A model generated the notes under the pieces. The model was not told the DNA's origin. It worked only from the letters and a program-made list of their open reading frames with translations, and ran no database searches. The position numbers and the translations under genes were made by a program. Of a stretch of 37,967 nucleotides of DNA, positions 1 to 37,967 are shown in pieces; the first letter of the stretch is position 1; each line of letters begins with the position of its first letter. The DNA is taken from the IMG/VR virus record IMGVR_UViG_3300022857_000025, positions 1 through 37,967 of that record; one strand, given 5' to 3'. The stretch is from a virus.

Positions 1-2
1 TC

Positions 3-98
3 TTTTGGTATGCTTGCCAACTACATTCTCTTAGTGACAATCGATGCAGTTGGGTTGACAAGGATGCTTATTGCATGATAGACTCAAGACCCGTTTAG
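3..98 (+). CDS. possible 3' end of a gene cut by the window edge
   Basis: An open frame enters from the left edge and stops at TAG 96-98, giving 31 residues with three Cys and several aromatic residues (it ends CMIDSRPV). It has no start inside the window, so it could be the tail of an upstream gene. Frame 1 is also open to 78, so the choice of frame is uncertain. No function can be assigned. Confidence 0.22.
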   Translation, partial: FWYACQLHSLSDNRCSWVDKDAYCMIDSRPV

Positions 99-125
99 GC
101 ACAAATAAAAATCACTGCAATTATA

Positions 126-266
126 ATGACAATGTATCCAAACTATCAAGAGCATCTTAAAATGATAAAAGAACTTACTGAGCGTATTTCTCAAATTCAC
201 ATCTTGATTGAAAACAGCAAACCAAAAGTTGTTAGTAAAATACCATCTTGGATGAGAAAACCTTAA
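126..266 (+). CDS. small hypothetical protein, 46 aa
   Basis: ATG 126 (or the in-frame ATG at 132) to TAA 264-266 encodes 46 residues: a predicted amphipathic helix (HLKMIKELTERISQIHILIE) followed by a basic, Pro-containing tail ending PSWMRKP. The composition looks protein-like and it fills an otherwise empty stretch. There is no clear Shine-Dalgarno sequence, which lowers confidence. No family recognised. Confidence 0.42.
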   Translation: MTMYPNYQEHLKMIKELTERISQIHILIENSKPKVVSKIPSWMRKP

Positions 267-390
267 ATACTAAATAAAACAAACACACTGCCTTAGGACC
301 GTTAGCTTACGAGCATGTGTAGGGTGGGTACTACCCAGACGATAGATCGCCATTCAATCGTTGAAGTGCCACTTATTATAAGGGAACTGT
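267..390 (+). other. non-coding leader ahead of the first small operon
   Basis: No convincing ORF. It contains a small hairpin (TGGGT 325-329, loop ACT, ACCCA 333-337) and a weak inverted repeat (ACGAT 339-343 with ATCGT 357-361). A purine-rich AAGGGA at 380-385 serves as the ribosome binding site of the next gene. I see no tRNA fold and no clear sigma70 or late promoter here. Confidence 0.35.
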
Positions 391-642
391 ATGAATCTTG
401 TAGAACAACTCGCTAAACTTGCAATGCAAGTAGAGATAGATGATCCTATAGATTGGGGTATGTTAGAAATCCGAGAAGAAGATGCGTATATGCTTATGTC
501 TTCAAATGTATTGGATATGTACCTAAGTGAAGACAAGGACAGTCGCGACATGATTATGCTCGCAACAGCTGTAAAACTGGTTGTCGAAAATTATGTTTTG
601 AATTTAAGGTTAATGGGGATGAGCAGGAATGGTACAGAATGA
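391..642 (+). CDS. hypothetical protein, 83 aa
   Basis: A small acidic protein of 83 residues with several Met and a C-terminal half predicted helical. The start is supported by AAGGGA a few bases upstream. Its 3' end overlaps the start of the next gene by 14 bases, which suggests translational coupling. Family not recognised; the gene call rests on ribosome binding site, length and tight packing. Confidence 0.6.
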   Translation: MNLVEQLAKLAMQVEIDDPIDWGMLEIREEDAYMLMSSNVLDMYLSEDKDSRDMIMLATAVKLVVENYVLNLRLMGMSRNGTE

Positions 643-901
643 CGATGATATATTTGATTTTGGTTTCAGCGCTGTTGATGAAACTGAGTTGGACTCGGTA
701 CAACAAGCGTCTACAAGTGCAAAAAGCGCAGCACAAAGTGCAGACGACTTAAAACACAAGTTAGATGCGCTGTATTCAGCAATACTACCATTGTTAGATA
801 ATCTAAAGAAAAATCCTGAGAAGGACTATATACATTGGCCAAACAGGGTAGACAAAGTTGAACAGTTTGAAAAGCATATAAGTAAAATCGTCAACGACTA
901 A
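629..901 (+). CDS. conserved T4-type marine phage protein of unknown function, 90 aa
   Basis: The N-terminus is very acidic (DDDIFDFGFSAVDE, residues 5-18). It is followed by a helical region and a C-terminal block with KDYIHWPNR (about residues 65-73) and a further helix. This pattern (DIFDFGF near the start, then KLxALY...LLxNLKxNPEKDYIxWPNR) matches my memory of a small conserved hypothetical protein in T4-like cyanophages and pelagiphages. Function unknown. It overlaps the preceding gene, so the two are probably co-expressed; the overlap region supplies GAGCAGG as a possible ribosome binding site. Confidence 0.75.
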   Translation: MVQNDDDIFDFGFSAVDETELDSVQQASTSAKSAAQSADDLKHKLDALYSAILPLLDNLKKNPEKDYIHWPNRVDKVEQFEKHISKIVND

Positions 902-928
902 CTAACTATATTTTCCGAAGGAGATAAT

Positions 929-1393
929 ATGAAACTATCTAAAAACTTCAGCATGGCTGAATTTACTAAATCTCAAACCGCCGAACGCAAGGGTATTGAT
1001 AATACTCCACAGGGTGAGCACCTAGACGCTGCAAAGGCACTATTTGAAAATGTTGTACAAAAAGTACGCGACCAGTTTGGTGTCACCACTATTAATAGTG
1101 GATATCGTAGTCCAGAACTTAATGCCGCGGTTGGTGGTTCTGCTACATCTCAGCATTGTAATGGTGAAGCCGCTGATATTGAAGTTCCTGGCGTGGCCAA
1201 CGGTGATATTGCTACCTGGATTGTAGAGAACACCGACTTTGACCAAGTCATCCTTGAGTTCTATACTCCAGGTATTCCAGACTCAGGTTGGGTCCATGTG
1301 TCATACAAAGCAGACGGAAGCAATCGTGGTAAAGCACTGACTGCATCTCGCGTAAATGGTAAGACGGTTTATTCGGTAGGCATCAACGTATAA
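929..1393 (+). CDS. peptidase M15-family peptidoglycan peptidase (putative endolysin)
   Basis: A 154-aa protein with the M15A zinc-peptidase pattern: INSGYRS (55-61), SQHCNGEAADIEV with H76 and D83 as expected zinc ligands, and WVHVSY with H123 as the third ligand; E110 in VILEFY may be the catalytic acid. Members cleave peptide cross-links or stem peptides of peptidoglycan. There is no signal peptide, so as a lysin it would need a holin, and none is recognised nearby. A strong AAGGAG at 918-923 sets the start at 929. It is a paralogue of the C-terminal domain of the gp5 spike protein (22616-24127). Alternative role: a virion or maturation peptidase. The family call is firm, the exact role is inferred. 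Confidence 0.86.
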   Translation: MKLSKNFSMAEFTKSQTAERKGIDNTPQGEHLDAAKALFENVVQKVRDQFGVTTINSGYRSPELNAAVGGSATSQHCNGEAADIEVPGVANGDIATWIVENTDFDQVILEFYTPGIPDSGWVHVSYKADGSNRGKALTASRVNGKTVYSVGINV

Positions 1394-1412
1394 TTATATA
1401 AGGAACTTTGCT

Positions 1413-1745
1413 ATGTTAAAATCAATTATCGCAATTGCGTTTTCGGTTGTCATGTTCAGTGGTTTCGCCGGCGAAGTTCCTGCGACAGAAATACATAATG
1501 ATAACCTGCCTGTCGAGTGTGGTAAATCAGAACCCTTGCTTGCTCTGTCGATGCAAGACTACGGCGAGCAATTAACTGCAACATGGGTAGATTCTCGAGT
1601 TGGTCGTTATGTTGTTATGGTATCTCCCGAAACTAACGAAATGACACTATTCCTTTTAATAAAGGAAACATCGTATGCATGTATCATTAGCATCGGTGTC
1701 GACTACAAAACGAACGCTAGTTATGTTGATAAACCTCTATTATAA
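1413..1745 (+). CDS. exported hypothetical protein, 110 aa
   Basis: The N-terminus MLKSIIAIAFSVVMFSGFAG is a typical signal peptide (short basic start, hydrophobic core, cleavage probably after residues 19-25). No lipobox Cys follows, so it is not an obvious lipoprotein. The mature part is a small soluble domain with two Cys (36 and 89) and a segment ATWVDSRVGRYVVMVSPET that looks like beta structure. Similar small exported domains occur in marine phages, but I cannot name a family. Its position just after the M15 lysin would be consistent with a lysis-related periplasmic role; that is inference only. Confidence 0.68.
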   Translation: MLKSIIAIAFSVVMFSGFAGEVPATEIHNDNLPVECGKSEPLLALSMQDYGEQLTATWVDSRVGRYVVMVSPETNEMTLFLLIKETSYACIISIGVDYKTNASYVDKPLL

Positions 1746-1821
1746 ATTAGTTAACTACTTCAGGTTGAAGAAACGTATAAAAGAATTGAGAAAAGCGGAC
1801 CCTTTCATATACGAAGAATAA
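1723..1821 (+). CDS. very small basic protein, 32 aa, overlapping the previous gene
   Basis: ATG 1723 to TAA 1819-1821 encodes 32 residues. The N-terminal half is aromatic/hydrophobic, followed by a very basic block LKKRIKELRK and an acidic, aromatic end DPFIYEE. It overlaps the exported-protein gene by 23 bases and fills the gap before the carbamoyltransferase gene. The regular composition suggests it is real, but it is too short to be certain from sequence alone. It could be a membrane-associated peptide. Confidence 0.45.
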   Translation: MLINLYYKLVNYFRLKKRIKELRKADPFIYEE

Positions 1822-1829
1822 AATCATAT

Positions 1830-3242
1830 ATGATATTAGGAATTAGTGAAGGGTTTCATGATGCAGCAATTGCAATCATAGACCCTAATAATGGTGATAT
1901 TGTTCATGCATCTCACTCTGAGCGATCATCTGGGGTGAAACACGATAGGTATATTAGCCCTTGGCAAATTGAACTACTAGATTCTTATGAAATTAGTAAA
2001 AGTGCTTATTACGAAAATCCCATACTGAAGAAGTCGCGTCAAATATATGCTGGTCAATATAAAACTGCATTCACTAAACGCAGACAGACAATAACTGCGG
2101 AAGTTAACCATTCACATCACCTCTCTCATGCCGCTGCTGCATTTCAAACTTCAGATTATTTAGAAGCTTCTTGTGTGGTGGTCGATAGTATTGGTGAATG
2201 GGACACGGTTTCAATATGGTCTGCGTACTACGACAATTGTAGAATCGCAAAATATAAAAAAATATACTCTCAGAAATACCCCAATAGCATAGGACTATGG
2301 TATTCTGCCCTTACTAAACATGTCGGACTCAAACCATTAGAAGAAGAATATATCTTCATGGGTATGGCAGCGTTCGGTAAACACGATCCAGAACTTGAAA
2401 AGTTATTAGAAAATTTAAAGAGTTCTAATCTACACCGCGGCATAGGCACTTATACCAGTCAGTTATCTAACTATCCTAACGTCGATATATCTACAACTGC
2501 CCAAGTTGTATTAGAAAATTCATTGCGTAAAATATTCTCTATCGCTAAGTCACATAGTAATAATATTTGTTATGCTGGTGGTGTTGCATTAAATTGCGTT
2601 GCTAATTCGAAGTTGATTAAAGAATATGGTGATATATGGATTATGCCAAACCCTGGAGATGCAGGATCAGCATTAGGTGCTGCTGCATTAAGTTATAAAA
2701 AGAAACTTAACTGGAATGGTCCATATCTTGGAAGAGAAATCAATAGGAAAGTTCAAATTGATGAATTGACTGAATATTTAATTACAAATAAAATATGTGG
2801 TATTGCTAATGGAAAGTCTGAATTCGGACCTAGAGCATTGGGTAATAGAAGCCTAATTGCAGACCCAAGGGGAATTGATATAAAGAATTTGGTTAATAAT
2901 ATTAAAAAACGACAATTGTTTAGACCATTTGCTCCTTCTATATTGGCTGAACACGCTGAACAATATTTCCGTGGGAGTATGTCAAGATATATGTCAACAA
3001 CTGCAGAATGTAAATTCTCAGAACAGTTTCCAGCAATAATACATGCAGATAATACCAGTAGAGTACAACTTGTATATAAAGATGATAATACAATATTACG
3101 GAAAGTATTAGAATCATGGTATATTAAGACTGGATGTCCAATGTTACTCAATACTTCATTGAATATACGAGGGATGCCTATGGTAGATTCTTGGCAAGAT
3201 GCCATGCAATTTGAAAAATTATATGATGTAAAAATATTCTAA
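1830..3242 (+). CDS. carbamoyltransferase, NodU/TobZ family
   Basis: A 470-aa protein with both domains of the family. The N-terminal YrdC/Kae1-like catalytic domain shows HHLSHAAAAF (96-105), VDSIGEW (118-124), MGMAAFGK (177-184), GGVALNCVAN (250-259) and NPGDAGSALGAA (274-285). The C-terminal part shows GKSEFGPRALGNRS (328-341), FRPFAPS (364-370) and LLNTSLNIRG (439-448). The family transfers carbamoyl from carbamoyl phosphate, via carbamoyl-AMP, to hydroxyl groups of small molecules or modified DNA bases. It is somewhat shorter than NodU-type enzymes (about 550-600 aa). No clear ribosome binding site is seen, and codon use looks more AT-rich than in neighbouring genes, suggesting separate acquisition. 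A terminator follows. The substrate is unknown; phage homologues have been linked to modified-cytosine carbamoylation. Confidence 0.9.
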   Translation: MILGISEGFHDAAIAIIDPNNGDIVHASHSERSSGVKHDRYISPWQIELLDSYEISKSAYYENPILKKSRQIYAGQYKTAFTKRRQTITAEVNHSHHLSHAAAAFQTSDYLEASCVVVDSIGEWDTVSIWSAYYDNCRIAKYKKIYSQKYPNSIGLWYSALTKHVGLKPLEEEYIFMGMAAFGKHDPELEKLLENLKSSNLHRGIGTYTSQLSNYPNVDISTTAQVVLENSLRKIFSIAKSHSNNICYAGGVALNCVANSKLIKEYGDIWIMPNPGDAGSALGAAALSYKKKLNWNGPYLGREINRKVQIDELTEYLITNKICGIANGKSEFGPRALGNRSLIADPRGIDIKNLVNNIKKRQLFRPFAPSILAEHAEQYFRGSMSRYMSTTAECKFSEQFPAIIHADNTSRVQLVYKDDNTILRKVLESWYIKTGCPMLLNTSLNIRGMPMVDSWQDAMQFEKLYDVKIF

Positions 3243-3262
3243 AACATGTTGTATTTTTACCA

Positions 3263-3286
3263 CGGGACTGCAAAGTCCCGTTTTTT
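3263..3286 (+). terminator. intrinsic terminator after the carbamoyltransferase gene
   Basis: A perfect 7-bp stem CGGGACT (3263-3269) / AGTCCCG (3274-3280) with a GCAA tetraloop, followed by six T (3281-3286). It ends the carbamoyltransferase transcript. The loop and stem bases also form the -35 of the next promoter. Confidence 0.85.
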
Positions 3287-3296
3287 ATGGTATAAT
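3268..3296 (+). promoter_or_regulatory. sigma70-like promoter embedded in the terminator
   Basis: CTGCAA (3268-3273), a 17-bp spacer and TATAAT (3291-3296) preceded by TGG (extended -10). The -35 sits in the terminator loop and the -10 right after the U-tract. The same layout recurs at 3427, 8624 and 9093. Transcription would start near 3303. Confidence 0.68.
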
Positions 3297-3302
3297 AGCT
3301 TC

Positions 3303-3434
3303 ATGTTACAAATTCTCCTATTCATTGTCATAGTATTCCTTATGATCCCAGTAATACTAAAGGTTACAATTTTTCTGTGGTTATCCTACGAAGTGTTGTT
3401 TACAAGCATCATTAATACCCTTACACTTGCGTAG
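3303..3434 (+). CDS. small hydrophobic membrane protein, 43 aa (possible leaderless gene)
   Basis: ATG 3303 to TAG 3432-3434 encodes 43 residues, nearly all hydrophobic (LQILLFIVIVFLMIPVILKV, then FLWLSYEVLF): one or two membrane helices. The predicted transcription start of the embedded promoter falls at or near the ATG, so the mRNA would be leaderless. The stop codon lies inside the next hairpin. A longer in-frame start at 3246 would require translation through the terminator and is unlikely. Alternatively the 3303-3440 stretch makes a small RNA rather than a protein. Role unknown; a holin-like role cannot be excluded. Confidence 0.4.
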   Translation: MLQILLFIVIVFLMIPVILKVTIFLWLSYEVLFTSIINTLTLA

Positions 3435-3440
3435 GGTATT
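3414..3440 (+). terminator. terminator-like hairpin lacking a U-tract
   Basis: An 8-bp perfect stem AATACCCT (3414-3421) / AGGGTATT (3433-3440) with an 11-base loop TACACTTGCGT. It is nearly the same hairpin as at 9080, but the following bases are GTGTTCGTG instead of a T run, so termination is probably weak or lost. Confidence 0.5.
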
Positions 3441-3456
3441 GTGTTCGTGTTATAAT
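3427..3456 (+). promoter_or_regulatory. sigma70-like promoter of the 3487 gene
   Basis: TTGCGT (3427-3432) in the loop of the hairpin, an 18-bp spacer and TATAAT (3451-3456) preceded by TGT (extended -10). It lies about 30 bases upstream of the next gene. Confidence 0.68.
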
Positions 3457-3486
3457 AACTCATACATTAGGAAAAAGGAATTGAAA

Positions 3487-3786
3487 ATGTCTAAGTTAAC
3501 TGAATACACAATTGAAATCTACAAAGCAGACAAGCGTATCAAACGTGATGAGCGCCACGGCAAAAACAAGGCAGGCTTGCGTTTTATTAAAGTGATGGAC
3601 TATGCTCCCAGCACCAAAGACTACATTGAGTGTCTTGCAGAAGACTTTCGTAGAGATGGCGTAGTAGCCAACGTGTTTGAAACCTTTGTGACCAAACAAA
3701 ACTTAATGGGTGGCATAGAGTTTCAAGAGCGTTATGACACGCCCTACTACTGTAGCCCAAGCTCAGAAACTTACTGGAGAATGTAA
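3487..3786 (+). CDS. conserved hypothetical phage protein, 99 aa
   Basis: I start the gene at ATG 3487 rather than the longer in-frame start at 3427, because AAAAGGAA (about 3473-3480) lies just upstream and the -10 at 3451-3456 would fall inside the longer ORF. The protein begins MSKLTEYTIEIYKADKRIK, an alternating pattern typical of a beta strand, followed by a charged region and FRRDGVVANVFETFVTK. The Tyr/Thr-rich C-terminus ends CSPSSETYWRM. It resembles small conserved proteins of marine T4-like phages. No function known; the first gene of its promoter. Confidence 0.75.
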   Translation: MSKLTEYTIEIYKADKRIKRDERHGKNKAGLRFIKVMDYAPSTKDYIECLAEDFRRDGVVANVFETFVTKQNLMGGIEFQERYDTPYYCSPSSETYWRM

Positions 3787-3853
3787 TACGCAAGTATTAC
3801 AAACTTTTGGTTGACCCATATTTACCATTTTAGATTAATACTCGATAATACAC

Positions 3854-4084
3854 ATGTCCAAACAAATTTTTATCATCTACGACAAGAAAACATACGAGGT
3901 CTTGAAAACCAAGACCAACTCTGGCGTCAGTGTGCAATACTACGGTATGGGTGCTGCTCGGGGAGCGTTGACTCGCTTATGTAAGAAGAGCGGTATATTT
4001 CCTAATGATCCTTCATACCCTCTGTACCAATACACTATTGCAGATCGTGACTACTATACAAAGATGACTGGAAAGACTATATGA
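3854..4084 (+). CDS. hypothetical protein, 76 aa
   Basis: Small basic protein (MSKQIFIIYDKKTYEVLKTK...) with a strand-like start and a Tyr-rich end. The stop overlaps the next start in an ATGA, so the two genes are coupled. A possible promoter is TTTACC with GATAAT at 17-bp spacing just upstream, but it is weak, and I see no good ribosome binding site. Family not recognised. Confidence 0.6.
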   Translation: MSKQIFIIYDKKTYEVLKTKTNSGVSVQYYGMGAARGALTRLCKKSGIFPNDPSYPLYQYTIADRDYYTKMTGKTI

Positions 4085-4332
4085 GCACTTTAACCGAATA
4101 TTTTGATAAGAAGGCTATCACCGAGAAGTACTCTATCGGGGATCGTGTTGCTGGAAAATTTGGTAAGATCCCTTTCATGGGAACCGTTGGTAACTGTAGT
4201 AGCATGAATGCCGAGGGTGTGTCGGTTGCTATTGTGCATCTTGATTTGCCAATGGTTATCAATGACACGACTAGTCATTTCATTAGCGTGTTGAGCAGGA
4301 CCTTGCGCCCTTTGAAAGAATTGAAATTATGA
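4081..4332 (+). CDS. hypothetical protein, 83 aa
   Basis: Starts in the ATGA overlap with the previous gene and ends in an ATGA overlap with the next: a translationally coupled small-gene chain. The sequence has a YSIGDRVAGKFGKIPFMGTV segment (residues 17-36) that looks like a small beta-barrel, followed by further strands. Such short beta-barrel proteins are common in marine T4-like phages. No function assigned. Confidence 0.66.
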   Translation: MSTLTEYFDKKAITEKYSIGDRVAGKFGKIPFMGTVGNCSSMNAEGVSVAIVHLDLPMVINDTTSHFISVLSRTLRPLKELKL

Positions 4333-4568
4333 ATCGCAAATTTACAGCCGAGTTTGAAGATTATGAATGTGACAATGATCGCCGCTCATACTGGACGGTC
4401 ATAGAATGGGATGAGGGAGATAATATGGGTAATCGTTCAGGGCGGCAATTTCAACCCGCAACTATATACACTGAAGAAAGTGCCAGGCAAGTTGCAGATA
4501 GTATGCAGGCTGCGTGGGAGCGCGAGCAGTACCTAAATCAAGAAAGTGCGTTTGACTACCGTGGCTAA
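4329..4568 (+). CDS. hypothetical acidic protein, 79 aa
   Basis: A 79-residue acidic protein rich in Asp, Glu, Trp and Tyr, with a C-terminal helix (EESARQVADSMQAAWEREQY). It starts in an ATGA overlap with the preceding gene and overlaps the following GTG-start gene. Family not recognised; the call is supported by the tight overlaps and continuous coding. Confidence 0.62.
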   Translation: MNRKFTAEFEDYECDNDRRSYWTVIEWDEGDNMGNRSGRQFQPATIYTEESARQVADSMQAAWEREQYLNQESAFDYRG

Positions 4569-4788
4569 TATTCACTTCCTACGCAAAATCGCCGCAGATG
4601 AGTTGATGGACACTATGTTCTTTGCAACTGGCCAGCGGGCGACTAAAGTTAAGTCTCGCTCGCATTGGGACTTGAGCAACGAGTACTTCAAAGTTAAGAT
4701 CGTTACCAATAGAAACATCACGGTCAATGGTGCTAAGTGTAAAACCATCCACGATGCGAAGTGGGAATTACAGGATTTGATATCATAA
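4546..4788 (+). CDS. hypothetical protein, 75-80 aa, GTG start
   Basis: The frame opens with GTG at 4546 (80 aa); a second GTG at 4561 gives 75 aa beginning MANIHFLRKIAADEL and overlaps the previous stop by only 8 bases. Neither has a strong ribosome binding site, so the start is uncertain. The protein is basic with a helical start and strand-rich middle (EYFKVKIVTNRNITVNG). Unknown function, part of the coupled chain leading to DNA ligase. Confidence 0.55.
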   Translation: MRLTTVANIHFLRKIAADELMDTMFFATGQRATKVKSRSHWDLSNEYFKVKIVTNRNITVNGAKCKTIHDAKWELQDLIS

Positions 4789-4789
4789 C

Positions 4790-4969
4790 ATGGCAATGAA
4801 ATTTAGAAATTGGGTTCAAGAAAAGTACTACGAGAACCAAGAGGAACTATTAGGGTGGTCTGAGATTATCCCATCTGACCATACACTGTCAAAGTACTTT
4901 AACGCATATCGCTGGTGGTTAAAACGCGAATACCGCTTTTACCTAAATGGTAAATTGAACAAAGACTGA
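4790..4969 (+). CDS. hypothetical protein, 59 aa
   Basis: ATG 4790 immediately follows the previous stop, and TGA 4967-4969 lies 3 bases before the ligase start. The 59 residues are rich in Trp, Tyr and charged side chains (KFRNWVQEKYYENQEELLGW, then YRWWLKREYRFYLNG). The composition and the exact fit between two genes make it a real gene in my judgement. No family recognised. Confidence 0.68.
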   Translation: MAMKFRNWVQEKYYENQEELLGWSEIIPSDHTLSKYFNAYRWWLKREYRFYLNGKLNKD

Positions 4970-4972
4970 TAT

Positions 4973-6268
4973 ATGGCTATACTAAACATACTTGATGAAC
5001 TAGCATCTGACGCGAGTCGTAACTTTAAGATCGCTACTCTTGAGAAGTATAAGAACAACGACACACTTCAAACGGTTATCTTTCTTGCTCTAGATCCGTT
5101 CACACAGTTCTATATTCGCAAGATCCCAAAGTACATACGAGGTATCCATACTATCACTTTCGTAAACGCATGTAAACAGTTGAAGAAATTGTCCTCTCGT
5201 GAGTACACGGGTAATGCTGCAATTGACATGTTAGCATCGATGTTGGAAAGTCTACCCCAAGATGATGCAAGGGTAATTGAGAGGATTATCCAGAAAGACC
5301 TAAAGTGTGGAGTTGCTGCTTCTACGGTCAATAAGGTATGGCCTGGTATGATTCACGAGTATCCATGTATGCTCTGTACCGCATACGATGAAAAGGTTAT
5401 AAGTAAGTTTGAGTTTCCTGCGATGGTGCAACTTAAGATGGATGGTATGCGCTTTAATGCTATTGTTAAAGATGGTGCTGTAGAGTTCCGCAGTCGCAAC
5501 GGCAAAGAGATTAACCTATTGGGTAACTTATCCCAAGAGTTTATTACACTTTCCGAGGGAAATGACTTAGTCTTTGATGGTGAGTTGGTATTGTTGTCTG
5601 AGGATGGTTCATACATGGATCGTCAGACGGGTAATGGTATTCTTAACAAGGCAGTCAAAGGAACAATATCAGCAGATGAAGCGATGCTAGTTTCTGCAAC
5701 ACTTTGGGATGTTATACCATATGAAGAATTTAAAAATGGCGTTTGTACATTTCCGTACGAAGATAGGTTTGCTCGTATTAAGATCTCTCGTTTTTCGGCT
5801 GGAAAGTTGCGCATCGTCACTAACACATATGTCGAATCGCTTGATCAAGCACGAAGCATCTTTAACGCTTACCTTGCTGAAGGTGAAGAGGGAATTATCC
5901 TCAAATCAATGACTGGTATCTGGGAAGATAAGCGTACCAAGTCTCAGATTAAATTTAAAGCGGAGTTAGATTGTGATCTTAAAATCGTTGATGTGCAAGA
6001 AGGTACTGGCAAGTACTCAGGAATGCTTGGAGCAGTTATCGCTGAATCTGCAGACGGACTCCTTAAAGTCTCTATCGGTTCTGGTTTTTCTGACGCTATG
6101 CGAACTGAGTTTTGGTCTGATCGCGATTTTTTACTTGCTAAAATTGTCGCAGTGAAGTATAATGCTAGAATAAGTAATAAACAAGGCGAGGAGTCGTTGT
6201 TCTTACCTATCTTCCTAGAGATTCGTGAGGACAAGACTTCTGCAGACATGACAAAGGATATTAAATGA
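4973..6268 (+). CDS. 30: ATP-dependent DNA ligase (T4 gp30-like)
   Basis: A 431-aa nucleotidyltransferase-type ligase sealing 3'-OH/5'-phosphate nicks, used in lagging-strand joining and repair. Motif I KMDGMR has the adenylated lysine K155; motif Ia SRNGKE (174-179), motif III FDGEL (201-205), motif IV EGIILK (306-311) and motif V QIKFK (325-329) follow in order. The last about 95 residues form the OB-fold. The N-terminal about 140 residues match the helical DNA-binding region of T4-type ligases (T4 has 487 aa). The start follows the 59-aa gene by 3 bases, and the stop overlaps the next ATG. All catalytic motifs appear intact. Confidence 0.96.
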   Translation: MAILNILDELASDASRNFKIATLEKYKNNDTLQTVIFLALDPFTQFYIRKIPKYIRGIHTITFVNACKQLKKLSSREYTGNAAIDMLASMLESLPQDDARVIERIIQKDLKCGVAASTVNKVWPGMIHEYPCMLCTAYDEKVISKFEFPAMVQLKMDGMRFNAIVKDGAVEFRSRNGKEINLLGNLSQEFITLSEGNDLVFDGELVLLSEDGSYMDRQTGNGILNKAVKGTISADEAMLVSATLWDVIPYEEFKNGVCTFPYEDRFARIKISRFSAGKLRIVTNTYVESLDQARSIFNAYLAEGEEGIILKSMTGIWEDKRTKSQIKFKAELDCDLKIVDVQEGTGKYSGMLGAVIAESADGLLKVSIGSGFSDAMRTEFWSDRDFLLAKIVAVKYNARISNKQGEESLFLPIFLEIREDKTSADMTKDIK

Positions 6269-6507
6269 TAGATGCATTTGAACTAGATAACGAACTAACA
6301 CAAACACAGAAACAAGACTTGCGTATAGTATTGTCACTAAACACACCAGAAGAAATTCAAGACTGGATTGATCATGTCGGTTGGGGTGACTTTGAATATG
6401 GTATGTCTCTTATTGAAGTTGCTGCGCTAAAGCAGTTAGAGAAAGATACTGCCCATGATGATTGTATCGACGCAAAGATTGCATTGTCGAGATGCTTGGA
6501 TATATAA
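6265..6507 (+). CDS. hypothetical acidic protein, 80 aa
   Basis: An acidic, mostly helical 80-residue protein (FELDNELTQTQKQDLRIVLS..., TPEEIQDWIDHVGWGDFEYG). It starts within the ligase stop (ATGATAG) and its 3' end overlaps the 2OG oxygenase start. Family not recognised. Its place behind the ligase suggests co-expression with replication genes. Confidence 0.65.
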   Translation: MIDAFELDNELTQTQKQDLRIVLSLNTPEEIQDWIDHVGWGDFEYGMSLIEVAALKQLEKDTAHDDCIDAKIALSRCLDI

Positions 6508-7046
6508 AAGTATACGACAACGTATTAGATAATATAGATTGTAACAAGTTGATAAAGGGTTACGAGGAAAATCTGCATAAGGCAAGGATGATCGACTCTC
6601 CTGGAGACAAATACTATTTCATGAAGTGTTCAGATAATCTAAGATGGGATTCGTACTCAAATAAGGTTGTTGAACTTATGCAGTTGTTGTATAAACAATA
6701 TCGGCAAGACACTGGTATGAAGATCAACCGTCAGGTTCCAGACAAATATGTATTGGAAGATCCTTACATGGAAAAATATAACCCCGACCACGATTTTCGT
6801 AAACGAATACACTCCGACTCCCAAGACTCATTCACATCTCATCGATTCTTGTCCATGACAATATACTTGAATTCAGTTAGTCCGGGTGGTGAAACAGACT
6901 TCACACCAAATATAAAATTTAAGATGAACCCTCAACAAGGGTCGGTTATAATATTCCCTTCTTATTGGGGATACTACCATAAAGAAAATCATTGCTCTGG
7001 CCAAACACCTAAGTACACGATCAACACACATTTAAAATATTTGTAG
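6492..7046 (+). CDS. 2-oxoglutarate/Fe(II)-dependent oxygenase (prolyl 4-hydroxylase-like)
   Basis: I use ATG 6492 (184 aa); a TTG at 6462 gives 10 more residues but overlaps the previous gene more. The fold signature is present: RIHSDSQD with H107 and D109 as iron ligands, a strand TIYLN, GGETDF (132-137), GSVIIFPS (150-157), then YYHKENH with H163 the likely third iron ligand and K174 in PKYTINTHL the likely 2-oxoglutarate anchor. These enzymes hydroxylate proteins, nucleic acids or small molecules, and are common in marine T4-like phages where substrates are mostly unknown. The family call is firm, the substrate open. Confidence 0.85.
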   Translation: MLGYIKVYDNVLDNIDCNKLIKGYEENLHKARMIDSPGDKYYFMKCSDNLRWDSYSNKVVELMQLLYKQYRQDTGMKINRQVPDKYVLEDPYMEKYNPDHDFRKRIHSDSQDSFTSHRFLSMTIYLNSVSPGGETDFTPNIKFKMNPQQGSVIIFPSYWGYYHKENHCSGQTPKYTINTHLKYL

Positions 7047-7055
7047 GAAATTCAT

Positions 7056-7295
7056 ATGTCATCTGACGCAGCACCAATTCCAGACTTACCTAGTCCATAC
7101 GAGTTTAAGAAGATCCGAGTTAACAAGATGCTCAACGCATTATACAATGGAGACGAGGTTATCATAGAACGCTGGTGGAAATCGCCTAATGTGTATATGA
7201 GTATGGAAATCCCAAGAGTGTTATTTGAAACTAACCAAGACAAGGTCGTCGAAGTAGCACATGCAGAAGTTAGAAGACGGCTGGCTAAACAATGA
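7056..7295 (+). CDS. hypothetical protein, 79 aa
   Basis: An AGGAAA element lies just before ATG 7056. The protein has a Pro-rich start (SSDAAPIPDLPSPYEF), then a basic helix and a Trp-Trp segment (EVIIERWWKSPNVYM). It ends with a helical basic tail (VAHAEVRRRLAKQ). The stop overlaps the next gene's ATG. Unknown function. Confidence 0.66.
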   Translation: MSSDAAPIPDLPSPYEFKKIRVNKMLNALYNGDEVIIERWWKSPNVYMSMEIPRVLFETNQDKVVEVAHAEVRRRLAKQ

Positions 7296-7486
7296 ACGCA
7301 TTAGCACAATGGATATTGATTTTTAATATCAATGTCGCGGAAGTACCATCCGCAGCATACCTAAACTCTCCAGTCGTTATGGACAGTTTTCCTTCTCAGG
7401 AGCGATGCGAAACTGCACTACAACAACTCTCTCGAACCTTTGAAGGTACTTCGAGCAAGGGGTATTGTGTAGGCGAATCCCGATAA
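7292..7486 (+). CDS. small protein with hydrophobic N-terminus, 64 aa
   Basis: Coupled to the previous gene by an ATGA overlap. Residues 1-18 (MNALAQWILIFNINVAEV) are hydrophobic and may form a weak signal peptide or membrane anchor. The remainder is polar and carries two Cys (39 and 59) that could form a disulfide outside the cytoplasm. No family recognised. Confidence 0.55.
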   Translation: MNALAQWILIFNINVAEVPSAAYLNSPVVMDSFPSQERCETALQQLSRTFEGTSSKGYCVGESR

Positions 7487-7492
7487 CCCCTA

Positions 7493-7498
7493 TATAAT
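7493..7498 (+). promoter_or_regulatory. possible -10 element ahead of the 7530 gene
   Basis: A TATAAT hexamer lies 32 bases upstream of the 7530 start, in the gap following the previous stop. No good -35 hexamer is found at 16-18 bp, so this is a weak candidate. Confidence 0.3.
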
Positions 7499-7529
7499 TA
7501 TTTACCTAAACATTAACGGAGATTATACC

Positions 7530-7892
7530 ATGTTTACATTTATTAAAAACCTATTTAAGAGCAAACCCCTAGAAGAAGTTCTAGATTCTGAACCTGTGCG
7601 CATTACCCCTACACTGGAACTAGTTGCACCAGTTGTTGAAGAAGATACTCCTGCTGCATTAATCCCTCAACCGGCATGGCCATTTCCCACTGAGGAAAAA
7701 CCTGTTGCCACGCAAGAAGTGAAGAAAACACTTCCGAAGAAAAATAATAACTATAAGAAGAAGAACTCCGCTGTAAAGAAACCAACACCTGTCCAGAAAC
7801 CTACTAATATACCAGCACCAACTGATCCACTTGCTCCTAATGCTCCACAGAAACGCGCTAAGAAGCAAGCAGTTCGTCCAAAGAAAAAGTAA
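7530..7892 (+). CDS. Lys/Pro/Ala-rich low-complexity protein, 120 aa
   Basis: A ribosome binding site GGAG lies about 10 bases upstream. Residues 1-18 form a short amphipathic segment (MFTFIKNLFKSKPLEEVL); residues 19-60 are acidic and Pro-rich. From residue 61 the chain is Lys/Pro/Ala-rich with blocks such as KKTLPKKNNNYKKKNS and ends in KKK. The basic tail resembles histone H1-type or ribosomal-tail composition and could bind DNA, RNA or polymerase; this is inferred from composition only. It lies directly upstream of an exonuclease gene. Confidence 0.68.
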   Translation: MFTFIKNLFKSKPLEEVLDSEPVRITPTLELVAPVVEEDTPAALIPQPAWPFPTEEKPVATQEVKKTLPKKNNNYKKKNSAVKKPTPVQKPTNIPAPTDPLAPNAPQKRAKKQAVRPKKK

Positions 7893-7924
7893 TTTTTGTA
7901 ATTTAGATTGAGAGAAACTATAAT

Positions 7925-8512
7925 ATGTTTATGTTTGATATTGAAACCCTCGGAGTAGAATCTACTACGGTAATTCTGTCTGCGGGTATCATTTACTTTG
8001 ACCCAGAAAAAGATGCCGACATCAGTTATAAAGAACTAGTTGAACGCGGGCTGTTCGTTAAACTGGATGCTAAAGACCAACTAAAGCGCCTGGATCGCAC
8101 CATCACTAAATCCACCTTGGATTGGTGGGCAAAGCAGGGCGAGTACCAACGCAGTCAGAGTTTCGACACTAAACCAGACGATATCAAGGTAGAAGAAGGC
8201 ATTGCTGCGATCAAGAAGTACATTAACAAGTATGCTCAAGGTAAGTTGAACAACGAGACCATGTGGGCGAGAGGGTCTTTGGACCAGATGGCGATCGACA
8301 GCCTAACAAATAAGTGCGGCGTGGAACCGATTATCAACTTTGCTCGCTGGCGTGATATGCGCACTGCAATTGATATGCTCACGGGTAGTACTAATGGTTA
8401 CTGTAAAGTTGCCAATTTAGACATGAACTCAGTACTAAAGCACCATCCTGTAGACGATTGCGCCCTTGACATCCTAATGTTGTTGCGTGGTATGCCAGAA
8501 CCGGAGCAATAA
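7925..8512 (+). CDS. dexA: DEDD-type 3'-5' exonuclease (DexA-like)
   Basis: A 195-aa protein with the RNase H-like exonuclease signature: DIET at 5-8 (D5, E7), WARGSLDQ (114-121, D120), and HHPVDDCALD at the end (H173/H174 with D177/D178). These are the metal-binding residues of DEDDh exonucleases. T4 DexA (227 aa) degrades single-stranded DNA 3' to 5'; phage relatives have also been annotated as exoribonucleases, so the substrate (DNA or RNA) is open. The start has only a weak GAGA purine stretch upstream. The gene is followed by a structured non-coding stretch and a terminator-promoter cassette. Confidence 0.82.
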   Translation: MFMFDIETLGVESTTVILSAGIIYFDPEKDADISYKELVERGLFVKLDAKDQLKRLDRTITKSTLDWWAKQGEYQRSQSFDTKPDDIKVEEGIAAIKKYINKYAQGKLNNETMWARGSLDQMAIDSLTNKCGVEPIINFARWRDMRTAIDMLTGSTNGYCKVANLDMNSVLKHHPVDDCALDILMLLRGMPEPEQ

Positions 8513-8515
8513 AAC

Positions 8516-8607
8516 CGATTGTAAGGAGATTACCCAGCCTGGGTGATACTAACATGTCCCTAAGAGGTTTAAACTCCTTAAATCGCTCCTGTTGTATTTA
8601 AACAACG
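8516..8607 (+). ncRNA. possible structured RNA or attenuator downstream of the exonuclease gene
   Basis: AAGGAG (8523-8528) can pair with CTCCTT (8574-8579), extended by CGAT (8516-8519) with ATCG (8582-8585). Inside lies a tight hairpin (ACCCA 8532-8536 / TGGGT 8540-8544). A 15-codon ORF (ATG 8554 to TAA 8599-8601, ending RSCCI) lies in the same stretch, and a GTTGT/ACAAC hairpin closes it (8591-8606). It could be a leader with a sequestered ribosome binding site, or simply 3' UTR structure. Confidence 0.35.
8591..8606 (+). repeat. GTTGT...ACAAC hairpin (family copy 1)
   Basis: GTTGT (8591-8595) pairs with ACAAC (8602-8606) across a 6-base A/T loop. It resembles the other hairpins of this type at 9059, 9938 and 10235 and, like them, lies just upstream of a promoter. 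Confidence 0.5.
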
Positions 8608-8614
8608 ATTAATA

Positions 8615-8642
8615 ACCCTACCATTGCGTAGGGTATTTTTTT
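8615..8642 (+). terminator. intrinsic terminator
   Basis: Stem ACCCTAC (8615-8621) / GTAGGGT (8628-8634) with loop CATTGC, followed by A and a run of seven T. It ends the ligase-exonuclease region transcript. Confidence 0.8.
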
Positions 8643-8652
8643 GTGTTATACT
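8624..8652 (+). promoter_or_regulatory. sigma70-like promoter embedded in the terminator
   Basis: TTGCGT (8624-8629) spans the terminator loop and the start of the descending arm. A 17-bp spacer containing the T-tract and TATACT (8647-8652) with extended -10 TGT follow. It drives the 8685 and 8879 genes. Confidence 0.72.
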
Positions 8653-8684
8653 GAACTCTGTTTAGTTAATAAGGAGTTTTTCAA

Positions 8685-8849
8685 ATGTCTTCCCCTTTCA
8701 TAGTCCGTATTACTGATGAATTTTTATCTGTATTTACAGTAGAAGCCCAAACAAAAAAAGAAGCTATTAAAATAGTTACTATGTGGTTAAATAATTCAGA
8801 TTCTACCCCAATTTACGAAATTGTAATTGAAATTAATGAAATTGTTTAA
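8685..8849 (+). CDS. small hypothetical protein, 54 aa
   Basis: ATG 8685 follows a perfect AAGGAG (8671-8676) behind the cassette promoter. The 54 residues alternate strand and helix (SPFIVRITDEFLSVFTVEAQ, then KKEAIKIVTMWLNN, then YEIVIEINEIV), a compact beta-alpha-beta pattern. Codon use is very AT-rich. No family recognised, but promoter, ribosome binding site and pattern make it a good gene. Confidence 0.75.
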   Translation: MSSPFIVRITDEFLSVFTVEAQTKKEAIKIVTMWLNNSDSTPIYEIVIEINEIV

Positions 8850-8878
8850 ATCTATTGTATTAATTAAGGAAATTTAAA

Positions 8879-9058
8879 ATGAATATTAATAAATTAACTA
8901 ATTGGGAATTATTTAAAGTTGCTCCGCATATATTTGCTGAACGAATGGTTAAGACTCGTAGGATCTCCGCTAAGGAACTTTTAGATGCATGTTTGACTAC
9001 CATGACCAGTGAGATGATCGAGGAGATGCTAGAAGACCTTGAACTAGCACCCGAATAA
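8879..9058 (+). CDS. small helical acidic protein, 59 aa
   Basis: AAGGAAAT precedes ATG 8879. The protein is helical with an acidic C-terminal part (TSEMIEEMLEDLELAPE), and is probably co-transcribed with the 8685 gene from the cassette promoter. A TGTTG/CAACA hairpin and an intrinsic terminator follow directly after its stop. Family not recognised; could be a small regulator binding a host protein, but nothing shows this directly. Confidence 0.73.
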   Translation: MNINKLTNWELFKVAPHIFAERMVKTRRISAKELLDACLTTMTSEMIEEMLEDLELAPE

Positions 9059-9076
9059 TGTTGCATTAATACAACA
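9059..9076 (+). repeat. TGTTG...CAACA hairpin (family copy 2)
   Basis: TGTTG (9059-9063) and CAACA (9072-9076) flank an 8-base loop and begin right after the stop codon of the 8879 gene. Confidence 0.6.
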
Positions 9077-9079
9077 AAT

Positions 9080-9111
9080 AATACCCCTACACTTGCATGG
9101 GGTATTTTTTT
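9080..9111 (+). terminator. intrinsic terminator
   Basis: Stem AATACCCC (9080-9087) / GGGGTATT (9099-9106) with the 11-base loop TACACTTGCAT, followed by a T run to 9111. The loop differs by one base from that of the hairpin at 3414-3440. Confidence 0.82.
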
Positions 9112-9121
9112 GTGTTATACT
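9093..9121 (+). promoter_or_regulatory. sigma70-like promoter embedded in the terminator
   Basis: TTGCAT (9093-9098) in the terminator loop, a 17-bp spacer and TATACT (9116-9121) with extended -10 TGT. The sequence after the -10 (AGTATCATAGTTTGAAA) is shared with the promoters at 9972 and 10269. It drives the Gp88-like gene. Confidence 0.74.
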
Positions 9122-9149
9122 AGTATCATAGTTTGAAACAAAGGTCTCC

Positions 9150-9899
9150 ATGAAATTACTATCTACAGGCAACCCCAAAGTACTCAAGGGTACAAAGCAG
9201 GGATATAATACTTACATACTACACCTCGCTCCGGCAAATTTGTCAGGATACGAGACATGTGCCAAGAGAACCGCTGGTTGTACTGATGCTTGTCTCAATA
9301 CTGCTGGGCGTGGTGGTCTGTTCAAGAAGGGGGAGGCCACTAACGTCATCCAACAAGCTCGTATCCGCAAGACCAAGATGTTCTTCGAGTCCCGTGAGGT
9401 GTTCATGCCCCAACTGGTCAAAGATATTGAGTTGGGTATCAAGCAGTCTGCTAAGGTAGATTTGACTCCGGTGTTCCGACTCAATGGAACATCAGACCTT
9501 GCCTTTGAGAAATATGAAGTGGTTCGTGCTGGAGTTACATACAAGAATGTGTTCAGTGCGTTTCCAGAGGTACAGTTCTATGACTACACCAAGATCCTCG
9601 GTCGTAAGGTGTTAAACATTCCTAACTATCACTTGACGTTCTCAGACGCAGATGGCAACGATACTGATGTACGCAAGGCTATCGGTCAGGGGTATAACAT
9701 TGCTACTGTATTCGGTATCAAGAAGACTCTTGCTATGCCCGAGTCATACAATGGGTTGCCAGTATTTAACGGAGATGAGAGCGACCTACGCTTCCTCGAC
9801 CCGAAAGGCGTCATAGTTGGCTTGTATGCAAAGGGTAAAGCGAAGAAAGACACCACTGGATTCGTTAAATACCCTACAATTACTCTGACCAAAGTATAA
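9150..9899 (+). CDS. Gp88-like protein of unknown function, 249 aa
   Basis: It matches the pattern of the phage 'gene product 88' family: KLLSTGNPKVLKG at the start, YILHLAPANLSGYETC, then a Cys cluster C37, C44, C48 (CAKRTAGCTDACLNTAGRG), QARIRKTKMFF, and a middle segment LNGTSDLAFEK. The end is Gly/Lys-rich. The clustered cysteines and conserved polar residues suggest metal or cofactor binding, possibly an enzyme, but no activity is known to me. It has its own cassette promoter. Base composition looks more GC-rich than the flanking small genes. The gene call is firm, the function unknown. Confidence 0.82.
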   Translation: MKLLSTGNPKVLKGTKQGYNTYILHLAPANLSGYETCAKRTAGCTDACLNTAGRGGLFKKGEATNVIQQARIRKTKMFFESREVFMPQLVKDIELGIKQSAKVDLTPVFRLNGTSDLAFEKYEVVRAGVTYKNVFSAFPEVQFYDYTKILGRKVLNIPNYHLTFSDADGNDTDVRKAIGQGYNIATVFGIKKTLAMPESYNGLPVFNGDESDLRFLDPKGVIVGLYAKGKAKKDTTGFVKYPTITLTKV

Positions 9900-9918
9900 T
9901 AATTGCGCCGGCGCTCCT

Positions 9919-9937
9919 GATGGGTTCATAACCCATC
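9919..9937 (+). terminator. hairpin after the Gp88-like gene (terminator-like, no U-tract)
   Basis: A perfect 8-bp stem GATGGGTT (9919-9926) / AACCCATC (9930-9937) with a CAT loop, followed by TGTTGC rather than a T run. It may stabilise the 3' end or terminate weakly. Confidence 0.5.
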
Positions 9938-9955
9938 TGTTGCAAAAATACAACA
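9938..9955 (+). repeat. TGTTG...CAACA hairpin (family copy 3)
   Basis: TGTTG (9938-9942) and CAACA (9951-9955) around an A-rich 8-base loop, directly abutting the preceding hairpin. Confidence 0.6.
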
Positions 9956-9971
9956 ACTGAGAAAATAATGC

Positions 9972-9999
9972 TTGCAAGTATCCATTTTTGTGGTATACT
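9972..9999 (+). promoter_or_regulatory. sigma70-like promoter of the 10032 gene
   Basis: TTGCAA (9972-9977), a 16-bp spacer ending TTTTTGTGG, and TATACT (9994-9999) with extended -10. The block 9961-10013 is almost identical to 10258-10308 upstream of the 10327 gene. Confidence 0.72.
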
Positions 10000-10031
10000 A
10001 GTATCATAGTTCAAAACAAAGAGAGGTTACC

Positions 10032-10256
10032 ATGTATCGCATACCCCGAGTATCAACATACCAAGTTGAGTACACTGCATTAGATAGTAATAAAGTAGTA
10101 CAAGAGCAGCGCACCTTCAATGAGTTCCATGCGCGTGAAGTTGGAACAGTACTTGCTAATGACGGTTTGAGCGTTCGCGCGGCAGAGATGCTAGTCCAAG
10201 GATGGAACAATGTGTCAACTAATGGGGTATATTCTGTTGCATTTTTGCAACATTGA
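10032..10256 (+). CDS. hypothetical protein, 74 aa
   Basis: AGAGAGG precedes ATG 10032. The protein has a strand-rich N-terminus (STYQVEYTALDSNKVVQEQR) and a helical middle (HAREVGTVLANDGLSVRAAEMLVQ); this looks like a small alpha/beta domain. A perfect inverted repeat overlaps its last codons. Single-gene unit under its own promoter. Family not recognised. Confidence 0.7.
   Translation: MYRIPRVSTYQVEYTALDSNKVVQEQRTFNEFHAREVGTVLANDGLSVRAAEMLVQGWNNVSTNGVYSVAFLQH
10235..10252 (+). repeat. TGTTGCA...TGCAACA perfect inverted repeat (family copy 4)
   Basis: A 7-bp perfect palindromic arm pair (10235-10241, 10246-10252) with a TTTT loop. It lies inside the last codons of the 10032 gene, so it is maintained together with coding sequence. 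Confidence 0.65.
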
Positions 10257-10268
10257 TGAAAATAATGC

Positions 10269-10296
10269 TTGCAAGTATCTATTTTTGTGGTATACT
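10269..10296 (+). promoter_or_regulatory. sigma70-like promoter of the 10327 gene
   Basis: TTGCAA (10269-10274), a 16-bp spacer and TATACT (10291-10296). It is a near-identical duplicate of the promoter at 9972. Confidence 0.72.
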
Positions 10297-10326
10297 AGTA
10301 TCATAGTTTGAAAAAAAGAGGTTCAT

Positions 10327-10647
10327 ATGATCAATGAAAAATTCGCAAATCACATCGGTTACTCTGATGTTAACCCGTTCGAGATCGTTAAGGTAGTATC
10401 AGACAAGACCATCGAGGTTCGTGAAATGGATGCTACAGAAGATAAATCTGTCAAGATGGAGTTCATTCCAGGCGGTTTCTCTGCTGTGTGTACTAACATC
10501 CGTGACCAGAAGTGGAAAATCACCTCTGATAATACTGCTCCAGTTATCCGTATCCGTCTTAATAAGAATGGTAAATGGAAATGTAAAGATGGTCGCCGCT
10601 TCTCGCTGTCAGCCACCCCTGCTAAATTTTACGACTACAACTTCTAA
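10327..10647 (+). CDS. conserved hypothetical phage protein, 106 aa
   Basis: An AAAGAGG ribosome binding site lies 7 bases upstream. The protein contains SDVNPFEIVKVVSDKTIEVRE (beta-rich), MEFIPGGFSAVCTN and NKNGKWKCKDGRRFSLSATPAKFYDYNF at the C-terminus. This last pattern is familiar from small proteins in diverse phages, but no function is known to me. It heads a short operon (10327-11529). Confidence 0.77.
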   Translation: MINEKFANHIGYSDVNPFEIVKVVSDKTIEVREMDATEDKSVKMEFIPGGFSAVCTNIRDQKWKITSDNTAPVIRIRLNKNGKWKCKDGRRFSLSATPAKFYDYNF

Positions 10648-10659
10648 GGAAATATTAAA

Positions 10660-10878
10660 ATGCCCGCTACACTAAAACAACGCACTGCCAAGTCCAATAC
10701 AACCGTTAAACGCATTGGTAAAAATGCCAAGACCACTACTAAGATCAAACGGAGTGAAGACTTCGACGGTGGTGACCGTTACTTGGGATGGACTGCTAAG
10801 GAAGAACAGTCGTACATCCGAGATAGTGGTATCTACGAATCATACTCATCTATGAAGGGTATGGATTCATGGGACTAA
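10660..10878 (+). CDS. small basic hypothetical protein, 72 aa
   Basis: AAGGAAA before the start. The first 33 residues are Lys/Thr/Arg-rich (TLKQRTAKSNTTVKRIGKNA), the rest acidic and Tyr/Gly-rich (DGGDRYLGWTAKEEQSYIRD). It overlaps the next gene by 10 bases. The bipolar charge suggests nucleic-acid contact but nothing is proven. Confidence 0.64.
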   Translation: MPATLKQRTAKSNTTVKRIGKNAKTTTKIKRSEDFDGGDRYLGWTAKEEQSYIRDSGIYESYSSMKGMDSWD

Positions 10879-11234
10879 TGCATCCGATGTATAACATGAG
10901 CGGATCTTCTAAAAAGAATAAGAAGATGAAGTTCAAGTCGGCAGAAGCAAAGCGTGAGTACGAACTCAGTTTAAATTCGGAGTTTGGGGTTGCGCAAAAA
11001 CGAAAAGGCGTGTATAATTCACACATGACCAATTCTATACTGACACCAAGGGCATATGTCCGAGAGACTGCTACTATACTCTCTAGGGGTAATGGTATGG
11101 GTAATGCTGCGAAACCAGCAGATAAAGTGTATACTGGATCTAAAATGATTGGAGTAGCTACGCTACACAAGTCTAATGCTGTTCCGGTATTCTCGAATGA
11201 AGAAGCAATCAACATGGCGAATATGCGCCGATAA
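10869..11234 (+). CDS. conserved marine T4-like phage hypothetical protein, 121 aa
   Basis: Starts within the previous gene. A basic helix follows the start (KKNKKMKFKSAEAKREYELS). The C-terminal segment VYTGSKMIGVATLHKSNAVP with FSNEEAINMANMRR is a pattern I recall from a conserved small protein of cyanophages and related marine phages. No function is known. The Ser/Gly-rich N-terminus could be disordered. Confidence 0.72.
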   Translation: MGLMHPMYNMSGSSKKNKKMKFKSAEAKREYELSLNSEFGVAQKRKGVYNSHMTNSILTPRAYVRETATILSRGNGMGNAAKPADKVYTGSKMIGVATLHKSNAVPVFSNEEAINMANMRR

Positions 11235-11235
11235 C

Positions 11236-11529
11236 ATGAAAGAAAATATTATGCAAGTGACTACAGAACCTACTCTAACTCGCGACGAAATGCTATCACG
11301 CCTTGCAATGGATGCACAGCAAGTGGTGTTCACTAAGAAGGACGGTACAGAACGAGTGATGAACTGTACTATGGACTTTATGATGATTCCAGTGGAACAC
11401 CAGCCTGTTATCAAGGAAGATGCACCTGAGCGCAAAATCTCTACCGAGACCATCCGTGTATTTGACTTGGATATCAATGAGTGGCGCAGTTTTCGAGTAG
11501 ATTCAGTAAAATGCTTTACAAACATCTAA
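11236..11529 (+). CDS. WYL_2/DUF2693-like small SH3-type barrel protein, 97 aa
   Basis: I place the start at ATG 11236, one base after the upstream stop, instead of the longer frame from 11176 which overlaps the previous gene. Residues with the pattern FTKKDGTERVMNCTM (about 32-46), a middle spacer, and IRVFDLDINEWRSFRVDSVK near the end match the small Sm/SH3-like family once called DUF2693, common in T4-like phages. Its role is unknown; it could bind nucleic acid. A promoter overlaps its last codons. Confidence 0.7.
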   Translation: MKENIMQVTTEPTLTRDEMLSRLAMDAQQVVFTKKDGTERVMNCTMDFMMIPVEHQPVIKEDAPERKISTETIRVFDLDINEWRSFRVDSVKCFTNI

Positions 11530-11543
11530 TTTTAATATATAAT
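11515..11543 (+). promoter_or_regulatory. sigma70-like promoter of the 11574 gene
   Basis: TTTACA (11515-11520), a 17-bp A/T-rich spacer and TATAAT (11538-11543). Its -35 differs from the TTGC-type cassettes and it has no TG extension or hairpin. Confidence 0.5.
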
Positions 11544-11573
11544 AACCACATATTATAATTAAAGGTACATCTC

Positions 11574-12725
11574 ATGGCAACATCAAGCAAAACTACAAAA
11601 TCTAGATTCTCCGACCCAGACATGAAGTTCTTGGGAGCTGAACCTATGTTCGATTCAACTCTTGGTGTTGACTATGAGGGTAGGAATATTGCGTTGCTCA
11701 AGGCTCTCAATTGGTACAACTATTTTGTATCTAAGAAAGACCTTATTCCCAATATACTATCCTACGCAAAGACAGAGTTAAAGTTACCTGCAACACAACT
11801 CAATCAGTTCAAGTTAGCGTGTCCAACATGGGCGAACTCAACCGCAGGCGCATTGGTTAGGATGAGCGATAGTCGTGGATTCGTGCTTAATGATAAAGAG
11901 AAAACATTTATCAAAGACCATATCATGAGAGCGGTTGAGGAAGGTTCTAAGATCAAGGAGGTCAAAACGTCAGAAGACAAACCTCGTGAAGTCATTACCC
12001 CTCAACAGCGTCTGCGTAATAAGGTTAACGTCACTATCATGGAAGACCTTCGCGTGTTGGAAGACGCATGGTTGGCGAGTCTAACTGAAAAGTTTGATGC
12101 ATACGCCCTTATGAAGCAACACGACTTACCAGCAATGTCTGTTGGTATGGTTACTCCTTGGGTTAATGACCGCATCCAGGAGATGCAAGACGCGATTGAT
12201 AAATCTTGTCCACAGGCGGTGGAGGCATTCCGTCACTTGGATAAGAAAGAATTAGTTGCGCGTGTAAAATTGCTAAATAAAGTACTAGATGATTTAAAAC
12301 GTCATCAAGCGAACTCTAAAACAGTACGGAAGGTCCGTACAAAGAAACCAGTCGCGGCAACGAAACTAGTCGCTAAGATAAAATTCCTAAAGGAATCACC
12401 AGAGTTCAAACTCGTGTCGATCAATCCTGCTACAGTAGTAGGGGCGGCGCGTCTGTTTGTATTTAATGTGAAAACGAGGACATTGTCTGAGTACATAAGT
12501 TCGGGTCCCGATGGTCTGAGCGTTAAGGGTACAAGTCTACAAAATTGGGATAGTGCTATATCCAAGTCTACGCGTCTGCGTAAACCGGAGGAGTTCTTAC
12601 CCCTAGTCCTTTCTAAGACACCGAAACAAATCGGTAACGCTTGGTCCAAATTAACTACAAAAGATGCCTCTCCAAATGGTCGACTTAACGACGACACCAT
12701 TTTGATGAGGATAACTAATGGTTAA
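11574..12725 (+). CDS. conserved T4-like marine phage protein of unknown function, 383 aa
   Basis: A large conserved protein. The N-terminal half is helical (EGRNIALLKALNWYNYFVSK, ELKLPATQLNQFKLACPTW). A linker around residues 110-140 precedes a helical middle and a basic segment KTVRKVRTKKPVAATKLV (about 248-265). The C-terminal part carries beta-rich LFVFNVKTRTLSEYIS and the block GLSVKGTSLQNWD. I recall the SVKGTSLQNxD pattern from hypothetical proteins near gp33/gp59/gp32 in cyanophages. The basic stretch suggests DNA or RNA contact. It shares its 3' end with the SleB-like gene start (8-base overlap), so the two are coupled. Confidence 0.75.
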   Translation: MATSSKTTKSRFSDPDMKFLGAEPMFDSTLGVDYEGRNIALLKALNWYNYFVSKKDLIPNILSYAKTELKLPATQLNQFKLACPTWANSTAGALVRMSDSRGFVLNDKEKTFIKDHIMRAVEEGSKIKEVKTSEDKPREVITPQQRLRNKVNVTIMEDLRVLEDAWLASLTEKFDAYALMKQHDLPAMSVGMVTPWVNDRIQEMQDAIDKSCPQAVEAFRHLDKKELVARVKLLNKVLDDLKRHQANSKTVRKVRTKKPVAATKLVAKIKFLKESPEFKLVSINPATVVGAARLFVFNVKTRTLSEYISSGPDGLSVKGTSLQNWDSAISKSTRLRKPEEFLPLVLSKTPKQIGNAWSKLTTKDASPNGRLNDDTILMRITNG

Positions 12726-13359
12726 AAAACAAATAATCGGTTCAATCGCTTCTATCGCTCTTGCGCTAATATCAGTAACATCTCTGGTACTTACAATACC
12801 AAGTATGGTTAGTAGTAACCAAATTGAATATCGGATCACACTCCCAGAAGAAACTTCTGAGCCAATTGTGGAGCGGTTGCAACTATCAACCGAACTCAAA
12901 CCACTAACGAGACAAACTAAACTAAGCATCAAGGACTTAAACTGTCTTGCCACTAATGTATACTTTGAGGCACTAAACGAAAGTTTTGCTGGGCAGATCT
13001 CTGTGGTGTTTGTTGTTATGAATAGGGTTGTAGATGATAGGTTTCCCAACTCAATTTGTAAAGTAGTATATCAGGGAAGGCTTGGCACTGAACAACATGC
13101 AGATGATGCTCGCAAAGGTAAGTGTCAGTTCTCTTGGGCGTGTGATGGTAAATCAGACACTATCAATGAGGAAACGGATAAGTGGAAACGAGTTATAGAG
13201 GTTGCCAAAACAGCGTTTCAGATGTATAATAAGGGGTTCGACATAACAGAAGGTTCCACACATTATCATGCGACATATGTCAATCCAAAGTGGCGCAATG
13301 ATAGAAGCATGGAACGCACTGGTAAGATGGACACACATATTTTTTATAAATGGGGTTAA
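12718..13359 (+). CDS. cell wall hydrolase, SleB (Hydrolase_2) family, membrane-anchored
   Basis: A 213-aa protein. Residues 5-28 form a single hydrophobic segment (IIGSIASIALALISVTSLVL), a signal anchor or SAR-type helix. The C-terminal catalytic domain shows CLATNVYFEA (76-85, with E84 the expected catalytic Glu), GQISVVFVVMNRV (92-104), CQFSWACDG (136-144), THYHA and WRNDRSM. SleB-type enzymes act on the glycan strands of peptidoglycan as lytic transglycosylases. The SAR-like anchor suggests an endolysin exported without a holin. It follows the 11574 gene by overlap and precedes gp33 by one base. Confidence 0.88.
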   Translation: MVKKQIIGSIASIALALISVTSLVLTIPSMVSSNQIEYRITLPEETSEPIVERLQLSTELKPLTRQTKLSIKDLNCLATNVYFEALNESFAGQISVVFVVMNRVVDDRFPNSICKVVYQGRLGTEQHADDARKGKCQFSWACDGKSDTINEETDKWKRVIEVAKTAFQMYNKGFDITEGSTHYHATYVNPKWRNDRSMERTGKMDTHIFYKWG

Positions 13360-13360
13360 C

Positions 13361-13585
13361 GTGATTGATGATATTTTAAGTAAGAAACAGTTTAGTGAAC
13401 TTGCCGAGCAGACCGCTCGTCTAAAACGCATGACGCACATGGAGGCAGTTCTTTTTATCTGCTCTGAGCGATCGATCGACCCGCAAGATGTTGGTCCATT
13501 AATCAGTGCTCCCCTTAAATCTCGTATTGAGGCAGAGGCAATTGCTGATCGTATGTTACCTGGACACAATACACTACCAGTATGA
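13361..13585 (+). CDS. 33: late transcription coactivator gp33-like
   Basis: I start at GTG 13361 (74 aa), the first start after the previous stop; the longer frame from 13268 lies inside the hydrolase gene. The sequence has KRMTHMEAVLFICSERSIDP (23-42), then LKSRIEAEAIADRMLPGHNT, matching the short gp33 of marine T4-type phages (T4 gp33 is 112 aa). Gp33 bridges host RNA polymerase and the sliding clamp and, with gp55, activates late promoters TATAAATA; such sites occur in this window. The gene overlaps gp59 by an ATGA-type junction. Confidence 0.82.
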   Translation: MIDDILSKKQFSELAEQTARLKRMTHMEAVLFICSERSIDPQDVGPLISAPLKSRIEAEAIADRMLPGHNTLPV

Positions 13586-14193
13586 TTATGATCCAACCAT
13601 ATGATGCATACTCATATTACATGGCGATCAAATTACATTTTGAGCGCGATGGGTATGACGCTCTGAAATATAACTTTAAAAGTTCTGCAACACCCAAGGC
13701 ATTCTTGGGTCGTAAGGACAAGTATCACTTCGCAAAGATAGCAAAGAAGTTCACTCAACCAAAAGACTTGGTGGAATTCTATGTTTCTAACTTCTCGCGT
13801 GGTTCTAAATGGGTTGGCGACATGGTAGAGGATGGTGATGTTCACTACCTTGCATGGAAAAGATACTCTGACTCTATGAAATATCGTTTCACAAACGATA
13901 TAGATACTATGGTAAACTATGCAGATATGAAGGGTCTTAAATTTGACGGACTCTTCTTATCTACTACTGACGATGCGCATCCGCACATTGTCAAACTACT
14001 TCTTCAAGAAGATATATCCCTGGAGACAGTGGTAATCATCGAGAAGATGTTGGGATTCACTAAACGATTGAACAAGTCAATAACGGAAACACTAGTGTGG
14101 CCAGATTTGTCTAAGAAGATTGTGAAGATGACTCCCTTTGTGAGTGCAGACCTACCAGTGATGAAAAAAATCATCGTTGAAAAGTTTGCATAA
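13582..14193 (+). CDS. 59: gp59-like loader of the replicative helicase
   Basis: A 203-aa protein (T4 gp59 is 217 aa). Characteristic features are the N-terminal MIQPYDAYSYYMAIKLHFER, a basic stretch around residues 28-50, AKKFTQPKDLVEFYVSNF, and the C-terminal PHIVKLLLQEDISLETVVII with the helix FTKRLNKSITETLVWPDLSK. Gp59 binds forked DNA and gp32 and loads gp41 helicase during origin- and recombination-dependent replication. The order gp33-gp59-gp32 is as in T4 and supports the call. Its start overlaps the gp33 stop, and the gp32 promoter begins in its last codons. Confidence 0.9.
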   Translation: MIMIQPYDAYSYYMAIKLHFERDGYDALKYNFKSSATPKAFLGRKDKYHFAKIAKKFTQPKDLVEFYVSNFSRGSKWVGDMVEDGDVHYLAWKRYSDSMKYRFTNDIDTMVNYADMKGLKFDGLFLSTTDDAHPHIVKLLLQEDISLETVVIIEKMLGFTKRLNKSITETLVWPDLSKKIVKMTPFVSADLPVMKKIIVEKFA

Positions 14194-14214
14194 TTTGCGA
14201 TACTGTGTTATAAT
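14186..14214 (+). promoter_or_regulatory. sigma70-like promoter of gene 32
   Basis: TTGCAT (14186-14191), a 17-bp spacer and TATAAT (14209-14214) with extended -10 TGT. The -35 overlaps the last codons of gene 59. It belongs to the same TTGC-type family as the cassette promoters but lacks the hairpin. Confidence 0.72.
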
Positions 14215-14249
14215 ATCAATTCAAAATCTGTATAAAAGGAAAATACAAA

Positions 14250-15179
14250 ATGTCATTTAATGCTCTAAAGAAAAATCGTTCTGCTTCAATTAACAAACTA
14301 GTTGAACAAGCACAAGCCGTTGCTGATAAGGCAGGCGGTTCAAAGCAAGAAGATAATATCTGGAAACCTACGGTAGACAAGTCTGGTAACGGTTACGCCG
14401 TGTTGCGATTCTTGCCCGCGCCAGAAGGTGAAGATGTGCCTTGGGTTCGTTTCTGGGACCACGGTTTCCAAGGTCCTACTGGAAAGTGGTACATTGAAAA
14501 GTCATTGACAAGTATTGGTCAACCCGATCCTGTCTCTGAACTCAACTCTAAGTTGTGGAACTCTGGTATCGAATCTGACAAAGATCAGGTGCGTAAACAG
14601 AAACGCCGACAACACTATGCAGTCAATGCATATATTGTGAGCGATCCGGGCAATCCTGCTAATGAAGGTAAGGTATTCATCTATCAGTTTGGTAAGAAGA
14701 TCTTTGATAAAATCATGGATGTTATTCAACCACAATTCCAAGATGAAGACCCAGTCAATCCGTTTGACTTCTGGGATGGCGCAGACTTCAAATTGAAGAT
14801 CCGTCAAGTTGAAGGATACCGTAACTACGACAAGTCTGAGTTTGCAACCCCTGCTCCATTGCTAGGTGGCGACGACGAGAAGTTGGAAGAAGTCTATACG
14901 AAACTAAACCCATTATCTGCTTACACTGATGTTAAGAACTTCAAATCATATGAAGAACTAGATCGTAAACTAAGTATGGTATTGGGTGGTGCGCAAGCAT
15001 CTCCAATGAAGACTGCTGAGTCTATGATGGATGATGAGTTCGATACTCCTACTCCATCTGCGGGTCGCACTGAAAGTGCTGCTGCTCCAAAGAGTGCTGG
15101 CGCAAAACCAGTTACCTCCATGGAAGACGACGATGAAGATGCGATGAGTTTCTTCAGTAAGTTAGCTGCTGACGCATAA
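14250..15179 (+). CDS. 32: single-stranded DNA-binding protein gp32
   Basis: A 309-aa protein (T4 gp32 is 301 aa). Residues 1-20 carry the basic B domain for cooperative self-interaction (KKNRSAS). The core has GNGYAVLRFLPAP, WVRFWDHGF, KWYIEKSLTSIGQPDPVSEL, KQKRRQHYAVNAYIVSDP and GKVFIYQFGKKIFDKIMDV, the OB-fold of marine T4-type gp32. The end is acidic (MEDDDEDAMSFFSKL), the tail that contacts partner proteins. It has no Cys at all, so the zinc site of T4 gp32 (His-Cys3) is absent. AAAGGAAA precedes the start, and a strong terminator follows. Confidence 0.95.
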   Translation: MSFNALKKNRSASINKLVEQAQAVADKAGGSKQEDNIWKPTVDKSGNGYAVLRFLPAPEGEDVPWVRFWDHGFQGPTGKWYIEKSLTSIGQPDPVSELNSKLWNSGIESDKDQVRKQKRRQHYAVNAYIVSDPGNPANEGKVFIYQFGKKIFDKIMDVIQPQFQDEDPVNPFDFWDGADFKLKIRQVEGYRNYDKSEFATPAPLLGGDDEKLEEVYTKLNPLSAYTDVKNFKSYEELDRKLSMVLGGAQASPMKTAESMMDDEFDTPTPSAGRTESAAAPKSAGAKPVTSMEDDDEDAMSFFSKLAADA

Positions 15180-15197
15180 CAGTTCAATATGCCAAAT

Positions 15198-15227
15198 AAA
15201 AAGGACCCTTCGGGGTCCTTTTTTTAT
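15198..15227. terminator. bidirectional intrinsic terminator between gene 32 and the tape measure
   Basis: A perfect 11-bp stem (five A-T pairs plus GGACCC/GGGTCC, 15198-15208 and 15213-15223) with a TTCG tetraloop. It has T runs on both strands, so it ends both convergent transcripts. The stop codon of the minus-strand gene overlaps its T-tract. Confidence 0.92.
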
Positions 15228-16945
15228 GCTGCTATCATCATATCATTACCTACTAATCCACCGAAACTTCGATCTGGAATATTAGGGTTTGATATATTAT
15301 AGGTGTTCTGACTATTAGTTACTGGAGAAGATCCGGAGTTACTCGACACTGATGCAGGCACAGATAGTGCCGCACTATCTTTAACCATTTCGGTGGCAGT
15401 TTCAGAGTTGCGCCTTTCAGTATCTGATTTGTTTAGTGTGTCTCCACTCTTCTGAACTTCTTTTATCGGGGGTGCTGACATTTTCTTAATATCGACTGTT
15501 GCTTCACCCGCAGCCAGTCCACGGATCATAGAAGCACCTTTGTTGCCAACAAGAGGAATTTTTTCAATGAGTGATGCAACCCATTCTATAATAGTGTTCC
15601 ACACACCGCGAAGTATGTTGCCGATACTAAATTCTGGAGCATCTTCATCGCGGAAACCAAGAGTTTTGGTAATCCAGTCAATAAGCATGTCGATTGGTTT
15701 GAATAGTAAGTCCATATAACCACCTTTGCCTACTAGGTTATTCCATAATTCGGTTAGTGCTGCGCCAGGATCAGTGAATAATGTACTAAACCAATTGAAT
15801 ATACCGTCGATACCGTTTTTAATCAATGATAAGAAGTCAAAACTATCTAATGTTTCTGAGAAAGATTCGAACCCTAGTTTAGAAGCGATCCAAGATGCTA
15901 AGTCCTTGAGCATATTCAATGGAGTACCGATGATAGATGATATTAAACCACCCAGGCCACCTTTAATAGCACCCAATATCCCGCCGTCTTCGTATCCTTT
16001 CATAGCACCACTAACAGTATCGAATAGTGCCATGATGATAGTGAAGGGCGCGAAGATCTTTCCAAAGAATGCTCCGAACTTACCCAGTACACCACCGGCA
16101 GTAAATATCTTAAGAACTCCCTTGATCTTTGATAATACATTACTAACCCATCCACCAACTGTATTCTTTATCGAGGTGAATACTCCCTTAACATCATTTA
16201 ATCTATCGCCTATGCCAAATATAGGACCAAGCAAAGCTTTTACTTTAGGTACAATGTTTCCAAATGCGTCTGAGAATAATTTAAATTCAGCTTTAACATT
16301 ATTTAATGGTATGAGAAAGAAATTCTTCACACTAGTGAATATCGATTTAATCTTTTTTACAAAACTACTTTCTTTAAAGAACAATTTGATACGATCCAGC
16401 ACACCAGTGAAGAAATTTCCTACACTGGAAACTAAAGACATGATCTTAGCACCTATCTTAGTAGCACCAAACTCTGCCTTCAGGAAACGGAATGTTGCTG
16501 CAATTCCTTTACCTATCAATAGAGCAGCTTCTTTCACTATGATAAAAAATGACTTGGCGATCGTTACGAACTGCTTTAGATAGCCGCTAATAAATCCCGC
16601 GACAAAACTAATAGCACCTAATATAATTCCACCAAACCCTCCAGCGCTTGATTCACTAACGGTCTTTTTTGGGGTAGTATTGTCTGCAATTGCGTTTAGA
16701 GCATTAAGAGTCCTCTCTTGTAATACTCCATCTTCCTTTGCCTTTTCAAGTGCTGCAAGGTTATTGCCTCCTAAGATATCTGCAATGTTTTGTAGTTGAT
16801 CGTTCATCACGAACGAGTTCGCGTCGATGTTATTCAAGTAGTCGTTAGACATAGAAATCCTGCTATCGACCTGAACAATGTTCTGGTTGAATTCCATCAT
16901 CTCTAGAATTACATCTTCTAGCAAACCTTTTTGTTCGTTATCCAT
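15224..16945 (-). CDS. probable tail tape measure protein (gp29-like)
   Basis: 573 aa. The first about 90 residues are helical and polar (ILEMMEFNQNIVQVDSRISM, then KAKEDGVLQERTLNALNAIA). Then come long hydrophobic, Gly/Ala/Phe-rich segments (GGIILGAISFVAGFISGYL near residue 105; FGKIFAPFTIIMALFDTVSG and GGLGGLISSIIGTPLNMLKD later) alternating with charged helices, and a Ser/Asn-rich end. This composition is typical of tape measure proteins, and the length is close to T4 gp29 (590 aa). The gene lies 4 bases downstream of the -1 frame extension of the gp26-like gene, the usual place of a tape measure after its chaperones. Alternatives: an unrelated baseplate hub protein. Confidence 0.7.
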   Translation of the reverse strand: MDNEQKGLLEDVILEMMEFNQNIVQVDSRISMSNDYLNNIDANSFVMNDQLQNIADILGGNNLAALEKAKEDGVLQERTLNALNAIADNTTPKKTVSESSAGGFGGIILGAISFVAGFISGYLKQFVTIAKSFFIIVKEAALLIGKGIAATFRFLKAEFGATKIGAKIMSLVSSVGNFFTGVLDRIKLFFKESSFVKKIKSIFTSVKNFFLIPLNNVKAEFKLFSDAFGNIVPKVKALLGPIFGIGDRLNDVKGVFTSIKNTVGGWVSNVLSKIKGVLKIFTAGGVLGKFGAFFGKIFAPFTIIMALFDTVSGAMKGYEDGGILGAIKGGLGGLISSIIGTPLNMLKDLASWIASKLGFESFSETLDSFDFLSLIKNGIDGIFNWFSTLFTDPGAALTELWNNLVGKGGYMDLLFKPIDMLIDWITKTLGFRDEDAPEFSIGNILRGVWNTIIEWVASLIEKIPLVGNKGASMIRGLAAGEATVDIKKMSAPPIKEVQKSGDTLNKSDTERRNSETATEMVKDSAALSVPASVSSNSGSSPVTNSQNTYNISNPNIPDRSFGGLVGNDMMIAA

Positions 16946-16949
16946 ATCT

Positions 16950-17839
16950 TTACCTATTCCAAGATTGTTGTCTTATTTTTGCGCGTTCTTCTTCTTGTTT
17001 CACAAACTCAACTAATTGCATAACATAAATCTCTCTCTCCCAAGGCATCATGGTATCAAGTTCACTGAGTGAATAATTATGATGCTGCATCATAGCAAAA
17101 TTCGTCTTGTAGTGGTTTACAAGCGAATCATGGGAGAGGCCTACCCGAAAAAATTTGCAAGACCCTTTAACTCAAACTCATTAACTGTACCACAATTGGA
17201 ACAAGTATATTTGACATCATGTTTAAGCGAAGGCATGCTCTGGAAGAACTGCTCGATCTTTTTAAACTGAGCAGAGTTCAGTGAGTCTACAAACGCTTGT
17301 AGTTCTTGTGGAGTAGAATCTTTGGCAGGGTATACATTATTTTCGTCAAAAATCATTTCAATTGAATTAACAACTGTTTTCATAACCGCTTCTATACCTT
17401 CTAACTTAGATATCTTTTGAGCATCTTCGACAGTAGGATACCTTAGTTTGATTCCGACCTTATCGGTCAACATAATCTTACTATCGAATTCAGTACCTTG
17501 TACTTCTAATGCATCTAGATTAAGTTCGTACTCGTTACTCTCTTCGCAGTTAGAACACTTTAGGTTAATTTTAGATACTTCCCCGACAGACTTTGATCTC
17601 AACTTTAAAAACAAGTACTCTAGGTCAAATGTAGCAAGTTGTTTAACTTGAAGTTTGCCAAATGTACATGCGTCAATAACATCTTGCACTGCTCTTAATA
17701 TTTGCGATTGATCTTCGCTTTCCATAGCAAGCATCAAAACCTTTTCCTCTTTAACGAGGTAGGGTCTGTATGTAACTTCTTTCTGTGTAGATGGGATCTT
17801 TACAGAATATTTGGGTGTATCGATTACGGGTAATGCCAT
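16950..17839 (-). CDS. predicted -1 frameshift product of the gp26-like gene (G/GT-type chaperone), about 296 aa
   Basis: At the 3' end of the gp26-like frame, the sequence A AAT TTT TTC offers two overlapping -1 slippery heptamers, A_AAT_TTT and T_TTT_TTC, both in the correct phase. After a -1 shift the frame is open from 17156 to TAA 16952-16950, with GLSHDSLVNHYKTNFAMM and a C-terminal YSLSELDTMMPWEREIYVMQ. These are protein-like and similar in style to the T extensions of tail-assembly chaperones. The extension would be about 64 residues after the slip site. The same frame also offers its own ATG at 17093 (47 aa, 17093 to 16950) with no clear ribosome binding site, so an independent small gene is the alternative. 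Confidence 0.66.
17141..17839 (-). CDS. 26: gp26-like baseplate hub/tail assembly protein with zinc ribbon
   Basis: A 232-aa protein (T4 gp26 is 208 aa). It starts MALPVIDTPKYSVKIPSTQK and has YRPYLVKEEKVLMLAMESED, FDLEYLFLKLRSKSVGEV, then CSNC (95-98) and a second CSNC (213-216), forming a probable zinc ribbon. The pattern is the gp26 of marine T4-type phages. AAGGAATT precedes the start, and a TATAAATA late promoter lies 37-44 bases upstream. The last codons carry the slippery run described separately. In T4 gp26 is a baseplate hub assembly factor; here the gene position before the tape measure suggests a tail assembly chaperone role. Confidence 0.8.
   Translation of the reverse strand: MALPVIDTPKYSVKIPSTQKEVTYRPYLVKEEKVLMLAMESEDQSQILRAVQDVIDACTFGKLQVKQLATFDLEYLFLKLRSKSVGEVSKINLKCSNCEESNEYELNLDALEVQGTEFDSKIMLTDKVGIKLRYPTVEDAQKISKLEGIEAVMKTVVNSIEMIFDENNVYPAKDSTPQELQAFVDSLNSAQFKKIEQFFQSMPSLKHDVKYTCSNCGTVNEFELKGLANFFG
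17147..17156 (-). promoter_or_regulatory. tandem -1 ribosomal frameshift site
   Basis: Minus-strand codons GCA AAT TTT TTC GGG TAG contain A_AAT_TTT (17156-17150) and T_TTT_TTC (17153-17147), both X_XXY_YYZ in the zero frame. The zero-frame stop is two codons further on. The rest of the -1 frame is open. Confidence 0.72.
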
Positions 17840-17875
17840 TATTTAATTCCTTAATATAAAAATTTCAGTCAGTAG

Positions 17876-17883
17876 TATTTATA
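17876..17883 (-). promoter_or_regulatory. T4-type late promoter TATAAATA upstream of the gp26-like gene
   Basis: An exact minus-strand TATAAATA. The start would lie near 17870, giving a leader of about 30 bases with AAGGAATT before the gene. It lies between the tail-tube-like gene and gp26-like gene, so it adds a late start inside the operon. Confidence 0.72.
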
Positions 17884-17885
17884 GT

Positions 17886-18554
17886 TTAAAGTCCGAAGGT
17901 TCCTGCAACTGTATCAGCAATTCCACCAGCAATTCCAGTAACTGTATCAACAAGTCCTTCTACCACGAAGTTCTCGTATGTTAGGTTAACCGTCACTTTC
18001 TGAATACTGTTCTCGGCAGTGTTATCTAGGTTAATAGCATTAATACCAGTAGGATATGCGTTCTCTAGGCGAACAGTGTATATTGGGATGTTCTGTTTGT
18101 TTAGTTGAGCAATTCTGACGTCGGTTACATATTCGCTCTTATAGTTCATAGTATAAGTGTCGATATTAAATACCATACCCATCCATTGATCAAACATCTT
18201 TCGCATATAATAATCATTGGTCAACAAGAAAGTAAACGTGACGTCTTCATTGATATATGTGTATGGAACTTTGATAGATTGCTTTACGTTCTGCATATCA
18301 ATCGTCGTGATTGCGCGCCCAGGCAGGGTGCAACTCTCACATAACATAGCAACATCTCTGGGGTCGTTTATAAGACCTCCTAACGACAAACCATTTCCAG
18401 ACAGTACTCCGACTGCAAGGGCGTTTAAGTCAAGATTCAGTAAACTGCCCGATGGAGGTTGCATATAAACCATGAATCTATTAGAGTTAGCAAGTCCTTG
18501 GCGTTTGCTGAAGATTCCTTTTAGTTCGTCGATATCGCTTCCGAGTAATGACAT
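17886..18554 (-). CDS. tail-tube-like baseplate protein (gp54/gp19 fold)
   Basis: 222 aa. The features LANSNRFMVYMQPPSG, CESCTLPGRAITTIDMQN, YINEDVTFTFLLTNDYYMRK and FDQWMGMVFN follow the pattern of T4-type tail tube proteins and tube initiators (gp19, gp54): strands, a CTLPGR turn, then a FDxW helix. The gene sits among baseplate genes rather than next to sheath genes, so a tube-initiator role (gp54-like) is preferred. Its length is shorter than T4 gp54 (320 aa), which is why I do not assign a symbol. It follows the 18557 gene by two bases. Confidence 0.66.
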   Translation of the reverse strand: MSLLGSDIDELKGIFSKRQGLANSNRFMVYMQPPSGSLLNLDLNALAVGVLSGNGLSLGGLINDPRDVAMLCESCTLPGRAITTIDMQNVKQSIKVPYTYINEDVTFTFLLTNDYYMRKMFDQWMGMVFNIDTYTMNYKSEYVTDVRIAQLNKQNIPIYTVRLENAYPTGINAINLDNTAENSIQKVTVNLTYENFVVEGLVDTVTGIAGGIADTVAGTFGL

Positions 18555-18556
18555 TA

Positions 18557-19153
18557 TTATAGTCCTCTACTTATTTTATATGAGTCTTTCCAGACTGCGG
18601 TTTTTGTGCTCTTAGCAAATTGCTCAGTTGGTAAGAATATCGCGATCTCCCATTCTGGTGGGCGAACCAATACAATTTTTGAATCTATCTGACTACTAAG
18701 ATAATGTTTGAAACAAGGTTTAAACTCTCGATACTTACGAACACTCTTGAGTAAGTCGTACCTCATTTTAAACCTAGTACTTTCATCAAATTTATCATTA
18801 GTAAGAGTACCACCAAGGCTGTCTAAGAACGAAGCCCGTACCGTTGGTTTCAGATAGTGTAGATTTAATCCGTAGAAACCGCCCGGAGCCTTTTCAACCA
18901 TTATTGTCAATGGGAATTGGTCATAGTACGGAAGTTTCTCTCGATGTTTAGGATCATAAAAGAACATATACATGTTACCCCAGATCGCCCTAGACTTCAT
19001 GATCAATGCTTCATCCTTTAGCAATTGATTTCTATTGACCTTGCCTAGTTCCTTAACTTTTTGACGGAACCATACTTTAGCATCATCGCTGCGTGGGTTT
19101 ATTCCCGCTCGAAATGCTGCTTGTTCTAATTTATAAAATAATGATTCTGCCAT
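18557..19153 (-). CDS. conserved T4-like virion/assembly protein, function not recognised, 198 aa
   Basis: The protein starts AESLFYKLEQAAFRAGINPR and contains MYMFFYDPKHREKLPYYDQF, APGGFYGLNLHYL (about 90-102), KHYLSSQIDSKI and PPEWEIAIFLPTEQF. I recall this combination of motifs in a conserved protein next to gp4 in marine T4-like phages, but cannot place it as gp2, gp53 or another named protein with confidence. It lies between gp4 and the tube-like protein in one operon, which suggests a part in head completion or tail/baseplate building. Confidence 0.65.
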   Translation of the reverse strand: MAESLFYKLEQAAFRAGINPRSDDAKVWFRQKVKELGKVNRNQLLKDEALIMKSRAIWGNMYMFFYDPKHREKLPYYDQFPLTIMVEKAPGGFYGLNLHYLKPTVRASFLDSLGGTLTNDKFDESTRFKMRYDLLKSVRKYREFKPCFKHYLSSQIDSKIVLVRPPEWEIAIFLPTEQFAKSTKTAVWKDSYKISRGL

Positions 19154-19600
19154 TTATTTTCCTAGTATTTTAATTCCAAGACCCTTTAAGGTATCTTCTG
19201 TCCACACAACAAACTTCCACCCCCGAGTCATACAATATTCTTCAGCAGCATCCCACTTAGATTGGTTCTTAACATATGTCATAACCTCAGTAATATACTT
19301 CCTAGTTTTACGAGCAGGTTGCGCGGGTGGTGTAGTTTCTTTCTTTGGTTTAATCTCAACCAAAAATGTTTGCCCATTTGCCATTTTCATTTTAACGTCT
19401 ACAAAATATCTATGTATCTTATTATCAGTCTTGCATCTGTATGGTATGACAACTTCTTCAGAACTCCATTTTAGAACCTGATCGTTTTCTTCGCACCACT
19501 TAAACACCTGTCGTTCCCATAGGGAACGGAAATATACCTTAGTAGAGTCCCCATCGTACTTATCATGTCGTTTAATTGGGTATCTGCCGGAGTATGCCAT
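19154..19600 (-). CDS. 4: head completion protein gp4
   Basis: 148 aa (T4 gp4 is 150 aa). It shows YFRSLWERQVFKWCEEN, LKWSSEEVVIPYRCKTDNK, HRYFVDVKMKMANG and FLVEIKPKKETTPP, then KWDAAEEYCMTRGWKFVVWT. The E...D...EIKPK pattern is that of TnsA-like nuclease folds, which gp4-family proteins share. In T4 gp4 acts in head completion, before tail joining. The gene is the first of the minus-strand operon, and an exact late promoter lies 35-42 bases upstream of its ATG. Confident by motif pattern and length. Confidence 0.9.
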   Translation of the reverse strand: MAYSGRYPIKRHDKYDGDSTKVYFRSLWERQVFKWCEENDQVLKWSSEEVVIPYRCKTDNKIHRYFVDVKMKMANGQTFLVEIKPKKETTPPAQPARKTRKYITEVMTYVKNQSKWDAAEEYCMTRGWKFVVWTEDTLKGLGIKILGK

Positions 19601-19607
19601 ATAAATA
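19600..19607 (+). promoter_or_regulatory. T4-type late promoter TATAAATA driving gene 48
   Basis: An exact + strand TATAAATA whose expected start near 19613 gives a 40-base leader to ATG 19653. It begins at the start codon of the oppositely oriented gp4 gene. Confidence 0.7.
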
Positions 19608-19634
19608 ATATATAATGTTGTGTATTCTTACAAC

Positions 19635-19642
19635 TATTTATA
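19635..19642 (-). promoter_or_regulatory. T4-type late promoter TATAAATA driving gene 4
   Basis: An exact minus-strand TATAAATA whose start near 19629 gives a leader of about 29 bases to the gp4 ATG. It faces the + strand late promoter at 19600-19607; the two predicted transcripts overlap at their 5' ends. Confidence 0.7.
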
Positions 19643-19652
19643 AGAGAAATCC

Positions 19653-20477
19653 ATGATAGATTTTAATAAAAAAAATGATACAGCAAGGTACATGTATCCA
19701 GAAGATATATCAAATTACCCAAAAATGGCAATTGAAGTTGTCACGGGGGATTACCCAACTTCTGTATTTCTACCGATACCAATTGGAATGCCTATACAAG
19801 ATGGTATGTCATATGGGTCTAATAACCTCAATCAGATTGGCGCTATAGCTCAAGATGTTTTGAACAGTGGTGGTTCGATAAATTCAATTGGAAATAGTAT
19901 AAGTAAGATGAAGAATGAACTTGCCGCTTCGAATGATTCTACCACAAATACAGCTGCACTTGCGATGATTGCGCAGAAGAACGGCATGGGAGCACTTGCG
20001 GGTGGTGATACGGGCAAAGCGATTGCAGAGGCAGTGTTATACAACAAGAGAACATTGCTTAACCCGAATCAAGTAACAACTTTCAATGGTTCTAACACAC
20101 GGTCATATTCATTTGAATTTAAACTAATTGCGACTAGTCAGAAAGATAGTGATACCATAAGGAATATTCTTGAGCGATTACGACTTAATGCATACCCATC
20201 TGGTAATAGGTTTACATTGAAATATCCATCAGAGTTTAATATTAAGGTTCTTAATAGAGACGACACTGTCAATAAGTATTATTCACCTACATATAATTGT
20301 TTCTTACTCAGTATGAGTTCTTCTTATAATACGACTGCTAACTCTTTCTATAAAGACGGAGCACCATTAGATGTTACTCTATCACTACAGTTTCAAGAAA
20401 CTAAAGCACTTACACGAGAAGATATCGAAAAGATGCATTCTGATAGGTCTAGTATGCCAGATAACTTTTACATCTAA
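19653..20477 (+). CDS. 48: baseplate tail tube cap gp48-like
   Basis: 274 aa. An N-terminal part includes YPEDISNYPKMAIEV and PIGMPIQDGMSYG, then an Ala/Gly/Asn-rich helical middle. The C-terminal domain has TFNGSNTRSYSFEFKLI, DTIRNILERLRLNAYPSG, PTYNCFLLSM and DVTLSLQFQETKALTREDI, which is the pattern I associate with gp48 (tube cap). Gp48 sits on the baseplate hub and starts the tail tube. AGAGAAA precedes the start. It is the first of the + strand baseplate genes and has a late promoter. Confidence 0.82.
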   Translation: MIDFNKKNDTARYMYPEDISNYPKMAIEVVTGDYPTSVFLPIPIGMPIQDGMSYGSNNLNQIGAIAQDVLNSGGSINSIGNSISKMKNELAASNDSTTNTAALAMIAQKNGMGALAGGDTGKAIAEAVLYNKRTLLNPNQVTTFNGSNTRSYSFEFKLIATSQKDSDTIRNILERLRLNAYPSGNRFTLKYPSEFNIKVLNRDDTVNKYYSPTYNCFLLSMSSSYNTTANSFYKDGAPLDVTLSLQFQETKALTREDIEKMHSDRSSMPDNFYI

Positions 20478-20488
20478 GAGGTTTTATA

Positions 20489-21268
20489 ATGTCTTTCTTT
20501 AGAAACTTCCCAAAAACTTCCTACGACTATTTCAATACAGGAGTTAATACCAGAATCATTGATTTGTTCAGGTATGTCAAACCTTTAAACACCTTAGATG
20601 ATGAATTGACTGCTTATACTTTTTACAAGATTGAAGAAGGTGACAGACCCGATATAGTATCACAAAAAGTATATGGCACGCCAGAATATTACTGGACTTT
20701 CTTTATAACTAACGACAGCCTTAGAACAGGTTTAGGTGAATGGCCAATGTCATTTAACGAGTTCGATAAGTACATGGCAGAAGAATACTCTGGAGTAACT
20801 TTCACATTCAGACCACAGTACAACTACACTGGAGACGGATTACTACAGTCTATTGAGAATTCTGTTGCGGGTAAGTTTCAAATTGGAGAAACCGTTATAG
20901 GAACATTGAGTGGTGCAACTGGTAAAATAGAAAGTAAAGAACCAACCATGCAACAATTATCTATTGTTGATGTTGTTGGCACATTTCGCAGTAATGAGAT
21001 TATCCGTGGGCAAACTACACTGAACAGTTCTATTACTTATGAAGTTTTTGACACACAAGTAGCACCTCATCACTACGAAGACAATCTTGGTAGGAGAGTT
21101 AACAATGCAATACACATTGATGGAGGTCTTCCCCCAGTGCAGTTGAATACAGTTACCAATTATGAATATGAGTATAATTTAAACGAACAAAGGTCAAATA
21201 TTCGTATTATTAGTAACGATCGTATATTCGAATTCGCAGACTCTTATCAAGAATTACTCAACACATGA
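20489..21268 (+). CDS. 53: baseplate wedge gp53-like
   Basis: 259 aa (T4 gp53 is 196 aa). Residues 1-100 carry the gp53 pattern: YFNTGVNTRIIDLFRYV, YTFYKIEEGDRPDIVSQKVY, GTPEYYWTFFITN and WPMSFNEFDKYM, a LysM-like fold. An inserted beta-rich stretch (about residues 125-180, with FQIGETVIGTLSGATG) follows; similar segments occur in the gp8-like and DUF4815 proteins here. The end holds YEYEYNLNEQRSNIRIISND. AAGAGG precedes the start, and its stop overlaps the gp27 start by ATGA. Gp53 links wedges and binds the hub. Confidence 0.88.
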   Translation: MSFFRNFPKTSYDYFNTGVNTRIIDLFRYVKPLNTLDDELTAYTFYKIEEGDRPDIVSQKVYGTPEYYWTFFITNDSLRTGLGEWPMSFNEFDKYMAEEYSGVTFTFRPQYNYTGDGLLQSIENSVAGKFQIGETVIGTLSGATGKIESKEPTMQQLSIVDVVGTFRSNEIIRGQTTLNSSITYEVFDTQVAPHHYEDNLGRRVNNAIHIDGGLPPVQLNTVTNYEYEYNLNEQRSNIRIISNDRIFEFADSYQELLNT

Positions 21269-22611
21269 TTAACGGCAATCTAGACAATAATAACACTGCA
21301 GAAAGTGCTGTTCCGGGATCTTTTAGGATATCTGAGATATCTATACAGAACGCATACGGTAAAGAGTTTAATATATTTAACCAAGTAACTAAATTGGTAA
21401 TAACTGAGAGTATGTACACCTATGGTCTGCATGCTTCTATAGAAATACTCGATACAGTCAACCTATTTGAAGAACTGCGCATAAGCGGCCAAGAGAAAGT
21501 TACTATCATCATCCACAAGAGAGATAAAGGATCTAAAGACACCATTAAATTGAAAAAAGTATTTTATGTTACGGAAATCCCATTATTTGGTAAGATCAAA
21601 GAAGCAAGTCAAGGATATACCCTAACTTGCCTAAGCGAACACGCATTTACAAATAAGGTAGTAAGTTTGTCTAGGTCTGTTAAAGGTTCTATCTCTAAAG
21701 CAATTGAAAAAGTTATAAAAAACGATCTACAGTATACGGGTGACATATTCAACACGGCAGATAGTAAGGGAAATGTGAGTTTAGTAATACCCAATGTAAA
21801 ACCATTCAAGGCTGTGGACTGGTTGTTGCGTAGATCATTTGACGAGTCCAGTTCACCTATATTTGCATACGAAACGTTGAACGGGTTTTATATAATCCCA
21901 TATAAAGAAATTGCAACCTCAAAAAGTATCGGAACATACAGTTTTACATTTAGACAAAATGATGAGGAAACTACTGAGGAAGGGTATAACGAGCGTAAAT
22001 ACAAAGTACTTGCAATGGCGTCTAACCTAAACAGTTCAAAGTTTCATCACTCTGGACGGGGTGCATATGCATCGACGACAAAAGTATTAGACATATCGAC
22101 CAAGAAATATTATGATGTTAAGTACGATTATCAGAAATCATTCGAGAGGTCTCCCAAGGCGTATGTGGGATATCCGTTGATATCTAATAAGTTTAAGATA
22201 AAAGACGAGACTTTAAATCATCATCACGATTCTTTAGAAATTTATATAAACTCCAATGAAATGTCATATGGTACGAACTATGTGAACTATCATGCGGGAG
22301 CAATTAATAGTGCAGGGACAAGATTGTCCATTCTAGAGAATATGGATTCAATTAAAGTTTCTATCACCATCAATGGTGACTTGTCAGTTAATCCTGGAAA
22401 GAAACTTTCGCTGACCGCACCAAAGTCAATTGATCCACAAGTATATAAAAAGATACGAGAAAAATCTGCAAAAAGAAGCTCTGAGCATGACATGATGATA
22501 TCTGGGGACTACATAATTACTGGAGTTCAACATGTATTCAGTGATAAGTACACATGCGAAGCAGTACTGAAGCGAGATTATTCATATTACACATTAGATT
22601 CGGCAGAGTAA
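21265..22611 (+). CDS. 27: baseplate hub gp27-like
   Basis: 448 aa (T4 gp27 is 391 aa). After an Asn-rich start, the protein has FRISEISIQNAYGKEFNIF, ITESMYTYGLHASIEILD, FYVTEIPLFGKIKEASQGYT, FKAVDWLLRRSFDES and FSDKYTCEAVLKRDY at the C-terminus. The paired beta-barrel pattern of T4 gp27/VgrG gp27-like domains is recognisable. Gp27 forms the trimeric ring around the gp5 spike. Coupled to gp53, and 4 bases before gp5; the order 53-27-5-PAAR fits a hub-spike operon. Confidence 0.82.
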   Translation: MINGNLDNNNTAESAVPGSFRISEISIQNAYGKEFNIFNQVTKLVITESMYTYGLHASIEILDTVNLFEELRISGQEKVTIIIHKRDKGSKDTIKLKKVFYVTEIPLFGKIKEASQGYTLTCLSEHAFTNKVVSLSRSVKGSISKAIEKVIKNDLQYTGDIFNTADSKGNVSLVIPNVKPFKAVDWLLRRSFDESSSPIFAYETLNGFYIIPYKEIATSKSIGTYSFTFRQNDEETTEEGYNERKYKVLAMASNLNSSKFHHSGRGAYASTTKVLDISTKKYYDVKYDYQKSFERSPKAYVGYPLISNKFKIKDETLNHHHDSLEIYINSNEMSYGTNYVNYHAGAINSAGTRLSILENMDSIKVSITINGDLSVNPGKKLSLTAPKSIDPQVYKKIREKSAKRSSEHDMMISGDYIITGVQHVFSDKYTCEAVLKRDYSYYTLDSAE

Positions 22612-22615
22612 CATT

Positions 22616-24127
22616 ATGGCAAGTAGTACAGACCAATTTATTGGAGCAAGTTTTGTTTGGTTCACAGGCGTGGTTGAAGATCGCACCGATCCAGAAATGA
22701 TGGGGCGAGTTAGGGTTAGATGCTTTGGGTTTCACACAGACTCTAAGGCACAGATCCCTACTAACGATCTCCCTTGGGCAACGGTATTATTACCAAATAC
22801 CTCAGCATCAGTATCTGGTGTAGGACACACTCACGGATTGGTTCCTGGGAGTTGGGTTGTTGGGTTTTTCCGAGACGGATCATCTGCACAAGATCCAGTT
22901 ATCATGGGATCTATAGCAAGTTCATTCGAACAGATGCCGGTTTCTACCAAAGGGTTTTCTGATCCTGGTGGACATTATCCAAAATATATCGGCGAACCTG
23001 ATGTGAATAAACTAGCCCGTGGAATAGACACTCACCCATATGTAAATGACGTAAGCATTGGTGAACCCGCGTCGCCATATGCAGCGGTATATCCATACAA
23101 CAAGGTTATAGAAACTGAGTCTGGTCATAAGATAGAACTTGATGATACCCAAGGCGCAGAGCGAGTTAGAATAACTCATCATTCCGGCTCATTCGTTGAG
23201 ATGCAACCTGAAGGCGATATTGTAATTAGACAAGAGAACAAGTATGAAATTGTTCTATCCAACGATAACTGTCACGTCCAAGGGAATATCAACTTATTAG
23301 TTGATGGGAATGTAAATCAGTTTATCCGGGGCGACCTAGATATATTCGCAGAAGGGAATATGAGTTTTAAATCTGGTGGAAACATCACCTTTGATGCAGC
23401 GGGTAATTACGCTGAAGCAGCATCTAATATTAACATGAACACATCGCCCGCTGACCCATTCGGTGCGGATGCTCAACGTTTAGTTCTTGCTCTTGCAGGA
23501 TCTAACGCTGCGTTTGACGATGACTTTGATAATGATAACGCAGCATTAATCGTCCCATCAGAAGATGTTGTTGTTACTGAAAATGTTACTCCTGATACGA
23601 CTCCAGAGGTAGTGAAAAAAAATCCAGCAAAACAAGTGTGTGATGGCATATCTGAGGACGATGTTACAGATTCTCTACAATTGACACCCAATTATACATT
23701 GGCATCAGTTTCTTCTGCAGCACTGTTTAAGCATACCGTACAAGCACAGGCGGGGTATACTAAATCAGAAATTGCATGTAACCTAAAGGCACTTTGTGAA
23801 AATATTCTAGAACCAATCATTGCGCAATACCCAGGCCTAAGAGTTAACTCTGGATTCCGAACAGTAACTACAGGTAAATCTCAACACGAACGGGGGATGG
23901 CATGTGATATTCAATGGCCCGGAATTAAACCCGCCGAATATCTTAATCGTGCGCAGTGGATTAAAGCAAACGTTGGATATGATCAACTTATATTTGAACA
24001 TGGAAACTCTATCTGGTTACACCTAAGTTTTGATCGCCCTAGAAATAATCAGGGCACTCCGCAGAGAAACCGTGAACTAACTTATTACAAAAGTAAGTAT
24101 ACCTCTGGTATGACTTTGTACTACTAA
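22616..24127 (+). CDS. 5: baseplate spike/hub gp5 with C-terminal M15 peptidase domain
   Basis: 503 aa. Residues about 10-105 form the OB-fold (FVWFTGVVEDRTDPEMMGRV, then GLVPGSWVVGFFRDGSSAQD). About 165-275 is a VgrG/gp5-type beta-helix with repeated hydrophobic and Gly spacing (NLLVDGNVNQFIRGDLDIFA). A linker of about 50 acidic residues follows. The C-terminal about 130 residues are an M15 zinc peptidase: NSGFRT (411-416), SQHERGMACD with H424 and D431, and WLHLSF with H469. T4 gp5 has a lysozyme domain between OB-fold and beta-helix; here the muralytic function is a peptidase at the end. A PAAR gene follows by one base. Confidence 0.9.
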   Translation: MASSTDQFIGASFVWFTGVVEDRTDPEMMGRVRVRCFGFHTDSKAQIPTNDLPWATVLLPNTSASVSGVGHTHGLVPGSWVVGFFRDGSSAQDPVIMGSIASSFEQMPVSTKGFSDPGGHYPKYIGEPDVNKLARGIDTHPYVNDVSIGEPASPYAAVYPYNKVIETESGHKIELDDTQGAERVRITHHSGSFVEMQPEGDIVIRQENKYEIVLSNDNCHVQGNINLLVDGNVNQFIRGDLDIFAEGNMSFKSGGNITFDAAGNYAEAASNINMNTSPADPFGADAQRLVLALAGSNAAFDDDFDNDNAALIVPSEDVVVTENVTPDTTPEVVKKNPAKQVCDGISEDDVTDSLQLTPNYTLASVSSAALFKHTVQAQAGYTKSEIACNLKALCENILEPIIAQYPGLRVNSGFRTVTTGKSQHERGMACDIQWPGIKPAEYLNRAQWIKANVGYDQLIFEHGNSIWLHLSFDRPRNNQGTPQRNRELTYYKSKYTSGMTLYY

Positions 24128-24128
24128 A

Positions 24129-24425
24129 ATGCCAGCAGTAGCAAGAATAGGTGACCCGACCACAACAGGGCATGGATGTGATGCCACCACTACTGTGATA
24201 GGTGGTTCGGGGAATGTGTTTGCTAATGGTATCGGGGTAGAGCGTCAAGGAGACCCTACAGCGCCGCATACGATCCTTGCGGGTAGTGTATGTGTACCCC
24301 ACGGCGCTGTGATCAACGTGGGGTCTCATAATGTCTTTACTAATGGTATTCCTACTGCAAGGGTTGGTGACTCCACCGACGGAGGTGCTATCACTGCTGG
24401 GTCGCCCAACGTGTTCGCAAATTAA
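24129..24425 (+). CDS. PAAR-repeat spike tip protein (gp5.4-like)
   Basis: 98 aa. It has MPAVARIGDPTTTGHGCDAT, then repeating strands with G-rich turns (GNVFANGIGVERQGDPTAPH, VCVPHGAVINVGSHNVFTNG and ARVGDSTDGGAITAGSPNVF). This is the PAAR pattern, a small cone that caps the gp5 beta-helix and sharpens the spike, with His/Cys metal ligands (H15 and C17, then later H46 or C54 and H58). It starts one base after gp5, consistent with a complex. High confidence by repeat pattern. Confidence 0.93.
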   Translation: MPAVARIGDPTTTGHGCDATTTVIGGSGNVFANGIGVERQGDPTAPHTILAGSVCVPHGAVINVGSHNVFTNGIPTARVGDSTDGGAITAGSPNVFAN

Positions 24426-24428
24426 CCC

Positions 24429-24457
24429 TTGCCAATATTCCAAAAATGGTGTATAAT
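24429..24457 (+). promoter_or_regulatory. sigma70-like promoter ahead of gene 25
   Basis: TTGCCA (24429-24434), a 17-bp spacer and TATAAT (24452-24457). The -35 begins just after the PAAR stop. It is of the TTGC type but has no hairpin and no properly spaced TG extension. Confidence 0.6.
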
Positions 24458-24495
24458 ATTCATTGGTCCAGCAGGGTAGTAGCTACAATATAACA

Positions 24496-24503
24496 TATAA
24501 ATA
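24496..24503 (+). promoter_or_regulatory. exact TATAAATA just upstream of gene 25
   Basis: An exact late-promoter match, but the expected transcription start falls on or next to the ATG at 24509, giving an mRNA with no leader. It may act as a weak late promoter or be an AT-rich chance match. Confidence 0.35.
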
Positions 24504-24508
24504 AAAGT

Positions 24509-24952
24509 ATGAGCACAGAACTACTATCAGACGTTAATGTAACAAACCAGAAGGTTGCTATTGTTTCTAGAAGAAAACAATACTCTGACCTAGACTTGTC
24601 ATTAATACCTCACCCAAACAAAAAGGATATAATTCCTTTAACGGATATTGCAGCAGTAAAGAATTCTATTAAGAATTTAATACTTACTTCAAGATACGAG
24701 AGACCATTTCAACCAGAACTTGATTCTGGTGTGAGAAGTATGTTATTCGAGAATGCGGATAGCATGACAAGATATATGTTAACTAGTAGAGTTAAGAGAA
24801 TCATTGATAATTACGAACCTAGAGTTAATAATGTAATTGTCCAAGTAGAAGATGACTCTGACAACAATGGATACAATATAACTATAGTTTTTAACGTTAT
24901 AACTTATGACTCGCAGTCAGACGTTAGAATATTCTTAGAGAGAGTTCGATAA
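24509..24952 (+). CDS. 25: baseplate wedge gp25
   Basis: 147 aa (T4 gp25 is 132 aa). The core pattern KDIIPLTDIAAVKNSIKNLI, YERPFQPELDSGVRSMLFEN and ITIVFNVITY is that of the gp25/GPW family, the lysozyme-like-fold wedge protein that attaches the tail sheath. The stop overlaps the gp6 start by one base. No typical ribosome binding site lies just upstream; translation may start weakly or on a leaderless transcript. Confidence 0.92.
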   Translation: MSTELLSDVNVTNQKVAIVSRRKQYSDLDLSLIPHPNKKDIIPLTDIAAVKNSIKNLILTSRYERPFQPELDSGVRSMLFENADSMTRYMLTSRVKRIIDNYEPRVNNVIVQVEDDSDNNGYNITIVFNVITYDSQSDVRIFLERVR

Positions 24953-26796
24953 TGGCAGTCAACCTAAATGTAACTGAATTAGATTTTGATCTGATCAAGC
25001 AAAATTTAAAAAATTACTTATCATCACAATCGAAGTATAATGACTACGACTTTGAAGGGTCTGGGCTATCTATTCTATTAGATGTTCTGGCATATAATAC
25101 ACATTATAACGCGATGACAGCACACCTTGCGTTGAATGAGGCGTTTCTCGACTCAGCGCAGATTCGCGGTAATGTTGTGTCACATTCGAAATTGTTGGGA
25201 TACTTGCCTAGGTCAAAGACTGCATCTACAGGACTAGTTAATGTAACGGTTAATAATCCAATTGGTTCACCAGTACCTGCTTATTTAACTCTAGAACGCG
25301 GAACTAAATTTATTTCTATAGTTGATGGTGAGGAATTTCCGTTTGTGGTAACAGAATCTACTTCTGCAACATATTCTGCATCTAATAATAATTTTGTATA
25401 TCCAAATATAGCTATCAAACAGGGCACATTTAAAAGTCTTACTTATAGGGTAGACACTTCCATCGAAAATCAAAAGTTTGAGATACCAGATGAAGATATT
25501 GATATCTCAACTCTGAGAGTTCGCCTCAAGACAAATGATGACTCTGACGACTATACTATATACACTCAATTCTCATCTTTGGTAAATGTTGGTGCTAGTA
25601 GTAGAGTTTACTTTGTTCAGGAGAATAGTGGTAGTAAGTATGAGATTTATTTCGGTGATGGTATTATTGGCGCAAGGCCAACTTCAAATAATATTGTAGA
25701 GTTGGAGTATGTATATACATCTGGTGCAATAGCAAACTCTGCTAGAAACTTTGAAATAGTATCTGAGATAGGTGGTAACTCTGATATTACAGTCGCAACA
25801 GTTAGTTCAGGCACAGGCGGTGACGATCGAGAGTCAATAGAATCTATTCGTTTTAACGCGCCTCTGACATACATTACACAGAACCGTGCAGTGACTGCCG
25901 ACGATTATAAAGCAATTATTTTAAGAGAATATGGTGACATCGATGCGATTTCCGTTTGGGGTGGTGAAGATGCTAGTCCTCCAGATTATGGTAAAGTATA
26001 TATCTCGATTAAACCTAAAACTTCTGATACATTAAGTACGACAGATAAAGAATTTATCAAAGATAATATCCTAAAGGGTAAGAATGTTATTTCTATCACA
26101 CCAGTAATGGTCGACCCAGAATACACTTTCATTAAACTAGAAGTATTCTTTAAGTATAACCCTAACCTAACTGATAGAAAACTTGCTGAGTTACAAGCAT
26201 TAGTTGCAAACGTCATTGCAAATTATAACAATACTGATTTGAAGAGATTCGACGGCGTGTTTAGATATTCTAAGTTGTTAAGAAATATCGACTCTTCTGA
26301 TCCTGCTATATTAAACTCATACTCAAGAGTCTATATGTATAAGGTTGTTACTCCTTCGAACACTGTTCAAAACTATTACGACTTATATTTCTCATCTCCG
26401 ATATACACTACAACTTCTTCAGAATCTGTTCTGGAAAGTACATCATTTTTGATCAATAGTATTGAACACTTCTTTGGCGACTATCCGATTATTAATTCTA
26501 ATAATCGACGCATAACTATTTACAAGATTGTTAATGGTGCGAGAGTAATAGTCAACTCTGAAGCAGGTATTATATACACTGCAACTGGTAGAATAGTTAT
26601 CAATAACTTTAAACCCGACACAACTGCTGAGATTAGGCTTACAGTTCTACCAAATTCATTAGACCTTGCGCCTAAACGCAATCAGTTATTGTCGATATCA
26701 CCTTTCTTTACAGAAGTTAATGGTGAGGTAGATACTATTGCGGTATCTGGTTCATCAGGAACAGTTGATTACACTACAACTTCTAGACACAAGTAA
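24952..26796 (+). CDS. 6: baseplate wedge gp6
   Basis: 614 aa (T4 gp6 is 660 aa). The N-terminus has YDFEGSGLSILLDVLAYNTH, AHLALNEAFLDSAQIRGNVV and HSKLLGYLPRSKTAS, characteristic of gp6 (Baseplate_J-like) in marine T4-type phages. The middle contains SGTGGDDRESIESIRFNAPL and AVTADDYKAIILREYGDIDA, the second conserved block, and the C-terminal part is beta-rich. Gp6 dimers form the ring that ties wedges together. The frame overlaps gp25 by one base, an expected pairing. Confidence 0.93.
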   Translation: MAVNLNVTELDFDLIKQNLKNYLSSQSKYNDYDFEGSGLSILLDVLAYNTHYNAMTAHLALNEAFLDSAQIRGNVVSHSKLLGYLPRSKTASTGLVNVTVNNPIGSPVPAYLTLERGTKFISIVDGEEFPFVVTESTSATYSASNNNFVYPNIAIKQGTFKSLTYRVDTSIENQKFEIPDEDIDISTLRVRLKTNDDSDDYTIYTQFSSLVNVGASSRVYFVQENSGSKYEIYFGDGIIGARPTSNNIVELEYVYTSGAIANSARNFEIVSEIGGNSDITVATVSSGTGGDDRESIESIRFNAPLTYITQNRAVTADDYKAIILREYGDIDAISVWGGEDASPPDYGKVYISIKPKTSDTLSTTDKEFIKDNILKGKNVISITPVMVDPEYTFIKLEVFFKYNPNLTDRKLAELQALVANVIANYNNTDLKRFDGVFRYSKLLRNIDSSDPAILNSYSRVYMYKVVTPSNTVQNYYDLYFSSPIYTTTSSESVLESTSFLINSIEHFFGDYPIINSNNRRITIYKIVNGARVIVNSEAGIIYTATGRIVINNFKPDTTAEIRLTVLPNSLDLAPKRNQLLSISPFFTEVNGEVDTIAVSGSSGTVDYTTTSRHK

Positions 26797-26802
26797 ATAG
26801 TT

Positions 26803-27750
26803 ATGGCATCTATCGAAGCATCCGCGTCTTCAAAACGAAAGACCAAAGAATCTATTAGAGTAGAATCATTAATACCCGAATACCTTAGAGAGAATTCGGA
26901 AAGATTATTGATGTTGCTCGAAGATTACTATAAATTCATGAATCAGGGATTTCAACCATCGTATGAACTACATCACATATCTGAAGAACGAGACATTGAT
27001 ACCGCTGAACATTATTTAGATCTTATTCAGAAAGAGATCGCGGTAGTTATACCTAGAGATATTCAAACTGACAGAGTTAAACTATACAAGAGACTAGTTA
27101 ACTATTATAATATTAGAGGTTCTTCTGAGTCTATTGAAACTTTCTTTCGTATACTATTGCAAGATGAAGTCGAAGTATACTACCCAAAGGATCAAATGTT
27201 GATCCCATCTGCGGGAAAATGGGATCCTAGTATTCAGAGATACCTTAATTCAGATGGATTCTTGTCAGATAGAAACAAGTTACAAGATTCTTATTTCTAC
27301 CAGAAATTCTCATATGTTATTAGAACTGGTAACAATGTAGATCAGTGGGAAAATGTATACAACAAATTAGTACACCCAAGTGGATTTATTTTCTTCGGTG
27401 AGATTTTCTTATTACTGATGGCAACTCTTGATCAAGGTGTTGTAAATAGTGGTGCAATCATGCCAGGGCGCCAGCCAGGATTGATCCGAGATGAAGATCT
27501 GCCAAGATTAGTCTATATGATCGCAGCTCATAATAGGATGAGCGTTCAAGAATCTTTAATGGTAGTAATACTTGCACTTACATATGTGGATCAATACTAT
27601 GTACGCAAGTCTAAAGAATTCTCAGACCTGCTCAAGTTCTACGACGAATCTCCAATGTATTCTTATGAGAATTTCACTATACAACAGGGTATAAATAAAA
27701 CAATCGATAGAGTTAATGTAGGAGTCTCTATCACGCAATCATCAATGTAA
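26803..27750 (+). CDS. virion structural protein of the baseplate region, gp7-like position
   Basis: 315 aa. The sequence has ESLIPEYLRENSERLLMLLE, DYYKFMNQGF, DRVKLYKRLVNYYNIRGSSE with a helix SIETFFRILLQDEVEVYYPK, then PSAGKWDPSIQRY. This matches a conserved structural protein of cyanophages between gp6 and gp8. T4 gp7 occupies that place but is far larger (1032 aa), so homology is unclear and I give no symbol. Only 6 bases separate it from gp6, so it is probably part of the wedge. An exact late-promoter sequence lies in its last codons. Confidence 0.75.
   Translation: MASIEASASSKRKTKESIRVESLIPEYLRENSERLLMLLEDYYKFMNQGFQPSYELHHISEERDIDTAEHYLDLIQKEIAVVIPRDIQTDRVKLYKRLVNYYNIRGSSESIETFFRILLQDEVEVYYPKDQMLIPSAGKWDPSIQRYLNSDGFLSDRNKLQDSYFYQKFSYVIRTGNNVDQWENVYNKLVHPSGFIFFGEIFLLLMATLDQGVVNSGAIMPGRQPGLIRDEDLPRLVYMIAAHNRMSVQESLMVVILALTYVDQYYVRKSKEFSDLLKFYDESPMYSYENFTIQQGINKTIDRVNVGVSITQSSM
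27690..27697 (+). promoter_or_regulatory. T4-type late promoter TATAAATA inside the 26803 gene
   Basis: An exact TATAAATA, 68 bases before the gp8-like start, could give a separate late transcript for gp8 and downstream genes. It lies in coding sequence, so a chance match is possible. Confidence 0.45.
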
Positions 27751-27765
27751 GAGGAATATTTAAAA

Positions 27766-29130
27766 ATGACAGCAATCGTAACCAATGATTTTCGAGTAGT
27801 TAACGCTCAGAACTTCAAAGAAGATATTACAGATGCGGATAATAGTGTTTATGTGTTCATCGGTAAGTCTGATGCGTGGTCAGACTCTATTGATGATTTA
27901 GCCGATGCTACACCGCCCGATCCTATCGACTCGCCTTATGAACAAAACCTTGCGTATAAAAATATGATCGCAGCCAAGGTTGTAACTTCTAGCGATGTAA
28001 CACACGTTGTTCCACGTCATGATTGGACTAGTGGTGAAGTTTACTATGCATGGGACGATAGTGACCCAGATATATACTCCACAGGAGACCACTATTTTTA
28101 TGTTATCACTGATGAGCGTAAAGTATTCAAGTGTTTAGATGTTGGTCCTGCTGCATCTGTAGTTAAACCTACTCTTTCTCAAGTACCTCCGTTCGCATTA
28201 GGTGATGGTTACACTTGGAAGTATCTCTATACACTTGCTATTGTAGATTCTGAGAAGTTCTTGACTAACTTCTATATGCCAGTTAAAACAGTGTTGTTAC
28301 CAGAATCTGGTTTGATAGGTGATTTGTCTGAATCTGATCAGGCACAGTACACGAATCAACAATCCGCGATCGCTTCGTTGTCTGGTAAAATATACAGATC
28401 TAAAGTTGTTTCTGGTGGTAGTGGTTATACTTACGCAACTTTAACCGTAGACGGTGACGGCACAGGTGCTACAGCTACAGCTACAGTTGCCGGTGGTGTT
28501 ATCACAGGCGTTACGATGACCAATGTTGGGTCTAACTACAATATTGCTAGAATTGTTATCACGGGCGACGGTGTCGGCGGCGAAATTCACCCAATTCTTG
28601 CCGCTAGTAAAGCACATGGATCAGATCCAGTTGCTGAGCTTGGAGCATACTTTATTGGAGTCAATACTCGGTTAGAGTATGATGATGGTAGTGGTGACTT
28701 TATTGTGGATAACTCATTTAGACAGGTCGGACTAATTCGCAACCCATTGAACCCTGCTGGTAATGCAGTATCAACTGCTACCACTTTCAACGGACTAAAG
28801 ACACTTAGTCTTGCTTCAGGAACTGGTTTTACCGCCAGTGACTATATAACAGGTGCTTCTAGTGGTGCTGTTGCATACATCGACGATTTTGATTCAGATT
28901 CATTAGTTATCAAATTTCACCAAAATGAGAAGACCGGATATAAATCATTCCAAAACTCGGAAAACGTTGTAGGTGATATATCAGGCAGTGGTGCTGCACT
29001 AGGTTCTGGTGCGGTTTCTGGTCCAGAGTATTCTCCTAATACGGGTTATATTATATTCCTGGAAAACCGTGGACCGTTGAACCGATCAGCAGCACAGATC
29101 GAAGATGTAAAAATCATCATTGAATTCTAA
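27766..29130 (+). CDS. 8: baseplate wedge gp8-like
   Basis: 454 aa (T4 gp8 is 334 aa). The N-terminal pattern NSVYVFIGKSDAWSD, SPYEQNLAYKNMIAAKVV, HVVPRHDWTSGEVYYAWDDS and DHYFYVITDERKVFKCLD, with PPFALGDGYTWKYLYTLAI, is that of gp8-like wedge proteins of marine T4-type phages. Two beta-rich insertions follow: VVSGGSGYTYATLTVDGD (about 210-285), and a later GTGFTASDYITGASSGAV segment (about 345-420) that resembles one in gp53. A GAGGAA precedes the start. Confidence 0.85.
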   Translation: MTAIVTNDFRVVNAQNFKEDITDADNSVYVFIGKSDAWSDSIDDLADATPPDPIDSPYEQNLAYKNMIAAKVVTSSDVTHVVPRHDWTSGEVYYAWDDSDPDIYSTGDHYFYVITDERKVFKCLDVGPAASVVKPTLSQVPPFALGDGYTWKYLYTLAIVDSEKFLTNFYMPVKTVLLPESGLIGDLSESDQAQYTNQQSAIASLSGKIYRSKVVSGGSGYTYATLTVDGDGTGATATATVAGGVITGVTMTNVGSNYNIARIVITGDGVGGEIHPILAASKAHGSDPVAELGAYFIGVNTRLEYDDGSGDFIVDNSFRQVGLIRNPLNPAGNAVSTATTFNGLKTLSLASGTGFTASDYITGASSGAVAYIDDFDSDSLVIKFHQNEKTGYKSFQNSENVVGDISGSGAALGSGAVSGPEYSPNTGYIIFLENRGPLNRSAAQIEDVKIIIEF

Positions 29131-29143
29131 GAGAGAAATATAA

Positions 29144-32100
29144 ATGACATTCAAGCTTTTCAATACACCGCCTTACTATGATGATTTCGATGAGACGAAG
29201 AACTATGTAAGAATCCTTTTCCGACCAGGAAATGCAGTCCAAGCGCGTGAATTAACTCAGATGCAGACTTCACTGCAAGCACAAATTGATAGACATGGTA
29301 AACATGTATTCAAAGAAGGTTCTCCGGTAATTGGAGGGAAACCAACTATAGATGAATCTGATTTTATTAAGGTTGAATCATCTTTTATTCCCTCTTCTGG
29401 CGGAGCAACTTTAGTTACTGATAATTATTATGAAGAATTTTTAGGAACAACCATCCTTGGTCAAACATCTGGTGTTACTGCAAAAGTTATTGATGTAGTT
29501 CCATCTGGAACAGATGGTCCAATTACATTATATTTAAAGTATACTAATTCTGGTACTGATACAGAGACAAAATTATTTCAAACAGAAGAAGAACTAGTTT
29601 CGGATGCAATTATTCCGCGACAGGCAAAAATTAAAACCTCGGTAGAAATTCCTACAGGTAAAGGGTTGAGGTTCTCAATCCCTGAAGGAGTATTTTTTGT
29701 TAATGGTCATTTTGTATATGTCCCAAGCGAATCTTTAATCGTATCTAGGTATAGTCTAGATATTTCCACTCGCATTGTTTACGAGATTGTAGAGAACACT
29801 GTAACTATCGCTGAAGACGCGTCTCTTGGTGATAATGCTCTAGGTACTCCTAACGAGGCAGCACCCGGAGCACATAGATATCAAATCCTACTGAACCTTA
29901 AAACTCAACCATTTTCTTTCACAGAACCTCGAGACGATAAATTTATTCAGTTAATGCTTATCGAAAATGGTTTCATCAAGCAGCGAGCAACGACAGAATA
30001 CTCAGAATTAAGTAACGAACTTGCCCGAAGAACATACGAAGAATCTGGTAACTATGTTGTTAAGCCTTTCATCATCAATACTCGCGAGTTATATAATGAT
30101 GGATCTAATAATGGACTTTATAATTTAGCACAATTGCGTAGATTTTCTAGATTAGGCGTTGCTTCTACAGACGCGCAAGTAATTTCTTATGGCGAAAGTC
30201 GGCTTGCGGTAGGCCTAGAAAAATCCGTTGCATATGTTAACGGATACCGTATCGAGTTAGAAGATATTAAATATGTAGAGTTGCTCAAATCTAGGGAAAC
30301 TGAATGGTTTAATGGAGCTTCAATTGTTGCAAATTTAGGTAACTATGTAACAGTTAACGTCAGTCAGGGGTTACCAGACGTAGATACATTTGGTATTCTT
30401 AACCTCAAAGACAGTGGTAATTCTGTTATCGGAACTGCTCGTGCTCGTTCTATAGATTGGGTATCAGGTACTACATATAAACTATATCTGTTTGATATAT
30501 CTATGGCAATAGAAACTTTTTCTGATGTCGTATATATTCAACAAACCCTTTCTTCTGGGCCACAGTTCACAGCAACTTTAGTTTCTACTAACTTATTCGA
30601 TACCAACTATAATTCTTTAGTATATAAGTTACCATTTGATACAGTACAGACATTGATCTTTGGTGGGCAGAATGATACTTATTATACTGTAAAGAGAAAA
30701 ACTTCTGCTTCAGTTACTGGCTCTCAAACAACTGTTGATGCTACTGATGGTGTTATTCAACCATACAATTCAACTGACTGGATTGCGATTGATAATAGTG
30801 GTGATCCTATTAATATTAGCGGAGTTACTATATCATTCAACTCTAGCACGAACGTTTCTAGTGCAGTAATATCTTTCTCAGATCATACAACTGGTGATGT
30901 ATACATCGTATATCCAATTGATAAGAACCTTGCTAAGAAAACCAAGAACCTAATTGAAGATCATGTTATCTTAAAGACTAGCCCTAACACTACTCCAGGT
31001 AGTTATGATAGTTTAGGTATTACAGACGTATTTAGACTAGTTTCTATAAAAGATGTAGGTGTACCTCTTGCGGGTGGTGGTTTCTTAGATATCACCGATA
31101 GATATGAATTAGACAACGGTCAACGCGATAACTTCTACGGTATTGGTAGAGTTCGCCTAAAGTTTGATGCAATTCCTCCTATCGGAAATTTGTCTATTAC
31201 TCTAGATTATTTCCTACATGGTACTGGCGATTACTTCTCTGTGGACTCGTACTCTGGTATCGACTACGAAGATATTCCATCTTTCAACTCTATTAAGGGT
31301 CAAGTCGAATTGCGCGACGCAATTGACTTTAGACCAGTAAAGACTACTTCTGGAGATAATTTCACCGGAGCAGGATCATCGCTAGTTGATATCGTTAAAC
31401 CTGGATCTATTATTAGAACCGATATCGTGTATTACCTAAACCGTATCGATAAAATTTATGTTGATAAAGATGGTAACTTTGGTATCCTACAGGGCGTTCC
31501 TGCTCTAAACCCAGAACCGCCTAAAGACCTTAAAGATTCTATGATTCTTTACAGGTTAGAAGTCGGGGCGTTTACATTTGGTCCTGAGAGTATCAATCCA
31601 ATCATGATCGACAACCGTCGATACACAATGCGCGACATTGGTAAGTTGGAAAGACGTATTAAGAACTTAGAATACTACACAACATTATCTTTGTTGGAAA
31701 AAGAAACTGCCGACTATCAGTTGCCAGGGAATGCATTTAAGAACGGATTCGTCGTAGATAACTTCTACGGTCATAATGTAGGAAATCCATCTAATCCAGA
31801 TTACTCATGTTCAGTTGACCGTGCAAGAGGGGTATTAAGACCGCAGTTTGTAGAACAAGAAACTCGGTTAAAGTGGAACAGCGGTTTAAGCACGGGGGTT
31901 AAGAAGTCTGGTTCTTTGTTAACACTAGATTACTCTGAGGTTTCTTATATAGAGCAACCATATGCTTCGTATGCAGAATGGGTTAATCCGTACAATGTAT
32001 TCACATGGACTGGTGATATGGTGTTGTCGCCAGAGTCTGATAACTGGAAAGATACAGAAACCCGTCCAGATGTTATCATCGACCAAGAAGGTGTGTATGA

Positions 32101-34369
32101 CTCATTTGTGCAACTAGCAGACGCGTCCGGTGTTACTGGCACCGTTTGGAACGAATGGCAGACAAACTGGTCTGGCGTTGTTGCATCTTCTACTAGTAGA
32201 AGCAATATCAACATGGGTGTACGCGACACTACTATCACTACTACGAAAAGTAACCAATCTAGAGCAGGTATTAGAACTGATGTAGTCCCAGATACTATTA
32301 CTACTGACCTAGGTGATCGTGTTGTTGAAGTTAACTTCGTACCATTCATTAGATCTAGAATCGTTGCCTTCAAAGCAGAACGTATGAAACCTGGAACTAA
32401 GTTATATGCGTTCTTTGATGGTAAAGATATCACAGCATATACTACACAGACAACTCAGTTTTTTACATTTAGCGATTTCACCGGCAATAACCCAGAATAT
32501 ACATCTGGATACACATTTAATAACCGAACTGGCTGGCCAACTGAACTCCAGTCTAAAACAGATTTGGTTACAGACTCATCTGGGTCTATAACTGGGTTTT
32601 TCATTGTTCCGAATAATTCGTTACTAAAGTTTAAGACTGGTCAACGAACTTTCAAATTAACTGATGAAGAAAACAACATCTTTATAGATTCGACTACTTC
32701 TGCAGAAGCACTTTATGAAGCTGCCGGACTAATTGAATCTAAAGAAAATGTCATTTTGTCTACGAGAGTTCCTCGTCTCGATAGAACTATGCTCGGTGAA
32801 GATAGAGTTCTTACATCGACAACTTCAACCTCGAGAGATATCATAACTTGGTCAGATCCATTGGCTCAGACCATTATAATCGATGAACCAGGCGGTATAT
32901 TCGCAACTTCATTAGACTTGTACTTTAGAGAATATGATGAAGATATTCCAGTTACAGTACACTTGGTTACTACAGAAACTGGTATTCCTACACAAACAAT
33001 CATACCGTTTACTAAAGTCACTAAGAAGTTGAGTGCCGCAAATGTTTCTGAAGATGCATCAGTGGCAACTAACTTTGCATTTGAAGCACCAGTGCATTTA
33101 CAACCAGGAATTGAGTATGCAATCGTTATCATGTCTATGTCAGATAAGCCTAAGGCTTGGGTTGCTGAGATGGGGGGATTTGATGTAACTAATCCAACTT
33201 ACCGAATCTCAAAACAACCTTATAATGGTGTATTCTTCAAGTCAGCAAACGCTTCTACATGGACACCAGAGCAAGAGAAAGACCTTAAGTTTAAATTAAA
33301 CCGCGCCGAGTTTACAACTACATCTGGTGAGATTATTCTAGAGAACGTCGAGTTGCAAAGAACCATACTAGGCACGGATCCTATATACACAACTACTGGT
33401 TCTAATGTAGTTAAGGTATACCACAAGAATCATGGTATGTTTGTTAATTCAGACACCACCATTGATAATATTACTGCAACAGCGACAACATTCTTGAATG
33501 GAATTCCACTGAGTGAGTTAGAGGATACTCATAATATCATACGAGTTGAAAAAGAATACTACGAAATTACTGTAACCACTAATGCTACAGCAACTGGTAG
33601 AGCTGGCGGAAGTTCTTTAACAGCAACCGCAAACCGATTGATGGACCTGATGCAAGTATATCTTGAAGAACTTGCTATTCCAGGAACTTCATTGTTGTGG
33701 GATGCTTCGGTAATGTCTGCTAAGTCATTCGCAGGCATAGAGCAAGAATATGTTGCAAGTCCGTACTTCCCTATCATTATTAACGAGAACACAATATTCA
33801 ATCGACCACAGTGTATTCCTAGTCTGGAAAATGAGCCTGCTGGTGTTCGTGGATTCAGAGCAAAGGGTGCTATATCGACGAATACAAGTAAGTTGTCTCC
33901 TGTATTAGATCTAGACAGAATGTCAGTATTCTCTATATCAAACAAGTTGGATCACCCAAGTAATATTGTTGAAGATAACAGAAACTATGTTGAAAACTTC
34001 GTTGCTGAAACAGAAGCAAGTGGAACTAGTTCTGCTGCTAAGTATATTACTCGCAGGATCAGTTTAACTGAGAGTGCAAACAATATTAAAGTTCTTGCTG
34101 GTATGAACCGTCCTTCTGGAACAGATTTAGAGTTGTACTACAAAGTTCAATCTAGTGAAGATACTAACTTCGACTTTGTTGGATGGACGCTGGCAACACC
34201 TACATCTCCTATTCCATTCGGTGAAAACTCTAATAACTACTCTGAGATTGAATATGATATTAGTACGAACGAGTTTAGTAACATGGCATTTAAGATTGTT
34301 CTTAAATCTAGAAACTCTTCTTTCGTCCCTACGGTTCGAGACTTCCGAGCAATTGCATTTACTTCGTAA
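29144..34369 (+). CDS. giant baseplate/tail-fibre attachment protein with DUF4815 N-terminus, 1741 aa
   Basis: The first about 65 residues (YYDDFDETKNYVRILFRPGN, AVQARELTQMQTSLQAQIDR, HVFKEGSPVIGG) match the DUF4815 start found in large structural proteins of marine myoviruses. A segment at about 97-156 (EEFLGTTILGQTSGVTAKVI) resembles the insertions of gp53 and gp8. The remainder is beta-rich; around 31600-31700 it has MRDIGKLERRIKNLEYYTTL, a conserved helix. The protein probably occupies the gp9/gp10/gp11 place, linking baseplate and fibres, but none of these is clearly homologous. AGAGAAA precedes the start. It is a single continuous frame, with no sign of breakage. Confidence 0.85.
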   Translation: MTFKLFNTPPYYDDFDETKNYVRILFRPGNAVQARELTQMQTSLQAQIDRHGKHVFKEGSPVIGGKPTIDESDFIKVESSFIPSSGGATLVTDNYYEEFLGTTILGQTSGVTAKVIDVVPSGTDGPITLYLKYTNSGTDTETKLFQTEEELVSDAIIPRQAKIKTSVEIPTGKGLRFSIPEGVFFVNGHFVYVPSESLIVSRYSLDISTRIVYEIVENTVTIAEDASLGDNALGTPNEAAPGAHRYQILLNLKTQPFSFTEPRDDKFIQLMLIENGFIKQRATTEYSELSNELARRTYEESGNYVVKPFIINTRELYNDGSNNGLYNLAQLRRFSRLGVASTDAQVISYGESRLAVGLEKSVAYVNGYRIELEDIKYVELLKSRETEWFNGASIVANLGNYVTVNVSQGLPDVDTFGILNLKDSGNSVIGTARARSIDWVSGTTYKLYLFDISMAIETFSDVVYIQQTLSSGPQFTATLVSTNLFDTNYNSLVYKLPFDTVQTLIFGGQNDTYYTVKRKTSASVTGSQTTVDATDGVIQPYNSTDWIAIDNSGDPINISGVTISFNSSTNVSSAVISFSDHTTGDVYIVYPIDKNLAKKTKNLIEDHVILKTSPNTTPGSYDSLGITDVFRLVSIKDVGVPLAGGGFLDITDRYELDNGQRDNFYGIGRVRLKFDAIPPIGNLSITLDYFLHGTGDYFSVDSYSGIDYEDIPSFNSIKGQVELRDAIDFRPVKTTSGDNFTGAGSSLVDIVKPGSIIRTDIVYYLNRIDKIYVDKDGNFGILQGVPALNPEPPKDLKDSMILYRLEVGAFTFGPESINPIMIDNRRYTMRDIGKLERRIKNLEYYTTLSLLEKETADYQLPGNAFKNGFVVDNFYGHNVGNPSNPDYSCSVDRARGVLRPQFVEQETRLKWNSGLSTGVKKSGSLLTLDYSEVSYIEQPYASYAEWVNPYNVFTWTGDMVLSPESDNWKDTETRPDVIIDQEGVYDSFVQLADASGVTGTVWNEWQTNWSGVVASSTSRSNINMGVRDTTITTTKSNQSRAGIRTDVVPDTITTDLGDRVVEVNFVPFIRSRIVAFKAERMKPGTKLYAFFDGKDITAYTTQTTQFFTFSDFTGNNPEYTSGYTFNNRTGWPTELQSKTDLVTDSSGSITGFFIVPNNSLLKFKTGQRTFKLTDEENNIFIDSTTSAEALYEAAGLIESKENVILSTRVPRLDRTMLGEDRVLTSTTSTSRDIITWSDPLAQTIIIDEPGGIFATSLDLYFREYDEDIPVTVHLVTTETGIPTQTIIPFTKVTKKLSAANVSEDASVATNFAFEAPVHLQPGIEYAIVIMSMSDKPKAWVAEMGGFDVTNPTYRISKQPYNGVFFKSANASTWTPEQEKDLKFKLNRAEFTTTSGEIILENVELQRTILGTDPIYTTTGSNVVKVYHKNHGMFVNSDTTIDNITATATTFLNGIPLSELEDTHNIIRVEKEYYEITVTTNATATGRAGGSSLTATANRLMDLMQVYLEELAIPGTSLLWDASVMSAKSFAGIEQEYVASPYFPIIINENTIFNRPQCIPSLENEPAGVRGFRAKGAISTNTSKLSPVLDLDRMSVFSISNKLDHPSNIVEDNRNYVENFVAETEASGTSSAAKYITRRISLTESANNIKVLAGMNRPSGTDLELYYKVQSSEDTNFDFVGWTLATPTSPIPFGENSNNYSEIEYDISTNEFSNMAFKIVLKSRNSSFVPTVRDFRAIAFTS

Positions 34370-34374
34370 TAAGT

Positions 34375-34587
34375 ATGAGTGATAATCTAGTTCCAATTGA
34401 GAATAGTACGGGGTTTAGAAGGGACCTCCACTCTAAAGCCGTACTAAATACTAATAAGAATGCATACCTCCGAGCACGCGAAGAGGCACAGAAAAAGAAA
34501 CAAGAAATTGAGGAAATGCAACAACTTAAAACTGATGTTGCAGAACTCAAGGATTTACTAAACAAACTTTTAGAAAAAGTAGGTTAA
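34375..34587 (+). CDS. small coiled-coil protein, 70 aa
   Basis: Residues 1-30 (DNLVPIENSTGFRRDLHSKA, then NTNKN) are polar. From residue 31 on, the sequence is strongly charged and helical, with heptad-like Leu/Met/Val spacing (EEMQQLKTDVAELKDLLNKL), predicting a coiled coil. It lies between the giant DUF4815 protein and a tail-fibre gene. A coupling or trimerisation role in the fibre is plausible but not shown. A 5-base gap precedes it. Confidence 0.72.
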   Translation: MSDNLVPIENSTGFRRDLHSKAVLNTNKNAYLRAREEAQKKKQEIEEMQQLKTDVAELKDLLNKLLEKVG

Positions 34588-34588
34588 T

Positions 34589-36904
34589 ATGGCAGTAACT
34601 AATGTAGCAAAGACAGACACGTTTGATGGATGGCGTGTCAAGACAAATACCATAGCATCAGAACTTGGTGATAATACACTTCTGGTAGCAAACTCTACCC
34701 TAAATTCAGAAAATGCAGTTGATGCAGTATTAGAGACTCTTGCTAAAGTAGAAACTGAAGTTGGTAATATAAATGGACTAACCACTACAGCACTTAACTT
34801 GGTAGGTGGTATCAATGAACACGATGTTGAAATCGGTGTAATATCAACGCTGACGACTGCTGCTAAGAATAATTTAGTAAGTTCTATCAACGAATTGGAC
34901 TCGGAACTTGGTGTTCTATCTGGTTTAACAACAACTGTTAAATCTACAATCGTTGGTTCTATCAATGAATTGGACTCGGAACTTGGTGTTCTATCTGGTT
35001 TAACAACAACTGTTAAATCTACAATCGTTGGTTCTATCAATGAGGTAGTTCAACGAGAAACTGATAGATACAACAATACATTAAAACTAGACCTTACGGA
35101 TGCAACCGTTGGTGGTAGCAACGCTAGTGAGCAAGCAATTCTATCTGATATATCAATGCCTGCTGGTAGAACTATGACTTTGTCTGGCACATTAGATATA
35201 TCTTCTGGTCAATTGATCGTAGGTGGTGCAGGCGGCGCGTTGAATATCCAAACTACATTCTTGATATTAGGTGATGCTGAAGCAGCAACCGCTTCTAATG
35301 GTGGAGTAGTTGTTAATCGAGGTGAAGAAGGATCTACTGCAAGGGATGACGTTCGTGTATATTGGGATGAGACTGTAAAAGATTGGAAGTTGAAGAAATT
35401 CGCAGACGATAATACTACAGTTATTAGCCCACATATCATCGACTCATATAACATGAAAGATGTCGTTGTAGGAGGTACTCAGAATGGTATTGCGGTAACA
35501 TACGACAGTGTTAATAATAGAGCTAACTTTGATGTAAACGACTTTACGATCACCTTGAGTGGAGACGCTACAGGTAGTGCTACAGTAACGAACTTATCTA
35601 ATGTTAATATTCCAGTAACGATTCAACCGAATTCTATCGCTCTTGGAGTAGATACCACTGGTGCATATGTTCAGTCTGTTACACTATCTGCTTCTAATCC
35701 TGGTATTAGTTTAACACAATCTTCTGCTGGGGCTGAAAGTAATGCTATCACAGCATTGCAAGTTGACTCTACTGTCATTAGAACAACAGGAACGCAATCC
35801 CTTGCTGGTGTAAAAACCTTTGCAGATAAACCAGTTTTTTCGACTGGATTTACTTCTAACGGGGCATCGACAATCTCAACAGGCGGGTTGGTTACATATG
35901 GCAACTCTTCGTTCGAGAACAATCTAGAGGTTAAGGGTAACTTTACTGTTTCTGGGACTGTCACTACGGTTAACACTGAGACGGTTACTATCAACGACAA
36001 CATTATTGTATTAAATAACAACTCTGCAGCAACCCCTACAGAAAACGCGGGTATTGAGATTGAGCGCGGTAGTTCTACGAACACTAGTTTGTTGTGGGAC
36101 GAGACAGAAGATAGTTGGAAATTTTATAATGGATCAGTTCAATACGATCTAGTCGGTAAGGTAAATGCCGGAGCGGCAATAACAGTAGCCAAGTCTACTA
36201 ATAAAGCAGAGTGGACTGTTAACCACGCAGATACTTCTTCCACTTCAAGCATAAATGTTAATAACAGCGCAAATACATTTGTGCAGGACATCAAAGTTAG
36301 TGTTGACACCTATGGTCATGTTACTGAACTTTCTAGTACATCAACTGAAGTTTCTATTGGTCGTGGTGAACTTACTATCACTGCTGGTGGTGCAATTACT
36401 CTCGGAAATATTTCAGGCAGCAATACATTTAATGCTGATCAGTTTACAAATAATAATATCACAGTTAACCACGCAGATACTTCAACACAGGTTTCTGTAA
36501 ATAATGCTGGATATACATATATTCAAGATATTATCTTAGATGATTATGGTCACTTAACTGGAATTACTTCCTCTACTTGGTCTGCAACTCTTGCTAATAT
36601 AACAGACTCAACAGAAGATATTCAAGATATCGTCGGAGGAATGTTTTCTGGCATAGGTAATCCAGATGAATTTGGTATAAGTATCACATATGATGACACG
36701 ACTGGTAAGATCAAGGCAGATGTTGGGGATTTTAATATAACACTAACAGGATTTGTGAGTGGCACTGGTACTGTAAATAATTTAGGTAATGTTAGCATAA
36801 CAACCTCGTTAAACAGCTCTATTAATACTGAACTCTCTAACGCAATTAAAGCACTTTTACCAAAGTTATATAATTCTGCTGGCTCCCAAGTATTCCCTAC
36901 GTGA
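34589..36904 (+). CDS. tail fibre protein with 25-aa repeats, 771 aa
   Basis: Residues about 60-155 form a run of 25-residue units of the type LSGLTTTVKSTIVGSINELD; two are identical at DNA level (34892-35041). Later parts contain DDVRVYWDETVKDWKLKKF and, near residue 450-510, GNFTVSGTVTTVNTETVTIN with ENAGIEIERGSSTNTSLLWD and DSWKFYNG, which recur in fibres of marine T4-like phages. The C-terminal half has further beta-rich paired modules (TVNHADTSSTSSINVNNSA, DIKVSVDTYGHVTELSS and repeats of the same kind). It likely forms a trimeric fibre used for host recognition. Confidence 0.84.
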   Translation: MAVTNVAKTDTFDGWRVKTNTIASELGDNTLLVANSTLNSENAVDAVLETLAKVETEVGNINGLTTTALNLVGGINEHDVEIGVISTLTTAAKNNLVSSINELDSELGVLSGLTTTVKSTIVGSINELDSELGVLSGLTTTVKSTIVGSINEVVQRETDRYNNTLKLDLTDATVGGSNASEQAILSDISMPAGRTMTLSGTLDISSGQLIVGGAGGALNIQTTFLILGDAEAATASNGGVVVNRGEEGSTARDDVRVYWDETVKDWKLKKFADDNTTVISPHIIDSYNMKDVVVGGTQNGIAVTYDSVNNRANFDVNDFTITLSGDATGSATVTNLSNVNIPVTIQPNSIALGVDTTGAYVQSVTLSASNPGISLTQSSAGAESNAITALQVDSTVIRTTGTQSLAGVKTFADKPVFSTGFTSNGASTISTGGLVTYGNSSFENNLEVKGNFTVSGTVTTVNTETVTINDNIIVLNNNSAATPTENAGIEIERGSSTNTSLLWDETEDSWKFYNGSVQYDLVGKVNAGAAITVAKSTNKAEWTVNHADTSSTSSINVNNSANTFVQDIKVSVDTYGHVTELSSTSTEVSIGRGELTITAGGAITLGNISGSNTFNADQFTNNNITVNHADTSTQVSVNNAGYTYIQDIILDDYGHLTGITSSTWSATLANITDSTEDIQDIVGGMFSGIGNPDEFGISITYDDTTGKIKADVGDFNITLTGFVSGTGTVNNLGNVSITTSLNSSINTELSNAIKALLPKLYNSAGSQVFPT
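34892..35041 (+). repeat. exact 75-bp tandem duplication in the tail fibre gene
   Basis: Two identical 75-bp units (34892-34966, 34967-35041) encode two identical 25-aa units ELDSELGVLSGLTTTVKSTI plus VGSIN. Diverged units of the same length precede them. The identity at every third base shows recent duplication. Confidence 0.93.
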
Positions 36905-36916
36905 TAGGTTCATAAG

Positions 36917-37967
36917 ATGGTTGATTTTTTAAGATTGAAAAATACCGGCAGTGATACTGTCGGCTTGCAAGCTATGTCAACATCAGATAAAGCTTGGGTA
37001 GCTTGGAAGTTTGGTTCATACATAGTTAATAATCCAAGCAACTATATGCGTATTCAAGTTTCTACTTCTAATCCAGGTGGTACTTGGGAAAACATTGGTT
37101 CTTTCGTTGATACTTTTAGGGATCCTATAGGAACTCATCCAACAACTACAGTATATTCATCTACTACAGGATTATATCAAGTTAGACAACCAAGCGTTGC
37201 AGACAGACCTTCATTAAACGATTCTAATTCACCAGTATATCTATATAACCATCCGACAAATGGATGGGGGTCTAGAATATCTTCTAGTGGGGTAAATAGT
37301 AGTTATCAATTTGAAGATTCTATGATGCCTGCTGTAGCAGCACACTTAGCAGGGTTGAATATCGGGTCTTATTCTATTCAACCAAATAATCCAGGTGGTT
37401 CTGGAAAAACCTGGATAGCAAGAGATACTATTACCGATTTTGCAAGAAGTGGAAGCACTACTACAACGCTTTGGCAATGTACTGCATCACCTTCTCCTAC
37501 AGAATACAGGCCTGTCTATGCTAATGATAGTGGTACGAGCGGAGATTTTCAAGAATATAGTGACTCTGGGGTAGATACATTAGTAAAATGTATACATACT
37601 AGATCATGGAGTTCTAGTGGAGTCGGTTCTTATGTATTTCAAACTTCTGCACCAACAACAGGTACTTGGGTTAAGATGGGTGCGTCTATAACAGATACTC
37701 GACAAACTGTATCACCTAGTTCTTATGTAAGCAACACTTCCGGAAATTTCACCGGATACTACGCAAGAGATTATGCTGGGACATACACTGGCACTTACAT
37801 TAGGGATTTTGCTGGCGCATATGCTGGGGCGTATAGGATGATTTTTTCGGGATTTGCAGGTCCGCAATATGTAGGATATTATACAGGATATTATAGAGGG
37901 TATTTCACTGGAAATTATACTGGATACTTCCGCACGAATTATGCCGGAACATATACTGCTTATTACA
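36917..37967 (+). CDS. tail fibre/adhesin protein with Tyr-Gly repeats (runs off the window)
   Basis: ATG 36917 lies 12 bases after the previous stop; the frame stays open for 350 codons to the window end, so the gene is partial. Residues 1-275 are rich in Ser, Thr, Asn, Gly, Tyr and Pro, with Trp-containing blocks TSDKAWVAWKFGSYIVNN and GGTWENIGSFVDTF. From residue 276 on, short Tyr/Phe-Gly repeats appear (GNFTGYYARDYAGTYTGTYI and onward). Such repeats are common in fibre-associated proteins of marine phages. Probably a distal fibre or receptor-binding part. No clear ribosome binding site, but the position after a fibre gene supports it. Confidence 0.78.
   Translation, partial: MVDFLRLKNTGSDTVGLQAMSTSDKAWVAWKFGSYIVNNPSNYMRIQVSTSNPGGTWENIGSFVDTFRDPIGTHPTTTVYSSTTGLYQVRQPSVADRPSLNDSNSPVYLYNHPTNGWGSRISSSGVNSSYQFEDSMMPAVAAHLAGLNIGSYSIQPNNPGGSGKTWIARDTITDFARSGSTTTTLWQCTASPSPTEYRPVYANDSGTSGDFQEYSDSGVDTLVKCIHTRSWSSSGVGSYVFQTSAPTTGTWVKMGASITDTRQTVSPSSYVSNTSGNFTGYYARDYAGTYTGTYIRDFAGAYAGAYRMIFSGFAGPQYVGYYTGYYRGYFTGNYTGYFRTNYAGTYTAYY
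37742..37967 (+). repeat. short degenerate Tyr/Phe-Gly repeat region in the last gene
   Basis: At protein level, a degenerate unit of about 4 residues, roughly (Y/F)(T/A)G(x)(Y/F), repeats through the last 75 codons: YAGTYTG, FAGAYAG, YTGYYRGYFTGNYTG. At DNA level the copies have diverged, so the repeat is kept as protein sequence. It continues past the window end. Confidence 0.75.

Follow-up and report, generated by a model that had tools for sequence, protein, structure and literature searches.

Compact elements combining a terminator with a promoter are already known from T4-type phages, where they are termed promoter early stem-loops (PeSLs). According to published accounts, those of phages RB49 and phi1 are composite promoter-terminator motifs by which modules are shuffled (Arbiol 2010, doi 10.1093/gbe/evq006; Comeau 2014, doi 10.1093/gbe/evu129). 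The DNA of RB49 presents this design as TTGACA-(GGGGATC)GGT(GATCCCC)-TATACT, with the hairpin filling the 17-bp spacer and either TATACT or TATAAT as the minus 10, in at least five places. A further parallel is provided by the haloarchaeal virus HGTV-1, in which promoter stem-loop motifs composed of a promoter-like box and an inverted repeat precede many ORFs (PMC3950731); these contain an archaeal TATA box, in contrast to the sigma70 promoter of the locus analyzed here, and the likeness drawn here is one of design.

The DNA under study (the window) is a viral stretch of 37,967 nucleotides (IMG/VR record IMGVR_UViG_3300022857_000025), in which families of baseplate hub/lysozyme, DNA ligase and exonuclease indicate a T4-like myovirus of the T4 superfamily. 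The T4-like baseplate hub/lysozyme is accompanied by other T4-type genes, and UvsY, translational regulator and gp32 families were found in one relative (G006). A megablast search of INPHARED with the window's initial 25 kb returned zero matches, and thus no close cultured phage at the DNA level. The phages of this group are uncultured, and the relatives recovered are IMG/VR environmental contigs, for which simple ORF calls were used. Several loci were drawn from overlapping searches. The sequences of the relatives are partly non-independent, so that the counts reported for them overstate the number of events.

Six cassettes joining a hairpin to a promoter were identified within 3.2-10.3 kb of the window, around ORFs of 43-249 aa (Table 1). 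Four of them, between 3263 and 9121, had been proposed in an earlier note as hairpins followed by an extended minus 10. All four could be read directly; their minus 35 lies inside the loop or next to it, at spacings of 17, 18, 17 and 17 bp, matching the 17-18 bp put forward, and with a T run in three, the 3414 element being the exception. Direct reading also bears out the proposal that a terminator-like hairpin and a promoter form one compact unit, in which hairpin and minus 35 use the same bases. The remaining two cassettes had been missed, as had an 18-bp palindrome, TGTTGY-N6-RCAACA, present upstream of all six and degenerate in two copies.

Table 1. Positions of the six cassettes and of their upstream palindromes in the window.
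Feature	Position	Strand	Sequence	Description
Cassette 1	3262..3296	+	ACGGGACT-GCAA-AGTCCCGT (hairpin 3262-3281), then T6, then TGG-TATAAT	terminator-like hairpin of 8 bp (5 G-C), T6, CTGCAA (3268-3273) at loop, 17-bp spacer, extended -10 TATAAT (3291-3296)
Cassette 2	3414..3456	+	ATACCCT-loop-AGGGTAT (hairpin 3415-3439)	hairpin without T run, TTGCGT (3427-3432) in loop, 18-bp spacer, extended -10 TATAAT (3451-3456)
Cassette 3	8615..8652	+	ACCCTAC-CATTGC-GTAGGGT (hairpin 8615-8634)	hairpin with T7, TTGCGT (8624-8629) in loop, 17-bp spacer, extended -10 TATACT (8647-8652)
Cassette 4	9080..9121	+	AATACCCC-TACACTTGCAT-GGGGTATT (hairpin 9080-9106)	hairpin with T run, TTGCAT (9093-9098) in loop, 17-bp spacer, extended -10 TATACT (9116-9121)
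Cassette 5	9965..9999	+		weak A/T hairpin, TTGCAA (9972-9977), 16-bp spacer with T run, extended -10 TATACT
Cassette 6	10262..10296	+		weak A/T hairpin, TTGCAA (10269-10274), 16-bp spacer with T run, extended -10 TATACT
Palindrome 1 (degenerate)	3247..3264	+	TGTTGTATTTTTACCACG	one core mismatch, right half-site; 27 nt to -10
Palindrome 2 (degenerate)	3394..3411	+	TGTTGTTTACAAGCATCA	one core mismatch, right half-site; 40 nt to -10
Palindrome 3	8590..8607 (core 8591-8606)	+	TGTTGTATTTAAACAACG	40 nt to -10
Palindrome 4	9059..9076	+	TGTTGCATTAATACAACA	40 nt to -10
Palindrome 5	9938..9955	+	TGTTGCAAAAATACAACA	39 nt to -10
Palindrome 6	10235..10252	+	TGTTGCATTTTTGCAACA	39 nt to -10

The plus strand of the window contains the pattern TGTGNTATAMT five times, and the minus strand and the reversed control contain none. 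Repeat analysis ties the cassettes together: cassettes 3 and 4 lie in segments that are 84% alike over 63 nt (8590-8652 and 9059-9121), cassettes 5 and 6 in the two copies of repeat D1 (9936-10023 and 10233-10320, 84% over 88 nt), which have 37 nt in common with the 9080 element, and cassettes 2 and 3 fall in repeats D3 and D4, respectively. These repeats support the earlier suggestion that copies arose by duplication within the genome, and do not extend to the mobility that it attached to them; no recombinant junctions indicative of module shuffling were seen in the paralogous copies. Among shuffled sequences, none of 300 folded as well as the 3263 element (z = -4.5), and 10-12 of 300 did so for the other three of the first four. 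A generic scan for terminators in the window returned 12, against 12.8 expected, and with no overall excess of terminators the evidence for the cassettes resides in their repetition and conservation, and not in the hairpins as such.

The promoter is the constant part of the cassette and the strength of the terminator varies among copies, as illustrated by cassettes 5 and 6, which retain TTGCAA, the T run and TGTGGTATACT with fold energies of -2.7 and -5.1 kcal/mol, respectively, against -11 to -14 for the other cassettes. The canonical terminator form is found in only three of the six. With a weak hairpin in two copies, and with one of the four originally reported lacking a T run, the terminator does not hold as the defining part of the element, and termination at the window cassettes is predicted to be variable. 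In cassette 1 the minus 35 is poor, with three of six positions matching the consensus, and the promoter relies on its extended minus 10. A hydrophobic ORF of 43 aa (3303-3434) starts 6 nt downstream of the TATAAT of this cassette, so that the predicted message would be leaderless or nearly so, and its stop codon TAG (3432-3434) falls within the hairpin of cassette 2; a similar -10-N6-ATG spacing is found after the cassettes of L367, L368 and L369. An additional promoter, TTTGCA-18-TATAAT, is located at 14185-14214, and a near-identical sequence is present in L092/L365 at 9766.

The window cassettes resemble PeSLs in being composite promoters with a stem-loop, several of which are interspersed among small genes whose function is unknown in a T4-like myovirus. 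A strong sigma70-like promoter is joined to a stem-loop, as judged from sequence ("early" being a label of timing), and several copies occupy a region of small non-core genes. The internal order differs from the succession of minus 35, hairpin and minus 10 seen in RB49: there the hairpin lies inside the spacer and no T run precedes the minus 10, whereas in the window the minus 35 sits within the hairpin, and the spacer is occupied by the T run. Furthermore, the window cassettes carry the TGTTGY-N6-RCAACA palindrome, the strict form of which was not found in RB49. The window cassettes would work like PeSLs, with another internal order and an extra palindrome.

Homologous cassettes were identified on other contigs (L365-L369), in which neither TTGC in the loop nor TG-n-TATAMT varies, at a fixed spacing. 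The stems present a compensated change, from T-A in the 3414 element to C-G in the 9080 element, L365 and L367, as well as a one-base register shift in the 8615 element and L366; another candidate, L364, matched the cassette pattern but lacked the hairpin and was set aside. A second, unrelated family (L006, L033, L045 and L401) places a perfect TTGACA in the terminator loop, separated from TATAAT by 17 bp; here too a stem change is compensated (C-G to A-T, L033 versus L401). In the deduplicated set of 353 promoters from the relatives' loci, 16 have strong hairpins across the minus 35, compared to 3.9 expected and a maximum of 7 in 50 shuffles; this is about four times the frequency in shuffles and about twice that at random places in these genomes. 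The design is real and recurrent, but confined to a minority of promoters. At the orthologous site ahead of the 9150-9899 gene, a promoter is present without such a hairpin in most relatives whose sequence extends that far. The expectation that hairpin and minus 10 keep a fixed spacing in homologues thus stands for L365-L369 and fails for most of the orthologous promoters, and this failure is in part what the earlier note had said would count against it. A general tendency of terminators to be followed by a minus 10 was left out of the main evidence, since its excess over the mirror control is small (10 versus 3 strict, 7 versus 4 extended). In L368 (9110-9200) and L369 (13710-13800), a terminator-like stem of about 16 bp immediately precedes TGTGTTATAAT, with TTGTGG in its 3' arm, which constitutes another independent composite.

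The overlap of terminator and promoter might stem simply from the scarcity of intergenic DNA, with no joint function and no special element. The intergenic share of the relatives' genomes is just 4-7% by simple ORF call, and terminators immediately before a minus 35 also occur (e.g. RB49 at 45300), but economy of space accounts poorly for near-identical cassettes at different genes of the window and for columns that are invariant across contigs, and we regard it as a somewhat unlikely explanation. That the hairpin around the minus 35 is instead a promoter feature (an operator or an incidental inverted repeat) and not a terminator, a reading suggested by the many instances in relatives without a T run (L013, L025, L061, L079 and L081, and likewise cassette 2), appears improbable in view of the canonical T runs in three window copies and in the L006/L033/L045 family, and of arm sequences that diverge widely among copies while maintaining their pairing, unlike those of an operator.

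The palindrome, rather than the terminator hairpin, is the conserved part of the cassette and the best conserved partner of the promoter. In many of the relatives matching the 9150-9899 gene, the promoter upstream of it is preceded by TGTTGY-N6-RCAACA or a closely similar sequence. Across the relatives' loci, the core GTTGYN6RCAAC was found 233 times, versus 12 for the reversed pattern (about 20-fold), and 162 of 206 distinct palindrome places adjoin a sigma70 promoter on one or both sides, counting promoters at a match of at least 9/12, versus 1.9% of random places. The strict palindrome is present in 10 of 14 relatives, at 1-11 per genome, with none in the reversed control of the same scan. 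In the five relatives examined over their full length, nearly all promoter-bearing palindromes are co-oriented with the main direction of transcription. In addition, 117 of 131 palindromes in a separately fetched set, scanned with the gap restricted to 3-18 nt, have a minus 10 at the right place. A phage contig of jumbo size (G021, L235; 345,154 bases) contains eleven strict palindromes, with one in the reversed control, indicating that the palindrome is not restricted to one genome size class. On a distant phage-type contig (L343:4430-4580), three tandem units, each made up of a palindrome, a AGGGTAAACCCCTA-like repeat and TTGAC, are found within about 150 nt. The cultured cyanophage BUCT-ZZ01 was discarded as a further case, one of its two palindromes being inside a gene and the other having no sigma70 promoter after it.

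Such a palindrome could also be a second RNA hairpin, situated where the upstream message ends and serving in stop, processing or stability, in which case the whole element would be a plain PeSL, a stem-loop with an early promoter of the type already known from T4-type phages. The palindrome is indeed foldable (-3 to -9 kcal/mol), and that of cassette 4 sits just past a stop codon. Three tests favour a predicted protein site over a hairpin. The palindrome pair 5/12 is complementary 79 times, compared to 77.4 expected under independence, and complementarity of the inner pairs is below expectation; this lack of covariation at paired positions is the behaviour of a protein-binding DNA site and not of an RNA hairpin. 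On the sense strand, non-pairing C.A combinations (37) outnumber pairing U.G wobbles (23). Lastly, distances from palindrome to minus 10 are grouped around 30, 39 and 49, at intervals of about a helix turn; the distance peaks persist with any TATAMT and without a minus 35 requirement, and the autocorrelation rises again at lags of 9-10. In addition, a few palindromes are common to promoters on both sides. A plain PeSL consequently seems improbable. Conserved palindromic half-sites without base-pair covariation, and helical phasing relative to the promoter, are instead features of an operator, and the palindrome looks like an unrecognised docking site for a putative regulator, with TGTTGY-N6-RCAACA probably representing an undescribed phage operator.

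Class I CRP promoters rely on an upstream dimeric activator site. The arrangement described here is similar to them in that a sigma70 promoter is preceded by a palindrome, whose possible positions are spaced by about a helix turn, and differs in its half-sites and centres (about -50, -59 and -70). Most minus 35 hexamers of the palindrome promoters are near consensus, which on paper makes activation unnecessary. The simplest reading is that a dimeric regulator on the palindrome would contact RNA polymerase from one helix face, and both activation and repression fit this arrangement.

Candidates for the gene encoding this regulator were sought by presence/absence profile in six large genomes, which gave, as the candidates scanned, a glycosyltransferase, a peptide deformylase, a nucleotidyltransferase, an epimerase and unknown families, none of them a known DNA-binding family. 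A Pfam scan of 128 G006 proteins revealed no convincing regulator among the 25 most frequent families listed. A MazE/AbrB-like protein of G006 was rejected, as it is also present in G009, which has no palindrome, and neither G002 nor G003 yielded it. A host regulon was considered for a betaproteobacterial bin and likewise discarded; the only three palindromes of the bin lie on a single contig with a phage-type gene, which hints at a phage-encoded factor.

Our main reading, to which we assign a probability of roughly 0.6, is that these elements constitute a multi-copy regulatory cassette of T4-superfamily-like myoviruses. It would comprise the 18-bp palindrome, a sigma70 promoter with an extended minus 10, to be read by the host RNA polymerase, and, in some copies, an intrinsic terminator whose hairpin loop takes in the minus 35 and whose T run fills the spacer. 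The RNA of the upstream gene would end at the hairpin and the next transcript would begin just past the same element, while a dimeric protein on the palindrome, contacting RNA polymerase from one helix face, would act on the set of small genes as activator or repressor. More speculatively, a polymerase terminating at the cassette would sit on the next promoter and could restart there, given that polymerase that had terminated has been seen in vitro to start again from a promoter close by (PMC6978380).

With slightly better than even odds, a large group of environmental phages, with contigs ranging in size from about 40 kb up to a single one of 345 kb, has the putative operator in common, on one helix face ahead of some fifth to third of its consensus-like promoters, where it would mark a phage-specific regulon and, in some phages, be fused with a terminator into a single insulating cassette. 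Such a cassette would give T4-like phages a way to insulate many tiny genes in minimal space, and its placement of the next promoter atop the terminator may offer a natural setting in which to test whether polymerase is recycled once it has terminated (PMC6978380, PMC6978322). The palindrome itself would make gene control in uncultured environmental phages accessible from sequence, predicting a regulon, a phasing rule and a missing regulator.
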